Counted from the first letter of the stretch, positions 1 through 64,000 are shown. The stretch: DNA of 64,000 bases from Planctomycetota bacterium (GCA_025459175.1 JALORC010000072.1:1-64000), one strand, 5' to 3'. Numbers and translations: made by a program. Notes: generated by a model from the sequence alone, not told the origin.

Positions 1-1979
1 TGGAACAGCACGTCGGTCTTGACGAAGCTCGTCCAGGTGACGAGGCCCCACTCGTTGCGGCACGTCTTGAAGCCGCACGGGAACGGGAAGCAGAGGCCGA
101 ACAGGCAGCCGCGGCACCATTTGATGCCCGGGTACTCGACGAACAGGAACAGGCGTCCGCTCGGTCCGGTGAGCGCGTTCTCGACGTGCATCGTGAGCTG
201 GCCCTGGAACACGGCCGGCGTGACGCTGTGCACCACGAGCGTGCCCTCGGCTTCGCCGCCGAAGCGCTCTTCGATCAGCGTCAGCGTGCCACCGGCACCG
301 GCGCGCAGGCCGACGATGCCGACCCCCGCTTCGAGCGTGCCCTCGAGCTTCGCGTACGGCTCGATGCGGCTCACCATCGACAGCGGTTGCACGCTGGCGA
401 CCAGTTCGTAGCCGATCTCGCCGGCGACCCCGCCGCTCGCCGACACCGGGATCGGGCCGAGGAAGAACGTGCGCGTGTACTTCTTCTCCTTGCTGATGGA
501 GAACGGCGCGCTGGTGCTGAAGCCGAGCGGCCGGTGCAGGCTGTAGACCGTGAAACCGAGGCAGCGCACGTCGATGCCGAAGCTCGACTCCTCGCCTTCG
601 ACGGCGGTCGGGTCGACCGCCGGCACCACCTGGGCCCGGCCGTCGACGGTCAGGAAGTCGAAGCGGTTGCCGAACACCTCGGCGTCGAGCACGCCGCCGA
701 CGCTGGCGACCGCTCCGCGGCCGTCGAGCGACGCCAGCGCGTCGAACGCGTAGCCGACGCCGAACTTGTCGCTGCCCCAGCGGTTGACGGCGGCCGCCTC
801 GAACGCGAGCGGGCGATCGGGTGCGAAGCTCTCCTGGCCGGGCAGCACCACGTAGAGCGGCAGTTCGATCGAGTTGTCGGTCGGGTCGGTGTCGACGAAC
901 GCCGGGTCCTGGGAGCGCACGTCGACGACGATCGAGAAGCGCAGCAGACTGAGCCGCGCCTCGACGAAGAAGTTCTCGAGCGCCACGATCGCCTCCTGGG
1001 TCAGGTCCGGCGGCGGGATCGGCGGGCCCGCGACCAGGTGCTCGAGGATCATGATCATCACGCCGGCGAGGCGCCCCGGCAGGTAGACGTCGAGGTGCGA
1101 GCTGTTGGCGCCGTGTTCGGCGATGTCGAGCGTGGTCGCGGACTCGGTCGCCGCCAGAGGCACGACGTCACCCAGCGTGAGCCACTGGGCGGGACCCTGC
1201 AGGCCATAGACGTCGACGTAGCGTTGCCGCGCGGAGTCCCACAGGTAGAGCGGCAGGTCGTGCACGTCGGCCCCGGCGGGTCGATCGAGCCGGCGGATGC
1301 GCAGCTTGACGAACGCTTCGACCGGGGTCGGTGCGAGCGTGCCTTCGACGCCGATCGTCAGGTTGGCGCCGAGATCGGCGTTCTGCTCGCCGATGTCGCT
1401 CGGCGCCGAGTCGAGCAGCAGCGACTGCTGGTCGAGCGTGCCCGCACGCAGCACGAGGTTCGGCGCGGCGAGCGGCTGCAGGGTCGCGGCCACTTCGGCG
1501 GTGTTGTCGTCCTCCTTGGTCTCGGCGATCAGACTCTGCGGATCGATCGCCGCCAGCAGCACGTAGGTGCCCGCCGGATCCAGGCTGGTCGGCACCTCGA
1601 TCGTCGACCGGTAGTCGGCGACGCCGGGCGTGACCTGCGGGAACGTCGTGCTGCCGAGATAGAACTGCCGCACCTGCTTCTGTTGGGCGGCGACGTCGTC
1701 GACGTTCTGCGCCCAGAACGACACGGTGACGTCCGGCGCGGTCTCGTTGGTCCGGATCGTCGTGACCAGTTCGAGCGGGAAGCCGACCCGCGGCGAAGCG
1801 CTCGTCACCTGCACCGCGGTCGCGGTGAGGTTTAGGGTCGCCGGCTGCACGGCGGCCCCGTCGCGCGACGAGCGATGGCACGCCGGCAGCAACAGCGCCA
1901 GTCCGGCCAGCAGGTGGCCCGAAGGCAGGCGGAACGGGGATCGCTGCCATTGCGGCCGCGGGGAGAAGGACACCGGCAT
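1..1979 (-). CDS. Exported lipoprotein with CARDB-like domain (3' end cut by window)
   Basis: Unknown function; 659 residues are visible and the C-terminus lies beyond the left edge. The ATG at 1979 follows a clear ribosome binding site (GGAGGT, 1984-1989). The N-terminus has a hydrophobic stretch (residues 22-32) ending in LLPAC, so Cys34 is the likely lipidation site. Residues about 45-150 look like a CARDB-type adhesion domain: extended beta pattern, then LDPAGTY and the ETKEDDN motif typical of that family. The rest is beta-rich with no recognised catalytic motif. A cluster of five Cys lies around residues 623-642 (nt 50-118). I infer a surface-exposed structural or adhesion protein. The long opposite-strand reading frame (186-1835) is rich in Arg/His/Asp, has no domain, and is a shadow. 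Confidence 0.8.
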   Translation of the reverse strand, partial: MPVSFSPRPQWQRSPFRLPSGHLLAGLALLLPACHRSSRDGAAVQPATLNLTATAVQVTSASPRVGFPLELVTTIRTNETAPDVTVSFWAQNVDDVAAQQKQVRQFYLGSTTFPQVTPGVADYRSTIEVPTSLDPAGTYVLLAAIDPQSLIAETKEDDNTAEVAATLQPLAAPNLVLRAGTLDQQSLLLDSAPSDIGEQNADLGANLTIGVEGTLAPTPVEAFVKLRIRRLDRPAGADVHDLPLYLWDSARQRYVDVYGLQGPAQWLTLGDVVPLAATESATTLDIAEHGANSSHLDVYLPGRLAGVMIMILEHLVAGPPIPPPDLTQEAIVALENFFVEARLSLLRFSIVVDVRSQDPAFVDTDPTDNSIELPLYVVLPGQESFAPDRPLAFEAAAVNRWGSDKFGVGYAFDALASLDGRGAVASVGGVLDAEVFGNRFDFLTVDGRAQVVPAVDPTAVEGEESSFGIDVRCLGFTVYSLHRPLGFSTSAPFSISKEKKYTRTFFLGPIPVSASGGVAGEIGYELVASVQPLSMVSRIEPYAKLEGTLEAGVGIVGLRAGAGGTLTLIEERFGGEAEGTLVVHSVTPAVFQGQLTMHVENALTGPSGRLFLFVEYPGIKWCRGCLFGLCFPFPCGFKTCRNEWGLVTWTSFVKTDVLF

Positions 1980-1983
1980 GGAC

Positions 1984-1989
1984 ACCTCC
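1984..1989 (-). promoter_or_regulatory. Ribosome binding site GGAGGT
   Basis: Four bases upstream of the ATG at 1979 on the minus strand. Most genes in the window have no such site; this one fixes the start of the truncated lipoprotein gene. Confidence 0.6.
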
Positions 1990-2155
1990 GTTCGGGTTCT
2001 CTGGGGGAACGGTGGTATTGGAAGCCACGGCGGAGCTTCACCCCATGCGCCGAAGACCCCGTGCCGGCGTGCCAATGGGCGCGTATGCGTCTGCCCCGTT
2101 CGGCCCGTGTCGCTCGGTGGCCACTTCGGGGTGGTGGTGGACTCCGCCGCGCCGG

Positions 2156-2548
2156 TCATGCACCCGGCGCCGCGACCACCAACCCGCCAGCCGCCGCCGC
2201 AGTTCGCATGCGCTCGTCGTACGTCACCAGCACGGTCAGATCGTTCCCGAGCTGCAACGCGGTCGCCAGGTGAATGGCATCAAGGCTCCGGAGCGGCATC
2301 GCCTCGAGGCCTGCAGCGCGGTCGAGAACAGCGTCGTCGATCGCGACCTGAACGAGCCCGGCGAGCACTTCCGCAGCTCGTGCCTCGGCCTCGCCGCCGT
2401 GTGGGCGCACCGCCCGAGCCACTTCGACACGCGCCAGGGCACTGACGATACGAATCGGGTGCGCCCGCAGGAACTTCCGCAGCGACGCCGATTCCTCTTC
2501 ACGAACGACCAGCTTCACGATGGCCGACGAGTCGAGGTACGCGACCAT
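2156..2548 (-). CDS. vapC: VapC-like PIN-domain ribonuclease toxin
   Basis: A 130-residue PIN-domain protein, the usual size for VapC toxins, which are Mg-dependent endoribonucleases held inactive by their cognate antitoxin. The acidic active-site set is visible: Asp6 in AYLDSSAIVKL, Glu42 in LARVEVARA, Asp90 in SLDAIHLATA, and Asp111 in TYDER. Its ATG overlaps the stop of the upstream antitoxin gene by one base (TGATG), the coupling expected of a toxin-antitoxin operon. No truncation is seen, so the toxin is probably functional. The target RNA cannot be told from sequence. Confidence 0.92.
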   Translation of the reverse strand: MVAYLDSSAIVKLVVREEESASLRKFLRAHPIRIVSALARVEVARAVRPHGGEAEARAAEVLAGLVQVAIDDAVLDRAAGLEAMPLRSLDAIHLATALQLGNDLTVLVTYDERMRTAAAAGGLVVAAPGA

Positions 2549-2823
2549 CAGCGTTCCCCGTCCCGTTGCGCCGCCAGTGCCTTGCTCGGCGAGGTTGCTC
2601 CCCTGGTCGGCCGCAGTGGCGGCCCCAACTCCAGCAGGTCTCCCCGCGCAGCCACGGCGCGGCCCGCTGCAACCAGTTGGTCGACCACGCTGCCGCCCGG
2701 AATCGGCACGAGCAGCGCGATCGCCCGGCCGCGGTCGGTCACTTGCAGGGAATGCCCGGACTGCACCAGGCGGAGGTAGCGAGACGCGTGTTGTCGAAGC
2801 TCACGAAGGCCGATGGACCGCAT
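2548..2823 (-). CDS. Phd/YefM-type antitoxin of the VapC pair
   Basis: A 91-residue protein beginning MRSIGLRELRQHASRYL, the Phd/YefM N-terminal DNA-binding fold signature (IGLRELRQ...). It should bind and neutralise the toxin through its C-terminus and autorepress the operon. An upstream in-frame ATG exists at 2862, but its extra 13 residues do not resemble the family, so 2823 is chosen. The stop overlaps the toxin start by one base. The C-terminal half is poorly conserved, as is normal for these antitoxins. Confidence 0.88.
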   Translation of the reverse strand: MRSIGLRELRQHASRYLRLVQSGHSLQVTDRGRAIALLVPIPGGSVVDQLVAAGRAVAARGDLLELGPPLRPTRGATSPSKALAAQRDGER

Positions 2824-2861
2824 GGTGCCACTTGTAGCACATCGAAGCAGCCCGGGCGCCA

Positions 2862-3644
2862 TCAGCCGCCGAAGACCTTCTGCTGCAGGGTCGTGCAGGC
2901 AGCGCCGAACATCGCCGTCAGCTGCTGCATCGCCGCCGCCTGCTCGGCCGGCTCCTTGCCCGAGGCCTGGATCGCGGCAATGTCCGCCTGGAACCGCTCG
3001 GTGAGCGTCTGCTGCACGGCCGCGAACGTCTCCGGCGTCACGTGGATGTCGGTCAAGTCATAGTTGGCGGCAGGCCCATCGCCCCGGGCCTGCATCGCCT
3101 TCTCATTGGCGACATCCAGCTCGTAGGCGTCCAGGATGGCGCGGGCGTAGTCGTTCGTCGGCTGCTCGGACTGCAGCAGCGCGACCAGAGCGAGCGCCGC
3201 ATCGGTGTGGTTCTGGCCGATCAGGATCCGGATCTTGGTCTCGCAGGCGGCCGCCCAGGTCGTGGAGCTGCGATCCAGCCCGTCGATCGCTTCGTCGAGG
3301 GCGACCAGCGCCGCGTGGTCGTCGCCGAGCACGTGGCTGACCTGGGCGAACACCACCATCGCGTTGCCGTGCGCCTGGCCGCTTTCTTCGCGGCCTGGAC
3401 CGAGCACCCACGCCAACAGCGTCTGGATCTCGCGCGCGGTAGCCATCGCCTCGGCGCTGCGGTCCTCGCTGTTCCAGACGTCGCTGGCGATGACTGCCCA
3501 GATCTCGACGGCGAGGTTGTAGACCTCGTTCAGCGGCGTGTGTTCCGACTCCTGCAAGCGTTGCCGCACTTCCCCGCGGTCGGCGTCGAGGGCGTCGCCG
3601 TGCGGCGCGAGTGCGGCAGCCAGACTCTTGATGTTGCGCATCAT
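2862..3644 (-). CDS. Helical hypothetical protein, TPR-like
   Basis: I do not recognise the family. The product (260 residues from the tandem Met at 3644/3641; an in-frame ATG at 3713 gives 283) has no signal peptide and looks all alpha-helical. Residues about 70-190 have spacing reminiscent of TPR pairs (AALVALDEAIDGL, ALALVALLQSEQP). The C-terminal ~60 residues read like an amphipathic coiled coil rich in Ala/Gln. It ends 38 bp before the antitoxin start on the same strand, so it may be co-transcribed with the toxin-antitoxin pair, but nothing shows a functional link. Confidence 0.7.
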   Translation of the reverse strand: MMRNIKSLAAALAPHGDALDADRGEVRQRLQESEHTPLNEVYNLAVEIWAVIASDVWNSEDRSAEAMATAREIQTLLAWVLGPGREESGQAHGNAMVVFAQVSHVLGDDHAALVALDEAIDGLDRSSTTWAAACETKIRILIGQNHTDAALALVALLQSEQPTNDYARAILDAYELDVANEKAMQARGDGPAANYDLTDIHVTPETFAAVQQTLTERFQADIAAIQASGKEPAEQAAAMQQLTAMFGAACTTLQQKVFGG

Positions 3645-4105
3645 GGGCGCGTTGTAGGGACGCGCCGGGGCAGAAACTACTGCTGGTGGATCGCAGCAGG
3701 AGAGACCGCGCAAGCGGCGTTGTGACGCGCCGGCCGACCAGGACTACGGATGCCGTCGGCGCGACGACGGGCGATCCTCACACGGTGAGCGGGAACGAGC
3801 TGATGGCCGTGCTCAACACCGACTGCGCCACCTACCTCGGATGGAATGGTGTCGTCGATCTGTATCGGGGAGGGTGAGGGTTGGCTCGACCGTGGGCAGC
3901 AATCGCGGCGCGCGAGGCGTGGTCGTGGTGGGCGCAGCTTCGGGAGCGATACCCGCTGCCGCCCGCCTGCGGCGTGCATTCGACGTATTGTCCCGTGAGC
4001 GAACCCAGGATTCGAAGCGCCGGATGTGGTAATCCCGCACGTCCGAAGCTGGGGGAGGCCGGGGAGAGCGATCTCAATGGCCCACCCGAAAGACCCGAAA
4101 GGCCC
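3645..4105. other. Intergenic, 461 bp, no convincing gene
   Basis: Separates the minus-strand helical gene from the plus-strand cREC gene, so it should carry promoters for both. Reading frames on both strands were checked; none shows a recognisable domain or a convincing start. A TTCGAATC motif near 4005-4020 resembles a tRNA T-loop but has no pairing arms. No clear -35/-10 pair or palindrome was found. Confidence 0.5.
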
Positions 4106-4405
4106 ATGCGCGTATTCCTCGACGACGAACGCCCAGTCCCTCCCGGTTGGCATGGGGTCCGCTGGCCGGAACAAGCCATCGCCTTGCTCGAACGCGGTGA
4201 GGTCGAAGAGCTCAGCCTGGACCACGACCTCGGCGACGATGCGCACGGCACGGGCTACGACGTCATCCTGTGGCTCGAGCGCGCCGTGGCAGAGCGCGGC
4301 TTCCGACCGCCGCGGCTCCATGTGCATTCGGCGAATCCGGCGGCCCGCGAGCGGATGCTGGCCGGCATCCGCGCCATCGAGCGACTGGCTGGCGGTCGGT
4401 CGTGA
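4106..4405 (+). CDS. Cyclic-phosphate processing receiver domain (cREC) protein
   Basis: A 99-residue single-domain protein. It has an acidic patch LDDERP (residues 5-10), the diagnostic SLDHDLG (37-43) and HSANP (74-78) near the end. This is the signature of the cREC family, receiver-like domains proposed by comparative genomics to process cyclic phosphate ends or cyclic nucleotides in RNA-repair and conflict systems. The ATG at 4106 is chosen because the upstream in-frame extension (to 3881) has no family similarity. No RNA ligase, kinase or CARF partner is adjacent. The next gene, a propeller protein, starts 38 bp downstream and has an alternative GTG at 4402 that overlaps this stop. Biochemical role is inference from the family. 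Confidence 0.8.
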   Translation: MRVFLDDERPVPPGWHGVRWPEQAIALLERGEVEELSLDHDLGDDAHGTGYDVILWLERAVAERGFRPPRLHVHSANPAARERMLAGIRAIERLAGGRS

Positions 4406-4443
4406 ACTTCCAGGCGCGGCAGTTCGCGGGTCGATACGCCGGC

Positions 4444-6897
4444 ATGGTCCGAACCCATGTCGTCCTGCGTGGCTGGTGGTCGGTTCTGGTGGCAATGCCG
4501 GCGATGCTCGCGGCCCAGTGCGACCCGCTGCCGGTGCCCACAGTTCCGTTCGCCGGTGGCTTCAGCTTCTGCGGGTCGGTGTGGGATCCCGATGGCGCCG
4601 GTCCTGCGGGTCCGGCGCTGGCGATCGCGGACCACGACTCGGAACCGATGCCAGGAGGAGCCATTCGCAGCGTCGACCTCGCGACCGGCGCGTGGTCCAG
4701 CCTGCCGGGAGAGTTCGATGTGCCTCCCTTCCGGATGGTCACGATGCCGAACGGGGACCTCGTCGTGGCTGGCCGGTTCACGACCATCGGCGGTGCGCCG
4801 ATCGCCAATCTCGCGCGTTGGAACGGCTCCGCCTGGCAGGGCATGGCCGCCGGCAGCAGCAATCTCGATCCGCAGTGCCTGTTGGCACTGCCGAACGGTG
4901 ACGTGGTCGTCGGCGGTTCGTTCCAGTCGATCGGCGGCGTTGCCGCGGCGAACATCGCGCGGTGGGATGGCACTGCGTGGCACGCGCTGGGCGGCGGCGT
5001 CGACCGGGAACCGCTCGCGTTGCTGACGACAAGCAACGGCGACCTGCTGGTCGGCGGTTGGTTCACGACGGCCGGCGGCATCGCCACCGGCGGGCTCGCG
5101 CGCTGGGACGGAACCAACTGGAACGTGGTCGACCCGAATGTGGTGGGTGTCTCGGCGCTCGTGCACGACAACTCCGGTGTGCTGCACGTGGCCTCGCAGA
5201 GCCAGGTGCTGCGCATCAACGCCGGAATCACCACGACGGTGGCGAGTTTCGCCGGCACCGTCGGAACCATCGCCTTCGACGGCAACGGGGACCTGCTCGT
5301 CGGGGGCCACTTCCAGAGCTTGTTCGCGCCACAGGTTGTCCTCGCCCGAAACCTGGCTCGGCGCAGCGGCACGAGCTGGTCGGCGATGCCCGGCCGGGGG
5401 CCAGATCTGATCAGCGGCTTCGTGCGGTTGCCCAGCGGGCAACTGGCGGTGCTCGGCTTCTTCGTGGACGACACGGGTCGCAGCAACGGCCTGCTGCGCT
5501 GGGACGGTGCGGCGTGGGGCGTCTTCGGTCGAGGCCTCGATGGCCCGGTTTCGGACATCCTCGTCGAGGCGAATGGCGACGCGATCGTCGGCGGCTGGTT
5601 TCGTTTCGCCGGCGGCGTCGACGTCGGGGGACTCGCGCGCTGGGACGGGCAGGCGTTCGCGCCGCTCGGCGGGGGCACCAACGGGCTCGTTGCCGCTCTG
5701 GCACGAGCGCTGAACGGGGACGTGCTGGTCGGCGGCAGTTTCACTGCGATCGGTGGCGTCGCCGCCAACTGCATCGCGCGGTGGGACGGCGCCAGTTGGA
5801 CGGCGCTACCGGGACTGGGGGCGAGTCCAGCCGCCTACATCGAGTCCATCGTGGTGCGGCCCAACGGAGAGCTCGTCGTCGGTGGCAAGTTCACGATCGG
5901 CAGCAGCCCGGCCAGCCAAGGCGTTGCCCGCTGGAACGGGGCCGCGTGGTCGCCCGTCGGCAACCTGGATCTCGACGTGCGCGAGCTCACCAGCACCGGC
6001 AACGGGGACTTGATCGCGATGGGCTTCTCCGCAGCCGCGGGATCGCAAGTGCAACGGTGGAACGGTTCGACGTGGACGCTTCTGAACAGCAGCTCCTTCA
6101 ATTCCCTGAACACGGTCTTGGCCCTGCCCAACGGCGACCTCTTGGTGGGTGGGGAGTTCGCTGCGTTCAGTGGGGTGGCGGCGCAGGGCCTCGCTCGGTG
6201 GAACGGCAGCGCGTGGTCGGACGGCGGCTTGCCACCGGGATCCAGAGTGACGACCTTGTCGATCATGCCCGACGGCGGCCTGCTGGCCGGCGGTTGGTTC
6301 GGCAGCGCTGCGACCAGCCCGCGGCTGCAGCGCTGGAACGGCAGCGCTTGGTCCCCGTACGGGCCGGCGCTCCAGAGCCGGGTGCTGGCGATGCACTGGC
6401 AGGCCGACGGCTCGCTGCTGCTGGGCACGGTGTTCGAGGGATTCGGTCCGCTCGGTGGGCCACTGCTGGAGCTGGCGCCGGCGTGCCCAGCCACCGGGAT
6501 CGCCTACGGTGCGGGCTGCGTCGGCAGCGGTGGTGCGAACGTGCTCGCGATCGAGACCTTGCCGTGGCTCGGCGGCACGTTCGCGGCGCGCAGCACCGGC
6601 CTGCCCGCGAACGGTCTGGTGCTGGCTGCCTACGGCTTCCAGTCGCTGCAGGTGCCGCTCGGTTCGTTGTCGTCGCTTGCGCTGCCCGGCTGCAACGGGC
6701 TGCTGCTGCCAGACTGGAGCGAGGTCGTCGTGCCGACCGCCGGCAGCGCGCGTTCGCAGCTCGCGGTGCCGACCTCAGCAGCGCTGGTCGGCGGGGTCTT
6801 CTTCCACCAACACGTCCCACTCGAGCTCGACCCGTCCGGCAATGTGACGGCGATCACCAGCTCGAACGCGCTGCGGCTGCAGATCGGCGCGCTGTAG
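4444..6897 (+). CDS. Secreted beta-propeller-repeat surface protein (paralog 1)
   Basis: 817 residues. Signal peptide MVRTHVVLRGWW...LAAQ (residues 1-25). Next come about 13 repeats of 45-50 residues with core LPNGDLLVGGxF and ARWNGxxWxxL. Each should form one four-stranded blade, giving one or two large propellers. The last ~135 residues are a separate beta domain (YGAGCVGSGG, LPWLGGTF, PLELDPSGN, ending LRLQIGAL) shared with the genes at 9286 and 12515. I infer an extracellular or surface-attached structural, binding or adhesion protein; no catalytic residues are seen. Alternative in-frame starts exist at 4402 (GTG) and 4270, but only 4444 gives a compact signal peptide. Confidence 0.88.
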   Translation: MVRTHVVLRGWWSVLVAMPAMLAAQCDPLPVPTVPFAGGFSFCGSVWDPDGAGPAGPALAIADHDSEPMPGGAIRSVDLATGAWSSLPGEFDVPPFRMVTMPNGDLVVAGRFTTIGGAPIANLARWNGSAWQGMAAGSSNLDPQCLLALPNGDVVVGGSFQSIGGVAAANIARWDGTAWHALGGGVDREPLALLTTSNGDLLVGGWFTTAGGIATGGLARWDGTNWNVVDPNVVGVSALVHDNSGVLHVASQSQVLRINAGITTTVASFAGTVGTIAFDGNGDLLVGGHFQSLFAPQVVLARNLARRSGTSWSAMPGRGPDLISGFVRLPSGQLAVLGFFVDDTGRSNGLLRWDGAAWGVFGRGLDGPVSDILVEANGDAIVGGWFRFAGGVDVGGLARWDGQAFAPLGGGTNGLVAALARALNGDVLVGGSFTAIGGVAANCIARWDGASWTALPGLGASPAAYIESIVVRPNGELVVGGKFTIGSSPASQGVARWNGAAWSPVGNLDLDVRELTSTGNGDLIAMGFSAAAGSQVQRWNGSTWTLLNSSSFNSLNTVLALPNGDLLVGGEFAAFSGVAAQGLARWNGSAWSDGGLPPGSRVTTLSIMPDGGLLAGGWFGSAATSPRLQRWNGSAWSPYGPALQSRVLAMHWQADGSLLLGTVFEGFGPLGGPLLELAPACPATGIAYGAGCVGSGGANVLAIETLPWLGGTFAARSTGLPANGLVLAAYGFQSLQVPLGSLSSLALPGCNGLLLPDWSEVVVPTAGSARSQLAVPTSAALVGGVFFHQHVPLELDPSGNVTAITSSNALRLQIGAL
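4732..6480 (+). repeat. Array of about 13 propeller-blade repeats (~141 bp period)
   Basis: In-gene repeats of 45-50 codons, each with an (L/M)PNGD(L/V)(V/L)VGG block followed by (A)RW(N/D)G(S/T)xW. Copies are diverged at the DNA level more than in the array at 9411-11400. Confidence 0.85.
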
Positions 6898-6986
6898 CCA
6901 GCTGCGCGGGGCGGAGCAATCGCCGACGCGTCACGCGCTGCGTTCGTCCAGAGCCGGGCAGGCTCGTGCCTTCGGGTCGCGGTAGG

Positions 6987-9026
6987 TCACCGGCGGCGGA
7001 GCGCGTCGATCTCTGCCTGCAGCACCTGCAGCTGCCGCTGGTAGCCCGTGTACCCCGAACGCTTCGCCAGCGTGCGCGCGAACCGCTCTTCGGTCTCGGC
7101 TTCGACCAACTTGCCCTGCTTGCAGAACAGCCGGCCGCGCAATACGCGGCAATCGACGTCGCCGGCTTTGACCTCGGTCGCGTCGTAGTAACCTCTGCAG
7201 CGATTCAGCTGCTGGCCGATCGCTATGCCCATCGTCGCGAAGCGCATCGCAGGCGCGTCGTTGCCGCGCAGGAAGTGCAGGCTGGCTATGTCCTCGAGCG
7301 TCGGCCAAAGGTCGGCGAAGTCATTGTTCTCCTTCTGCATCGTCGCCTCGTCGACCAGCAGCCAGCCTTCGGCGTCGAAACGGAACGCGTGCTTCGCCGA
7401 CGCGAGAGCGACCGACTGCTCGTAGTGCACGATCGCGTTGTCGAGCTGGCTGTGCTGGCGACACAGCTCGCCGTGCCACCGCTCGGCCTCGTGGGGCTCG
7501 AGTTCGAGGGTCTTCAGGAACGCGACCGCCGCGACCTCCCCGTCGCGACGCCACAAGGCGCAGGCCTTGCCGCGCCGCGCCTCCCACGTCTCGCCGCCAG
7601 CGATCGCGCGATCGAACGCAGCCAGGGCGCCGGCGTCGTCGCCGAGCTCGAGACGGCACGTGCCGACCTGTGTCCACGTGTCCGCGCGGTCGTGGCCGGC
7701 GGCGATCGCCTTCTCGTAGAGCTCGAGGGCACCCGCGTGGTCGTCGTCCAGCTGCCGCTTCCGCGCCGCCGCGAGGTCGTCGTCGCGCGCCGGATCGACC
7801 TCGCGCCACAGGCCGAGCTTGTTCTGCTTCGCCGCGGCTTCGAGCTCCTTCGCGCGGCGCAGGAACGTCAGGTAGTCGGCGAACGGCACTTCGATCTCTT
7901 CGCGCACAGCGATCAGGACGTACGCCGGGATGCAGCCGCGTTCGACGAGATGAAGGCCGAGATCGTGAGCATCGTCGGCGACGCGGACTTGGATCCACGT
8001 CGCCTTCGTCGGGCCCGGACCGGCGGCGTCGATGCGTACGAGCGGCGTCATCAGCGCCTTCGGATGTTCGGCGAACCACGCCGCCACCACGTCCTTCACG
8101 TCGTCGCTGGTCGGTGCGCGCAGGAAGCCGCGGCCGAGCAGCAGCCAGAGAACGTCCGGCCGCTGCTTGTCCGCGCCGAACGGGAACTGCCACTCGATCG
8201 AGTTCGCGGGCACGCCGGCCGCGGTCCGGTCGAACTCACCGGCGTTGCGACGATGCCGCCAGATGCACTTCTCCAGGACCTCCTGCTCCTGCTCGATGCG
8301 TCGCTCCAGCGAAAGCGTGTGCTGCGAGATCATGAAATCGACCGAAGACTGCGCGTCGTCCCCGACGACCGCGGCCGCGAGCGCGAGCAGCCGGTCGTCA
8401 GCGCCGTCGGGCAGGTAGAGCGCTTCACGCACTTCCTCGAGCAGCAGGGCCATCTCGGTCGGTGGCTCGGACGCACGGGCGACGTCTTTGCTGCGCCGTT
8501 CGACACGGGCCTTCAGCGCGCGCAACTGTTCGCGGCGCGCGCGCGCGGCCTCGAGACTCAGTGCTCGCAACGGCTGGTCAGCGCCGATCGGCAGACGGCC
8601 CGCGCCGGCGCATTCGATGCAAGGGAACCAGCGTCGGCCTTTGCAGCCACCGCACGGCTTCTCCTTGCCGTCGGGGCTGACGATCGTGGCCGAGCCGCTG
8701 CACGTCGGACAGGGATCGCGCTGGGTGCCGCTGCAGCTCGGGCACGGCATGTCGACGAACGGATCGAGCTGCTTCCCCGTGGCGCTGCACGACCGGCACG
8801 GGCTCTTGCGATCGGTGCAGAGGCCACACGGCACCGGCTTTCGCTCACAGCGAGGGCAAGGCACGAGCTTCTGGCCCGCACACGCGCCGCAGGCCGCCGG
8901 CGCGGGCACGTCCCAGACGAGCTTGCCGGCGGCATCCAGCTTCATGCTGAATGGCAGGATGTCGGCCAGCTCCTGCGCGGGCACGGCGGCGAGTGCGACG
9001 AGTAGAACGAGCAGCAAGTGGCGCAT
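6987..9026 (-). CDS. Exported protein: eight CxxC motifs, nuclease-like segment, TPR repeats
   Basis: 679 residues from the ATG at 9026 (MRHLLLVLLVALAAVPAQ signal peptide). Residues 46-139 carry eight CxxC motifs (46-49, 57-60, 67-70, 77-80, 95-98, 106-109, 125-128, 136-139), several as CxxCxG. This resembles a doubled DnaJ zinc-finger region but has no J domain. Residues 150-260 are helical. About 325-410 resembles the C-terminal part of staphylococcal-nuclease folds (WIQVRVADDAHDLG, YLTFLRRAKELEAAAK, LGLW), without an obvious complete catalytic set. About 415-660 are TPR repeats (ALELYEKAIAAG, ALAAFDRAIAGG). It may bind unfolded protein or zinc in the periplasm; function unknown. It is divergent from the propeller gene at 9286 and convergent with the one ending at 6897. 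A much longer in-frame reading extends to 11918 but is antisense to that propeller gene. Confidence 0.85.
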   Translation of the reverse strand: MRHLLLVLLVALAAVPAQELADILPFSMKLDAAGKLVWDVPAPAACGACAGQKLVPCPRCERKPVPCGLCTDRKSPCRSCSATGKQLDPFVDMPCPSCSGTQRDPCPTCSGSATIVSPDGKEKPCGGCKGRRWFPCIECAGAGRLPIGADQPLRALSLEAARARREQLRALKARVERRSKDVARASEPPTEMALLLEEVREALYLPDGADDRLLALAAAVVGDDAQSSVDFMISQHTLSLERRIEQEQEVLEKCIWRHRRNAGEFDRTAAGVPANSIEWQFPFGADKQRPDVLWLLLGRGFLRAPTSDDVKDVVAAWFAEHPKALMTPLVRIDAAGPGPTKATWIQVRVADDAHDLGLHLVERGCIPAYVLIAVREEIEVPFADYLTFLRRAKELEAAAKQNKLGLWREVDPARDDDLAAARKRQLDDDHAGALELYEKAIAAGHDRADTWTQVGTCRLELGDDAGALAAFDRAIAGGETWEARRGKACALWRRDGEVAAVAFLKTLELEPHEAERWHGELCRQHSQLDNAIVHYEQSVALASAKHAFRFDAEGWLLVDEATMQKENNDFADLWPTLEDIASLHFLRGNDAPAMRFATMGIAIGQQLNRCRGYYDATEVKAGDVDCRVLRGRLFCKQGKLVEAETEERFARTLAKRSGYTGYQRQLQVLQAEIDALRRR

Positions 9027-9285
9027 GGTGGGGCGCCGAGTGTAACGGTGTGCGCCATTGCCACGTGCTGGGCACGAATGCTGCCGCGCGGTGACAGCTG
9101 CGCGGGAGCGGTCGCGACGATCTGCCGGCCCCGCCGGTTGTCCACTCGATGCGATCGACGGCCCACCCGGTGCCACGAACCCGCGCTCCACTTCGGCTTC
9201 GTAGAGAATTCCGGAAAGCGTGCAAGGGCTCGCGGACTCTCGCACTGCCCCCTGTGGCAGCAATCCCGACCCCCTACCCGCGCAA

Positions 9286-11829
9286 ATGAACCGACCGTTG
9301 GCCATTCCCTTTCTCTTCGCAGTGTTGCACATCGCCCTCGGCCAGTCGGCTGCCCAGTGCACGCCCCAGTGGCAGCCGGCGGATGGCGTCCCTGGCATCT
9401 TCGGCGGCGTGTCGGCGATGGCGTGGTGGGACCCGGACGGGGGTGGTCCGCTCGGGCCACGAGTGGTCGTGGCCGGATCGTTCTCGGTCGCGGGCAACGT
9501 CGCGGCCAATCGCATCGCCAGCTGGGATCCGGCGACGGGCGCCTGGTCGGCGCTCGGTTCCGGCATGGACGAATCGGTCCTCGCCCTCGCGGTGCTGCCG
9601 AATGGCGAACTGATCGCCGGCGGCGCCTTCTCGACCGCCAGCGGCGTCGCCGTGAACCGTCTCGCCCGCTGGACCGGCACGACGTGGGCGCAGTTCGCCG
9701 GTGGCGTCACTGCCAGCAGCACCTTCGCCTCGATCCAGTCGATGGCCGTGCTGCCGAACGGCAACCTCGTTGTCGGTGGCAACTTCACGGCCGCCGGTGG
9801 TGTGGCCGCGCTCGGAGTCGCGCGTTGGAACGGCAGCGCGTGGTCGGCGCTGGGCAGTGGCCCGGACGGTCCGGTCCGCTCGATCGCGGGCTTGCCGAAC
9901 GGCGATGTCGTGGTCGGCGGCCAGTTCGGCACGATCGGCGGGCTTGGCATCGGGGGCATCGCGCGCTGGAACGGCGCCACATGGTCGGCTCTGGGGGGCA
10001 GCGCGGACGCCTCGGTCGAGGCGATGACCGTGCTGTCCAACGGCGACCTCGTGGCCGGTGGACTGTTCACGACCATCGGCGGGGTCGCCGCCAACCGCAT
10101 CGCGCGTTGGGACGGGACGACCTGGTCGACGTTCGGCAGCGGCGTCCCGACCAGCCCCTTCACGTCGAACCTGGTCGCCGACCTGGCCGCGCCGACGAGC
10201 GGCGAGATCGTCGCGGTCGGTTCGTTCCAGACCATCGGTGGGATCCTTGCCAACGGCGTGGCGCGGTGGAACGGCAGCGGTTGGACGCCCTGCAGCACCG
10301 GCCTCGCCGGCGGCGCCGCTGGAGTCCTCGCGCTGCCGAACGGCGACCTGATCGTCTGCGGCTCGTTCCCGACCGCCGGTGGCGTCGTCGCCACCGACAT
10401 CGCGCGTTGGAACGGCAGCACCTGGTCGGCCCTTGCTCCGGGCCTCAATGGCCTCGTCCGTGCCACCAACGCGCTGCCCAACGGCGACGTGCTCATCGGC
10501 GGCGCGTTCACGACCGCGGGCAGCAGCGTCGCCAACCGGGTGGCGCGCTGGAACGGCGTGTCGTTCGCTCCGCTCGGCAGTGGCATGGACGGCGCCGTCC
10601 ATGCGATCGTCGCGCTGCCGAACGGCGACGTCGTCGCCGGTGGGGCCTTCACGACCGCGGGCGGTGTCGCCGCCAGCAACGTCGCGCGTTGGAACGGTGT
10701 CGCGTGGGCCCCGCTCGGCTCCGGCGTCAACTTCTCGGTCAACTGCTTCGCCCTGCTGCCGAACGGCGATCTCGTCGTCGGTGGCAACTTCACCACCGCG
10801 GGTGGCGCTGCCGCCGACCGAATCGCTCGATGGAACGGCAGTGCGTGGTCGAGCCTCGGCTCCGGCCTGAACTCCACGGTCAACGCCCTGGTCGTGCTGC
10901 CCAATGGCGACCTCGTCGCCGGCGGCAGCTTCTCCAGTGCCGGCGGCGCCGCCGCCAGCGGCATCGCCCGTTGGAACGGCGCCGCGTGGTCGAGTATCGG
11001 CGCCGTGGGCTTCGTGTACGCGCTGGCCGTGCTGCCGAACGGCAACCTCGTCGCCGCCGGCAGCTTCTTCTCGGCAGGCGGCGTCAGCGCCAACAACATC
11101 GCGAGGTGGAACGGCTCTTCGTGGTCGGCGCTCGGCGCCGGCATTGGTGGCATCGTGTTCGCGCTCACGGTGCTACCGAACGGCGACGTCGTCGCTGGCG
11201 GCGGGTTCACGGTCGCGGGCAGCACGACCGTCAACCACGTGGCACGCTGGAACGGCAGCGCGTGGTCGGCGCTGGGCACGGGCGTCGGAGGCTTCTCCAC
11301 CAGCACGCAAGTGCGGGCGCTCGTCGTCACCGCGGCCGGCGAACTGGCGGTGGGCGGTGACTTCCTCACCGCCGGTGGCCAGGCCTCGGCGCGCTTCGCC
11401 CGCAACGTGAGCCCATGCCAGGCGACGGCGGTTCCCGCCGGCGCGGCGTGCGCGAGTTCGGGCGGATCCAACACGCTGTCGGCGCGGTCGCTGCCGTGGA
11501 CCGGGTCGACGTACCGCACGCGCGGCACGGGGCTGCCGACCCTGGCGATCGCGGCCGTGGTGAGCGGCTTCAGCACGGCGTCGGTCCCGCTGGCATCCGT
11601 GCTGCCGCCGGCGCCGGCCGGTTGTTCGCTGCTGGTGTCGCCGGACGTCGTGGACGCGATGGTGACGACGACGGGCACGGCCGACGCGCAGCTCGTGCTG
11701 CCGAACACGCCGTCGCTCGCCGGCACCGTGCTGCACCAACAGTTCGTCGTGTTGCAGCTCGACGCGATGGGGAACATCGTGCAGAACACGAGCACCAACC
11801 GCCTGACGGCGACGGTTGGGACGTTCTGA
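9286..11829 (+). CDS. Secreted beta-propeller-repeat surface protein (paralog 2)
   Basis: 847 residues. Signal peptide MNRPLAIPFLFAVLHIALGQSAAQ; the ATG at 9286 is chosen because the 22 residues before it are not hydrophobic. A conserved first segment (WDPDGGGPLG, also seen as WDPDGAGPAG in paralog 1) is followed by about 14 very regular repeats of the form VLPNGDLVVGGNFTTAGG / ARWNGSAWSALGSG. The C-terminal ~140 residues are the shared beta domain (GAACASSGG, LPWTGSTY, LPNTPSLAGTVLHQQ, ending TATVGTF). Blades are closer to each other than in paralogs 1 and 3, suggesting recent internal duplication or gene conversion. Role inferred as surface structure or binding. Confidence 0.9.
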   Translation: MNRPLAIPFLFAVLHIALGQSAAQCTPQWQPADGVPGIFGGVSAMAWWDPDGGGPLGPRVVVAGSFSVAGNVAANRIASWDPATGAWSALGSGMDESVLALAVLPNGELIAGGAFSTASGVAVNRLARWTGTTWAQFAGGVTASSTFASIQSMAVLPNGNLVVGGNFTAAGGVAALGVARWNGSAWSALGSGPDGPVRSIAGLPNGDVVVGGQFGTIGGLGIGGIARWNGATWSALGGSADASVEAMTVLSNGDLVAGGLFTTIGGVAANRIARWDGTTWSTFGSGVPTSPFTSNLVADLAAPTSGEIVAVGSFQTIGGILANGVARWNGSGWTPCSTGLAGGAAGVLALPNGDLIVCGSFPTAGGVVATDIARWNGSTWSALAPGLNGLVRATNALPNGDVLIGGAFTTAGSSVANRVARWNGVSFAPLGSGMDGAVHAIVALPNGDVVAGGAFTTAGGVAASNVARWNGVAWAPLGSGVNFSVNCFALLPNGDLVVGGNFTTAGGAAADRIARWNGSAWSSLGSGLNSTVNALVVLPNGDLVAGGSFSSAGGAAASGIARWNGAAWSSIGAVGFVYALAVLPNGNLVAAGSFFSAGGVSANNIARWNGSSWSALGAGIGGIVFALTVLPNGDVVAGGGFTVAGSTTVNHVARWNGSAWSALGTGVGGFSTSTQVRALVVTAAGELAVGGDFLTAGGQASARFARNVSPCQATAVPAGAACASSGGSNTLSARSLPWTGSTYRTRGTGLPTLAIAAVVSGFSTASVPLASVLPPAPAGCSLLVSPDVVDAMVTTTGTADAQLVLPNTPSLAGTVLHQQFVVLQLDAMGNIVQNTSTNRLTATVGTF
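9411..11400 (+). repeat. Array of about 14 propeller-blade repeats
   Basis: Highly regular ~141-bp units. Stretches around 9826-9856 and 11246-11278 are identical over roughly 30 bases (WNGSAWSALG codons), so the array could undergo slippage or recombination. Confidence 0.88.
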
Positions 11830-11883
11830 CCCGCGGTGGGTCTGCCGCTGCACGCGCAGGCCCTGATCGAGCTGGCGCGGCCC

Positions 11884-11900
11884 CCGGCGCGCTGCGCCGG
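11884..11900. other. Perfect 7-bp stem-loop downstream of propeller gene
   Basis: CCGGCGC-GCT-GCGCCGG. A second hairpin (GGCATC-CAGT-GATGCC) follows at 11914-11929. Both lie 55-100 bp after the stop at 11829. No T-run follows, so a terminator role is only possible. Confidence 0.4.
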
Positions 11901-11964
11901 GTATCGCCGCGTCGGCATCCAGTGATGCCTGGCGTCCCGGCAACGGGGGCCGGGCAGATGGCTG

Positions 11965-12430
11965 GAAGCCGTTGACGACGCCGCGGATGCCGTTGCTGGT
12001 GACGAGGCCGAGCGCGTTCGTCGCCGGGTTCGTGGCGACGATCGTCGTCGCGAAGACCTGCAGGCCGAATGCCGTGGTCGCCGGCACCGCGATGCTCCAC
12101 GGGTGCACCGGCGCGCCGTAGGGCACGGTGAACGCGGTGAGGATGTCGAGCGACGCGCGCACGCCGCAGCCGGGCAGGCCGATGTTGGTGAGGTCGTCGA
12201 TGCCGGGATCGGTGAAGCCGATCACCGTGAAGCCGAAGGCGGTGGTCAGCGGCAGGTCGCCGCTGAGCAGCATCCAGCTCTGGCCGGCGATCGGCGGTTT
12301 CAACGTGGTCAGCGACAACGGCACGCCTTCGGGGCTAGCCGTGAGGATGCCGTCGGGCGCCAGATCGATGGGACTCGGATCGAACGACGACCCGGGAGTG
12401 GTCACGCCGATCAGGTGGCTCGACCCGAAG
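11965..12430 (-). pseudogene. Remnant of a secreted-protein C-terminal domain
   Basis: On the minus strand one frame reads as a coherent planctomycete C-terminal surface domain. It contains GVPLSLTT, GQSWMLLSGDLPL, GFTVIGF, the hallmark GLPGC, HPWSIAVP, and ends ALGLVTSNGIRGVVNG. It has no start and no signal peptide: upstream of 12430 the frame runs into sequence antisense to the next gene. It also has no natural stop; the frame stays open past 11965 into antisense propeller sequence. I read it as the decayed 3' end of a lost gene of a related secreted family. It lies wholly in the 685-bp gap between paralogs 2 and 3, in opposite orientation. A still-expressed orphan domain is less likely. 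Confidence 0.6.
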
Positions 12431-12514
12431 GTGCTCGACGTACGGGCCGCTCGTGCGCAACCGCTCACCGCGTTACTCGCGGTTGAGGCTTGGCTATCGG
12501 GCCCGGAGTCAACC

Positions 12515-14959
12515 ATGGTCTCAATGCAAAGCGTGAGTGCGTTCGTGTGTCTCGTTGCGGCAGCGATGGGCCAATCCTGCATTCCTTCTTGGTCACCAGG
12601 CAGCGGTGTGCCGGGTGTGGCCGGCCCAGTGAGGAGTCTGGTTCGCCTGCCGGGGAGTGGCAACTCGAGCTGGCTGCTGGTCGGCGGCAACTTCCAAGTT
12701 GTCGGCTCCTCGGTGATCCGCGGCATCGCGCTCTACGATCCAGTGACGCGAAGCACCATCCCGCTCGGTTCCGGCCTGCAAGGTCAGGTTTCGTCGATCC
12801 TGCCGATGTCGAATGGGCAGCTGCTCGCCGGCGGCTCGTTCTCGTTCCCCGGCGGCGCCACCGTCGACGTCGCTCGCTGGAACGGTGCGCAATGGCAGGC
12901 AATGGGCACGGGTTTCAGTGCGTACACGACCGCCCTCACGCAACTGACGAACGGGGACGTGGTCGCCAGCGGGGTGGGCCCGGGCCTGGCTGTGGCGGGA
13001 CAGATCGTGCGTTGGAATGGTCAGTGGTTCCCGCTCGCGGTCGCCGATGCGGCTGTTCACGCACTGCTGGCCATGCCCAATGGTGATCTGATCGCGGCCG
13101 GCAAGTTCACGTCCATCAATGGAATTGCCGCGAACCACATCGCGAGGTGGGACGGCACGTCGTGGTCGCCGCTCGGCTCTGGAACGGACGGTCCCGTCAA
13201 TGCACTCACCTTGCTGCCGAACGGAGAGCCGGTGGCGGGTGGAGACTTCGCGTTCGCGGGTGGTGTCGCGGCTCGTCAGGTTGCCCGATGGAACGGGACC
13301 AGCTGGTCCGCGGTGGGGGCGGGCTTGGCTGCTGCCTCCGGTGGTGTGGTAGGCCTGAGCACCACACCGAACGGAGGTCTGTTGGCCACCGGCAAGTACG
13401 GATTCTCGGGCGGCGATTTCGGCGGCGTCGCCCGCTGGGACGGGCTCTCGTGGCAGGCCCTGGGCAACCACGTCGGCTTCGGCGAAGTGTTCACGGCCGC
13501 CGCGTTGCCGAACGGGGACATCGTCGCAGGAGGCACCTTGGGGGGATTCGGTGGCATCGCGGCCTACGGGATCGCGGTCTGGAACGGGACTTCCTGGCAG
13601 CGAGCCCTGGATGGCGACTACAGCTTCGTCGCCGACATCGCTCGGCTCCCGAGCGGCCTGAGCGTAATCGTGGGCAAGTTCTGGCCCTTCCACGGCATCG
13701 AGGACGCCGACGTCGTGCTGTTCGATGGCATGCACTACACGGCATTGCCGGGACTTGCCTCCGGAGGATCGGTGAATGCGGTCGCGGTGATGCCCAACGG
13801 CGATGTCGTCATCGCCGGCAGCTTCACTGCGATGGGCGGCGTACCGGCGGCGCGGGTCGCCCGCTGGAACGGGACCGCGTGGGCTCCGCTCGGCAGCGGA
13901 TTCAATGCCGCCGTGTCGGACCTGCTGGTGGATGGCAACGGCGACTTGTTGGCTGCCGGTGAGTTCGGTGGGCTGCCCGCGAACGGCGTCGCTCGGTGGA
14001 ATGGTGTCGCCTGGACCCCGGTCGGGGGTGGATTGGCGGGGACCGCCGCGGGAGCCACGGAGCTGGCCGAGCTTCCCGACGGCTCACTGCTCGCGTTGTC
14101 CAGGAACTGGATCCGTCGCTGGACGGGAGCGCAGTGGGTCCCGATCTCGCCGTTCGGCTACTTCAGTCGGATGCACGTGCTCGCCGGTGGTGACGTGGTC
14201 GTGCGTGGCTCGTTCGGGGCGGATGTCGCCACCGAAGTGCAGCGATGGAACGGCTCTGCCTGGTCCTCCCTCCCTCCCACTCCGGGCGAGGCGTCGCGCT
14301 TTCTCGAGCTGCCGAACGGCGACTTGCTGGCGGGGTTCCGCAGCCAAGATCAGGGGCTCGGTGGTGGGGTGCTGCGACTCGCGGGCAATGCCTGGGTTCC
14401 CTACGGACTCGGCGTCGGCTTTCCCGATTTCCGCGGCGGCGGCGTGGACCAGATGCTGCTGCTGGCGAACGGCGACCTGCTCGTCTACGGCCCTTTCATG
14501 CAGGCAGGCCCGCATGTGGCGTCGGGCGAAGCGCGCCTGGTGCCATCCTGTCCGGCATCGGCCGGGAGCTACGGTGCCGGTTGCGTGGGATCCTCGGGCC
14601 TCGTGGTTTCGCAGGCGGCCGCACTGCCGTGGCTCGGCGCGACCTTCGCCGCGATTACCACCGGCGTGCCGGCGAGCTCGGTCGTGATCGGCGTCAGTGG
14701 CCTGGCAGCGGCAGCGGTGCCGTTGCAGTGGATCCTGCCTCAGGGTGGATCGGCTTGCACACTGCTGACGACGCCCGATCTGCTCGACCTGCGCCTTCCG
14801 GTCGCGGGCAGCGTGGTCACCAGCTTGTCGATTCCGAACACGCCGTCACTGATCGGACAGGGCCTTCGCCACCAGGCGGTGGTGATCGAGATCGGCGCCG
14901 GTGGCATCGTCGCAGCGACCAGCGGCAACGGCCTGAGTCTGACGATCGGGACGCTGTGA
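12515..14959 (+). CDS. Secreted beta-propeller-repeat surface protein (paralog 3)
   Basis: 814 residues. The ATG at 12515 has a GGAG 8-11 bases upstream; an ATG at 12524 is the alternative. Both give a short signal peptide (SVSAFVCLVAAAMGQS). About 14 repeats follow, more diverged than in paralog 2 (some have lost the WNG core, for example VVLFDGMHY). The C-terminal domain (YGAGCVGSSG, LPWLGATF, IPNTPSLIGQGLRHQ, ending LSLTIGTL) closely matches that of paralog 1. The gene is convergent with the Omp85-like gene, 38 bp apart. Confidence 0.9.
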   Translation: MVSMQSVSAFVCLVAAAMGQSCIPSWSPGSGVPGVAGPVRSLVRLPGSGNSSWLLVGGNFQVVGSSVIRGIALYDPVTRSTIPLGSGLQGQVSSILPMSNGQLLAGGSFSFPGGATVDVARWNGAQWQAMGTGFSAYTTALTQLTNGDVVASGVGPGLAVAGQIVRWNGQWFPLAVADAAVHALLAMPNGDLIAAGKFTSINGIAANHIARWDGTSWSPLGSGTDGPVNALTLLPNGEPVAGGDFAFAGGVAARQVARWNGTSWSAVGAGLAAASGGVVGLSTTPNGGLLATGKYGFSGGDFGGVARWDGLSWQALGNHVGFGEVFTAAALPNGDIVAGGTLGGFGGIAAYGIAVWNGTSWQRALDGDYSFVADIARLPSGLSVIVGKFWPFHGIEDADVVLFDGMHYTALPGLASGGSVNAVAVMPNGDVVIAGSFTAMGGVPAARVARWNGTAWAPLGSGFNAAVSDLLVDGNGDLLAAGEFGGLPANGVARWNGVAWTPVGGGLAGTAAGATELAELPDGSLLALSRNWIRRWTGAQWVPISPFGYFSRMHVLAGGDVVVRGSFGADVATEVQRWNGSAWSSLPPTPGEASRFLELPNGDLLAGFRSQDQGLGGGVLRLAGNAWVPYGLGVGFPDFRGGGVDQMLLLANGDLLVYGPFMQAGPHVASGEARLVPSCPASAGSYGAGCVGSSGLVVSQAAALPWLGATFAAITTGVPASSVVIGVSGLAAAAVPLQWILPQGGSACTLLTTPDLLDLRLPVAGSVVTSLSIPNTPSLIGQGLRHQAVVIEIGAGGIVAATSGNGLSLTIGTL
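12620..14540 (+). repeat. Array of about 14 diverged propeller-blade repeats
   Basis: Same 45-50-residue unit as in the two upstream paralogs, with more length variation. Confidence 0.8.
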
Positions 14960-14997
14960 ACCTGGGGTAGCCGCGGCGGTCGAGGGCAGCGTTCGAC

Positions 14998-16323
14998 TCA
15001 GAAGCTGTTGCCGAACGCCAACGTGAAGTTGGTGCCCTCGTTGCCGTAGCCCCAGTCGACGCGGAACACCGCCTCGCGCGAGAACGCGATGCGCAGGCCG
15101 AAGCCGTAGCTGTCGAGATACCGCCCCTGGTGCAGGTCCTCGATGCCGCCGGCGACCGTGCCGCACTCGTAGAAGATGCCGAGGCCGATGCGTTCGATGC
15201 GCACGGTAGGGTTGAAGGTGATGCCGCGAGGGATCAGGTTGACGCGGTACTCGGCCGAGAAGTGCGCCGCGGCGCGGTCGGTGAAGCGGTTCTGGATGAA
15301 GCCGCGCAGCGTGTTGGTGCCGCCGAGCGTCGGCAGGCTGTAGAACGGCAGGTCGCCGACCGTGTCCTGCACGAAGGCGCCGAACGCGAGCACGTCGGTC
15401 GGCGGGTTCTCCTCCACGCCCTGGCCACCGAGGTGCAGCAGCGGCGGCAGCGCGAACACGTGCTGGCCGTCGATACCCAGGATCGCGCCGAGTTCGCCGT
15501 CGGTGCCCCAGGCGACGTTGGCAGTGCCACCGATGCGGATGCCTTCGTACGGTTGCGCCATGCTGTCGCGGGTGTCCCAGCCGAACGTGTTGGTCCACCA
15601 CAACTGGCCGAGACTGTCGCCGTCCGCGACCAGGTCCGGGGAGATCGTCTCGGTGCTGTTGACGGCCGACACGCGGCCACCGGCGAGGTTGTGGTGCTCT
15701 GCCTGCAGGTCGCTGCGCACGACCCAGTCGCTGCCCGGATCCGGCAGCGAAAAGCGCCAGCCGGCGCCGATCGTGCTGAGTTCCTCGGTGTAGCTGGTCT
15801 CGGCGTCCTGCCTGGTGCGGCTGCCGAAGCCGAAGAAGCGGCGCGTCAGCGTCTTCTCGTAGCCGATGCGGGCGTAGATGCGGCCACGCTCCTCGCGCAG
15901 TACGCCGCCCTCGGGTAGTTCGCGATGGTTGGTCCAGCGCGACCAGTTGATGCGGAATGCCTGCTGCCCCTCCTCGCTGTAGGTGGCCAGGATGTTGGCG
16001 AACTCGCGGTAGCGCTGGTCGCGGAAGTCGACGTCGGTGAGCGCGAAGCCGCCACCGAAGCCGATGTCCTCCTCGCGGAACAGGATCGGCGAGATGAAGC
16101 TGCTGACCAGGAAGCGCTCGAACACCGAGCCCGGCTTCATGCGCGCCTCCGGCGTGTAGCGCCAGCGCTCGGGGTGCGGCACGTCGTCGGGGATCTTCGG
16201 CCGGGTGATGCGGCCGTCGGGGTCCATGCCGTTCAACGGATCGAACGGCGCGCGCGGTGGATCCTGGGCTCTGGCGAACGGGGCGAGCAGCAGCGGCAGG
16301 CAGAGGCAGCAGGAACGGCGCAC
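14998..16323 (-). CDS. Omp85/BamA-like outer-membrane beta-barrel protein without POTRA domains
   Basis: About 441 residues. It matches the 16-stranded barrel of the bacterial surface antigen (Omp85/BamA/TamA) family: alternating amphipathic strands, LGGTNTLRGF (the strand motif equivalent to the lid-lock region) and a terminal strand ending in phenylalanine (TLAFGNSF). A signal peptide lies at VRRSCCLCLPLLLAPFARAQ, so I place the start at the GTG at 16323. An in-frame ATG at 16404 would overlap the divergent gene's own start. Only ~60 residues separate signal and barrel, too few for POTRA domains, so this is not BamA itself. It resembles short Omp85 proteins paired with patatins or other partners. 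The substrate is unknown. Confidence 0.8.
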   Translation of the reverse strand: MRRSCCLCLPLLLAPFARAQDPPRAPFDPLNGMDPDGRITRPKIPDDVPHPERWRYTPEARMKPGSVFERFLVSSFISPILFREEDIGFGGGFALTDVDFRDQRYREFANILATYSEEGQQAFRINWSRWTNHRELPEGGVLREERGRIYARIGYEKTLTRRFFGFGSRTRQDAETSYTEELSTIGAGWRFSLPDPGSDWVVRSDLQAEHHNLAGGRVSAVNSTETISPDLVADGDSLGQLWWTNTFGWDTRDSMAQPYEGIRIGGTANVAWGTDGELGAILGIDGQHVFALPPLLHLGGQGVEENPPTDVLAFGAFVQDTVGDLPFYSLPTLGGTNTLRGFIQNRFTDRAAAHFSAEYRVNLIPRGITFNPTVRIERIGLGIFYECGTVAGGIEDLHQGRYLDSYGFGLRIAFSREAVFRVDWGYGNEGTNFTLAFGNSF

Positions 16324-16402
16324 CGGCGCATCGTGCCGGCTCGGCGGTCGGGTGCAACGATGGGCTGCTGCGGGCCGTGCCGGCGGGATAGTCTTCGCGC
16401 GC

Positions 16403-18330
16403 ATGTGCGCGCTGTTTCGCCGGTGGCTGGTGGCAGGATGCCTCGCGATGCCGGTGGTCGGACAACAACCGACTGCCGAGGTGCTCGATCTGCCGGCGCT
16501 GTTGCAGCGGATGGTCGATCTCGATCGCTTGTGGCAGCCGCCGGTGGCCGGGGAGCGGTGCGTGCAGTTCTCGAGCCACGACCGCCGCTCGGCCAGAGGG
16601 CCCGGCGATCCCGGGGCGTGGTATGCGAACGACGATCGTGGTCACTATCTGCGCGTCGTCGAGCGCGATGGCGGTCGCGAACACGTGCTGGTTGATGTCG
16701 CCGGCCCCGGCTGCATCGCGCGGATCTGGTCGGCGAACCCGACCGGCACGTTGCACTTCGACCTCGACGGCGAACGGGTCTGGAGCGTCGACTTCGCGGC
16801 TACCTGCCGATCGCGTTCGGCAAGTCGCTGGTGGTGTCGGCGACGGCGGCGGATCTCTACTACGCGGTCGATGTGGTGCGCTGGCCGGCCGGGCAGCGCG
16901 TGCAGACCTTCCAGCCGGCCCAGCTGCGCGATCACGCGGCGGCCGTGCAGGCGTTGGCCAGCGCCTTCCCGAGCGCCGAGCCGCCGTTGCGCACGCAACT
17001 GTTCGCCGCCGCCGGGGCCGTGCGCACCGAGGTGACGGTGCCGCCGGGGCGATTGGTGCGGCTGGTCCGGCTGTCGTTGCCGGCCGACGTCGCGGCCGCG
17101 GACCGGCGCGAGATCGCGCGCCACAGCGTGCTGGTCGTGCACTGCGGCTTTGAGCAGACAGTGCGGGTGCCGCTGGCGGACTTCTTCGCCGGCGGCCCGG
17201 AATGGTCGCCGCATCCCGGTCGAGCGCTTGCGATCCGTGGCGACGTCGCCTTTTGCGCGTGGCCGATGCCGATGCCGCGCGGTGGGCGTCTCGAGATCCA
17301 GTGTGATCCGGACTACGGCGAGTTGTCGCCTCGCTTCGACGTAGTCGAAACGGAGCCATTGACCGCGGCCGACCCGCTGTTGTTCCGCGCCAGCTATCAC
17401 CTGGCGAAGGCCCAGCGCACGCGTCCATTCGGCGATCACCTGGTGCTCGACGCGAAGGGGCAAGGACGCTTCGTCGGCTGCACGCTGACGGTGCGCAATC
17501 CGTCGCAGATCTGGTGGGGCGAGGGCGACGAGAAGTTCACCGTCGACGGCGAGGCGTTCCCGTCGTGGTTCGGCACCGGCACCGAGGACTACTTCGGCTA
17601 CGCGTGGTGCGATCCGACGCCGTTCACGGCGCCGTTCCACGCGCAGGTCGCCTGCCAGGGGCCGCGGAACTTCGGCTTCACGACGCTGCACCGCAGCCAC
17701 GTGCTCGACAGCGTGCCGTTCGAGAGTTCGTTCCGGTTCGAGCTCGAACGCTGGCACTGGGTCGAGGACGCGGCGATCGACTACGCGACGGTCGCCTACT
17801 GGTATGGCGCGCCGGGGGCCACCTCCGGCTTGCCGGAGGTGCCGTCCGCGGCCGAACGTGAGCTGCCGCGGCTCGAGGCGCCGAAGGTGCTGGTCGTCGA
17901 CGGAGCGCTCGAAGGCGAAGCGCTGGTGGTCAGCAGCTGCAGCGGCGGGGTGCACGAGGTGCAGGACCTCGGCATCTTCGGGCCGGTGTGCTCGCAGGAT
18001 CGCAACCGCTGGTGGCGCGATGGCAAACCGGGCGACGCTTTGGTGCTCGAACTGCCGGTCGGCAAGGCGGGGCGGTATCGCGTGCACGCGGCGTTCGTGA
18101 TGGCCGACGACTTCGGCATCGTGCAGGTGCAGGTCGCGGGCAAGGCGCTGGGGGCGCCGTTCGACGGCTACGCGGCGCAGATCCGCAGCAGTGGACCGCG
18201 GGAGCTCGGCGTGCTCGACTTGCCGTCCGGTGTGGTCGCGTTGCGGCTCGAACTGCTGGGCAAGAACGCGGCGGCGAAGGCGAGCCACATGGTCGGGCTG
18301 GACTACGTGCGGCTGGAGGCGATCGAATGA
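16403..18330 (+). pseudogene. DUF2961/GH172-family exported protein, frameshifted by internal deletion
   Basis: Starts MCALFRRWLVAGCLAMPVVGQQ (signal peptide). Frame 1 carries the family N-terminus (AGPGCIARIWSANPTGTLHFDLDGE...WSVDF) to about nt 16797. The next family block, GYLPIAFGKSLVVSA, is in another frame from about 16798 and continues unbroken to 18330. It includes FGTGTEDYFGYAWC and a C-terminal beta domain. Family members usually have a few dozen residues between WxxxF and YLPI; here they are missing, so this looks like an internal deletion whose length is not a multiple of three. GH172 enzymes act on fructan and arabinan-type glycosides. Either a pseudogene or a sequencing/assembly error; the downstream part alone (GTG 16831) would lack part of the fold. 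Confidence 0.75.
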
Positions 18331-18626
18331 AGCGCAGTTCTGGTGGCGGCGGGCGGCCGCAGAAGCCGCGGCGGGAGATGTTCGAGTGCCCGCACTGCGG
18401 CGCCGACGTGATGATCGGCGCCAAGGTGTGTCGCGAGTGCGGCAGCGATGCCGGCACCGGCTGGCAGAGCGCGGACGAGATCGACTATGCGAAGGTCGAC
18501 ATCCCCGATGGCTATGGCGGGGACGGGGACTCGACCGCGATCGGGTCGAAGCCGCGGCCGTGGTGGTGGATCGCAGTGGCGCTGTTGGTGGCCCTGTGCC
18601 TGCTGCTGCTGGCCCTGCGTCGGTGA
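18327..18626 (+). CDS. Small zinc-ribbon protein with C-terminal membrane anchor
   Basis: 99 residues. A basic N-terminus is followed by a zinc ribbon (CPHC ... CREC, residues ~21-37), an acidic linker, and one hydrophobic segment at the end (WWWIAVALLVALCLLLLALRR). This suggests a tail-anchored inner-membrane protein with the ribbon in the cytoplasm. Its ATG overlaps the stop of the broken GH172-like gene by 4 bp (ATGA), so the two were probably translated together. No specific function can be assigned. Confidence 0.75.
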   Translation: MKRSSGGGGRPQKPRREMFECPHCGADVMIGAKVCRECGSDAGTGWQSADEIDYAKVDIPDGYGGDGDSTAIGSKPRPWWWIAVALLVALCLLLLALRR

Positions 18627-18688
18627 CGGTATGCGCCGGGAGCGGGCGGGTGCTGGTCGTGTGGCGACCGGCCCGGTGAAATGGGCAC

Positions 18689-21600
18689 ATGCTCCCGCTC
18701 GACGCCCGCCTCGATGACGAAGCCTTGCTCGACCTGTTGTTCGAACGGGCATTGACCGCAGGGGCAGCTGCCGTGTCGGTCGAACTCGAGAACTTGCTCG
18801 AGAGCCGAGGTCACTTGCGAATGCGCGCCAACGAGGTTCTGGCGCTGGCCGGCGAGCTGGCATCGATTGCGGCGCCACCGGTCACACCGCCAAAACCGGG
18901 GATTCAAGCCCTGGTCGGCGGGTTCCGGGTCGTCGCCGAAGCCGGCCGCGGGGGGATGGGCATCGTCTATCGAGCTCGGCAGGAAGCCCTCGGCCGCGAG
19001 GTGGCGCTGAAGGTGTTGGCGCCTGCACTCAGCGCTTCGGCGCGCGCCAGGGCGCGGTTCGAGTGGGAAGCCCGCATGCTGGCGCGTGTCCGGCACCCGG
19101 CGGTAGTGGCGGTCCACGAGGTATTGACGACCCCGGACCTGTGTGCCTACGCGATGGAATGGGTCGAAGGCCGTTCGTTGGCCCAGGTGCTGCACGGTCG
19201 CCAGGAGCTGGACGTTGCGCAGGTGCTGGATCTCGGCATCGTGATCGGTGGGGCCCTTTCCGTGGTGCACGCTGCCGGCCTCGTGCATCGTGACATCAAG
19301 CCGAGCAACATCCTGCTGCGGCCAGACGGCTCGCCGGTGCTGATCGACTTCGGTCTGGCGCGTGATGCCGAGCACGACCTGCACACGGCATCCGGTGAGT
19401 TCCTGGGCACGATGGCCTATGCCGCGCCGGAGCAGATCCTGGGGCGCCACCAGGAGGTAGGGGCCAGGACCGACGTCTACGGCTTGGCCGCAACGTTGCA
19501 TGCGGCGCTCGCCGGCGGACCTCCGTTCGCCGCGGACGGCAAGGTCGGCACACCGCGGCAGGTCGAGACGGAGCGGCGTGGTGCTCTGCGGCCTCTTCAC
19601 CCCAGGATTCCCCGCGAACTCGACATCGTGCTGGACAAGGCGATGGATCCGGATCCTTCGCGGCGCTACGTGTCGGTCGCGGCGTTCGCTGACGATCTGC
19701 GGCGCATCCGCGATCTGGAACCGATCCAAGCCCGGCCCATGGCTCGCTGGCGACGATCGTGGTTGTGGCTGCGCCGCAATCCGACGGCTGTCGCGGTGGT
19801 CACGATGCTGGCTGCCGCGCTGTCGTTGACGCTGTGGCAAGCAAGTGCCGTGGATCTGGCCCGCCGAGGCACTGAGCGGCACTTCGAGCGTGCCCAGCGC
19901 GCCGTCTGGCAGCTGACCCTGCTGGCACGTGACGAGTTGCTGGACATCGCCGGCGCCGCCGAACAGCGGCAGAATCTGTTGCGCAGCGCACTGAGCTTCT
20001 ATCGGGATGTTGCCTCGGATGTGGGGCCAGACCCGCGCATCCGCTTGCCGTGGGCGGTCGCACGCGCTCAGGCCGGACGGTTGCACAAGGAGCTCGGCGA
20101 CCTGGCTGCAGCCCGCACCGAGTTGACCCGGGCGCTGTCGCAGTTGGGGCCGGCCGTCGCTGGCCCGGATCCTGATCAGGTGCTGTTGGCGGCACATGCA
20201 GAGGCCCAGCGGGACCTGGCGGCGACGGAGCTCGATGCGGGCGATCTCGCCGCTGCCGAAACGGCCGCCAAGCTGGCAATGGCGAGCTACGAACGCCTCG
20301 TGGACGGGCTGACGCGGAGTTGGGAACAGGTCTCGGAACTGCTTTCGATCCGGGCTGCGATCGAGTTCCACAGCGCTCGTTGGTCCGAGCTCGAGCTCAC
20401 CCTCGCCGGCCATGCCGAGCTGTTGACGCAGGTGTCCGAGTCCGCCAACGCCATCGATCTGGCCGCGGCGCGGGCGGGGATTGCCGGAAAACGAGCCGCT
20501 GCCGCGTGTCGCCAGGATCGTCTCGTGGACGCTCGCGGCCACCTCGAATCAGCCTTGCGTGAGCGCCGCACCATTGCGGCGGCCAGGCCTGCGTCGTTGT
20601 CGGCACGCTCGGAGCTGGCGACCGCGCTCCTCCGGCATGCCGAGTTGCTGGTGCTCCTCGCCGAGGCGCCCGGGGCGCGAACCAGCGCCGTCGAGGCGAT
20701 GGACCTGTTCGAGTCGCTGAAGCGCGACTCCCCCGGCAGCATCGAAGTGCGAGAGGGGCTGGCGGGAGCCAAGGCGCTGGTCGCCGAGCTCGACGGGCAG
20801 CCGGCGCCAGCCAGCTCGTCGCGTGACGAGGTGAAGCGTTTGCTCGCGGCCGTGCGCGCGGCACGCGCCAAGGGCGACGAAAGGTCCGAGTTGGCGGGGC
20901 TGCAGCAGTTCTTCGCGAAGTTCGACCCGCAAGCCGTCGAGAGCTGGAAAGACGTCGAGATCGCGCTGCGGGAATTGCAGAAGCTGCTGCGAAAGCCCGG
21001 GGACTACCGGGAATTGCTGATCGCGGTGACGAGCTGGCCAGCGCAGCTGCAAGCGATGGGTCCGCCGCCCGAGCAGGTGGCCCGCAACTTCGGAGCGCTG
21101 TGGTTGCGGCGCGCGGTGTCGTCGCTGCTGCGCGGGGACGGCGCAGATGCGGAGTACGCCGCGACTGCGGGGTTGCCGCTGCTGCCGACGGACCTCCGAC
21201 CACAAGCGCAGCAGCTGCAAGTCGAAGCGGTGATCATGCACGATCCAGGTCGAGGCTGGCGCGCCGTGCAGGAACTTCGGGATCCGGCCGGGGATCTCGA
21301 TCGGGTGCTGGATGCGAGCCACAGCTGGCGCATCGGAACCTGGCACCGACTCGCCGGCACTGCGCACCGTGCGCTCGGTCAGGGCGAGCAGTGTCGGCGC
21401 AGCTTGGCGCAGGCGCTGGCGTCGTTCGAGACCGCGAGAAGGGACCTTTCCACCGACCCTGGGCTGGCCGCGGAGTGGGTTCGTACCTCGATCGATCTTG
21501 CCGTCATGGATGCCGCGACGTCGTCCGTTCCGCAGGATCTGACGGCGGCGCTCGAAGCGCTCCGGGCGTTGAGTAAACGAGCCCCCATCGGACCGGAGCT

Positions 21601-21706
21601 GCGGCACGTGCGCCTGGCGTTGAGCCAGCTCGCAGTACTGCCGGCAACATCGCTGGTCGCCGGGGCCCAGGCATTGCGCGACGAGCTGCTGGCAGCGAAC
21701 AAGTAG
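18689..21706 (+). CDS. Transmembrane Ser/Thr protein kinase with TPR-like C-terminal half
   Basis: 1005 residues. Hanks-type kinase domain at ~79-345: Gly-rich loop GRGGMG (86-91), catalytic Lys108 in VALKVL, HRDIKPSN (200-207) with Asp202, DFG (220-222), APE (246-248). All essential residues are present, so it should be active. A single transmembrane segment (~365-385) precedes ~600 residues of helical, TPR-like repeats (GDLAAARTELTRAL, GDLAAAETAAKLAMASYERL), the usual layout of planctomycete kinases. An N-terminal ~70-residue helical region precedes the kinase. The nearby ECF sigma factor (22990-23607) suggests a signalling pair, as described for planctomycete STK-associated ECF groups, though they are not in one operon. 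Confidence 0.93.
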   Translation: MLPLDARLDDEALLDLLFERALTAGAAAVSVELENLLESRGHLRMRANEVLALAGELASIAAPPVTPPKPGIQALVGGFRVVAEAGRGGMGIVYRARQEALGREVALKVLAPALSASARARARFEWEARMLARVRHPAVVAVHEVLTTPDLCAYAMEWVEGRSLAQVLHGRQELDVAQVLDLGIVIGGALSVVHAAGLVHRDIKPSNILLRPDGSPVLIDFGLARDAEHDLHTASGEFLGTMAYAAPEQILGRHQEVGARTDVYGLAATLHAALAGGPPFAADGKVGTPRQVETERRGALRPLHPRIPRELDIVLDKAMDPDPSRRYVSVAAFADDLRRIRDLEPIQARPMARWRRSWLWLRRNPTAVAVVTMLAAALSLTLWQASAVDLARRGTERHFERAQRAVWQLTLLARDELLDIAGAAEQRQNLLRSALSFYRDVASDVGPDPRIRLPWAVARAQAGRLHKELGDLAAARTELTRALSQLGPAVAGPDPDQVLLAAHAEAQRDLAATELDAGDLAAAETAAKLAMASYERLVDGLTRSWEQVSELLSIRAAIEFHSARWSELELTLAGHAELLTQVSESANAIDLAAARAGIAGKRAAAACRQDRLVDARGHLESALRERRTIAAARPASLSARSELATALLRHAELLVLLAEAPGARTSAVEAMDLFESLKRDSPGSIEVREGLAGAKALVAELDGQPAPASSSRDEVKRLLAAVRAARAKGDERSELAGLQQFFAKFDPQAVESWKDVEIALRELQKLLRKPGDYRELLIAVTSWPAQLQAMGPPPEQVARNFGALWLRRAVSSLLRGDGADAEYAATAGLPLLPTDLRPQAQQLQVEAVIMHDPGRGWRAVQELRDPAGDLDRVLDASHSWRIGTWHRLAGTAHRALGQGEQCRRSLAQALASFETARRDLSTDPGLAAEWVRTSIDLAVMDAATSSVPQDLTAALEALRALSKRAPIGPELRHVRLALSQLAVLPATSLVAGAQALRDELLAANK

Positions 21707-21729
21707 ATCCGGCGGCTCCAGGCCTGGGT

Positions 21730-22827
21730 TCACGAGAGCAGGTCCGCGATCTCGACCTTCGTGCGTTCGTCCCACAGGATCTCACCGTGGTTCACGTGCA
21801 TCGTACGATGCAGGGCGAACGGCAACTTCGAGCGTTCGTTGGTCACGAGGCCATCGCCATGACCGTGCCGAAGTTCGTCGCATGGTGCGGGGATCGTCTC
21901 CGCGAAGGGGGAGATCATCGGCCATTGCATGGCGACACTGCGGTGCCGGAACGAAGGTGGCAGCAAGCGCTGCGGGACGAAACTGTCGGCGGCGTAGACA
22001 TACTGCCAGATCCGCGTCAGGGTCACGCTGGTGCCGCCGAAGGTCACATAGCGGACCCCGGGCAGGGGGGCCTCGCCGTGCGAGAGTCGGCGGAGGAACG
22101 GACTGTTGACCTGCAGATCCTGCCGGGAATCGTTCGACAGCAGCGCCGCGATCGGAGCGAAGGCCGAGCGGAGCAACGGACCCACGGCCGGGATCGCACT
22201 GAAGCCCGCGACCAGGACCTCGATCGGGACCCCAGCAGCCACACTCAGATTCGCCAATTGACTGCCATGGTGCGGACTCACGAGGGTGATGACACGCGTC
22301 AGTCGTTTGGTCAGGTCGGTGCCACCATGGTCCTTCAGGAACTTCCTCACCACCAGCCCCCCGCGGCTGTGGGCGAGCAACGCGATCGGTCGATTGCCCT
22401 CCGCGCCGCCGGTCTGCTGCACCAAGCTGGCTATCAATGCAGCAAGTTCGCGCGCGTTGTCCTCGACCGCCGAGTTCCCGCTCGCGTGCTGTGTGTAGAC
22501 CACCGTGCTGAAGCCACGCCCACGCAGGTAGGGCTGGATACCGGACACGGGCTTGCGCCGGTCGAGCTGTGGCGGGACGTCCGGCAGCGTTCCTGGCAGT
22601 GGTGGCAGCGGGTGACTGCCGTGGTTGCGAGGCTTCGGGCCCGGTCCTTCGTAGTCGAAGTTGAGCCCCAGATAGCCGGGGTCGGTCCAAGCCTCGGACC
22701 GGCCGCCCTGGCCGTGGACCATGACGACGATCGGTTGTTCGAGCTTGCGTGAGTCGTCGAACGAGCCCCGGCCCGTTCGAGGCCTGCCGCCGTGCGCATG
22801 GCGGAAGGTGATGGTGGATACTGGCAT
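21730..22827 (-). CDS. Lipase-like alpha/beta hydrolase
   Basis: 365 residues from the ATG at 22827 (a further in-frame ATG at 22947 adds 40 low-complexity residues). The alpha/beta-hydrolase pattern is complete: oxyanion-hole strand IVVMVHGQGG (33-42), nucleophile elbow AHSRGG with Ser154, likely acid Asp325 in GHGDGLV and His347 in VNHGEIL. The HSRGG elbow and SPHHGSQLA match triacylglycerol lipases/PGAP1-like esterases. No signal peptide is seen, so it probably acts in the cytoplasm. It lies 162 bp downstream of the ECF sigma factor gene on the same strand and may be a direct target or operon partner. Confidence 0.85.
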   Translation of the reverse strand: MPVSTITFRHAHGGRPRTGRGSFDDSRKLEQPIVVMVHGQGGRSEAWTDPGYLGLNFDYEGPGPKPRNHGSHPLPPLPGTLPDVPPQLDRRKPVSGIQPYLRGRGFSTVVYTQHASGNSAVEDNARELAALIASLVQQTGGAEGNRPIALLAHSRGGLVVRKFLKDHGGTDLTKRLTRVITLVSPHHGSQLANLSVAAGVPIEVLVAGFSAIPAVGPLLRSAFAPIAALLSNDSRQDLQVNSPFLRRLSHGEAPLPGVRYVTFGGTSVTLTRIWQYVYAADSFVPQRLLPPSFRHRSVAMQWPMISPFAETIPAPCDELRHGHGDGLVTNERSKLPFALHRTMHVNHGEILWDERTKVEIADLLS

Positions 22828-22989
22828 GTGCTGGCTCTGTTGGTTCTCGTTTGGTGCGGCCGGTCTTGTTTCACCGGAACCGCAACGAACCAACGGAATC
22901 GCCGTGCTGCTCCGTCGCGATCTCCAGCAAATCCACCCAACGAGCACGCATGTGTCGCTGCGCGGCCGCCTTCCCGTGCCCGGGCCGAA

Positions 22990-23607
22990 TCAGGACGGCG
23001 CGTCGGTGGCGCCGGTCTTCGAACCCCCGGTGGAGCTGTCGTGCGCCTTCAATCGCATCGCATACAGCTCGGCACCCTTGCGAAAGCGGTGTCGGAGCGC
23101 CGATTCCCCGAGTCCCAACCTGGTGGCGATCTCGGGCATGCTGAGTTCCTCGAACAGCCGCAGCCGGACCACATCCCGGAGGTCGTCCGGCAGGGACTCC
23201 AAAGCCTCCGCCAGGGCCTGCGCTCGTTCCCGGCGCGCTGCCAGGCGACTCGGCGTCGTGCTGCTCCAGGGTTCGACGTCGGGCGTGGACGAGTCGCCAA
23301 CGGCGATCGACTGTGTGCGACGGACATCGCGCTTCTGCGCGTTGAGGTAGTCCCGATGATCCTCGACCGTGCGCTCGGCGATCGTGAGCAGCCAGCGGCG
23401 GAACGCAGCCGGGCCTTCCCATTGCACCGAGTGTCGGTGTGCCCACGCGCGCAGCAAGGTCTCCTGCAGCACATCCTCTTCGCTGATCCGTTGCCGCATG
23501 ACGGCGCCAAGCCGCATGCGGATGGCGACCAGCATCGCATCCGGGTTGGCCGATTCGACCGCGTGGGACCAAGCGTCGGGATCACACAGAGGAGAGGCCT
23601 CGGACAT
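22990..23607 (-). CDS. ECF-family RNA polymerase sigma factor
   Basis: 205 residues with sigma-70 region 2 (about 25-95: SEEDVLQETLLRAWAH, FRRWLLTIAERTVEDHRDY) and region 4 (about 130-185: LESLPDDLRDVVRLRLFEELSMPEIATRLGL, helix-turn-helix). Region 3 is absent, typical of ECF factors, which redirect RNA polymerase to stress or envelope promoters. No anti-sigma factor is adjacent. A Ser/Thr kinase on the opposite strand about 1.3 kb away may regulate it by phosphorylation, as proposed for planctomycete ECFs. Confidence 0.92.
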   Translation of the reverse strand: MSEASPLCDPDAWSHAVESANPDAMLVAIRMRLGAVMRQRISEEDVLQETLLRAWAHRHSVQWEGPAAFRRWLLTIAERTVEDHRDYLNAQKRDVRRTQSIAVGDSSTPDVEPWSSTTPSRLAARRERAQALAEALESLPDDLRDVVRLRLFEELSMPEIATRLGLGESALRHRFRKGAELYAMRLKAHDSSTGGSKTGATDAPS

Positions 23608-23721
23608 TGCCGGGCAGACCGTAACGAACTGTGGATTCGGCGCCCAGGGGGGCCTGGCGAACGATGGCCCGGAGTCGAGAGTGGATCGGTCGGGGCGCAG
23701 CGCCTGGCTGGGCTCGTTCGC

Positions 23722-25545
23722 TCAGAACTGCACGCGCCAGGCGTTGCTCGCCGGCAGCGGGAAGGTGCCGCCGTTCAGGTTCAGCACCACACTCTGGAAC
23801 CAGTACGCCAGACCCTGCAGCGCCGGATCGATCGGCCCGTAGTCGGCGCGGGCGATCCCCGTCACCGGATCGTGCAGATAGACACTCGGATCAACGACCA
23901 GGTCCGCGAACTGGTTGCCGATCAGCAGGCTCGCCACCCCCGGCGCCACACTCGGGCTCGGCGTCTGGCTCAACGTCACGATCGACAGCGCCTGTCCGTT
24001 GGCCAGCCCCGAGTGCATCACCACGTGCGTCGTGTAGAAGCTCGGGATCGCCGCTTCGGCGAACAACCGCGGCACGGTCGGCGCCACCAGCTGCAGCTGG
24101 ATCGTGTTGCTCTGGATCGCCGGGTTGTAGACGAAGCAGTTGTAGACGCCGGCCGCCTGGCCCGGCCGCGGGTGGAACTCGACGTGCTGGTTGTCGATGA
24201 CGCGGAACCAGCCGTCGTTCCAGCGGCTCGCATCGTGGCCGCCGGTCAGGTCCCAGTTCAGGCTGACGAGCTCGGTCCAGGCGAGGTTGTCACCCTGCAG
24301 CACGATGCCCTGGTCGGTCAACGTCGGCAGGCTCGGCATCGTGGTCGGCACCACGAGGCTCGGGAACGGCAGCACCGGGAACACCGCCGTGAGCCCGAAC
24401 AGTTCCATCGGTCCCGTGATCGCCAGCGTGCGCGCGGTCGGCTGCGTCTGCACCGTGGCGGCGAAGCGACCGAAGAAGCCGAAGTAGGTGTTGGTCTGGT
24501 TGGCGCCGCCACCGACCTGGAACGCCTTGGTCGGCGCCAGCGTGATGTCGCCACCCGCGTTGAGGCCGGTGCCGACCAGCGAACCGGTGACCGTCGTGTA
24601 GTAGTGCCAGTGGGTCGGATTCATCGTGCCGCCGTTCGCGACGTAGGCCGACGGCAGCATCTGCAGCACAGGACTGCCGGCCGGCGGGTGCCCGGGCTGG
24701 CCCGGCGTGAGCCGGTTCTGCAGCTGCAGCGACACGTTCCAGCTGTCGTTCAGAGCGCTGATGCGCGCCAGCGTGCCCTGCAGCTCGGCATGGCCGTCGC
24801 CGAACTCGGTGAAGTCGGCGGCCGGCACGAACACGTAGTCGCTGCCGACGCCCGGCAGCACCATCGCGCGCCCGGCCGGCAGCGTCGTGCGCAGCGGATC
24901 GGGCTGTGGGTGCGTGGTGTCCTCGGCGTGGTCCGGTTGGAAGTCGAGGATCAGCTCGACCGGTCCCGTCACCGCGACCGGGTTCGGCAGCTGGCGCGTG
25001 ATCGTGGCCGCGAAGCGCGCGAGCAGGCCGTCATTGCGATTGCGGTTGTTGGCGCCCACGCCGAGCTGGATCGGCGCCGAGCTGCTCAGCGACAGCACGA
25101 GTCCATCGAGGTCGCGCACCCCGGTCAGCGTGCCGGTGGCCGCGGTGTAGTAGACGAACGACGACGGCGCGATCGGCCCCGTCGGCACGTAGTTGCCGGG
25201 CAGCAGCCCGAGACTGGGGGCGCCGGCGGGTGGGAAGCCGGGATTGCCGTTCTGCAGCTTGCCGGTGAACGTGATGTCGAGCAGGAACGCCGAGTAGATG
25301 CTGCTGTCGCTGAACACGCGCCCGGTGAGCCGCGCGGTGCCGTTGCTGCGCTGCACGAACTGACCACCGCCGGCGATCACGAAGTCCTCGAGCAGGCCGG
25401 GCACCTTCAGCATTGCGCCGCCGACTAGCGCCGAGTGCGCGGGATCATTGGCGGCGTGGCGGGTGGCGCGGTAGCTGGTCTGCGCGGTGGCGAACAGCGC
25501 GGTGACGACGAGTACGAACGGGACGCGCAGGGCGTATTGGACCAT
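23722..25545 (-). CDS. Secreted protein with duplicated ~160-residue beta module
   Basis: 607 residues from the ATG at 25545 (signal MVQYALRVPFVLVVTALFATAQ). The N-terminal two-thirds hold two copies of one module. Each contains a PG..P.AG.P.L..LP..Y motif followed by a YYT.(A/V)TG.L.G pair, then a GGGAN.TN or GVGANN.N block, RFAAT and a closing (V/I)TGP(V/M)EL. The C-terminal third is a different beta region ending NAWRVQF. No catalytic motif is recognised. I infer an exported structural or binding protein; the module matches nothing I know. The EEP hydrolase gene lies upstream on the same strand, 205 bp away. Confidence 0.78.
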   Translation of the reverse strand: MVQYALRVPFVLVVTALFATAQTSYRATRHAANDPAHSALVGGAMLKVPGLLEDFVIAGGGQFVQRSNGTARLTGRVFSDSSIYSAFLLDITFTGKLQNGNPGFPPAGAPSLGLLPGNYVPTGPIAPSSFVYYTAATGTLTGVRDLDGLVLSLSSSAPIQLGVGANNRNRNDGLLARFAATITRQLPNPVAVTGPVELILDFQPDHAEDTTHPQPDPLRTTLPAGRAMVLPGVGSDYVFVPAADFTEFGDGHAELQGTLARISALNDSWNVSLQLQNRLTPGQPGHPPAGSPVLQMLPSAYVANGGTMNPTHWHYYTTVTGSLVGTGLNAGGDITLAPTKAFQVGGGANQTNTYFGFFGRFAATVQTQPTARTLAITGPMELFGLTAVFPVLPFPSLVVPTTMPSLPTLTDQGIVLQGDNLAWTELVSLNWDLTGGHDASRWNDGWFRVIDNQHVEFHPRPGQAAGVYNCFVYNPAIQSNTIQLQLVAPTVPRLFAEAAIPSFYTTHVVMHSGLANGQALSIVTLSQTPSPSVAPGVASLLIGNQFADLVVDPSVYLHDPVTGIARADYGPIDPALQGLAYWFQSVVLNLNGGTFPLPASNAWRVQF

Positions 25546-25750
25546 GGCAGCGAGGACCGACTCGGTTGCTGCGAAGGCAGCGACGAGACGGACCAGTAGC
25601 CAAGGGTAGCGCGCCAGGCGGCGCGTGCGGTCCACAGCAACCTTGGGCCGCTCGGCTCGGCATCTTGGCGCGCGGAAGCCGCGCTGCGAACGACCCGTTG
25701 CGCTGCGCCGGACGTGGCTCGGAATGAGCCTTCGTGCCGGGGCTTGATGG

Positions 25751-26982
25751 TCAGCGAGTCAGCTGCAGCTGCGCGACCTGGTGCATCGGAACGGCGGTCG
25801 TCTCACCACGTTCGGTGCGCAGCACGATCCATCCGTTCTGGTCATTCGCCGCCGGCAGCTCCTGCACCAGCTCGCCGCGGAACTGCTCGCTGCGGATCGT
25901 GAAGACGGTCACCGTGGTGCCGATGCGCGGCGGCCAGGTGCCGCGGCGCACGATCGGACCCGTGACCGGCGCGCCGGGCGGCCGCTTGCTCGGCGGCAGC
26001 ACGTGCTCGGCAGGTTCGCGGCGGAACGTCGCCGCCGCATCGTCGTCACCCTGACCAAGCAGCTTGACGACCACCGGGAAGTGGTCGCTGTAGGTCTGCC
26101 GCCACGCTTCCTTGCTCATGCCGTCGAAGTCGCCGTCGACCGCGAACGAGTCGCGCACCAGCTCGCGACACGCGGTGGTGACGACCACCTGATCGATCGG
26201 ATCGGCGAAGTGCATGATGGTCGGCATCGGCGCCTTCGGCTCGACGTAGGCCATCGCGCCACTGCGCTCGAACAGCTGCTCCGGTTCGGTGCCGAACGTG
26301 CTGTTGAAGTCGCCGAGCAGCACGATGTCCTGGTCCTCGGCCGCGTCCTTGTGCAGCGTCTCGAGCCAGCCCGACAGCAGCGTCGCCTCGAGTCGGCGCT
26401 TGCTGGCGTCCTCGGCCTTCTGACCCGCCTTCAGGTGCACGGTGACGACGCGGAAGTCGCAGCCGCTCGCGCGATGGCGGAAGCCCGCGGTGACCGGCAC
26501 GCGGTGGAAGATCGGCAGCCCTTCCTGTTCGCGCGGCAGCGCCAGCAGCTCCTCGGCGAACAGCAGGTCGACAACGGCGCGGTCGTACAGGAAGCCGATC
26601 CGCTGCGCGGTCTTGCCGTCGTCCCAGCCGCCGCTGGTGCCGAGCACGACCTCCCAGCTCGGTGCCGCCGCCGCCGCGACCTTGCGCAGCGTCGCTTCGT
26701 CGTTGACCTCCTGCACCGCGAGCACGCAGACCCCGAGCTCGGTGATCTTCTTGCCGATCGCCTGCAGGTCGGCGTCGGTGCGCAGCGGCAGGTTGTTGCG
26801 GTAGTTGCCGTCGGCGCCGAGGAACTCGAGGTTCCAGGTGCCGATCTTGAACTCGACCCCGAGCCGCTTCTGGCCGGGGCCCGCTTCGGGCGAGATCGGC
26901 GCCTGCGCCGGCGTGAGGCACGCGAATGCGAAGCTGGCCACGGCGGCCAGCGCGGCCGGGACGAACGGGAACAGGGCGCGGT

Positions 26983-26986
<4 letters not shown>
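25751..26986 (-). CDS. Exported endonuclease/exonuclease/phosphatase (EEP) family hydrolase
   Basis: 411 residues with signal peptide (ALAAVASFAFACLTPAQA). EEP catalytic set: Asn52 in GTWNLEF, Glu93 in VQEVND, His184 in VTVHLK, Asp226 and Asn228 in GDFNS, Asp265 in PIDQVVV, and Asp301-His302 in YSDHFP. Residues after ~325 form a short extra beta domain. Substrate could be nucleic acid, inositol phosphate or phospholipid; secretion argues for a scavenging role. Its ATG overlaps the tgt stop by 4 bp (ATGA), so the two are translationally coupled although functionally unlike. Confidence 0.87.
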
Positions 26987-28065
<1,079 letters not shown>

Positions 28066-28099
28066 GCGGTGGGGAAGGTGGGGCGGAGTGGGGCGTGGT

Positions 28100-29107
28100 T
28101 CACGCGAACGGCAGCTCGCCGGGGCGCGTCTTCGGCCGCTCGAGACCGAGGTGGTCGTAGGCCGCGGCGGTCGCGGTGCGGCCGCGCGGCGTGCGCGCCA
28201 ACAGGCCGCAGCGGATCAGGTGCGGCTCGAGCACGTCCTCGAGCGTGTCCTCGGCTTCGTCGAGCATCGCCGCCAGCGTCTTCAGGCCGATCGCATCGCC
28301 GCGCTGCACCAGCGCGCGCAGCAGCTTGCGGTCGACCTCCTCGAGGCCGAGGTGGTCGATGCGCAGCCGCTGCAGGCCTTCGGTCGCCGCGTCGGCGTCG
28401 ATCTCGGGCTTCTGCTGGATCTGCGCCAGATCGCGCACGCGGCGCAGGATGCGCAGCGCGACGCGCGGCGTGCCGCGGCTGCGCGCCGCACACAACGATG
28501 CGGCGGCGGGGGCGAGCTTGACCTGCAGGCGCACGGCGGCGCGCAGCAGGATCTGCTCGAGGTCGGCACTCGGGTACGGCTCCAGCCGTTCGACGATGCC
28601 GAAGCGCGAACGGAACGCCGCGGTCAGCAGCCCCTCGCGGGTGGTGGCGCCGACCAGCGTGAACGGCTGCACGCCGAGGCGCACGCTGCGGCCGCTCGGG
28701 CCCGGATCGAGCACGACGTCGATCGCGTGGTCCTCCATCGCCGAGTACAGGTATTCCTCGAGCGTCTTCGGCAGCCGGTGGATCTCGTCGATGAACAGCA
28801 CCTGGTCGCGCTTGAGCCGGGTCAGCGTGCCGGCGAGGTCCTTCGGCGCGCCGAGCGCCGGCCCCGAAGTGAGCACGATGTCGGCGCCCATGCCCATCGC
28901 GATCAGGTGGGCGAGCGTGGTCTTGCCGAGGCCGGGCGGGCCGCACAGCAGCACGTGGTCGAGTGGTTCCTGGCGCTCGCGGGCGGCGGCGATCGCGATG
29001 CGCAGGTTGTCGCGGATCTGTTCCTGGCCGACGAACTCACCGAACGTGGTCGGGCGCAGGCTGCGATCGAACTCGCGCTCGTTCGGGTCGGGCGTGTGGA
29101 ACACCAT
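28100..29107 (-). CDS. ruvB: Holliday junction branch-migration helicase RuvB
   Basis: 335 residues. Walker A GPPGLGKT (56-63), Walker B LFIDEIHRL (104-112), sensor region TLVGATTREG and C-terminal winged-helix tail (RTPRGRTATAAAYDHLG). RuvB is the hexameric motor of RuvABC in recombinational repair. ruvA and ruvC are not in the window. The in-frame upstream ATG at 29218 adds residues unlike RuvB, so the ATG at 29107 is chosen. First gene of the ruvB-tgt-EEP operon; divergent from the haemoglobin gene with 52 bp between starts. Confidence 0.96.
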   Translation of the reverse strand: MVFHTPDPNEREFDRSLRPTTFGEFVGQEQIRDNLRIAIAAARERQEPLDHVLLCGPPGLGKTTLAHLIAMGMGADIVLTSGPALGAPKDLAGTLTRLKRDQVLFIDEIHRLPKTLEEYLYSAMEDHAIDVVLDPGPSGRSVRLGVQPFTLVGATTREGLLTAAFRSRFGIVERLEPYPSADLEQILLRAAVRLQVKLAPAAASLCAARSRGTPRVALRILRRVRDLAQIQQKPEIDADAATEGLQRLRIDHLGLEEVDRKLLRALVQRGDAIGLKTLAAMLDEAEDTLEDVLEPHLIRCGLLARTPRGRTATAAAYDHLGLERPKTRPGELPFA

Positions 29108-29159
29108 GGGGCGCCGGGATCGTACTTGCGTCCGCGCGCGGATCCACCACGCTGGTGGC

Positions 29160-29537
29160 GTGGCCGACGCCGAACTGCCGATCTTCCAGCTGCTGGGTGA
29201 GCAGGTCCTCACCGCCATCGTCGCCGGGTTCTACCGCCGGGTGCCGACCGATCCGATCCTCGGGCCGATGTATCCGCCCGCCGACATGGCGGGGGCCGAA
29301 CAGCGGCTGCGCAGCTTCCTGATCTACCGGTTCGGCGGGCCGCCGGACTACCTGCGGGACCGCGGCCACCCGCGGCTGCGCATGCGGCACGCGCCGTTCG
29401 CGGTCGACCAGGCGGCGCGCGACCGGTGGATGCAGCTGATGCTGGCGGCGATCGACGAACAGCCGGCGGCGGCGCCGCACCGGGCATACCTGGAGCGGTT
29501 CCTCGGCGACATCGCGACGTTCCTGATGAATCGCTGA
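29160..29537 (+). CDS. glbO: Group II truncated haemoglobin (trHbO type)
   Basis: 125 residues from a GTG at 29160, the only start giving family length. Very similar in pattern to mycobacterial trHbO: B10 Tyr25 (FYRRV), CD1-region Tyr38 (GPMYP), GGP-Y motif, proximal haem His77 in HPRLRMRHAPF, and G8 Trp90 in RDRWM. It should bind O2/NO and serve in oxygen or NO chemistry in the cytoplasm. No upstream regulator is visible. Confidence 0.9.
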   Translation: MADAELPIFQLLGEQVLTAIVAGFYRRVPTDPILGPMYPPADMAGAEQRLRSFLIYRFGGPPDYLRDRGHPRLRMRHAPFAVDQAARDRWMQLMLAAIDEQPAAAPHRAYLERFLGDIATFLMNR

Positions 29538-29652
29538 GGCGGGTCGCGGTCGGCGGCTCTGGATTGTGGGCGGTGGCTTGCCGGACCGCCGGGTGGCAGC
29601 GACAGTGCCGCCCCTCTCCCGTCCGCCCCTCGTCCGCACCTCTCCCTCGAGC

Positions 29653-31287
29653 ATGAACTTCCAACGCGATGGCATCGCCCCGAACGCGGGGCGTCTTCTG
29701 TGGGCCGGTTTCTTCGCGATCCTCGCCGCCGGCGTCGGGTTCAGCATCCGCGGCGGCATCGTCAACACGTGGCGCGCCGAGTTCGGCTTCACCGACCAGC
29801 AGATCGGCAGCATCAACACCGCCGCGTTCTCGGCCTTCTGCTTCGGCATCATCGGCGGCGGCATGCTGTGCGATCGGCTCGGCTACCGGGCGTTGGTGGT
29901 AGCCGCGTTCGTGTTCCACCTGGTGTCGGCGGTGACGGCGTATTTCACCGGCGTCGGCGATGCGGCCTTCGCACTCAAGGTGCTGTACTGGGGTTCGTTC
30001 GTGTTCGGGCTCGCGAACGGCACGCTCGAGGCGGTCGCGAACCCGTTGGTGGCGACGCTGTTCCCGAACCACCGCACGCACTACCTGAACATCCTGCACG
30101 CGAGCTGGCCGGCCGGGCTCGTGCTCGGCGGGCTCGCCTGCTACTTCGTGCAGGACTCGAACTCGGCGCAGCTGACGGTGCCGTGGCAGCTGATGCTGGC
30201 GCTGTTCCTGGTGCCGACGTTGTTCTACGGCGTGTTGTTCTTCGGCCAGGCGATGCCGAAGTCGGCCGCGACACAGAAGGGACTGCCGCTCGCCGACATG
30301 TTCCAGGACGTCGGCCTGCTGGGCGCCATCGTCGTCTGCACGCTGCTGAGCCAGTTCTTCGGCACCACGCTCGGTCTGCCGCCCGCCGCGGCGTACGGCC
30401 TCGCCGGTGCCGGCGTGGTCGCGGTCGGCGTGCTGACGAAGTTCTCGCTCGGCTCGTTCCTGCTGTTCACGCTGTTCGTCGCCCACATGCTGATCGGTGC
30501 CGTGGAGCTAGGCACCGATTCGTGGATCAACAGCATCACCGGCAACTTCCTGACGCCGGCGCAGGGCCAGATCCTGTTCGTGTTCACGTCGCTGGTGATG
30601 TTCGGCCTGCGCTTCTGCGCCGGCTGGATCGAGCGATTGGGCCTGTCGCCGATCGGCATCCTGCTGGTGAGCGCGATCCTGGCCTGCATCGGCCTCAACC
30701 TGACCGCCGGCATCGAGACGTTCGCCGGCGCGCTGCTCGCCCTGTCGATCTACGCGATCGGCAAGACGTTCTTCTGGCCGACGATGCTGGCGGTCGCCAG
30801 CGACCGCTTCCCGCGCACCGGCGCGATCGCGATCAGCGTGATGGGTGGCATCGGCATGCTGTCCGCCGGCCTCGGCGGGCCGGGGCTCGGTTACGCGAAG
30901 GATCGCTTCGCCGGCGCCGAACTGCTGCGCACCGATGCGGCGCTGCATGCGAAGGTGCAGTCGGCGGAAGCCTCGAAGTTCCTGATGTTCGACGAAGTGC
31001 GCGGCATCGACGGCAAGCAGCTGGCGGCCGCCAAGAACGCGCTCGAGGTCGCGCGCGGCGAGCTGGTGAAGGCAGGCGATCTCGATCCGGGCAAGGCGAT
31101 GGCGAGGCTGTCGACCGACGAGCGGGCGCTGGTGCAAGCCAGCATCGCCGGCGACCGCCAGGCGCTGCGCGTCGACTCGGTGATCCCGGCGGCGATGGCG
31201 GTGATCTATCTGTTGCTGGCATTGTGGTTCAAGAGCCGCGGCGGCTACCGGGTGCTGTCGATCGACGACCAGGACGCGCGTTCCTGA
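29653..31287 (+). CDS. MFS transporter with long helical loop before the last helix
   Basis: 544 residues with about 12 transmembrane helices of the major facilitator superfamily. Sequence such as GFSIRGGIVNTWRAEFGF, GMLCDRLGYRAL and PNHRTHYLNILHASWPAG resembles sugar/proton symporters of the FucP-like type. Between helices 11 and 12 (about residues 417-513) sits an unusual ~95-residue soluble, charged helical insert (AEASKFLMFDEVRG..., VARGELVKAGDLDPGKAMARL). Start ATG at 29653 gives a short N-terminus. Its TGA overlaps the ATG of the next gene by one base. Substrate is unknown; sugar is an inference. Confidence 0.88.
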   Translation: MNFQRDGIAPNAGRLLWAGFFAILAAGVGFSIRGGIVNTWRAEFGFTDQQIGSINTAAFSAFCFGIIGGGMLCDRLGYRALVVAAFVFHLVSAVTAYFTGVGDAAFALKVLYWGSFVFGLANGTLEAVANPLVATLFPNHRTHYLNILHASWPAGLVLGGLACYFVQDSNSAQLTVPWQLMLALFLVPTLFYGVLFFGQAMPKSAATQKGLPLADMFQDVGLLGAIVVCTLLSQFFGTTLGLPPAAAYGLAGAGVVAVGVLTKFSLGSFLLFTLFVAHMLIGAVELGTDSWINSITGNFLTPAQGQILFVFTSLVMFGLRFCAGWIERLGLSPIGILLVSAILACIGLNLTAGIETFAGALLALSIYAIGKTFFWPTMLAVASDRFPRTGAIAISVMGGIGMLSAGLGGPGLGYAKDRFAGAELLRTDAALHAKVQSAEASKFLMFDEVRGIDGKQLAAAKNALEVARGELVKAGDLDPGKAMARLSTDERALVQASIAGDRQALRVDSVIPAAMAVIYLLLALWFKSRGGYRVLSIDDQDARS

Positions 31288-31892
31288 TGGCCAGCCGCCG
31301 CGGCATCCCGGCGTGGCGGCGCTGGCCGCTGCTGGCCGCCGTGCTGGCGAGCGCCTGCCAGGCGACCGAGGGCACGGAGGTCATCCGCGCCGGCTTCGCG
31401 GTCGGCCTGACGCAGAGCCAGGTTTGCCTCGATCGGGATCGACAAGGCGAGGGTGTGCCGGACGTCGACCTCGAGGACGCCAACGGCTACGGGGGATTCG
31501 CCGAAGCCGTGATCGCCGACGGCTCGTGGGACCTGCACATCCGGGCCGTGGCGCGCCGCAGCGAACACGATGTCGCCGACTCCGGTACCGTCGCCGACGT
31601 CCGGGAATTCGCGCTGCTGCCGATGGTGTCGACGCGCGTGCCGGTGTTCGACGGCGTCGACCTGAAGCCACTGTTCGGGATGGGGCTCGGCTACACCGAC
31701 GTCGACCTCGATCCGCTGCTCGGGCTCGGCGAACGGTCGGGGCCGACCGCCGTGCTGGCCGTCGGCGGCGAGTTCGAGGTCGCTCGCCACGCGACGATCG
31801 GTGCGATGTGGTGGGGCTCGCTGAACGGCTCGTTCGGCGACACCGAGGCCACGTTCGGGGTCGGCATGGTCTACGTCGGTGTGCGCTTCTGA
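31287..31892 (+). CDS. Outer-membrane beta-barrel lipoprotein
   Basis: 201 residues. Lipobox LASAC with Cys24. The rest is a small predicted barrel of alternating amphipathic strands (EVIRAGFAVGLTQSQ, GLGYTDVDLDPL, FGVGMVYVGVRF) ending with Phe, a C-terminal signature of outer-membrane proteins. It is translationally coupled to the MFS gene by a 1-bp overlap, suggesting the pair serves one uptake route. Confidence 0.75.
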   Translation: MASRRGIPAWRRWPLLAAVLASACQATEGTEVIRAGFAVGLTQSQVCLDRDRQGEGVPDVDLEDANGYGGFAEAVIADGSWDLHIRAVARRSEHDVADSGTVADVREFALLPMVSTRVPVFDGVDLKPLFGMGLGYTDVDLDPLLGLGERSGPTAVLAVGGEFEVARHATIGAMWWGSLNGSFGDTEATFGVGMVYVGVRF

Positions 31893-31916
31893 GGCGCAAG
31901 GCGGGACACGCCTCAG
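31889..31916. terminator. Bidirectional hairpin between convergent genes
   Basis: Perfect 8-bp stem CTGAGGCG/CGCCTCAG with a 12-base loop, in the 26-bp gap between convergent stops at 31892 and 31919. No T-run follows. Confidence 0.4.
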
Positions 31917-31918
31917 GA

Positions 31919-34372
31919 TCACTTCTCCTCGAGGGGCTTCGGCTCGGGCAGCTTGAGCGTCACGGTTTCCTCCTTGCCCGCAGCGGCCTCGAATGACTGC
32001 TGCTGCGGGACGTCGCCGCCGAAGGTGACCGAGCCGCGGTGGATCCGGGAGACGCCACCATGCACCTGCAGCCGCACCTTGCCAGGTGGCACGAACAGCG
32101 GCGCGTCGCGGTCGACGCCGATCAGGTCGACGCCCGGGCTGCCCCACGTGCCGCCACCGAACAGCGTGACGTGGTCGGAATAGTGCGGCTCTTTGCCAAT
32201 CGACACGCTCAAGCGCTGCGCCGGTAGCGGACCTGCGGGCTCGTGCGCGAAGCGGATCCGCAGGGTGGCCAAGGGGATGGCGAGATCCAGCGTGAGGCGC
32301 TTGCCCGCCACCACTTCGATCGTCTCGTCCGTCGGCAGCAGCACCACACCGGTCGCGACGTCGACGACCTCGATCGAGTGGCTGCCGGGCGCCACGGGGA
32401 TCGTGTAGGTGCCGTCGTCGGCAGCGAGCGCCCAGTGGCGGCGGCGGAGCTGTTCGGCATGCGTCACCATCGTGGGATCACCACCGACCAGACGGGTGGC
32501 CACCACGGCGAGACGGCCGAACGGGATCTCGACGCCGGTGACGGCGAGCTTGCCCGCGATCGAGCCCGGTCGATGCGCGGTCAAGTCGACGTCGAAGGCC
32601 ACGTCGGTGCTGTCGATGGTGACCTTGGCGACCGGAATGCGCAGCGCAGCCCCGTGCCGCGGAGGCTGTGGCACGACCAGGAACAGTTGTTCGGTGCCGG
32701 GCGCGCGGTGCTCGAAACGGTAGGTGCCGTTGCCGATGGCTACGGCCCCGGCCTGATTCCACGCCTCGAGCAAGTCGCCGCCGGTATCGAACGGGCTGGC
32801 ATCCCGGTCCTTGTTGGCGGCGCTCAGCTGCAGCTGCCAGCCACGCGCGGCATCGAGGCCCGAGACCTTGCCGGTCACCGCCACGCCGACGGGTAGTTCG
32901 AGCGTCAGGTCGCGTTCGACGGTCTCGGCCCGCAACGCGACCTTCTTCTTCACGCGCGCCGTGCCGGTCGGGCGCCGCGCCACCACGACGTAATCGCCCG
33001 CGGCGAGGCCGCCGATGGCGAAGGAGCCGTCCGCTGCTGTTCGTGTCGATGGCGGTGCGGCGGACGCGGTGCCAGGGGCGCCCTTGCGGCGTTCCTCCCG
33101 TTCGCAGGTCACCTGGACACCGGCCATCGGACGGCCGGTCGCCGCCTCGACGATGCGACCCTCGACGCGGGACTCACGCACGAGCCTGGCGACGAACGGC
33201 TTCCCGGGCTGGTGCGCGACCTTCGGTTGGTAGAACGGAGCGTGCCCGGCGGCGAGCACGCAGACGATGCCCTTCTCGCTCGCTGCGGACGCCGGCGGGA
33301 GTCGGACCTTGCCGTCGCGGCCGGAGGGCAACGTCAGTCCTTGCAGCGTGGATTCCAGCGAGGCATCGAGGTCGGCATCGGCCCAGAAGACGGAGGCGCG
33401 GATCGCGGCAACCGGCGCCTCGGTCGCGGCGTCGACGGCGCGCACGACGAAGTACTGGGAGTCATTCGCGTCGCAGCGCAGCTCGATGCCGGTGGCCGGG
33501 CCGTGCAGCAGGCTGCTGTCGGCCACGGCCTGCCAGCCATCGAGGTACGCGGTGACCTTGAAGCGGCCGGGCTTGCCGACGGGCAGCCGGAAGCGGCCGA
33601 GCTGCGTGGGAACGAAGTGCTGTTGCACGCCCAGATACTCCGAACTGATCGCGACGGAGCATGCGAGCGGCTCGCCATCGGCCGCGAGCACCGTGCCCTC
33701 GACGAAGCCGCTCGCCTCGAGCCGCACGTCGAGCGGAGTACCAAGATGCGCCCACGGGAAGCGGCGGTCGTAGTAGCCGGCGGCTTGCACGTCGACGACC
33801 ATCGCGTCGGCGAACACGCCTGGCAGCACGAACACGCCACGTTCGTCGGTGATCGCCTGGCTGCCGTACGATGGAGTCAGCCAAGGGTAGGTGGCGAGGC
33901 AATCGACGGCGCAGATGCGCGCACCCGCGATCGGCATGCCTCCGGCGTTGCGCACTCGCCCGCTCTGGCTGTGGCCGTTGGGCAGGCGGATCTCGCCGAG
34001 ATCGAGTTCTTCGGGGTTCGTTCTGCGCCCTCGCAATCTCTGGCTCAGGTCCGGCAGACGGAAGGCGACCTTGCCGGGAGCTGCGATCAACAACACGGTC
34101 GGGGAGAGTTCGTCCGCGGGCAACGGCAGCTCGTGCACGAGCGTGCCCTCCTTGGTGCACCGTGCATCGGGGTGGGTGAGCGCGGCCGCGGTGGTGACCG
34201 CCTCGGCGGAGCCGCTCACCAGCCCGGCCTCGGGGAGCGGTCGTCCATCGGCATCGAGCACCCTGGCGCGGATCCGCAGGCTCGGCTGGCGGTTGCCGGG
34301 GGTGGTCTCCTGGGCGGGCAGCGCGATGCCGAGCAGCAGAACGGCCAGCAGGTAGGCGCTCCGAGTCTTCAT
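31919..34372 (-). CDS. Secreted multi-domain protein with carboxypeptidase-regulatory-like repeats
   Basis: 817 residues. Signal peptide MKTRSAYLLAVLLLGIALPAQ. A series of carboxypeptidase-regulatory/CnaB-like beta domains is seen by recurrent GxVxxxxGxPxxGAxV-type starts (VLDADGRPLPEAGLV, RVRNAGGMPIAGARI, RIVEAATGRPMAGVQV) and DGSFxIxGLxxGDYxVxAR ends. Such domains are structural or carbohydrate-binding in secreted proteins; no enzyme domain is visible. The start ATG at 34372 follows the archaemetzincin stop by 35 bp, so the two genes probably form an operon. Confidence 0.85.
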   Translation of the reverse strand: MKTRSAYLLAVLLLGIALPAQETTPGNRQPSLRIRARVLDADGRPLPEAGLVSGSAEAVTTAAALTHPDARCTKEGTLVHELPLPADELSPTVLLIAAPGKVAFRLPDLSQRLRGRRTNPEELDLGEIRLPNGHSQSGRVRNAGGMPIAGARICAVDCLATYPWLTPSYGSQAITDERGVFVLPGVFADAMVVDVQAAGYYDRRFPWAHLGTPLDVRLEASGFVEGTVLAADGEPLACSVAISSEYLGVQQHFVPTQLGRFRLPVGKPGRFKVTAYLDGWQAVADSSLLHGPATGIELRCDANDSQYFVVRAVDAATEAPVAAIRASVFWADADLDASLESTLQGLTLPSGRDGKVRLPPASAASEKGIVCVLAAGHAPFYQPKVAHQPGKPFVARLVRESRVEGRIVEAATGRPMAGVQVTCEREERRKGAPGTASAAPPSTRTAADGSFAIGGLAAGDYVVVARRPTGTARVKKKVALRAETVERDLTLELPVGVAVTGKVSGLDAARGWQLQLSAANKDRDASPFDTGGDLLEAWNQAGAVAIGNGTYRFEHRAPGTEQLFLVVPQPPRHGAALRIPVAKVTIDSTDVAFDVDLTAHRPGSIAGKLAVTGVEIPFGRLAVVATRLVGGDPTMVTHAEQLRRRHWALAADDGTYTIPVAPGSHSIEVVDVATGVVLLPTDETIEVVAGKRLTLDLAIPLATLRIRFAHEPAGPLPAQRLSVSIGKEPHYSDHVTLFGGGTWGSPGVDLIGVDRDAPLFVPPGKVRLQVHGGVSRIHRGSVTFGGDVPQQQSFEAAAGKEETVTLKLPEPKPLEEK

Positions 34373-34407
34373 TCGCACGACATTAGCCGGATCGCGCCGG
34401 TTCGCCT

Positions 34408-35343
34408 TCACTTCGCGGCCTGCCAGAGTCGCCCCGCACGCTCGAACCAGGCGTGCTCGTCCGCCAGACCGTTCTCGGCGCAGAAGCGCGCCAACGACGC
34501 GAAGCGGGCACCGGCATCGACGTTGGTCGCCCACAACAGCTTCGGCAGGCACTCGGGGCACAGTCGCCACGGTTGTCGATCGGCTTCCTGCTGGTGGTTG
34601 GCACCGGCGAGATTGCACGACCACGCGGTGCAGTGCCGCATACCGAACATGTGTCCGGTCTCGTGCGTCGCGGTCTTCAGCGCCCGCAGCAGGCAGCGGC
34701 GGAACTCGGCGTCCGACCGTTCGGGATCGCCGTCGCGGTGGAGCGACCACACGCCGACGCGGTGCACCAGCGAGGCTTCGCCGAACACGAAGTTCCAGCC
34801 CGCACCCGGCCATAGGTCGGCGGTGCAGAACCCGATCCGGCACGCGGCGTCGGCGGCGAGGCCAGGCCGCAGCACCCTTTGCATCAGCCAGCCGCTGTGC
34901 ACCTGCTGCCAGTCGCCGTGCGGCGAGCGGCGGCGTGCGCGTTCGGGCAGGGTTTCGAGAGCAACCGGCGCTTCGACGGTGACCTCGAGTCCGAACCAGA
35001 GCCCGAGTGCCTCCGCGGTGCGGTCCAGCACGCGGCGCCGCGCACCGACGAAGTAGCCGATCGGCAGCACGTAGAGGCGACGCCGTTCCCCCTGCGCGAG
35101 CGTGGGATCCTCACGGAGGTACTCAGCGAACGTCTGGCCCGGTTCCGCGTGTTCGGTGAGCCAGTCGCCTTCGATCGTGACGGACGGCGGCGAGTGCAGC
35201 GGCGCCAGTTGCGCGCAGCGGGCCTTCAGCGCGGCGGCGGAGGAGGGAACCTTGTCCGGCAGCGGCTCGGCGGGCGCAGAGGGGCTGCAGCCTGCGGCCA
35301 ACAGCGTGATCCAGGGCATGGCGCGCACGACGATTGCGGGCAT
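34408..35343 (-). CDS. Archaemetzincin-family (M54) metalloprotease, exported lipoprotein
   Basis: 311 residues from the ATG at 35343 (or 35319). Short signal ending LLAAGC, Cys19 probable lipid site. The M54 signature is complete: HETGHMFGMRHC, that is HExxHxxGxxH (227-237) followed by Cys238, Cys243, the AGANHQQEA block and the LCPECLPKL pair (Cys262, Cys265) that binds a second zinc. The catalytic Glu228 is present. Most archaemetzincins are cytosolic; a lipoprotein signal is unusual. It is the probable first gene of an operon with the CnaB-like protein and diverges from the kelch gene across a 301-bp gap. Confidence 0.9.
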   Translation of the reverse strand: MPAIVVRAMPWITLLAAGCSPSAPAEPLPDKVPSSAAALKARCAQLAPLHSPPSVTIEGDWLTEHAEPGQTFAEYLREDPTLAQGERRRLYVLPIGYFVGARRRVLDRTAEALGLWFGLEVTVEAPVALETLPERARRRSPHGDWQQVHSGWLMQRVLRPGLAADAACRIGFCTADLWPGAGWNFVFGEASLVHRVGVWSLHRDGDPERSDAEFRRCLLRALKTATHETGHMFGMRHCTAWSCNLAGANHQQEADRQPWRLCPECLPKLLWATNVDAGARFASLARFCAENGLADEHAWFERAGRLWQAAK

Positions 35344-35644
35344 GGCCCGGGTAACGCAGCCGCTCAGAACGACGTTCAGACCAAGACCAGCAGGGACCAG
35401 CGCGTTCGCCCCGCAGCGGTTTGGTCCGATCACCACGCCGGCGTCCGGGTCGCACCTGGGGAACTGGCAGAAGGGCAGGACACTGCGCGTGTTGTTCCGC
35501 GTTCGGAACAACACGCACCTTCCGACCACGCGTGCATGGCGCCGCGGCCAGGGAAATCGTGGCGGATGGCTGCCGCGCACCACGGCGGTATGCAACTTGC
35601 ACCGAACATGTCGCCTGCGCCCCTGATCCCCGAGGGAAGAGCTC
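35344..35644. other. Intergenic, 301 bp, divergent promoters with a palindrome
   Basis: Lies between archaemetzincin (minus) and kelch-like (plus) starts. Contains the 13-bp palindrome at 35487-35516. The plus gene has a GGGAAG ribosome binding site at about 35633-35638. No further structure was seen. Confidence 0.5.
35487..35516. promoter_or_regulatory. Perfect 13-bp inverted repeat, candidate operator
   Basis: GCGTGTTGTTCCG, four-base centre CGTT, then CGGAACAACACGC: all 13 positions pair. It is the longest perfect palindrome I found in the window, between two divergent genes, and is more AT-rich than its surroundings. Both arms contain GGAAC (read inward), the core of many ECF -35 elements. 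As it lies between diverging starts it should not be a terminator of either gene. Confidence 0.55.
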
Positions 35645-37651
35645 ATGTTGCGCGCCTTGACCGCATCTCTGATGACGCTGCCGCTGTTGGCACAACCACC
35701 GGCCCCGACGCAAGTCACCGTCGCGGAGTACTTCGGTAGTTCTCGGCTCTGCTACGACGAGTCTCGTCAGCGACTGCTCGTGGTCGGGATAGCCGGATCG
35801 TTGTGGGAGCACGACGGCAATGGTTGGGCCGAGCGACAAGTGCCCGGCGTGGGAGCTGCTGGCCACATCGTCTACGACCCGTCGCGTGAGCGGGTCGTGT
35901 TCGTCAACAACAGCGCCGGCATGTTCGAGTACGACGGGGCTGCCATGCGGCAGATCGGCACGGCACCCACGCTGCTGCGGGTCGTCGCGGATTCGACCCG
36001 CGGTCGGCTGGTCGGGGTGCGGCCGACGCCGATCGTGGCGCCGCAGGGCACACTCATCGAGGAGTTCGACGGCACGGCTTGGACCACAGTGGCGACGATC
36101 CCCTTGCCAGGTGTGCCGATCACCGCGATCTTCGATCGCAGCCGCGGCCGTACCATCGTGCAGACCATCGTGACGTCGCCATCGATCGGCCGCGAGCTGT
36201 GGGAGTGGGATGGCACCAACCTGGTGGGGCCGTTGCAGAGTGGCCATCAGGCCGCACTGCTCGCCTACGATCCGGTCAACGGCGGAACGTTGTTCAGTCT
36301 CGCCACCGGCGTGCAGTTGTGGAACGGAACCACCTTCACGTCGCTCGGCGTGCAGGTGCCGCAGCTGAACGTGCGAGCGGTCACCGATGCCGCGTCGGGG
36401 CGCGTCCTGTTCCAGGCCGGCGACGAGATCTGGAGCTGGAACGGCAGCGCCGCGACCGCTGCGTTTCGGACCCCGTTGCCATTCATGTATCGGTCCATGA
36501 TCAGCGCCGACCCGCAGCGGCAACGCATCGTGCTGCTCGGCAACCTGGCCCCGTCTTCGCTGCTGCCGATCCAACGCGAGTGGGACGGTTTCGAATGGCA
36601 CACCGTGCCGACTTCGCCGCTGCAGCCACCGAGTTTCGTCGACCATTCGCAGGTGTTCGACGCGGCGCGCAACGAGACCCTGGTGTTCGGCGGCCAGGAC
36701 CCGGCGACCGGCACGCCCTTCGGGGACACGTATGGGTGGAACGGCGGCACTTGGCGCCAGCTGGCCACGTCCGGCCCGTCGCCGCGTTCGCGTGCGGCGA
36801 TCGCCTACGACTCACTGCGGCAACGCGTGGTACTGGTCGGCGGCCGTGGGACACAAGCTACGGCGCTGGCGGCCGATCACTGGGAGTGGGACGGCTCAGG
36901 GTGGCAGCAGATCACCGCGGCGACGCCGATGGGGACCAGCCTGGGCAGCCTGGGCTTCGACCCGATCCGCAATCGTCTGGTGTTCCTGAGCGATCTACGG
37001 CTGACCTTCGAGTGGAACGGCATCAGCTGGGCCCAGGTTGCCAGCCAGGGACCTCGTGCCGTTGCCCGCAATCTCGTCTGGAACCCGGTGGCCGGTGTGC
37101 TGCAGGCAGCGCTTGCCAACTCCGCCTTTGACGGCAGCGTGTTCACGTGGAACGGGGCCACGTGGACCGAGAGCCATCCCGCCACCGGCGAGACCGCGAT
37201 CGATCCCGTCACGGGGATGACATTGATCCTCAACATCAACCGCACGGTCGTGTCGACCGACGTTCCGGCCACGATCGCGAGCTACGGCTCGGGTTGCGGC
37301 GGAACCGCGAACGCCCCCTCGCTGACCACGTTCGGCCGCCCGGTGGTCGGCAGTCAGCGCCTGCACCTCGACTTGCGCGCCGACGCGCGCCTGCGTCCGG
37401 CGCTGATCGGGCTCGGCTCGACGGCGGCCAACGTGCCGCTGTGGAACGGCTGCAGCTTGCTGTTCGTCGACACGCTGTCGACGCTGGTCTGGTTCACCGA
37501 TGCGGCCGGGTTCCTGCACCAGCGCGTGCCGCTGCCGAACAGCCCCAGCCTGCGCGGCCAGGTCCTGGTCGCGCAAGGCGCGGTCATCGATCCGGCCTCG
37601 CCCGGTGCGCTGGCGTTGACTCCGGGGCTGACGCTTCGCCTGGGCGACTGA
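35645..37651 (+). CDS. Secreted kelch-like propeller protein
   Basis: 668 residues. Signal MLRALTASLMTLPLLAQ. Propeller repeats of kelch style: a DxxRxRxVxxGG core (YDPSRERVVFV, FDAARNETLVFGGQD, YDSLRQRVVLVGG) alternating with (W)xWDGxxW. About 10-11 blades to residue ~530. The C-terminal ~125 residues are a beta domain (YGSGCGGTA, LPNSPSLRGQVLVAQ, ending LTLRLGD) related to that of the propeller paralogs at 4444, 9286 and 12515. Ribosome binding site GGGAAG upstream. Role inferred as surface or extracellular binding. Confidence 0.88.
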   Translation: MLRALTASLMTLPLLAQPPAPTQVTVAEYFGSSRLCYDESRQRLLVVGIAGSLWEHDGNGWAERQVPGVGAAGHIVYDPSRERVVFVNNSAGMFEYDGAAMRQIGTAPTLLRVVADSTRGRLVGVRPTPIVAPQGTLIEEFDGTAWTTVATIPLPGVPITAIFDRSRGRTIVQTIVTSPSIGRELWEWDGTNLVGPLQSGHQAALLAYDPVNGGTLFSLATGVQLWNGTTFTSLGVQVPQLNVRAVTDAASGRVLFQAGDEIWSWNGSAATAAFRTPLPFMYRSMISADPQRQRIVLLGNLAPSSLLPIQREWDGFEWHTVPTSPLQPPSFVDHSQVFDAARNETLVFGGQDPATGTPFGDTYGWNGGTWRQLATSGPSPRSRAAIAYDSLRQRVVLVGGRGTQATALAADHWEWDGSGWQQITAATPMGTSLGSLGFDPIRNRLVFLSDLRLTFEWNGISWAQVASQGPRAVARNLVWNPVAGVLQAALANSAFDGSVFTWNGATWTESHPATGETAIDPVTGMTLILNINRTVVSTDVPATIASYGSGCGGTANAPSLTTFGRPVVGSQRLHLDLRADARLRPALIGLGSTAANVPLWNGCSLLFVDTLSTLVWFTDAAGFLHQRVPLPNSPSLRGQVLVAQGAVIDPASPGALALTPGLTLRLGD

Positions 37652-37655
37652 ATCG

Positions 37656-37683
37656 GACGCCGGCGCGAAGGCACGCGGGCGTC
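37656..37683. terminator. Weak hairpin between convergent genes
   Basis: GACGCC pairs with GGCGTC across a GC-rich loop, in the gap after the kelch gene stop; overlaps the first bases of the minus-strand gene's stop region. Only 6 bp. Confidence 0.25.
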
Positions 37684-40600
37684 ACTTCACCTGCAGCTCG
37701 AACTCACGGAAGCGCACCTCGGTCGGCCCACCGCTGTGCAGCTGCAGTGCGATGACCCCGCGCTTCGCCAACGCCGCATCGTCGCGGTCGACGCACAGCT
37801 GGTCATTGATCCAGGTCCGCACCCGACTGCCCTCGGCGACGATGCGATAGCGATTCCAGTCGCCCTTAACGACGTGCTGCTCGCCGCCCTGTGCCTCGAG
37901 CAACCCGCGGCCGTGCTCCTCGTACAACTTACCCCACCAGCCCGGCCCGATGTCGGCCTGCGGGCCCTTCACATCACCATCGGCGAGCACTTCACTGCGG
38001 AACTGCACGCCGCTGTTGCCGGCGTCGCCTTTCAGCTTGACCTCGAACGACAATTCGAAATCGCCGAGCAGCAGATGGCTGCGCGCGAAGTCGTTGCGCG
38101 GCAGCCCGGTGGTCGAGCGCCCGACGATCTCGCCGTCCTCGACCGACCAGATCGCCGGATCGGCGTCCCAACCGCCGAACAGCAGATGCACGTTGCCGGG
38201 CTCCGCGCGCAGTGGCACCTGCGTCTCACTGCGCAGGTAGGCGATCAGATCGCGCACGTCGTCGGCCGACATACCGTCGAGCTGCCCCGGCGGCATCAGC
38301 GACACCTCGAGCAACTGCTTGCTGTCGATGTCGGCTTTGGCGACCACCTGCGCGTACGCCTGCGACTTCACCGTCACCGCGGTGTCGGTCTCGTCGGTCA
38401 GCATGCCCATCACGACCCCGCCGCTCTTCAGTTTGACCTGCGCCATCATGTAGTCGCGCGCGACCTCGCGCCCCGGATCGAGGATGTTGCCGAGCAGGTA
38501 GTCGAGGTCGCGCCGGTTGCTGCCGGTCAGGTCCGGACCGAACGCGTAGCCCTGGCCGAACAGCTGGTGGCAGGCGCCGCAGGTGCGTGTGTACAGCGCG
38601 CGGCCGTGCGGCAGATCGGCGGCGGCCAGCACCTTTTCACCGAGCCTCTGCTTCCAGTCGGCGATCTGCTGCTGCACCTGGCCCGACAGCGCGGTGCTGC
38701 GGCCCCAGACCGCGGCCAGCCGCTGCTGCAGCGCCGGGTCCCCGAGCTGGGCGAGCTGCTGGCGCAGCGGCGCGTCGAGCACGTTCTTGTCGACGGTGCC
38801 GGCGGCGATCGCCTCGAGCAGCGACTGCGCCCACGCCGGTCGGCTGCACAGCGTCGCGGCCGCGACCGGTCGCCGGGCGGCCGGCAACTGCGGCCACTTC
38901 GCCAGCAGCGCCGCCGGCACCGCGTCGTCGTCGAAGGTGGCCAGCGCGCGCAGCGCCCGCTCGCCGAGCTCGGCGTCGTCGAGCAGCTGCAGCACGAACG
39001 CGGTGCGGGCGTCCGAGGGCAACCGGACCAGCAGCTCGAGCGCACGCTCGCGGCGCTTCGGCGGGGCCTCGGCATCGGTGCACAGCCGGGTCAGCAGCGG
39101 CAGCACCGAGGCATCGCCGAAGGTCGCCCCGACGAACGCGAGCCGGTCGTCGATGGCACGGTCGGCGCATTGTGCGGCGCGGCTGCGGGCCGCCGCCCAG
39201 TTGGCCGGCATCGGCATCGACGCGTGCCGCTGCAGCGCCTGTTCGGCCGGCTCCAACACCGCCGCCACCGCCGCCGCATCGGGCGCGGTGCGGATCGCGT
39301 CGCAGACGGCAGCGAGCGCTTCGCTACCGGCTTCGCACAGCCGCCGCACGACGAACTCGAACTGCCGCGGCAGGCGGCTCTGCCGGGCGAGCCGCAGCGC
39401 TCGCTGCGGGTCCGCGGCCAGCGCCGGCTCGATGCCGAACCAGATCATCTTCGGCAGATTGTGGTCGGCGGCGTCGTCGGCGCGCACGACCAGCGCTTCG
39501 GCGATCGCCCAGCGGTGGGCGAGCGGCATGCGCTGCATCGCCGCCGCGAGGTAGAGGCGCACCACCGGCGACGGATCGGTCTTGGCCATGGCGGCGAACG
39601 TGGCCGCCTCGGCGTCGCTGAGCTGGCGATCCTCGAGCACGAACTGGATCGTGAACGCGCGCACGTGTTCGTCGCGGTCCTGCAGCAAGCGCGCGTGTGC
39701 GGCGGCGTCGAGGGCGCCGAGGGTGTGCAGCGACCACAGCGCGCGCAGCCGTTGGTGGCTCTGTGCCTGTGGCTGATCGAGCGCGGCGTGCAGCCTCGGC
39801 GCCACCGCGATGGCCCGGCGTTCGTGCAGCAAGCGACGCGCGGTGCGCGCGGTGTACTCGTTGGCGGCGAACAGCTCCTGCGCCAGCTCCTGGTCGCCGA
39901 GCGCGCCGAGGTCGCGCGGCGCCTGCACCGCGTCGCCATAGGCGATCTTGTAGATGCGGCCGTTGCTGCGGTCCCACACCTCGATGTCGTTGTGATGGCA
40001 GGTCTGGTCGTCGTACCAGTCGAGCAGGTAGACGTTGCCGTCGTGCGCGTGGGCGAGGGCCACGCCGAGGAACCAGTCATCGTGCGCGAGCAGGAAGTCC
40101 GGCCCGTGGCTGCCGACGTAGCCCGAGCCGCGGCGCGTCAACACGTCGTGGTTGAGCCGGTGCCCGTGCAGGTTGTCGATCAGCAGCGCGCCGTCGTACT
40201 GCAGAGGCCAGCGGCCACCGCGGTAGATCAATGCGCCGCAGTGAGCGTGGCCGCCGCCCTGCGCATCGGAGCGTTCGTTGCCGTCGTGCGCGTTCTTGCC
40301 CTGCCAGTGCAGGTGGTCGGCGATCGTGTCGAGATCGTCGTAGACGAACGGGTGGAAGTGACGGCCCGACTGGCGGTGGTAGTAGCCGCCCTGGATCACG
40401 TGGTAGAGGTGCGGGATCACGCACGCGGTGAGGAACGCCTGGCCCTGCGCGTCGAAGTCGATGCCCCAAGGGTTGCTGGTGCCGTGCGCGAACACCTCGA
40501 ACGTGCGCGCGGTCGGATGGAACCGCCACACCGCCGCGTCGAGCGGCTGCCGCTGCTCGTCCGGGCAGCCCGGAGCGCCGACCCGTGAGTGCGTGAACAC

Positions 40601-42823
40601 CCCATGGCAGCCGTAGAGCCAGCCGTCGGGGCCCCACGTGAACGAGTTCAGCGTCTCGTGGGTGTCCTCGTAGTGCCAGCCGTCGAGCAGCACTTCGGGC
40701 GGGCCATCGGGCACGAGGTCGTGATCACGATCGGGCACGAACAGCAGTTCGGGCGCGGCACCGATGTAGACGCCACCGAAGCCGACCTGCACGCCGCTGA
40801 CCAGGTTCAGGCGATCGAGGAACACCGTGCGCTGGTCGAAGCGCCCGTCGCCGTCGGCATCGGTGAACACGACGATGCGGTCCTGGCCCTCGCCGTCCGG
40901 GCGGCGGCGCGGGTAGCTGTGCGCCTCGGCGACCCACAGCCGACCGCGTTCGTCGACGCATATCGCCACCGGCTGCGTGACGTCCGGTTCGGCGGCGAAC
41001 GGCTGCACGCGGAAGCCCTTCGGCACCGTCATGCGTTCGGCGGCGGCCGCGGCCGGGAAGTCGCCGGTGCGTTGCGAACTGCCGTGCAGGCGGAAGTCGT
41101 CGAAGTTCAGATGGCCCCAGTGGCCGCTGGCGTCGTCGACGAGCCGCACGAACAGCGTCTGGCCCACGTGCGCGGTGAGATCGGCGTCGACGACCTTCAT
41201 GCGTTCGTGGTCCTGGCCTGAAGCAGTGAACACGACCACGCCGTCGCCGGCGCGCACGATCTCGACCCGCGTGCTCGGGTCGCGGCCGCCGCCGATCAGG
41301 AAGCTGGCGTGGCTCTGGTCGAGCACGAACGGCGCCGACGTCAGCGTGCCGCGCGGTGCGTCGGAGCCCTTGGCCTCGTAGCTGCCGAGCCAGTGGCGGC
41401 CGGTGTGGCCACTCGTCATGTCGCTGCGGCGCGCGGCGACCGTGTCGCCGGTGCTGAGCTGCGCGAACGCGTCGCCGCTGACGGTCCAGTCGCGCAGGTC
41501 GCCGAACTCGAAGTCGAAGTTCAGCGCGCGACCGGCGGCGTCACGGGGGACCGCACCACCGCGCGGCGAAGCGCGCTGCTGCAGCAACTTCGCCAGTGCC
41601 ACCCGTTCGGCGATCTGCTGCGCCAGCGGGTCCGCGGCGGGCGGCTGCTGACGGTGCACGAAGATGCCCATCTTGTTGGCGACGACCACGTCGGCGCTGC
41701 CGTCGCCGTCGACGTCGGCGGCGGTGACCTGGGTGCCGACGCCGGAGTGTTCGTCGATCTGGTGCGGGACCCAGCGCACCGCGCCGGGCTCGCGCACGCA
41801 GCGGAACCACAGCAGCCGGGCGCGATCGCGATCGACCGGATCGCCACCGGCGTGGGCCCAGTAGCGGTTGCCGGTGATCACGTCGAGGCAGCCGTCGCGA
41901 TCGACGTCGGCGCTGCACAGCGCGTGCATGCCACCGACCACGAGCCCGTGGTCGTTGTGCTCGGGCTTGCTGCCGACGATGCCGTGGCGTTCGAACGAGA
42001 TCGTGCTGCCAGCGCGGTGTTGTCGGTGCCAGCACAGACCGTAGCCGTGCGCGTGATCGCTGGTGACGACGTCGGGCAGCCCGTCGCCGTCGACGTCGAA
42101 CACCAGCATCTGCGCGCCGCCCGGTTCGCAGAACTTCACCGCGTGGTGCTGCCACTGCGGATCGCCGGCCAGCGACGCCGGCTGCTGCCACCAGCCGTGC
42201 TTCCACAGCACGTCGAGCCGGCCGTCGCCGTCGAGGTCGCCGGTGCCGAGTCCGTGCGTGAAGCGGCCGCCGAGGCCGGCCGCCGACAGCGGGTGCCAGG
42301 TCCACGGCGCGTCGGGCTGCCGCGGGTCGAGGGTCGCATAGCCGAGCCGGTCCTGGAACATGCACACCAGCTCGGGCACCCCGTCGCCGGTCAGGTCGGT
42401 GAAGGTCGGCGACTCGTTGTCGACGCCGTCGAACCCGACGTGCGGCTGCCACGGCCCGCTGCCGCCGCGTGGATTCCGGTACCAGATCGCCTGCTTGCCC
42501 GGGAAGCCGATGCGCAGCACGTCGTGCCAGCCGTCGCCGTCGAAGTCGTGCACGAAGCTGAAGAAGTGGTCCGAGTAGACCTTCGGGTCGTAGGCGACCG
42601 GCGCGTAGAGCTCGAATCGCTCGGTGAAGCCCGGCCCGCGGAACCAGAACGGCCCGGCAGTCACGTCGACGTGGCCGTCGCGGTCGAGGTCGGCCGCGGC
42701 CGCACCTTCGGCGAAGAAGCGTTCGTCGAGCACCTGCTTCTGGAACGTGCGCCCCGCGGTCGGTGGTGATTGCGGCTGGGCCGGCAGCGACAGCGAGAGC
42801 ACGAGGGCGGCGAGGCAGAGCAT
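37682..42823 (-). CDS. Fusion: FG-GAP propeller, PVC dehydrogenase, HEAT, cytochrome c, DUF1080
   Basis: 1,713 residues with signal MLCLAALVLSLSLPAQ. Order: FG-GAP/VCBS repeats (~35-390, DLDRDGHVD, DVDGDGLPD); a beta domain (~430-575); PVC-type membrane-bound dehydrogenase propeller (~600-965, GFRVQPFAAEPDVTQP, RLWVAEAHSYPRRRPDGEGQDRIVVF is its start region; TIGR02604-like); HEAT-like helical repeats (~970-1400); c-type cytochrome with CGACH (Cys1415, Cys1418, His1419; TIGR02603-like); and a C-terminal DUF1080 domain (~1545-1713, LLFGGWDADPAIWSVEDGEIVG). DUF1080 is the 3-keto-disaccharide hydrolase family. I infer periplasmic oxidation of a sugar with electrons passed to the haem and cleavage of a 3-keto glycoside by the same polypeptide. 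Substrate unknown. Confidence 0.92.
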   Translation of the reverse strand: MLCLAALVLSLSLPAQPQSPPTAGRTFQKQVLDERFFAEGAAAADLDRDGHVDVTAGPFWFRGPGFTERFELYAPVAYDPKVYSDHFFSFVHDFDGDGWHDVLRIGFPGKQAIWYRNPRGGSGPWQPHVGFDGVDNESPTFTDLTGDGVPELVCMFQDRLGYATLDPRQPDAPWTWHPLSAAGLGGRFTHGLGTGDLDGDGRLDVLWKHGWWQQPASLAGDPQWQHHAVKFCEPGGAQMLVFDVDGDGLPDVVTSDHAHGYGLCWHRQHRAGSTISFERHGIVGSKPEHNDHGLVVGGMHALCSADVDRDGCLDVITGNRYWAHAGGDPVDRDRARLLWFRCVREPGAVRWVPHQIDEHSGVGTQVTAADVDGDGSADVVVANKMGIFVHRQQPPAADPLAQQIAERVALAKLLQQRASPRGGAVPRDAAGRALNFDFEFGDLRDWTVSGDAFAQLSTGDTVAARRSDMTSGHTGRHWLGSYEAKGSDAPRGTLTSAPFVLDQSHASFLIGGGRDPSTRVEIVRAGDGVVVFTASGQDHERMKVVDADLTAHVGQTLFVRLVDDASGHWGHLNFDDFRLHGSSQRTGDFPAAAAAERMTVPKGFRVQPFAAEPDVTQPVAICVDERGRLWVAEAHSYPRRRPDGEGQDRIVVFTDADGDGRFDQRTVFLDRLNLVSGVQVGFGGVYIGAAPELLFVPDRDHDLVPDGPPEVLLDGWHYEDTHETLNSFTWGPDGWLYGCHGVFTHSRVGAPGCPDEQRQPLDAAVWRFHPTARTFEVFAHGTSNPWGIDFDAQGQAFLTACVIPHLYHVIQGGYYHRQSGRHFHPFVYDDLDTIADHLHWQGKNAHDGNERSDAQGGGHAHCGALIYRGGRWPLQYDGALLIDNLHGHRLNHDVLTRRGSGYVGSHGPDFLLAHDDWFLGVALAHAHDGNVYLLDWYDDQTCHHNDIEVWDRSNGRIYKIAYGDAVQAPRDLGALGDQELAQELFAANEYTARTARRLLHERRAIAVAPRLHAALDQPQAQSHQRLRALWSLHTLGALDAAAHARLLQDRDEHVRAFTIQFVLEDRQLSDAEAATFAAMAKTDPSPVVRLYLAAAMQRMPLAHRWAIAEALVVRADDAADHNLPKMIWFGIEPALAADPQRALRLARQSRLPRQFEFVVRRLCEAGSEALAAVCDAIRTAPDAAAVAAVLEPAEQALQRHASMPMPANWAAARSRAAQCADRAIDDRLAFVGATFGDASVLPLLTRLCTDAEAPPKRRERALELLVRLPSDARTAFVLQLLDDAELGERALRALATFDDDAVPAALLAKWPQLPAARRPVAAATLCSRPAWAQSLLEAIAAGTVDKNVLDAPLRQQLAQLGDPALQQRLAAVWGRSTALSGQVQQQIADWKQRLGEKVLAAADLPHGRALYTRTCGACHQLFGQGYAFGPDLTGSNRRDLDYLLGNILDPGREVARDYMMAQVKLKSGGVVMGMLTDETDTAVTVKSQAYAQVVAKADIDSKQLLEVSLMPPGQLDGMSADDVRDLIAYLRSETQVPLRAEPGNVHLLFGGWDADPAIWSVEDGEIVGRSTTGLPRNDFARSHLLLGDFELSFEVKLKGDAGNSGVQFRSEVLADGDVKGPQADIGPGWWGKLYEEHGRGLLEAQGGEQHVVKGDWNRYRIVAEGSRVRTWINDQLCVDRDDAALAKRGVIALQLHSGGPTEVRFREFELQVK

Positions 42824-42994
42824 GGCTTCCTTGGCCGCGGCGGCACGCACACCGGATCGGGATGCCCGCGGGGCCGGCGATTCTGGGCCTTGCCCCGATC
42901 GTGGCCAACAACCGTGTGGTGGGCGCGTGTCCCAAGTTTCTCGCGGCGGCTTTCGGCGCGTCCCGGCCGGCAAGGCAGCGCATAGTCCCCGCCG

Positions 42995-43843
42995 ATGCAC
43001 GCGCTGCGATCGATCCCCGTGGCCTTGGTGCTGGGTGCCTGCGCGAGTGCACCGCCGGCGCCGAGCGCCGAGCCGTTCGTGGTGATGAGCTGGAACGTGC
43101 GCTACGGCACCGCCAGCGACGGCGCCGACCGATGGGCCGAACGCCGCGATGGCCTGGTGACGGCGATCCACGCCGCCGCGCCGGCGATCCTCGGGGTGCA
43201 GGAGGCGCTGGCCCCGCAGCTCGAGTTCCTCGCCGCGCGGCTGCCCGGGCACATGCGCGTGGGCCAGGGACGCGAGGGCGGCGATCGCGGCGAGCACTGT
43301 GCGGTGTTCATCGAGGCGGCGAGGTTCGAGCTGGTCGAGCACGGGGATTTCTGGCTCAGTCCGACCCCGGAGCTGGTTGCGTCGACCGGCTGGGACGCCG
43401 CGTTGCCGCGCATCTGCACGTGGGTCGCGTTGCGCGAACGTGCGTCCGGCCGCGAACTGACGATCTGGAACACGCACTTCGACCATCGCGGGGCGGTGGC
43501 GCGCGAGCGTTCAGCGGAGCTGATTGCGCAGCGATTGGCGCTGCGGCCAGGTCCTCATCTGCTGTTCGGCGACTGCAACTGCGGCGAGCAGTCGGCACCG
43601 ATCGCGGTGCTGCGGCAGGCGGGGCTGCGCGACACGTTCCGCGACGTGCACCCGACGGCGACCGCGGTCGGCACGTTCCACGCGTTCCGCGGCGGCACCG
43701 GCGGCGACAAGATCGACTACGTGTTCGCCGATGCCGGCTTCACGACGGTGGCCGCGGCGATCCTGTCGCAGCCGATGGCGAGCGGGCGCTGGCCGAGCGA
43801 CCACCACGGCGTGGTGGCGACGGTCGTGTTCCGGGCGCCGTGA
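42995..43843 (+). CDS. Exported EEP-family hydrolase lipoprotein
   Basis: 282 residues. Lipobox LGAC with Cys16. EEP motifs: Asn34 in MSWNVRYG, Glu70 in GVQEAL, His in WNTHFDHRG, and SDHHGV at the end. The usual GDFN appears here as GDCN (FGDCNCG), keeping Asp and Asn but with Cys in place of the aromatic residue. It should hydrolyse a phosphoester in the periplasm or at the surface; substrate unknown. Divergent from the large fusion gene, convergent with the S9 peptidase. Confidence 0.85.
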   Translation: MHALRSIPVALVLGACASAPPAPSAEPFVVMSWNVRYGTASDGADRWAERRDGLVTAIHAAAPAILGVQEALAPQLEFLAARLPGHMRVGQGREGGDRGEHCAVFIEAARFELVEHGDFWLSPTPELVASTGWDAALPRICTWVALRERASGRELTIWNTHFDHRGAVARERSAELIAQRLALRPGPHLLFGDCNCGEQSAPIAVLRQAGLRDTFRDVHPTATAVGTFHAFRGGTGGDKIDYVFADAGFTTVAAAILSQPMASGRWPSDHHGVVATVVFRAP

Positions 43844-43862
43844 ACCAGCGCGGGGCTCGACG

Positions 43863-46058
43863 CTACTCGCCGAACACCGCCGCCAGGAACGCCCATCGAT
43901 CGGCGGCTTCGTCGATCAGCTTGCCGATCGGTTTGCCGGCGCCGTGGCCGGCCGAGGTCTCGACCCGCAGCAGGATCGGCGCCGGGCCGGCCTGCGCCGC
44001 CTGCAGCGCGGCCGCGAACTTGTAGCTGTGGCCGGGCAGCACCCGGTCGTCGTGGTCGCCGGTCATCACCATCGTCGGCGGATAGCGGCGCCCGGTGCCG
44101 ATGTTGTGCAGCGGCGACCAGGCCCGCAGCCACGCGAACTGCTGCGGATCGGCGCTGGTGCCGTATTCGCTGGCCCACGCCCAGCCGATCGTGAAGGTGT
44201 GGTAGCGCAGCATGTCGAGCACCCCGACCTCGGGGATCGCGGCGCCGAACCGCTCGGGGTGCTGCGTCAGCACCGCGCCGACCAACAGACCACCGTTGCT
44301 GCCGCCGCCGATCGCGAGGCGCTGCGGGCTGGTGAAACGGTTGCGGACCAGGAAGTCGGCGGCGGCGGTGAAGTCGTCGAACACGTTCTGCTTGTTCTCG
44401 AGCATGCCGGCGCGGTGCCAGGCCTCGCCGTACTCGCCGCCGCCGCGCAGCACCGCCTGGGCGTAGATGCCACCGCGCTCGACGAACACGAGGTTGGGCA
44501 CCGAGAAGCGCGGCGTCATCGCCTGCGCGAAGCCACCGTAGCCATACAGATACGTCGGGTGCGTGCCGTCGAGCGGCAGGTCCTTGTGGTGGGTCAGGAA
44601 CACACACAGCCGGGTGCCGTCGCGGCTGGCGAAGAAGCGCCGTTCGGTGACCAGCTGGCTGCTGTCGAACGCGAGCTCGCTCGGTCGGAACATCGTCGTC
44701 GCCGCGGTCGCGAGATCGTGCCGCAGCACCGACGGGGCGTGCAGGAACGACTGGAAGGTCACGAACAGCTGCTGGTCCTGCGGCCGGCCGACCACCGCGC
44801 CGATGCTGCCGAGCGCCGGCAGGGCGATCGTGTGCAGGCGCTGCCCGTCGAGTCCGTGCACGACCAGCTCGTGGGCGGCATCGACGAGGTAGGTGGCGAG
44901 GAAGCGACCGCCGCAGACCTGCACGTTCTGCAGCGCGTGCGGGCCCTCGGCGAGCACCACGATCGGCTCGGCGCCCGGCTGCCGGCGGTCGATCGCGTGC
45001 AGCGCCCCGCGCGGGGCGCGCTGGTCGGTCAGCAGCCAGAACGTGTCGCCGTCGTTGCCGACGAACTGCCAGCTCGCATCGCCGAGCATGCGCAGCGGCT
45101 GCACCGACCACCTCGCCTCCGCGAGGTCGATCCAAGCCAGCCGGTTCTGCCGGCTGGTGCCGGCGCGCAGATCGAGCACCAGGAACCGGCCGTCGTCGCT
45201 GACCGTGGTGCGGAACAGCCAGCTCGGTTCGTCGGGTCGTTCGTAGACGACGCGGTCCTGGTCCTGGGTCGTGCCGAGCAGGTGGTAACACAGCTGCGGA
45301 CTGCGCGTCTGGGCTTCGTAGACCTCACCGTCGGCAGGGGCCGGATAGCGCTGGTAGAAGAAGCCCTTGCCGTCGTGCGTCCACGCTGCCTGCGTGAACT
45401 TGGCCCAGTGCAGGGTGTCGGGCAGCAGGCGACCGGTGTCGACCTCTAGCACGTGCCACTGCTGCCAGTCGCTGCCGCGCGCGGAGGTCGCGTAGGCCAG
45501 CAGCCGGCCGTCGTGCGACGGGCGGGCGCCGCTGACGGCGACGGTGCCGTCGCTGCTGAGCGTGTTGGGGTCGAGCAGCGTGCGGCCAGCGGCATCCGGG
45601 GTGTCGCCGACGAACCAGACGGCGTGGTTCTGCAGGCCGTCGTTGCGGGTCCAGAACCACCGGTCGCCGTGCCGTTCCGGGGCGGTGGTGCGCGGGAAGT
45701 TCCACAGCTCGGCGAGCCGGTCGCGGATCGCCGTGCGCTGCGGCAGCGCATCGAGGAACGCGCGGGATCGTTCGTTCTGCTGCTGCACGAACCGGCGGGT
45801 GCGTTCGCCGTCCTGGTCCTCGAGCCAGCGATACGGATCGGCGATGTCGACGCCGTGGTAGGTGTCGACGGTCGCATCGCGTTCGACCGGGGGCGGCTCG
45901 AACGGCGGCAGGGCCGGAACGACCGGCGTGAGGTCCGGCTGCCAGCGGCGCACCGAGGGTTGCTCGGCCGGACCCGGGCCCCAGTCGAGCGTCGAACAGC
46001 CGACCGTGGCGATGGCACAGAACGTGACGCCGAGGGCGCGACGGGTCATGACGGACAT
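43863..46058 (-). CDS. Prolyl-oligopeptidase-family (S9) lipoprotein
   Basis: 731 residues from the ATG at 46058 (alternative Met at 46049; an upstream ATG at 46142 adds a non-signal tail). Lipobox ATVGC with Cys21. The N-terminal propeller (~70-430) opens with ADPYRWLED, diagnostic for POP. The C-terminal alpha/beta hydrolase has RGGGEYG, nucleophile Ser587 in GGGSNGG, Asp in [16 protein letters not shown], and His in SAGHGAGK. It cleaves short proline-containing peptides; the lipid anchor puts it at the envelope, so it may serve peptide scavenging. Confidence 0.93.
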
Positions 46059-46162
46059 GCGGGCGACGATACTTCGCCGACCGCGGACCGCGAGCAGGCC
46101 GATGTCGCACGAACGCACCGATCGGGCCTGCTCGTCGCTCATGGCCGCGGCATACTGCGCCG

Positions 46163-47446
46163 ATGCGCCTCGTCAGCATGGTCTGCCTCGCTTCGTTCGC
46201 CACCGCCCAGCAGCCGTTGCCGCCGGCTGCGAGTGCCGCGGAACCCAAGCCACTGTGGAACGGCACCGACCTGCACGGGTGGCGCGGTCTGCGCCACCAG
46301 GATCCGTATGCGTTGGCAGCGATGACCGAAGAGGCGCGGGCCACCCTGCAGGCCGAGGACCATGCGTCGATGCGCCTGCACTGGCGCATCGAGGGCAGCG
46401 AGTTGATCAACGACGGCCAGGGCGCCTACCTGACCACCGCGGACGACTACGGCGATGCCGAGTTCGCGCTCGAGTACCGCACCGTGGCCCTCGCCGATTC
46501 CGGCATCTACCTGCGCGGCTGCCCGCAGGTGCAGATCTGGGATTTCACCGAGGCCGGCGGCAAGTGGAAGCTCGGCGCCGACAAGGGCAGCGGCGGGCTG
46601 TGGAACAACGAGGTGCAGCCGCGCTTCCCGCTGGTGCTCGCCGACCGGCCGTTCGGACAGTGGAACTCGCTGCGGATCCGCCAGCTCGGCGCGCGCACGT
46701 GGGTCTGGCTCAACGGCCAGTGCACCGTCGACGGCGCGATCATGGAGAACTACTGGAACCGCAAGCTGCCGCTGCCGCCGAAGGGCCCGCTGCAGCTGCA
46801 GACCCACGGCGGCGAGATCCGGTTCCGCAATCTGACGGTGCGCGAGATCCCGCCGGCCGAGGCGAACGCGCTGCTGGCGGCACAGGGGGACGTTGGCTTC
46901 ACGCCGATCCTGCGGCAGGCGGATGCATTGGCGGGGGACGCCGGCAGCTGCGAGCTGGTCGGGGACGAGTTGCGTTGGCTGGCCGGCAAGGGCGGCACCG
47001 TGCACACGAAGGAGGTCTACGGCGACTTCGTCGTTCGCTTCGAGGTCAAGCTGCCGCCGGGGGGCAACAACGGGCTCGCGATCCGCTATCCGGGCGAAGG
47101 GGATCCGGCCTACACCGGGCTCGAGATCCAGGTGCTCGACGACAGCGCCGAGAAGTACGCGACGCTGCAGCCGTGGCAGTACCACGGCTCGGTCTACGGC
47201 TGCCTGGCGAGCCACCGCGGTTACCAGCGACCGGTCGGCGAGTGGAACTTCGAGCAGGTCACGGTGCGCGGTTCCCGCATCACCGTCGAGCTGAACGGCA
47301 CCATCATCGTCGATGGCGACCTCGCCGGTGCCGAGTCCAAGCTCGGCGACAAGCACTCAGGGCGGCTGCGCACCGAGGGTCACTTCGGCCTCGCCGGGCA
47401 CGGCGACGCGGTCGCGTTCCGCGGTCTGCGCATCAAGGCGCTGTGA
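46163..47446 (+). CDS. Exported tandem DUF1080 (3-keto-disaccharide hydrolase family) protein
   Basis: 427 residues. Signal MRLVSMVCLASFATAQQ. Two DUF1080 domains: ~28-232 (LWNGTDLHGWRG, GIYLRGCPQVQIWDF, GNRKLPLPPKGPLQLQTHGG-like block) and ~245-427 (VYGDFVVRFEVKLPPGGNNGLAIRYPGEGDPAYTG is its core start, ending HFGLAGHGDAVAFRGLRIK). Members hydrolyse 3-keto-glycosides made by oxidoreductases. The same domain ends the 1,713-residue protein 3.3 kb to the left, so the two may work on one pathway. It has its own promoter region, divergent from the S9 peptidase, and a strong hairpin 3 bp after the stop. Confidence 0.9.
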   Translation: MRLVSMVCLASFATAQQPLPPAASAAEPKPLWNGTDLHGWRGLRHQDPYALAAMTEEARATLQAEDHASMRLHWRIEGSELINDGQGAYLTTADDYGDAEFALEYRTVALADSGIYLRGCPQVQIWDFTEAGGKWKLGADKGSGGLWNNEVQPRFPLVLADRPFGQWNSLRIRQLGARTWVWLNGQCTVDGAIMENYWNRKLPLPPKGPLQLQTHGGEIRFRNLTVREIPPAEANALLAAQGDVGFTPILRQADALAGDAGSCELVGDELRWLAGKGGTVHTKEVYGDFVVRFEVKLPPGGNNGLAIRYPGEGDPAYTGLEIQVLDDSAEKYATLQPWQYHGSVYGCLASHRGYQRPVGEWNFEQVTVRGSRITVELNGTIIVDGDLAGAESKLGDKHSGRLRTEGHFGLAGHGDAVAFRGLRIKAL

Positions 47447-47448
47447 AG

Positions 47449-47471
47449 CCGATCGCCCGGCCGGCGATCGG
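47449..47471. terminator. Bidirectional hairpin terminator between tandem DUF1080 gene and nrdJ
   Basis: Perfect 9-bp stem CCGATCGCC/GGCGATCGG with 5-base loop CGGCC, exactly between the stops at 47446 (+) and 47474 (-). No T-run, as usual in GC-rich genomes, but position and strength support a shared terminator. Confidence 0.55.
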
Positions 47472-47473
47472 GA

Positions 47474-50400
47474 TCACGAGCAGCCGCTGGTGCCGCCGCA
47501 GCTGATGCACTTCAGGCAGGTGCCGTTCCGCACCAGCGTGAACGCGCCACACGCGCCGCACGGATCCCCCTCGTAGCCCTTCAGCTTCGCCTCGGCGATC
47601 TTCAGCCGCGTCTGGCGGTTGGCCAGCGCCGCCTGTGGCTCGGCGCGCAGCAGCGCCGCATTCGCGTTGGCGACCGTGCTGGCGGTGGCGACCCCGCCGG
47701 CCAGCACCGGGCTCGCGCCGTGCGTCTCGTGACCGCGCGCCATGCCGCGGCTGTGGGGGTGCAGGTGCACGTTCTCGTGCACGTTCGGCTTCGCCGCCTC
47801 GTTCTCGTAGACCGTCTCGGAGACCACTTCCTCCTCGGTGAACTCCTCGTCGAGGCTGCGCGCGCCCATCGTCGTGTTGCGCAGGTCCTCGCTCTGGACC
47901 TGCGCCAGCTCCTCGCGGCCGAGGTAGCTGATCGCCAGCTCGCGGAACACGTAGTCGATGACCGAGGTGACCATCTTGATCTGGTCGTGGCCCTGCACCA
48001 TGCCGTTGGGCTCGAAGCGGGTGAACACGAACGCGTCGGCGAACTCGTCGAGCGGCACGCCGTGCTGCAGACCCAGCGACACCGCGATCGCGAAGCAGTT
48101 CATCAGGCTGCGGAACGCGGCGCCTTCCTTGTGCATGTCGAGGAAGATCTCGCCGAGCGAACCGTCCTCGTACTCGCCGGTGCGCAGGTAGATCTTGTGG
48201 CCACCGACCACGGCCTTCTGCGTGTAGCCGGCGCGGCGGTTGGGCAACCGGCGGCGCTTGGCGATGTAGCGGTGCACGACGCGCTCGGTGATGCGCGCCG
48301 CCATCGCGTGCGCCTCCGGCGTGGTCGCCGGCGACGTCATCGGCTCGCTGCTGTCGTCGTCGACCGTCGAGCTCAGCGGCTGGCTCAGCTTGCTGCCGTC
48401 GCGGTAGAGCGCGACCGCCTTCAGCATCAGCTTCCAGCCGAGGCGGTAGGCGTCCTTGACGTCGTCGAGCGACGCGTCGACCGGCATGTTGATGGTCTTG
48501 CTGATCGCGCCGCTGATGAACGGCTGCACCGACGCCATCATGTGCAGGTGGGCGGCGTACGGGATGTAGCGCTGGCCCTTGCGACCGCACCGGTTGGCGC
48601 AGTCGAACACCGGCAGGTGGTGGTCCTTCAGGTGCGGCGCGCCCTCGACCGTCATGGTGCCGCAGACGTAGTCGTTGGCGGCCTGGATCTCGGCCTTGCC
48701 GAAGCCCAGGTGCTTCAACAGGTCGAAGCTCCAGTCCTTGATCTGGGCGTCGGACAGGCCCAGGCGCTGCTTCAGGAAGTCCTCGCCGAGGATGCCCTTG
48801 TTGAACGCGAAGCTGATGTCGAACGCACCCTCGAGCGCCTTCTCGATCTTCTGGATCGCCGCGTCGTCGAAGCCGCGCTGCTGCAGCGTCTCGTGGTTGA
48901 TGCCCGGCGCCCCGGCCAGGGTCTTGCGACCGACCACGTGGGCGAGGATCTCGTCGATCTGCTGCGCGCCGTAGCCGAGCTTCTTCAGCGCCGGCGCGAG
49001 GCTCAGGTTGGCGATCTTGAAGTAGCCGCCACCGGCGAGCTTCTTGAACTTGACCAGTGCGAAGTCCGGCTCGACGCCGGTGGTGTCGCAGTCCATCAGC
49101 AGGCCGATCGTGCCGGTCGGCGCGATGCAGGTGACCTGCGCGTTGCGGAAGCCATGCTTGTCGCCGAGCGACAGCGCGCGGTCCCAGCACTCGCGCGCGG
49201 CCTCGAGCAGCTGCGGCGGGCACTGCTGCGGGTCGATGCCGACCGGCGGCACGCTGAGGCTCTCGTACTCCGAGGCCGAGGCGTTGTAGGCGGCGCGGCG
49301 GTGGTTGCGGATCACGCGCAGCATCGGTTCGCGGTTCTTCTCGAACGCGGGGAAGGCGCCGAGCTCCTTCGCCATCTCGGCCGAGGTCGCGTAGGCCTCA
49401 CCGCAGAGGATCGCCGACAGCGCGCCGGCGATGCTGTAGGCCTTGTCGGACGCGTACGGGATGCCGAGCCGCATCAGCACGGTGCCGAGGTTGGCATAGC
49501 CGAGGCCGAGCGTGCGGAACTCGTAGCTGCGCTGCGCGATCTCGCGGCTCGGGAAGCTCGCCATCAGCACGCTGATCTCGAGCACGATGGTCCACAGGCG
49601 CGAGGCGTGCTTGTAGCCCTCGAGATCGAAGCTGCCGTCCTCGTGCAGGAACTTCTGCAGGTTGATCGACGCCAGGTTGCAGGCCGTGTCGTCGAGGAAC
49701 ATGTATTCGCTGCACGGATTGCTGGCGTTGATCCGCCCGTCGGCCGGGCAGGTGTGCCACTCGTTGATCGTGGTGTCGTACTGCACGCCCGGATCGGCGC
49801 AGCCCCAGGCCGCGTAGGCGACCTTGTCCCACAGCTCGCGGGCGTCCACTTCCTTCGCCACCCCGCGGTCGGTGCGGCGGATCAGCCGCCACTTGCCGCC
49901 CTCGTCGACGGCGCGGAAGAACTCGTTCGGCACGCGCACCGAGTTGTTCGAGTTCTGACCCGACACCGTGCCGTAGCCCTCGCCGTCCCAGTCGGTGGTG
50001 TACTCCGGCACCTCGATCGCCCGCAGGCCCTGGCCGGCCAGCTGCAGAGCGCGCTGCAGGTAGGCCTCCGGCACGCAGGCGGCGCGCGCCTCGTGCAGCG
50101 CCGCGCGCAGGCGGTCGTTCTCGCGCGGGATGGTGACCACGGTGCTGCCGCCGGCCTCGGTGCTCACGTGGCACGCGTTGACCACCGCGTTCAGGTGGCG
50201 CTTGATCAGCTTGCTGCCGGTCACCAGCGCGGCGACCTTCTGCTCCTCGATCACCTTCCACTGCACGAACGCTTCGATGTCCGGGTGGTCGAGGTCGAGG
50301 CAGACCATCTTCGCGGCGCGGCGCGTGGTGCCACCCGACTTGATGGCGCCGGCGGCCCGGTCGCCGATGCGCAGGAAGCTCATCAGGCCGGAGCTCTTGC

Positions 50401-51124
50401 CACCGCCGGACAGCGGCTCGTTCTCGCCGCGCATCGCCGAGAAGTTGCTGCCGGTGCCGGACCCGTACTTGAACAGCCGCGCCTCGCGGGTCCACAGGTC
50501 CATGATGCCGCCTTCGTTGACCAGGTCGTCGGACACCGACTGGATGAAGCAGGCGTGCGGCTGCGGCCGTTCGTAGGCCGAGCGGCTCTTGTGCAGCTTG
50601 CCGGGCTTGGTGCCGTCGCCGTCGACGAACCAGTGGCCCTGGGCCGGACCGCTGATGCCGTAGGCGTAGTGCAGGCCGGTGTTGAACCACTGCGGCGAGT
50701 TCGGCGCCGCGTGCTGCGCGGCGAGCATGTGGCACAGCTCGTCCTCGAACGCCTGCGCGTCGTCGGGGCTGTCGAAGTAGCCATACTCCTCGCCCCAGTG
50801 GCGCCAGCAGCCGGCCAGGCGATGGAACACCTGGCGCGCATCGCGCTCGCCGCCGAGCACCGGGTTGCCTTGGTCGTCGGTCAGCAGCTTGCCGGCCATC
50901 TCGCCACTGGCGGCAGGGCTGCGCTGCGGCACGCCCGCCTTGCGGAAGTACTTCTGCGCCAGGATGTCGACCGCGACCTGGGTCCAGTGCGCGGGCACAT
51001 CGATGTCGCGTGCTTCGAACACCAACGAGCCGTTGGTGTTGCGGATCTCCGAGTGCCGCCGCGCGAACGGGACGCCTTCGTACGGGGACTTGCCTTTGAC
51101 CGTGAACCGACGATTGACCTTCAC
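47474..51124 (-). CDS. nrdJ: Vitamin B12-dependent (class II) ribonucleotide reductase
   Basis: 1,216 residues, start GTG at 51124 behind an excellent ribosome binding site (GAGGAGG, 51132-51138). It reduces ribonucleotides to deoxyribonucleotides using adenosylcobalamin, independent of oxygen. Visible features: [10 protein letters not shown] and the active-site block [21 protein letters not shown] (in parts; Cys471, Glu473), conserved NSNNSVRVP, and the C-terminal TSCPD domain ([15 protein letters not shown]) and terminal zinc ribbon (CGACGAF ... CLKCISCGG). The frame is intact across the whole protein. Because class II needs cobalamin, the leader was checked for a riboswitch; none of the B12-box pattern was found. 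Confidence 0.97.
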
Positions 51125-51131
51125 TGACGTT

Positions 51132-51138
51132 CCTCCTC
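51132..51138 (-). promoter_or_regulatory. nrdJ ribosome binding site
   Basis: GAGGAGG, 7 bases before the GTG start; decides the start of nrdJ over an ATG at 51166. Confidence 0.75.
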
Positions 51139-51141
51139 GAA

Positions 51142-51160
51142 GCGGTGGGGCTGCCACCGC
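51142..51160 (-). promoter_or_regulatory. Hairpin immediately upstream of nrdJ ribosome binding site
   Basis: GCGGTGG/CCACCGC 7-bp perfect stem with 5-base loop, 3 bases from the ribosome binding site on the transcript. Could sequester the site or be fortuitous. Confidence 0.4.
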
Positions 51161-51216
51161 AAACACCGCCTGAAGACTGGTCCGCGACCAAACGGACGAG
51201 TCGATGACGACGAGCC

Positions 51217-51258
51217 CAGCCGCAGCCCCCCAGCCGCAGCCCCCAAGCCGCAGCCCCT
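51217..51258. repeat. Three tandem 14-bp units in the nrdJ leader
   Basis: CAGCCGCAGCCCCC at 51217-51230 and 51231-51244 are identical; the third at 51245-51258 (AAGCCGCAGCCCCT) differs at two positions. Confidence 0.6.
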
Positions 51259-51323
51259 GGTGTGTGCAGGGATTGTTGCTACCAGGGGTGGGAGAGCGGA
51301 CGAGGTTCGTCGCCGAGAAGAAC

Positions 51324-51352
51324 TAGATATTGGGTCAGGCGGAACCGCGCAA
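51324..51352 (-). promoter_or_regulatory. nrdJ: Weak sigma-70-like promoter candidate for nrdJ
   Basis: On the minus strand TTGCGC and TATCTA are separated by 17 bases, each matching consensus at 3 of 6 positions, inside the only AT-rich part of the gap. Transcription from here would give a ~195-base leader with the repeats and hairpin. Confidence 0.2.
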
Positions 51353-51432
51353 CGAGACCGCCACCAAAACTGCGACGCTCACCGGACGGCGGCCAGCTCG
51401 GCCGAGCTGGCCACGGTTTCGCAAAACGCGGA

Positions 51433-52035
51433 TCAGCGGGGTAGCGGGGCCGGTTCGGGCAACCGGCAGCCGACCGCCGGCGGCCATGGTCGCGGCGCCT
51501 CGCCACCAGCCCTGGTGCGGTCGATGGCCGCGCGCAGATCCAGCGCGGTCGCCGGCCGTCGGCTGCCGAGCGCCGGCCATTGGTCATCGATTCGCCCCCG
51601 GTAGCAGAGGCCGGCCGGGCTCAGCACCGCCGCCTCCGGCGTGCAGGTGATGCCGAGGGCCATGGCCAGCTGGTGATGGGGGTCGAGCACCACCGTGCCC
51701 GGCAGCTCGTAGGCGGCGGCGTGGGTGCGGGCGGCCGCGACGTCCAGATCGGGGTCGACATGGACCAGGAACCACCGCACCGCCGGACCGCCGTGCTCGC
51801 GCGCCAGCTGCTGCAGCACCGGCGCATAGCTGTTGGCGATCGGGCACTCCTGACTCAGGAACACCAGCACGTGCAGCGCGCCCGGCGGCACCACCAGGGG
51901 CTGCTGCGGCTGCCCGTCGAGGTCCGCGACGGTGACCGGGGCGCTGGCGTCGGGCGCGGGGGCCGCGCAGCCGGCTGCACCGAGGCAGCCCAGCAGCACC
52001 GCGGCGGACCGGACCCAGCCCGGACGCCGGGTCAC
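51433..52035 (-). CDS. Redoxin-family lipoprotein
   Basis: 200 residues. Lipobox-like GAAGC with Cys23. A thioredoxin-fold domain of AhpC/TSA-redoxin type: VLVFLSQECPIANSY with Cys64 followed by Pro, a DPDLDVAAARTHAAAYELPGT-type helix-strand region and ITCTPEAAVL (cis-Pro loop, resembling TCTPE). It probably acts as a periplasmic thiol or peroxide oxidoreductase, or delivers copper to the adjacent oxidase; choice is open. It overlaps the stop of the cytochrome/copper gene by 4 bp (ATGA), so they are co-translated. Confidence 0.85.
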   Translation of the reverse strand: MTRRPGWVRSAAVLLGCLGAAGCAAPAPDASAPVTVADLDGQPQQPLVVPPGALHVLVFLSQECPIANSYAPVLQQLAREHGGPAVRWFLVHVDPDLDVAAARTHAAAYELPGTVVLDPHHQLAMALGITCTPEAAVLSPAGLCYRGRIDDQWPALGSRRPATALDLRAAIDRTRAGGEAPRPWPPAVGCRLPEPAPLPR

Positions 52036-53651
52036 CCGCCGGCCCCGCGCAGGGTGGGGGTCTTCTTCGGCTCCTTCGGCGCATCGGGTTTGCCGCCGCC
52101 GCCGCCACCGCCGCCGCCCGGCAGGCCGCCCGCACCGCCGAACTCCCCGAGCAGCTCGCCGATCGCCTTGGCCTCGTCCTTGGTCAGGGAGCCGTCCTGG
52201 TCGCGATCGAGGCGCGGGAAGAACATCCGCAGCCGCCGCGGCAGCTCGTCCTTGCTCAGCTTGCCGTCGCGGTTGGTGTCGTAGTTGTCGAACTGCGCCT
52301 CGACCGCTTCCTGGGCGCGAGCCACCGCTCGCCCGGTGTTCTTCTGCGCCACCGCCGCCAGCAGCGCCGGCAGGTCGGCCTCGTCGGCCGGCACCACCAG
52401 CACGGTGATGCTGCCCATCTCGTCGGTGGTCTCGCGGCCCCAGCGCACGCGTTTGGGTGGCTGGTTCGGGTTGTTCGGGTTCTGCTTGCTGTTGTCGTAG
52501 ACCAGCTCGCTGCGCAGCACGGTGCCCTTGTCGAGCTTGACCGGCTCGCGGAACGTGTAGCGGTTCTGCCAGTCGAAGTCCCAGCGCTCGATCTTCAGCA
52601 GCGGCACCTCGGTGCCGGAGGGTTGCTCACCCCGCAGCCACAGCGACTTGCACAGCATGTGCGCGTGGCCGCCGACGGTGATCGCCTCGACCGCACACGG
52701 CAGCTCGAAGCTGTCGCGCAACCGGTAGTCGGCTTCGCCGGCGGGGATGTCGAGCCCGGCGGTGAGCCCGAAGAACGGCGGCAGCTGGATCGACACCAGC
52801 GTGCGCTTCGGGGCTTCCTTGGCGAAGTAGATGCCGAGCACCGTCTGCTCCTTCTCCTTCTTGCCGGACGGGTGCAGGTGGCTCTGCAGCATCAGGTCCG
52901 AGCCCTTCGGCAGCTTGATCGCGAGCCCCTGCGGCAGGTGCTCGGGCATGCCGCCGACCGCCCAGCCGGCGATCATCGGCGCCCGCTGCAACCGCATGCC
53001 GGTGAACCCTGGCTTGCCGTCCTTGCCGTCGAGCGCCTGCCCTTCCTGCTGCTCGTCGAGGAAGATCAGCGTATGGTGCAGCACCGCGCGCGCCTGCGGC
53101 CGCACCTCGATCGCGGTGATCCACTTGTCCTCGGTCAGGCCGATCGGGATCGCGAAGTTGCGGTAGATGTCGCGCCCGCTGGCCGGGACCTCGAACGCAC
53201 CCGAGGTGCGCACGATCAGGTCCGGTTCGCCGAGCTGCCAGCCGGGGGTGAACTTCGGCAGCGGCGGCAGCTTCTCGGCCGGCCCCTCCGGCATGCCGGC
53301 CTTGACCCAGGCCCGCACCGTCTCGATCTGCTGGTCGGTGAGCCGCTGCTCGTTGGTGAACGAGCCATAGCCGGGGGCCGGGTGCCACGGCGGCATGTAG
53401 CGGTCCTCGACGACCGCCAGCACGTTCTTGCCGCGCTTCTTGACGTCGGCGTAGCTCAGCAGCGGGAACGGCGCGACCTCACCCGGGCGATGGCAGCCGA
53501 CGCAGGCGCCGAACACGATCGGCGCCACGTGCTCGGTGAAGGTCACCGGGGCCTGGGCGGCGGCCGGTGGCTGTGCCGCGGCGGTCGCCGTCGGCAGGAG
53601 CGCGCAGAGAAGGCCGCAGATGAGGTTGCCGACGAGCCGTTGGATGGACAC
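52032..53651 (-). CDS. Copper monooxygenase-like protein with cytochrome c and EF-hands
   Basis: 539 residues from a GTG at 53651 (no other start gives the signal peptide SIQRLVGNLICGLLCALLPTA). Cytochrome c motif CVGCH (Cys50, Cys53, His54). The middle (~190-440) resembles the copper type-II ascorbate-dependent monooxygenase fold: VLHHTLIF, SHLHPSG, GGHAHML, which would hold the His/Met copper ligands. The tail has two EF-hands (DTNRDGKLSKDEL, DRDQDGSLTKDEA) then a poly-Gly run. Likely periplasmic; substrate unknown. Many planctomycetes encode this cytochrome-copper pair next to a redoxin. Confidence 0.87.
   Translation of the reverse strand: MSIQRLVGNLICGLLCALLPTATAAAQPPAAAQAPVTFTEHVAPIVFGACVGCHRPGEVAPFPLLSYADVKKRGKNVLAVVEDRYMPPWHPAPGYGSFTNEQRLTDQQIETVRAWVKAGMPEGPAEKLPPLPKFTPGWQLGEPDLIVRTSGAFEVPASGRDIYRNFAIPIGLTEDKWITAIEVRPQARAVLHHTLIFLDEQQEGQALDGKDGKPGFTGMRLQRAPMIAGWAVGGMPEHLPQGLAIKLPKGSDLMLQSHLHPSGKKEKEQTVLGIYFAKEAPKRTLVSIQLPPFFGLTAGLDIPAGEADYRLRDSFELPCAVEAITVGGHAHMLCKSLWLRGEQPSGTEVPLLKIERWDFDWQNRYTFREPVKLDKGTVLRSELVYDNSKQNPNNPNQPPKRVRWGRETTDEMGSITVLVVPADEADLPALLAAVAQKNTGRAVARAQEAVEAQFDNYDTNRDGKLSKDELPRRLRMFFPRLDRDQDGSLTKDEAKAIGELLGEFGGAGGLPGGGGGGGGGKPDAPKEPKKTPTLRGAGG
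52092..52119. repeat. GCC microsatellite coding the poly-Gly linker
   Basis: Near-perfect triplet run near the 3' end of the copper protein gene, coding nine or so glycines on the minus strand; prone to length change. Confidence 0.5.
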
Positions 53652-53707
53652 GGCGGTCGGTTGGCCGGGGGCGCGGCCGCGGGGACAGGCCCGGGCCGCG
53701 GTCGCCG

Positions 53708-56083
53708 TCACTTGCCGGCCTGCTTCTTGTCCTTCGACTCGGTCGCGGCGGCCGCCGGCTCGTCGAACGAGATCTTCAGCACCTTCTGGTAGGCGGCGAT
53801 CGTCCGGATGTCCTGGCCGAGCTTGCCGAGGATCGTGCGCACCGCCTCCTGCAGCTGCGCGTCCTCCTGCGGATCGCCGAGCGCCCGCTGGCCGGGGTAG
53901 ACCGCGCCGCGCAGGTCGCTGATCTGGTCGCGGACCTCGTAGCGCAACCAGCGCCGCACGTCGTCCTCGCTGAGCTTGGTGTCGAGCTCGCGGTAGAACG
54001 CGGCGAACTCCGGGTAGCGGCTGGCATCGCCGCCGTCGCCTTCGGCGAGCTCGCGGAACAGCTGCTCGTGCTGCGGCATGTGCTTCTTGACGTAGGTCTT
54101 GAACACACTCTTCTTCAGCAGCGCGAACACCGCCGCGTTCTTCCACGCGTCCTCGGGCTTGTTCTCCAGCAGGTCGAGCACCTTGTCCGGCGTCACGCCC
54201 CAGTTCGGGTCGACGATGCGACCTTCCTTGTCGAACTCGCGGTGCGGGCAGCGGCCGCTCGGCAGGTAGTACTTGGCCACCGTCAGCTTCATGTGCGACC
54301 CGGGGTCGTACTTGCCGTTGCCGTTGCGGTCCTTGTACTCCTCGCCCTCCTGCCAGGCCTCGTCGCCGTTGAGGTCGGTGAAGTCCTCGCGCGGGTCGCT
54401 GGCCAGGCTGAACAGGTTCTGCACGCTGCCCTTGCCGAACGAGCGCTCGCCGATGATGGTCGCGCGGCCGAGGTCCTGCAGCGCCCCGGCGGTGATCTCG
54501 CTCGCCGACGCCGAGAAGTTGTTGGTCAGCACCGCCAGCGGCAGGTCGCAGACCTCGCGCGGCCGGTCGGAGGTCTTGTAGTCGCGCCGCGGCTCGGCCG
54601 GCCCCTCGGTGTAGACGACCAGCTTCTTGCCGATCACGAACTGCTCGACGACGTCGCGGGCCTGGGTCAGGAAGCCGCCGGTGTTGTTGCGCACGTCCAG
54701 CACGATGCCGCGCGCGCCCTTGCCGATCAGATCGCGCAGGGCGACCTGCAGCTCGTCGCTGATGTTGCTGCTGAAGTTGATCAGCTCGATGTAGCCGACC
54801 TCACCGGGCACCATCGCCCAGTTGACCGCCGGCACCGAGATCTGGCGGCGGGTGATGTTCATCGCCTGCGGCTCCTGGAAGCCGGCGCGGAACCACTTCA
54901 GCTCGACGCTGGTGTCCGGCTTGCCCTTCAGCCGACCGATGATCTCGTCGGTGGTGTGGCCGGCGGTCTCCCAGCCGTCGATCTCGAGGATCTTGTCGCC
55001 GCTGCGCAGGCCGGCCGAGTAGGCCGGGCCGCTGTAGATCGGCCGCACGATCGAGAAGTCGCCGTCCTGGTCGAAGTTGACGAAGGCGCCGATGCCGCCA
55101 TACTCGCGATTCAGGTCGAAGAAGAACCGCTTGTATTCCTCGCTGGTGAAGTAGGTGCTGTGCGGGTCGAGCCCTTGCAGCATGCCCTTGGCGGCGAACT
55201 CGATCATCTCCTCGTCGCTGACGGTGCTGCCGCGGATGTGCTGGGCGCGGATCCGGCGCCGCAGCTCGGACAACACCGCGTAGTCGCCGGCCTCGCCGCC
55301 GCCGGTACCGCCGCGTTCGACGACGCGGGCCAGCATCTGCTCGAACGTGCGGCGGCTCTCCTCGCGCTGCAGGTAGAGCTTGGCGCGCCGGCCGGAGTCG
55401 GTCGGCAGGTCCTGGATCTCGCGCAGGATCGCCCAGGCCGGACCACCCTCGATGTTGAGCTCGGCCAGCGCCAGCGCGCCGCGCTGCCGCAGATCGCGAT
55501 CGCTCGACTGCAGGAACTGCTCGAGCACGCGCTTGGCGGTGCCGCGCTGCTGCTCGTTGCCGCCCAGGCGCCACAGTGCCAGCGCGGCCTCCATGCGCAC
55601 CAGGGGCGCCACCAGTTCGTCCTTGGCCGCGGCATCCACGAGCTTGACCACGTCCGGCAGGATCCGGGTGTTGAACAACCGGTCGTCGCCGAGCACCGTC
55701 ATCGCCGCCGCGCGCACGTCGTCGGCGCCGCCGGTCGCGACCGGCTTCAGCAGTTCGAGCACGTCGCGGCCGAACGTGGTGTCGGCCTTGACCTCGCGCA
55801 GCGCCAGCGCCGCCGCCAGGCGGGCCTTGCCGTCCTGGTTGCTGCCGAGGGTGCGCAGCAGCGCGTCCTTCCAGGCGTCGAAGTTTCGGTCCGGGGCCAG
55901 GTCGGCCAACTGCGCGCCGACCTCGAACAACTGGTCGATGCGAGCGGTCGCGGTCTGCGCGAGCAAGGTGCTCAGCGCCCCGTCCAGATCCTGTGCTGCC
56001 AGGGCCGTGGGAGCGCTGAACGCCAGGATGCAGCCGAGCAGCCGGGTGCGGAGGAACGAGGGCACCGTGTGGGCGTCTTGCAT
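53708..56083 (-). CDS. S41-family C-terminal processing protease with HEAT-like N-terminus
   Basis: 791 residues from the ATG at 56083 (signal peptide RLLGCILAFSAPTALAAQ). Residues ~70-270 form HEAT-like helical repeats (AALALREVKAD, AALALWRLGGNEQQ, GALALAELNIEGG). PDZ domain ~330-430 (AGLRSGDKILEIDGWE). The S41 domain has serine in SASASE (524-529) and lysine in RSFGKGSVQ ~25 residues on, the Ser-Lys dyad of CtpA/Prc. A helical C-terminal part follows. It should degrade or process envelope proteins. Lies upstream of the copper protein by 56 bp, same strand. Confidence 0.92.
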   Translation of the reverse strand: MQDAHTVPSFLRTRLLGCILAFSAPTALAAQDLDGALSTLLAQTATARIDQLFEVGAQLADLAPDRNFDAWKDALLRTLGSNQDGKARLAAALALREVKADTTFGRDVLELLKPVATGGADDVRAAAMTVLGDDRLFNTRILPDVVKLVDAAAKDELVAPLVRMEAALALWRLGGNEQQRGTAKRVLEQFLQSSDRDLRQRGALALAELNIEGGPAWAILREIQDLPTDSGRRAKLYLQREESRRTFEQMLARVVERGGTGGGEAGDYAVLSELRRRIRAQHIRGSTVSDEEMIEFAAKGMLQGLDPHSTYFTSEEYKRFFFDLNREYGGIGAFVNFDQDGDFSIVRPIYSGPAYSAGLRSGDKILEIDGWETAGHTTDEIIGRLKGKPDTSVELKWFRAGFQEPQAMNITRRQISVPAVNWAMVPGEVGYIELINFSSNISDELQVALRDLIGKGARGIVLDVRNNTGGFLTQARDVVEQFVIGKKLVVYTEGPAEPRRDYKTSDRPREVCDLPLAVLTNNFSASASEITAGALQDLGRATIIGERSFGKGSVQNLFSLASDPREDFTDLNGDEAWQEGEEYKDRNGNGKYDPGSHMKLTVAKYYLPSGRCPHREFDKEGRIVDPNWGVTPDKVLDLLENKPEDAWKNAAVFALLKKSVFKTYVKKHMPQHEQLFRELAEGDGGDASRYPEFAAFYRELDTKLSEDDVRRWLRYEVRDQISDLRGAVYPGQRALGDPQEDAQLQEAVRTILGKLGQDIRTIAAYQKVLKISFDEPAAAATESKDKKQAGK

Positions 56084-56327
56084 GTTGCTATTCGTGGATC
56101 GACACCGGCAGCCGTGCGAGGCGGGACCGACCTTGGGCGGGGATCGGCGTTCCCAGGCCTCGGGATGCACGGAAACCGGCCCGTGGACCGAGGAACGCCG
56201 CCCTGCCCGATCGGTCGCTGCCGACGAACGGACCAGTGCTGCGGTTCTATACGTTGCCCGCGCCGAGTTGCCGAAGGGAATCCAGCGCCGGCGTGACCGG
56301 CGACCGGTGCGTGCTACGCTCGGCATC

Positions 56328-56870
56328 GTGAGTCCGTCCTCTCCAGTGCCACCGGCGGACGAGCGCGGTGGCTTGACGCATCTCGACGCCCGCGGCCGCG
56401 CCAACATGGTGGACGTGTCCACCAAGCCGGCGACCCGCCGCACCGCGGTGGCCAGCGCCGTGGTTCGGCTCGATGCCGCCACCCGCGACCTGCTGCTGAC
56501 CGGCCAGCTGCCGAAGGGCGAAGCGCTCGCCGTGGCCCGCATCGCCGGCATCCAGGCCGCGAAGGACACGGCGCGGTTGATCCCGTTGTGCCACTCGCTG
56601 CCGCTCGAGCACGCCGGCATCGAGTTCGCCCCGGACGGCGCCGACGGCATCCAGATCACCGCGACCGCGGTCACCACCGGCCCGACCGGCGTCGAGATGG
56701 AGGCGATGGTTGCCGCCAGCCTGGCGGCGCTCACCGTCTATGACATGGTCAAGGCCCGCTGCCGAGGTGCGGTGGTCGAGGCGGTGCGGCTGCTGCACAA
56801 GTCGGGTGGGAAATCGGGCCGCTGGGATGCGCCCGGCGCCGGTCCGACGGCCAGTGGCGGTGCCGCGTGA
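56328..56870 (+). CDS. moaC: Cyclic pyranopterin monophosphate synthase
   Basis: 180 residues from a GTG at 56328. MoaC makes cPMP from the MoaA product in molybdopterin synthesis. Family blocks: LTHLDARGRANMVDVSTKP, GKEGALA-like GEALAVARIAGIQAAKDTARLIPLCHSLPLEH (in parts; catalytic His and Lys region), VEMEAMVAASLAALTVYDMVKA. The ATG at 56406 (MVDVS) would lose the conserved LTHLD, so the GTG is preferred. It overlaps asd by 4 bases; divergent from the S41 protease gene. Confidence 0.95.
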   Translation: MSPSSPVPPADERGGLTHLDARGRANMVDVSTKPATRRTAVASAVVRLDAATRDLLLTGQLPKGEALAVARIAGIQAAKDTARLIPLCHSLPLEHAGIEFAPDGADGIQITATAVTTGPTGVEMEAMVAASLAALTVYDMVKARCRGAVVEAVRLLHKSGGKSGRWDAPGAGPTASGGAA

Positions 56871-57865
56871 GCCCGCGCTCGGTCGCCGTGGTCGGCGCCA
56901 CCGGCGCCGTCGGTCGCGAGTTCCTGGCGGTGCTGGCGGCGCGCCAATTCCCGATCCGGCAGCTGCGGCTGCTGGCCTCGCCGCGGTCGGCCGGACAGCG
57001 GCTGCCGTTCGGCGGCGACCAGCTGCCGGTCGAGGTGCTCGGTCCCGACTCGTTCCGCGGCGTCGAGCTGGCGCTGTTCTCGGCCGGCGGCTCGATCGCC
57101 CGCGAGTACGCACCGCTGGCGCGCGCGGCGGGTGCTCTGGTGGTCGACAACAGTTCGGCGTTCCGGCTCGATCCGGACGTGCCGCTGGTGGTCCCCGAGG
57201 TCAACCCGGCCGCGATCGCCGGCCACCGCGGACTGATTGCGAACCCGAACTGCTCGACGATCCTGCTCGCGGTCGCGCTGGCGCCGTTGCACCGCGCCGC
57301 GGGCCTGCGCAAGGTGGTGGTGTCGACCTACCAGGCAGCCTCCGGTGCCGGCCAGCAGGCGATCGCCGAGCTGCGCCAGGGCCTCGTCGCGCAGTTGGCC
57401 CGCACCGCGGCGCCGACCCCGAAGGCCCTGCCGCAGCCACTGGCCGGCAACGTGTTCCCGCAGGTCGACGTGTTCGGCGCCGACGGCTACACCCGCGAAG
57501 AGGACAAGCTGCTGTACGAGCTGCGCAAGATCCTCGGACTGCCGACGCTGCCGGTCGACGCGACCTGCGTACGGGTGCCGGTCGAGCGCTGCCACAGCGA
57601 GTCGGTCGCGATCGAACTGGAGCGGCCGCTCGCGGTCGAGGCGGCGCGCGCCCTGCTCGCGGCGGCCGACGGCGTCGAACTGGTCGATGATCCGGCGGCG
57701 CGCCGCTACCCGATGCCGCTGCAGCAGGCCGGGCGCGATCCGGTGGCGGTGGGGCGGTTGCGGCTCGGCCGCGTGTTCACGCCGGGGCTGACCTTCTGGC
57801 TCGCCGGCGACCAGCTGCGCAAGGGTGCCGCCCTGAATGCGGTGCAGATCGCCGAACGGTTGTGA
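56867..57865 (+). CDS. asd: Aspartate-semialdehyde dehydrogenase
   Basis: 332 residues from a GTG at 56867 inside the moaC stop (GTGA overlap). Rossmann motif GATGAVG (10-16), active-site Cys129 in [23 protein letters not shown] and the [10 protein letters not shown] block with catalytic His. It makes aspartate semialdehyde for lysine/diaminopimelate, threonine and methionine synthesis, cytoplasmic. No lysC or hom gene is near. Confidence 0.96.
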
Positions 57866-57877
57866 CCCGGGGCGAAC

Positions 57878-57899
57878 GGCACCGGCACCGGCCGGTGCC
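57878..57899 (+). terminator. Hairpin between asd and accB
   Basis: Perfect 8-bp stem GGCACCGG/CCGGTGCC, 6-base loop, 13 bp after the asd stop. No T-run. Could separate moaC-asd from the accB group. Confidence 0.45.
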
Positions 57900-57980
57900 A
57901 TCGCGCACTGGATTCCGGCACGGCGAAGCCGTTCACTTGCGCCCCCTCGGCGGCGGTGCCGTCCCTGGAGTCTCGACCCG

Positions 57981-58541
57981 ATGTCCGTGAAGCGCCCTGA
58001 CCCGCAGAAGAAGTCCTCTCCCGCCGGCAAGTCCGCCGGTTCCCCGAAGCCCGGCGCCGTCGACCGGTCGGACCCGACCGATCGCCTGGGCCAACTCGAG
58101 CGGCTGATCGAGATGATGGTGCAGAAGGACGTCGTCGAGGTCGAGCTCGAGGACGGCAACACCCGCTGGCGGGTGCGCCGGACCGAGCCGCAGGCGGTGA
58201 CCTACGCCGCGCCGCAGGCGATGGCGATGCCGATGCCGACCATGCCGATGGCGGGCGGGCACCAGGCCCCCGCGGCCGGCGCCCCGGCGGCGGCCAGCGA
58301 GCCGAAGGGGGAGGTGTTCAAGTCGCCGATGCTCGGCACCTTCTACCGGGCGGCCTCGCCCGAGGCCGAGGTGTTCTGCAAGCCGGGCGATCGCGTCAGC
58401 GCCGACAAGACCTTGTGCATCATCGAGGCGATGAAGGTGATGAACGAGATCAAGGCCGAGCGCGAGTTCGAGATCCTCGACATCCTCGTCAAGAACGGCG
58501 AGCCGGTCGAGTTCGGCCAGCCCCTGTTCCTGATCCGCTAG
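57981..58541 (+). CDS. accB: Biotin carboxyl carrier protein of acetyl-CoA carboxylase
   Basis: 186 residues. Disordered, Ala/Pro/Met-rich linker (~70-110), then biotinyl domain with biotinylated Lys152 in [10 protein letters not shown]. It carries carboxybiotin between AccC and AccAD for malonyl-CoA production. Followed after 10 bp by accC. Confidence 0.96.
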
Positions 58542-58551
58542 GCCCGCGGTC

Positions 58552-59898
58552 ATGTTCCAACGCATCCTGATCGCCAACCGCGGCGAGATCGCCCTGCGCA
58601 TCCTGCGCGCGTGCAAGGACCTCGGCATCCAGTCGGTCGCCGTCTACAGCGAGGCCGACAAGGACTCGCTGCACCTGCGCTACGCCGACGAGACCATCTG
58701 CATCGGGCCGGCCGCCAGCAGCGAGAGCTACCTGAACATCCCGGCGCTGATCGCCGCCGCCGAGATCGCCGACGTCGAGGCGATCCATCCCGGCTACGGC
58801 TTCCTGTCGGAGAACGAGCACTTCGCCGAGGTCTGCCAGAGCTGCAACATCAAGTTCATCGGTCCGTCGCCGAAGGCGATCGCGCAGTGCGGCGACAAGG
58901 TCGCTGCCAAGCGCCTGGCCAAGGAAGCCGGCGTGCCCTGCGTGCCCGGCTCCGACGGCCCGATCGAGAACGAACAGGACGCGCTGACCGTCGCGCGCAA
59001 GATCGGCTTCCCGGTGCTGGTCAAGGCCGCCGCCGGCGGTGGTGGCCGCGGCATGCGCGTCGCCCACAACGAGCCGAGCCTGGTCACCGGCTACCACTCG
59101 GCGCGCAGCGAAGCCGAGAAGGCGTTCAAGGACTCGACCGTCTACCTCGAGAAGTACATCGAGAAGCCGCGCCACGTCGAGATCCAGATCATGGCCGACC
59201 AGCACGGCAACGTCGTGCACCTCGGCGAGCGCGATTGTTCGCTGCAGCGGCGGCACCAGAAGCTGCTCGAGGAGAGCCCGTGCCCGGTGCTCGACGAGAA
59301 GACGCGCCAGGCGATGGGCGAGGCCGCGGTGCGGTTGGCGAAGGCAGCCAACTACTACTCGGCCGGCACCGTCGAGTTCCTGCTCGACAAGCACAAGAAC
59401 TTCTACTTCATCGAGATCAACAGCCGCATCCAGGTCGAGCACCCGGTGACCGAGATGGTCACCGACACCGACCTGATCCGCGAGATGATCCTGGTCGCCG
59501 CCGGCAACAAGCTGTCGTTCCGCCAGGAGGACATCAAGATGCGCGGCCACGCGATCGAGTTCCGGATCAACGCCGAGGACCCGGATCACAACTTCAAGCC
59601 GTGCCCCGGCAAGATCACGACGTTCGTCGCGCCGGCCGGGCCGGGCGTGCGCTGGGACAGCCACATCTACCAGGGCTACACGGTGCCGCCGCACTACGAC
59701 TCGATGGTCGGCAAGCTGATCATCCATCGCCACACCAGGAAGCAGGCGATCGAGGTCGCGCGCCGCGCGCTGCACGAACTGACGCTGGAAGGCATCACGA
59801 CCACCGCGGGCCTGTTCCGGCGCATCCTGGACCACTCCGACTTCTGCGCCGGCGAGGTCGACACCGGCTTCATCGACCGCTACTTCGCGCCCAGGTAG
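58552..59898 (+). CDS. accC: Biotin carboxylase subunit of acetyl-CoA carboxylase
   Basis: 448 residues, family-standard length. ATP-grasp enzyme: [29 protein letters not shown], conserved lysine/His and the [10 protein letters not shown] motif, all intact. It carboxylates biotin on AccB with ATP and bicarbonate. The accBC pair is conserved; accA and accD are elsewhere. Confidence 0.98.
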
Positions 59899-59906
59899 CG
59901 GCAGCG

Positions 59907-60602
59907 ATGGCGACGAAGTCCGGACGCCTCGCGGACCGCCTGCTGCTCGTGACGAACCTGGTCGTCGCGAACGGCGCGGCGGCGGTGTTCGTGGTGGTGT
60001 TCGTGCAGCCCGGTGCACTCGGCATCGGTCTCGCCGACCTGCGCGGCGCCAGCGGCTTGGCGCTGGTCGAGCCGCGCCACGCGCTGCTGCCGCTCGACAC
60101 CGCGCTGGCGTGGGCGCTGCTGGCGCTGTCGATCGTGCTGCTGCTGTGGAACTTCGCGTGGCTGGTGCGCCGCCGCGAACAAGCGCCGCCGAGCAATTGG
60201 GTGATCAGCGACACGCCGTCCGGTCCGGTCCGCGTCGCCCGCGAGGCGCTCGAATCCGGCCTGCAGAAGGCCGGCGAGTCGCTGGTCGAGATCACCCGCG
60301 TGCGGGTCCAGATCGACACCCGGACGCCGAAGCGGATCGGCGTGACGATCCAGTTCCAGGCCGCCGAGGGCAGCAACAATCTCGCCGCCAGCCAGCGGCT
60401 GCGGCAGGTGGTCGGCGACCGCTTCGCCGAGATGGTGCGCCTCTACGACGACCATCAGGTCGACTACGAGCTCGAGTTCCAGGGCTTCGCCGGCAAGCTC
60501 GGCAAGAAGGGTCTGGAAGTGCCGCCGCCGAGCGAGCCACATCCGTTCACCGGACCGAAGTATCCGATCGACGACGACACCACGCTGGGAGGCGGGGCAT
60601 GA
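59907..60602 (+). CDS. AmaP-like two-helix membrane protein
   Basis: 231 residues. Two transmembrane helices (~12-34, ~64-86) and a cytoplasmic C-terminal alpha/beta domain (~98-200: GPVRVAREALESGLQKAGESLVEITRVRVQID) matching the Asp23/AmaP (alkaline-shock membrane anchor) family architecture. In Gram-positive bacteria AmaP anchors Asp23. No Asp23 is adjacent, so the role here is unknown. It starts 9 bp after accC; its TGA overlaps the pfk ATG by 4 bases (ATGA). Confidence 0.75.
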   Translation: MATKSGRLADRLLLVTNLVVANGAAAVFVVVFVQPGALGIGLADLRGASGLALVEPRHALLPLDTALAWALLALSIVLLLWNFAWLVRRREQAPPSNWVISDTPSGPVRVAREALESGLQKAGESLVEITRVRVQIDTRTPKRIGVTIQFQAAEGSNNLAASQRLRQVVGDRFAEMVRLYDDHQVDYELEFQGFAGKLGKKGLEVPPPSEPHPFTGPKYPIDDDTTLGGGA

Positions 60603-61651
60603 CGATGCGAGTGGGAGTATTGACCGGCGGCGGCGACGCCCCGGGTCTCAACGCGGCAGTGTGCGGCCTCGGCCGCCGGCTGCTGACGGCGAACGCGACG
60701 CTGATCGGGTTCGAGGACGGCTGGCGCGGTCTGATCGAGGATCGCAGCCGGTCGCTGCAGAACGCGAACTTCCAGCACCTGCTGGTCTACGGCGGCACGC
60801 TGCTCGGCAGCAGCGGCGACAACCCGTATCGCGATCCGGGCACCATGGTGCCGAAGGTGCTGGCGACGATGCGCAACCATCGCCTCGACGCGCTGGTCGC
60901 GATCGGTGGCGAAGGCACGCTGGGTGCCGCCGATCGGCTGTTCCGCGAGCAGCAGGTGCCGGTGGTGGGGATCCCGAAGACGATCGACAACGACCTCGAC
61001 GCGACCGACTTCACGTTCGGCTTCTTCTCGGCGGTCGAGGTGGTGACGCGAGCGATGGACGACCTGCGCAGCACCGCCGAGTCGCACGGTCGGGTCATGG
61101 TCGTCGAGTGCATGGGCCGCCACGCCGGCTGGATCACCGCCTACGCGGGCGTCGCGGCCGGCGCCGAGGCGATCCTGGTCCCCGAGCGCGAGGCGCACCT
61201 CGAGGAACTCTGCAGCAACCTGGCCCGCCTGCGCCAGAGCGGCGCCAGGTCGGCGATCGTGGCCGTGGCCGAGGGCGCGCGGCTGTTCGAGAACGGCGCC
61301 TGCCTGTCGTCGATGGAGAAGGACGAGTTCGGCGAGTACAAGACCGGCGGCGCCGCGGCGACGATCAGCAAACGCATCCAGGCCCGCCTGGGCTGGGAGG
61401 CGCGCCACCTGGTGCTCGGTCACCTGCAGCGGGCCGGCCGACCGATCGCCTTCGACCGCATCTTCGCGCTGCGGCTCGGCGCCCGCGCTGCCCGCCTGGT
61501 GCTGGAGCGACGGTTCGGCTTCATGGCGGCGATGCGCGCGGGCGAAATCGTCGATGTGCCGCTGCAGGCCGCCGTGGCGGCGCGCAAGACCTTGACGAAG
61601 GAGTTCCTCGATCGCTACGAGAACTTCTTCCTGCCGATCGGAGGCCCATGA
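60599..61651 (+). CDS. pfkA: 6-phosphofructokinase, ATP- or PPi-dependent
   Basis: 350 residues. GGGDAPGLNAA, GGEGT (104-107), PKTIDND (126-132) with catalytic Asp, MGRHAGW. It phosphorylates fructose-6-phosphate in glycolysis. The phosphodonor is uncertain: position equivalent to E. coli Gly104 is Gly, as in ATP enzymes, but the Gly124 equivalent is Lys127, as in PPi enzymes. This mix occurs in a third clade with both types. Start ATG overlaps the upstream stop by 4 bases. Confidence 0.93.
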   Translation: MTMRVGVLTGGGDAPGLNAAVCGLGRRLLTANATLIGFEDGWRGLIEDRSRSLQNANFQHLLVYGGTLLGSSGDNPYRDPGTMVPKVLATMRNHRLDALVAIGGEGTLGAADRLFREQQVPVVGIPKTIDNDLDATDFTFGFFSAVEVVTRAMDDLRSTAESHGRVMVVECMGRHAGWITAYAGVAAGAEAILVPEREAHLEELCSNLARLRQSGARSAIVAVAEGARLFENGACLSSMEKDEFGEYKTGGAAATISKRIQARLGWEARHLVLGHLQRAGRPIAFDRIFALRLGARAARLVLERRFGFMAAMRAGEIVDVPLQAAVAARKTLTKEFLDRYENFFLPIGGP

Positions 61652-62916
61652 AGAACCGTGACTCGTGCTTGTCGGTGCTGCGCTGCGGGAGCGCGGTGCT
61701 GATGGTTCTCGCCGCCGCGGCGGCCCAGCAGCAGCCGATTCCAGGCTTCGGAGCACAGCCGATTCCAGGCTTCGGAGCACAGCCGATCCCCGGCTTCGGA
61801 GCCCTGCCTCAGCAGCCGCTGTTCCAGCGCTCGTTCTCCGACCAGCTGCAGTCGACCTGGGTGCGGCCGCGCCCGCAGCTGCCGTTCACCGGGTTCCCGG
61901 TGTTCCCGTCGCGCCTGTCCGACTACTCGAAGGGCCCCGGCGGCGGCTTGTTGCAGGCACTGGTGCAGGGGCAAGGACTGCCGGGGCTGTCGATCCCCGG
62001 CTTGGGCGGGCAGCCCGGCATGCTGCCCGGCTTCGGCCTGTTCCCCGGCCAGCAGCAACAGCAGGGCGGCCTCGGCCGGATGCCGCCCATGGGGCAGCTG
62101 CAACCGAGCGACGGTGACCCGTTGCCGCTGCCGGAAGCCGAGCCCGAGGTCGGTTGGCCCAACTGGGCCAATACCCGCGATCGGGAACCGCTGCCGTTCG
62201 CCGAGCATCTCGCGTTGCTGGTCCGCCACGGCGACCGCGTGTGGTGGAAGCTGCCCGAGGAAGAGGCCATGGTGCCGCTGTACTTCCACGACAAGTTCCG
62301 CACCCTGACGCAGGGCTCCGCGGTCGAAGTGCGCCAGGCCGGCGAGTTCGAGCTGCTGTTGCACCGCAGCACGCGCGTCGTGGCACGCGGCCGCACGGCG
62401 ATCACGATCGAGGAGATGAACCCCGAGAAGGTGCGCTTCGTCGTGCAGAGCCTGACCCGCCTGGCGATCACCGCGGGGGGGCGCGAGCACCAGATCGAGT
62501 TGCCGGGGGGCTCCCGGTTGCTGTTGTCGCCCCAGGACGTGACCGACGACGCGACCATGGCCGTCCTGCTCGAGCGTGCGATCGAGCCAGCCTGGCTCGG
62601 TGGGCGCGCGTCGTTGTTCAACATCGGCAGCAGCGACGTGCGTTGGCAGTTCGGCGTGCAGTCGATCACGATCCCGCCCGGCCATCGGGTGGTGTTCTTC
62701 CTGACCCCGCCGGCGACCCCGTATGCGGAGCAGCTGCTGACGGAAGGTGCCCGCGCCGCGATCGAGGACGGCATCATGGTGGTCAAGGCGGTCAATGAAG
62801 TCGGCGTCAGCTGGAGTGGCGCCCGCTTCCAGCTGCCCGCCGGCTCGGAGCTGCGCCTCGACCCGCTGCAGGGCCAGCCGTTCACGAAGGCGCTGCCGGC
62901 GCGAGCCGCCCAGTGA
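61648..62916 (+). CDS. Exported hypothetical protein with QPIPGFGA repeats
   Basis: 422 residues; ATG overlaps the pfk stop by 4 bases. A signal segment (CGSAVLMVLAAAAAQ) is followed by three QPIPGFGA repeats, a Pro/Gly/Gln-rich linker with a QQQQQ run (~60-150), and a beta-rich domain (~180-420: FAEHLALLVRHGDRVWWKL, FELLLHRSTRVVARG). I recognise no family; LPS-assembly or FecR-like folds are possible but unsupported. A role in the envelope is inferred. Confidence 0.7.
   Translation: MKNRDSCLSVLRCGSAVLMVLAAAAAQQQPIPGFGAQPIPGFGAQPIPGFGALPQQPLFQRSFSDQLQSTWVRPRPQLPFTGFPVFPSRLSDYSKGPGGGLLQALVQGQGLPGLSIPGLGGQPGMLPGFGLFPGQQQQQGGLGRMPPMGQLQPSDGDPLPLPEAEPEVGWPNWANTRDREPLPFAEHLALLVRHGDRVWWKLPEEEAMVPLYFHDKFRTLTQGSAVEVRQAGEFELLLHRSTRVVARGRTAITIEEMNPEKVRFVVQSLTRLAITAGGREHQIELPGGSRLLLSPQDVTDDATMAVLLERAIEPAWLGGRASLFNIGSSDVRWQFGVQSITIPPGHRVVFFLTPPATPYAEQLLTEGARAAIEDGIMVVKAVNEVGVSWSGARFQLPAGSELRLDPLQGQPFTKALPARAAQ
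61732..61803 (+). repeat. Three tandem 24-bp units coding QPIPGFGA
   Basis: Units 61732-61755 and 61756-61779 are identical; 61780-61803 differs at three positions. In frame, so change in copy number keeps the reading frame. Confidence 0.75.
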
Positions 62917-62929
62917 GCGGTTCGCCGCG

Positions 62930-63901
62930 GTGCCACCAGTGACCCCGGCCGCGCTGGCCGCCGCGACAGCCGAGGCCGCGGTGCGACTCGCCGACAGCGT
63001 CGTGCGCACGCCCTTGGTGCCGTCACCGTGGCTGTCGCAGCGGCTCGGCATCGACGTGCGGCTGAAGCTCGAGAACGTGCAGCACACCGGCAGCTTCAAG
63101 CTGCGCGGCGCCAGCAATGCGCTGCGGCAGCTGGCGCCGGAGGTCGCCGCCCGCGGCGTGGTCGCGGCGTCGTCGGGCAACCACGGCCTCGGTCTCGCCG
63201 CGGCAGCCGCACAGCTCGGCATTCCGGCCGTGGTCTACGTGCCACAGACCACGCCCGTCGAGAAGCGCGCGGCGATCACCGCCCATGGCGTCGAAGTCAT
63301 CGTGCACGGCGCGGACTGCGTCGACACCGAGCAGGAAGCGCGCGCGGTCGCCGCACGCAGCGGCCGCACCTACGTGTCCCCGTACAACGATGCCGCCGTC
63401 GTCGCCGGTCAGGGCACGGTCGCGGTGGAACTGCTCGCACAGTGGCCGGAGGTGGACACGCTCTACGTCGCGTTGGGCGGCGGCGGGCTCTGTGCGGGCA
63501 TCGCCGCCTACGCGCGTTCGGTGCGCCCTTCGATCGAGGTCGTGGCCTGCTCGCCGCAGGCCTCCGCGGCCATGGCCGCCTGCGTGCGGGCAGGGCGCGT
63601 GATCGACGTGGCGTGCGGCGAGACCTGGTCCGACAGCACCGCCGGTGGGGTCGAACCCGAGGCGATCACGCTGCCGTGGTGCCAGGCGTTGGTCGATCGC
63701 TTCGTCGACGTCGACGAGCCGTCGATCGCCGCGGCCATGCTCGATTGCCTGCGGCACCAGCATCTGCTCGTCGAAGGGGCCGCCGGAGTCGCCGTCGCCG
63801 GCTGCCTGCAAGACGCCGCGCGAACCGGCCGGCGGGCGGCGATCGTCGTCTGCGGCGGCAACCTGCCGCTCTCGCGCCTGCGCGTGCTGCTGGCCGGCTG
63901 A
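62930..63901 (+). CDS. PLP-dependent threonine/serine dehydratase
   Basis: 323 residues from GTG at 62930 (GTG at 62939 is the alternative). Fold type II PLP enzyme: Lys57 in GSFKLRG (Schiff-base lysine), SSGNHG (81-86) phosphate/substrate loop, ALGGGGLCAG glycine-rich loop, VVCGGN near the end. It deaminates threonine or serine, or racemises serine; no ACT regulatory domain is present, so catabolic or serine-racemase type is likelier than biosynthetic IlvA. Confidence 0.88.
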   Translation: MPPVTPAALAAATAEAAVRLADSVVRTPLVPSPWLSQRLGIDVRLKLENVQHTGSFKLRGASNALRQLAPEVAARGVVAASSGNHGLGLAAAAAQLGIPAVVYVPQTTPVEKRAAITAHGVEVIVHGADCVDTEQEARAVAARSGRTYVSPYNDAAVVAGQGTVAVELLAQWPEVDTLYVALGGGGLCAGIAAYARSVRPSIEVVACSPQASAAMAACVRAGRVIDVACGETWSDSTAGGVEPEAITLPWCQALVDRFVDVDEPSIAAAMLDCLRHQHLLVEGAAGVAVAGCLQDAARTGRRAAIVVCGGNLPLSRLRVLLAG

Positions 63902-64000
63902 ACGCCCGCCGCACGCGAACTGCGGCTGCCATCGGCGCGCTGGCATCAAGCCGGGCCGGGCCGCGCACCGATAGACCGACTCGCAGCGCGAGCCGTGCGG
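63902..64000. other. Intergenic to window edge, 99 bp, no feature seen
   Basis: No gene start or structure can be supported in this last stretch. Confidence 0.4.

Follow-up and report, generated by a model that had tools for sequence, protein, structure and literature searches.

A conserved planctomycete fusion of propeller, haem-c and DUF1080 domains, a possible modular carbohydrate-acting haem protein

PVC-type haem-binding CxxCH proteins share a core of TIGR02604 propeller, helical repeat and haem-c domain. Such proteins are numerous in planctomycetes (Paludisphaera borealis alone has 18 homologues of the Lac161_ORF7 type; PMC5352709), and almost all of them are without known function. The one characterised relative found, Lac161_ORF7 (AGW45552), is a 109-kDa protein of the order TIGR02604-HEAT-cytochrome c, and its description has no DUF1080 (PMC5342196). 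After IPTG induction and purification from E. coli BL21(DE3)pLysS it was reported to release glucose from lactose with a Km of 1.8 mM and a kcat of 13.2 per s, and PQQ is not mentioned in the passages considered (PMC5342196). The pH/temperature profile reported there and complementation of S. meliloti by the cosmid speak against host background (PMC5342196). In at least one reported case DUF1080 is thus unnecessary for cleavage, and a sugar is a likely substrate for the core. To our knowledge, E. coli does not make PQQ. The expression host is lacZ-positive and was induced with IPTG, and the Km lies near that of LacZ, so a host enzyme could have contributed to the activity.

Further systems resemble single domains of the locus described here. 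In the soluble PQQ glucose dehydrogenase sGDH, Arg228 and Asn229 flank the PQQ ketones (PMC6881810). DUF1080 proteins that have been characterised take 3-keto sugars as substrates (PMC9007349; PDB titles), and in Thermogutta proteins DUF1080 annotation has been noted to overlap with that of CBM66 (PMC5673643). The di-haem cytochrome Kustd1711 (7zs0) has mutant structures whose parent is a high-potential cytochrome (PMC11791136).

The window analysed was the whole 64,000-nucleotide stretch of a Planctomycetota bacterium (GCA_025459175.1 JALORC010000072.1:1-64000). It had been predicted to encode one secreted polypeptide in which an FG-GAP propeller, a PVC-type dehydrogenase propeller, a c-type cytochrome and a DUF1080 domain were fused in an intact frame, and which would oxidise a sugar and then split the resulting 3-keto glycoside. 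Translation gave a single open frame on the minus strand with one stop and no internal stops, and Pfam/NCBIfam matches confirmed the fusion (Table 1). The order was leader, FG-GAP propeller, a module at residues 428-590, TIGR02604 propeller, helical repeat, haem c and DUF1080. The FG-GAP repeats matched over the cut-off, as did PF23500/TIGR02604 at 593-963 (TIGR02604 388.2 bits, cut-off 122.2), TIGR02603 at 1402-1532 (125.8 bits, cut-off 68.15) and PF06439 at 1551-1710 (94.1 bits, Pfam gathering score 26.8), so that both curated PVC-type models and the predicted DUF1080 were found within one chain. The N-terminus MLCLAALVLSLSLPAQ had a hydrophobic leader resembling a signal peptide, and from its look secretion is probable; a single polypeptide with haem-c and several sugar-related modules, probably secreted, was to this extent supported. 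An alternative start was a GTG at 42850, and the mechanical ORF extended upstream to an ATG at 43486, its extra part overlapping an opposite-strand gene of the endonuclease/phosphatase family.

Table 1. Features of the fusion gene and of the separate tandem-DUF1080 gene in the window
Feature	Position	Strand	Remarks
Whole gene	37682..42823	-	1,713 residues; AAGGA upstream of ATG 42823
FG-GAP beta-propeller	41639..42751	-	residues about 25-395; conserved among full-length homologues
Beta-sandwich module	41054..41542	-	residues about 428-590; absent from the original prediction
TIGR02604/DUF7133 propeller	39935..41017	-	residues 603-963; soluble PQQ sugar dehydrogenase fold
Helical (HEAT/ARM-like) repeat	38645..39895	-	residues about 977-1393; from DSSP of the model; absent from the original prediction
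Haem-c domain TIGR02603	38228..38620	-	residues 1402-1532
CGACH haem motif	38567-38581	-	residues 1415-1419
Probable axial Met1510	38294-38296	-	
C-terminal PF06439 (DUF1080)	37688..38191	-	residues about 1545-1712; haem-fused subfamily
Separate tandem-DUF1080 protein	46163..47446	+	

The closest homologue (L033) was 67% identical from end to end. Searching 199 genomes from the phylum revealed end-to-end homologues in at least 10, and ten genomes besides L033 carry them at 42-50% identity; because all of these align end to end, chance, a chimera or an assembly join was ruled out. A scan of the collection gave 80 named loci, chiefly from Planctomycetota and Verrucomicrobiota and one from Bacteroidota. 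The fusion is thus an old, conserved and widespread family, present in many Planctomycetota and with relatives in Verrucomicrobiota; the same set of domains occurs together in many public genomes, and a search of the open-access literature found no paper describing it. The family is real, conserved, under-studied and sugar-related.

Compared with Lac161_ORF7 as described, the fusion adds the FG-GAP propeller, a beta-sandwich associated with GH32 and GH116, and DUF1080. Among 107 related proteins the propeller-helical-haem core was constant in intact members and FG-GAP was found at either end. DUF1080 lay at the C-terminus in 45, on the N-terminal side in 6 and was absent in 46 of the 97 proteins classified, a count that left out several truncated-contig rows; two pairs of rows duplicate one genome. 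Some relatives had DUF1080 between FG-GAP and module 428-590. On a propeller tree, scoring DUF1080 as C-terminal, N-terminal or absent required 10 changes, a number not to be pressed since the tree was quick and many of its branches weak. The six N-terminal-DUF1080 proteins formed one clade placed among DUF1080-less proteins, and L029 and L030, with a C-terminal DUF1080, lay in a distant clade. The genome that holds the window also encodes a second DUF1080 and haem-c protein with another domain order, absent from the original prediction (L125/L177; L177:812-4771:-).

Module 428-590 carries no Pfam name, and its neighbours and sequence suggest a beta-sandwich fold. In other genomes of the phylum its profile matched next to GH32 in L127 and within the GH116 proteins L128, L129 and L130. 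In many DUF1080-less relatives the slot after haem c was taken by an alternative module of about 155 residues, whose profile found the C-terminus of the window's GH172 (DUF2961) protein (16696-18327, iE 1.6e-35). That this module was a diverged DUF1080 was rejected (hhalign probability 4.6%). Five relatives (L046, L049, L054, L064 and L101) had this GH172-type module between FG-GAP and module 428-590 and retained DUF1080. Modules that are interchangeable and also occur on GH32, GH116 and GH172 enzymes are as expected of accessory sugar modules.

The TIGR02604 propeller was modelled over residues 592-978 from 47 homologues, with high confidence (pLDDT 88.2, pTM 0.90). Its best solved relatives were PQQ sugar dehydrogenases (E down to 4.5e-11, TMq mostly 0.5-0.6), the top fold matches including 2ism, 3das, 6jt5, 3a9g and 1cq1 (probability 1.00); the Foldseek list also contained the non-enzymatic HHIP, virginiamycin B lyase and DFPase. 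The PQQ site was mapped by profile alignment with E. coli YliI and the GSDH proteins of this genome (hhalign probability 97-99%), giving S783, N784 and H886 as the equivalents of sGDH Arg228, Asn229 and Lys377, and L919 and V921 were placed as those of Arg406 and Arg408 by their spacing to a GPDG motif. We take Lys377, Arg406 and Arg408 of sGDH to be the basic residues that hold PQQ. The fusion shares with the soluble PQQ dehydrogenases (sGDH 1cq1, Asd 2g8s, AA12 6jt5) the propeller fold and the Asn229 equivalent, N784, which was kept in 47/47 homologues, but the other positions were wholly or mostly replaced: that of Arg228 was Ser/Thr in 47/47, that of Lys377 His in 45/47, that of Arg408 V/L/I/T/F and basic in 0/47, and that of Arg406 Q/R/I/M/L/V, with R in 10. 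A canonical PQQ dehydrogenase was rejected on these residues. PqqE exceeded the cut-off in 0/21 genomes carrying the family, a control panel likewise being without a positive; scavenging of PQQ by the organism is possible. The predicted sugar oxidation was not supported, despite the PQQ-dehydrogenase fold. Eight residues (E633, H722, N726, N784, H861, N884, D935 and D938) were identical in 47/47 homologues and, judged by conservation, look like an active site other than the canonical PQQ site.

In the haem-c domain, the predicted CGACH was present, and C1415, C1418 and H1419 were kept in 11/11 full-length homologues. M1510 aligned with the Met mutated in the Kustd1711 structures 7zs1 and 7zs2 (M292C, M292H), and cytochrome-c assembly genes were found in 21/21 genomes. 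The haem-c domain, including this Met, is common to Kustd1711 and the fusion, but the fusion has one such domain, in a very different protein, where Kustd1711 is di-haem. Going by these motifs, the fusion protein very likely binds haem, and electrons may be transferred through haem c.

We favour, at what we judge to be about an even chance, a secreted modular carbohydrate-acting haem protein with a catalytic propeller/haem core and shuffled accessory glycan modules. The TIGR02604 propeller, helical scaffold and haem-c domain would form the catalytic unit, and the FG-GAP propeller, the beta-sandwich and the DUF1080/CBM66-like domain would bind or position glycan, being gained, lost and reordered around the constant core. 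As the most likely step, a glycoside would enter the propeller funnel, putatively lined by E633, H722, N726, N784, H861, N884 and D935, and be transformed there without canonical PQQ. If that step were oxidative, electrons would exit via haem c. A 3-keto product, should one form, would pass to a different enzyme, such as the neighbouring tandem-DUF1080 protein. Were the core a non-PQQ sugar enzyme, a large share of planctomycete glycan turnover would become testable.

Alternatively, glycosidase or lyase activity might reside in the propeller itself, at a metal or acid/base site within its funnel, haem c serving a secondary, regulatory or electron-disposal role. The invariant E633, N726, N784, N884 and D935 would suit such a site, the Foldseek matches DFPase and virginiamycin B lyase are metal-dependent propeller enzymes, and Lac161_ORF7, with the bare core architecture, freed glucose from lactose when made in E. 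coli, with PQQ unmentioned in the passages considered. Haem c in all intact relatives argues for a redox step, however, and the lactose assay may carry host background; we regard this explanation as rather unlikely.

The C-terminal domain was the part predicted to cleave the 3-keto product. All haem-fused DUF1080 domains, irrespective of where they sit in the protein and with that of L125/L177 among them, were separated in a tree from the sampled standalone domains (SH-aLRT 94); since the standalone sample was weighted toward high-scoring Pfam matches and standalone proteins near the fused type exist, the branch is a distinct subfamily and not exclusive to fusions. An enzyme-like class matched BT2157, 8tda, 8rr2, 9fbe and 8v31 at E 2e-27 or better, and in 11/11 of its members an E, a Q, two D, a K and a Y were invariant. 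In the fused domains the E had become Q in 13/13 and the Q had become D in 12/13, a D was absent in 11/13, the K was absent in 13/13 and the D of QDH was changed in 12/13, as judged by conservation within the enzyme-like class; a difference at the Tyr may be a misalignment. Thus the fused domain has the PF06439 family and the fold of the eliminase/hydratases (BT2157 3osd, 8tda, 8v31, 8rr2, 9fbe) and shares N1603, S1604, N1657, Q1694 and H1696 with them, but it is shorter, belongs to a separate clade and has the invariant E/Q/D/K/D positions changed or missing.

A fold search with the fused domain gave 4jqt as the best match, then CBM66 structures and then the eliminase/hydratases. TMt was 0.71-0.76 for CBM66 (targets of 161-165 residues) and about 0.45-0.50 for the 3-keto eliminase/hydratases, which are larger proteins with extra elements. 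The domain resembles CBM66 of Bacillus subtilis (4azz/4b1l/4b1m) in size and fold, the two being 18-20% identical. By sequence it matched the N-terminal repeat of 4jqt and not the BT2157-like C-terminal repeat, and no BT2157-type entry was among its best 60 matches at E<=1. We take it to be a module that binds sugar or has diverged in some other way. A CBM66-like fold is compatible with catalysis, because catalytic DUF1080s have the same fold; a BT2157-type catalytic domain was disfavoured by the separate subfamily and the changed class residues. The predicted 3-keto cleavage was likewise not supported: most class-invariant residues are changed or lost, and in fold the domain comes at least as near to CBM66 as to the eliminase/hydratases. 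Databases label the core proteins dehydrogenases and the fused domain a 3-keto-disaccharide hydrolase, and the residue tests caution against both labels.

Oxidation, electron transfer and cleavage had further been proposed to be channelled within the one protein. A joint model of residues 592-1713 gave confident individual domains (pLDDT 85.5), but its pTM of 0.66 means that no fixed domain arrangement was shown, and a fixed or rigid channel between the domains was left without support.

The complete scheme of the original prediction, with C3 oxidation of a disaccharide in the propeller, electron uptake by haem c and cleavage of the resulting 3-keto-glycoside by the fused DUF1080, all in one chain, accordingly appears improbable. 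It can draw on the PQQ-dehydrogenase-like fold, the haem c, the fusion or adjacency of DUF1080 to the core in several arrangements and the 3-keto sugars used by characterised DUF1080 proteins (PMC9007349). Against it stand the PQQ-site replacements in nearly all 47 homologues, the missing PqqE hits (its panel having no positive control), a fused DUF1080 that lacks the conserved residues of the characterised class and has no BT2157-type entry in its best 60 sequence matches at E<=1, the many cores without DUF1080 and the pTM of 0.66 of the joint model. What the original prediction named as evidence against it, a DUF1080 module without the catalytic site of characterised 3-keto hydrolases or a dehydrogenase without any cofactor pocket, was partly observed. 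Because both proposed parts lack key residues of known enzymes, the two-step scheme lacks proof and its details are probably incorrect.

Standalone relatives of the haem-fused DUF1080 lay beside propeller/haem genes in a few genomes (L168, L169 and L172). With one fused-DUF1080 subfamily across the arrangements and standalone relatives adjacent to the core, the link to a redox core could be catalytic and not mere binding. There is a small chance that the core is a new non-PQQ class of carbohydrate-transforming redox enzyme, abundant in Planctomycetota and Verrucomicrobiota, and the haem-fused DUF1080 its dedicated partner for processing or capturing the product; if so, glycoside activation and cleavage would be coupled in one chain by undescribed chemistry. 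A surface-binding or electron-relay protein that is no enzyme on sugars, its propellers and beta-sandwiches being used for adhesion, is very doubtful: the PQQ-dehydrogenase fold includes the non-enzymatic HHIP, and adhesion is a frequent role of FG-GAP and beta-sandwich modules, but the dense invariant polar set in the propeller and the modules common to glycosidases favour the carbohydrate-acting enzyme.

A wider carbohydrate program had been suggested from two other genes of the window. The tandem DUF1080 protein at 46163 was real by Pfam, and its second repeat retained the enzyme-like class motif E.Q.LD. If a 3-keto step exists, this protein is a better candidate for it than the fused domain. 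Its gene was conserved as a neighbour in two relatives only, adjoining the fusion gene in L033 (63% identity) and lying beside the related gene in L017 (59% identity); this part of the suggestion held, and a local carbohydrate locus did not. The genes near the fusion encode an S9 peptidase, a ribonucleotide reductase, an endonuclease/phosphatase-family protein and a kelch-like protein, and 806 kb of flanking DNA contained 5 DUF1080 ORFs, no obvious enrichment, so a carbohydrate locus defined by gene neighbourhood was rejected. At least two of these five ORFs were apparently fragments of broken core genes. The GH172 gene, predicted to be broken at 16403, does look frameshifted, with PF11175 at 17155-17805 and the N-terminus, from about 16403, in another frame.

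Five invariant residues of the window protein's propeller (E633, N726, N784, N884 and D935) resemble, as a set, the metal site found in DFPase/gluconolactonase propellers and may be a counterpart of it. Propellers of this type were also among the Foldseek matches to the window protein's propeller.

The positions of DUF1080 and FG-GAP varied among relatives. In six proteins (L080, L085, L088, L093, L097 and L108) from Planctomycetota and Verrucomicrobiota, which formed a single clade in the propeller tree, it was N-terminal or lay between FG-GAP and the 428–590 module, and in two others (L018 and L019) the FG-GAP propeller was shifted to the C-terminus, behind DUF1080. At three loci (L168, L169 and L172) DUF1080 genes adjoined separate propeller/haem-c genes, overlapping or convergent with them, a split version of the fused association.

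Within the window's own genome, a second haem-c protein bearing DUF1080 (L177) differed in domain order from the window protein. In L122, a ThuA domain, another sugar-related domain attached to the same core, was joined to a DUF7133 propeller and haem c. ThuA was also fused to DUF1080 in L001; this DUF1080 was of the enzyme-like class (161 bits), and the L001 protein is, within this genome, a better 3-keto-enzyme candidate than the window fusion.

The window GH172 (DUF2961) gene was apparently frameshifted, its N-terminus lying in a different frame, and its PF11175 domain was almost whole. The C-terminal module of its protein was the one substituting for DUF1080 in sister haem proteins.

Coordinates of the features in the window and on other contigs of its genome
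Feature	Sequence	Position	Strand	Domain order
GH172 gene	window	16403-18330	+	
PF11175 domain	window	17155-17805		
Propeller with the invariant residues	window	39935-41017	-	
L177	C201	812-4771	-	DUF1080 near N-terminus, alpha-rhamnosidase-resembling stretch, weak TIGR02604-like propeller match, CAACH
L122	C116	633-4568	-	
L001	C162	358-2088	+
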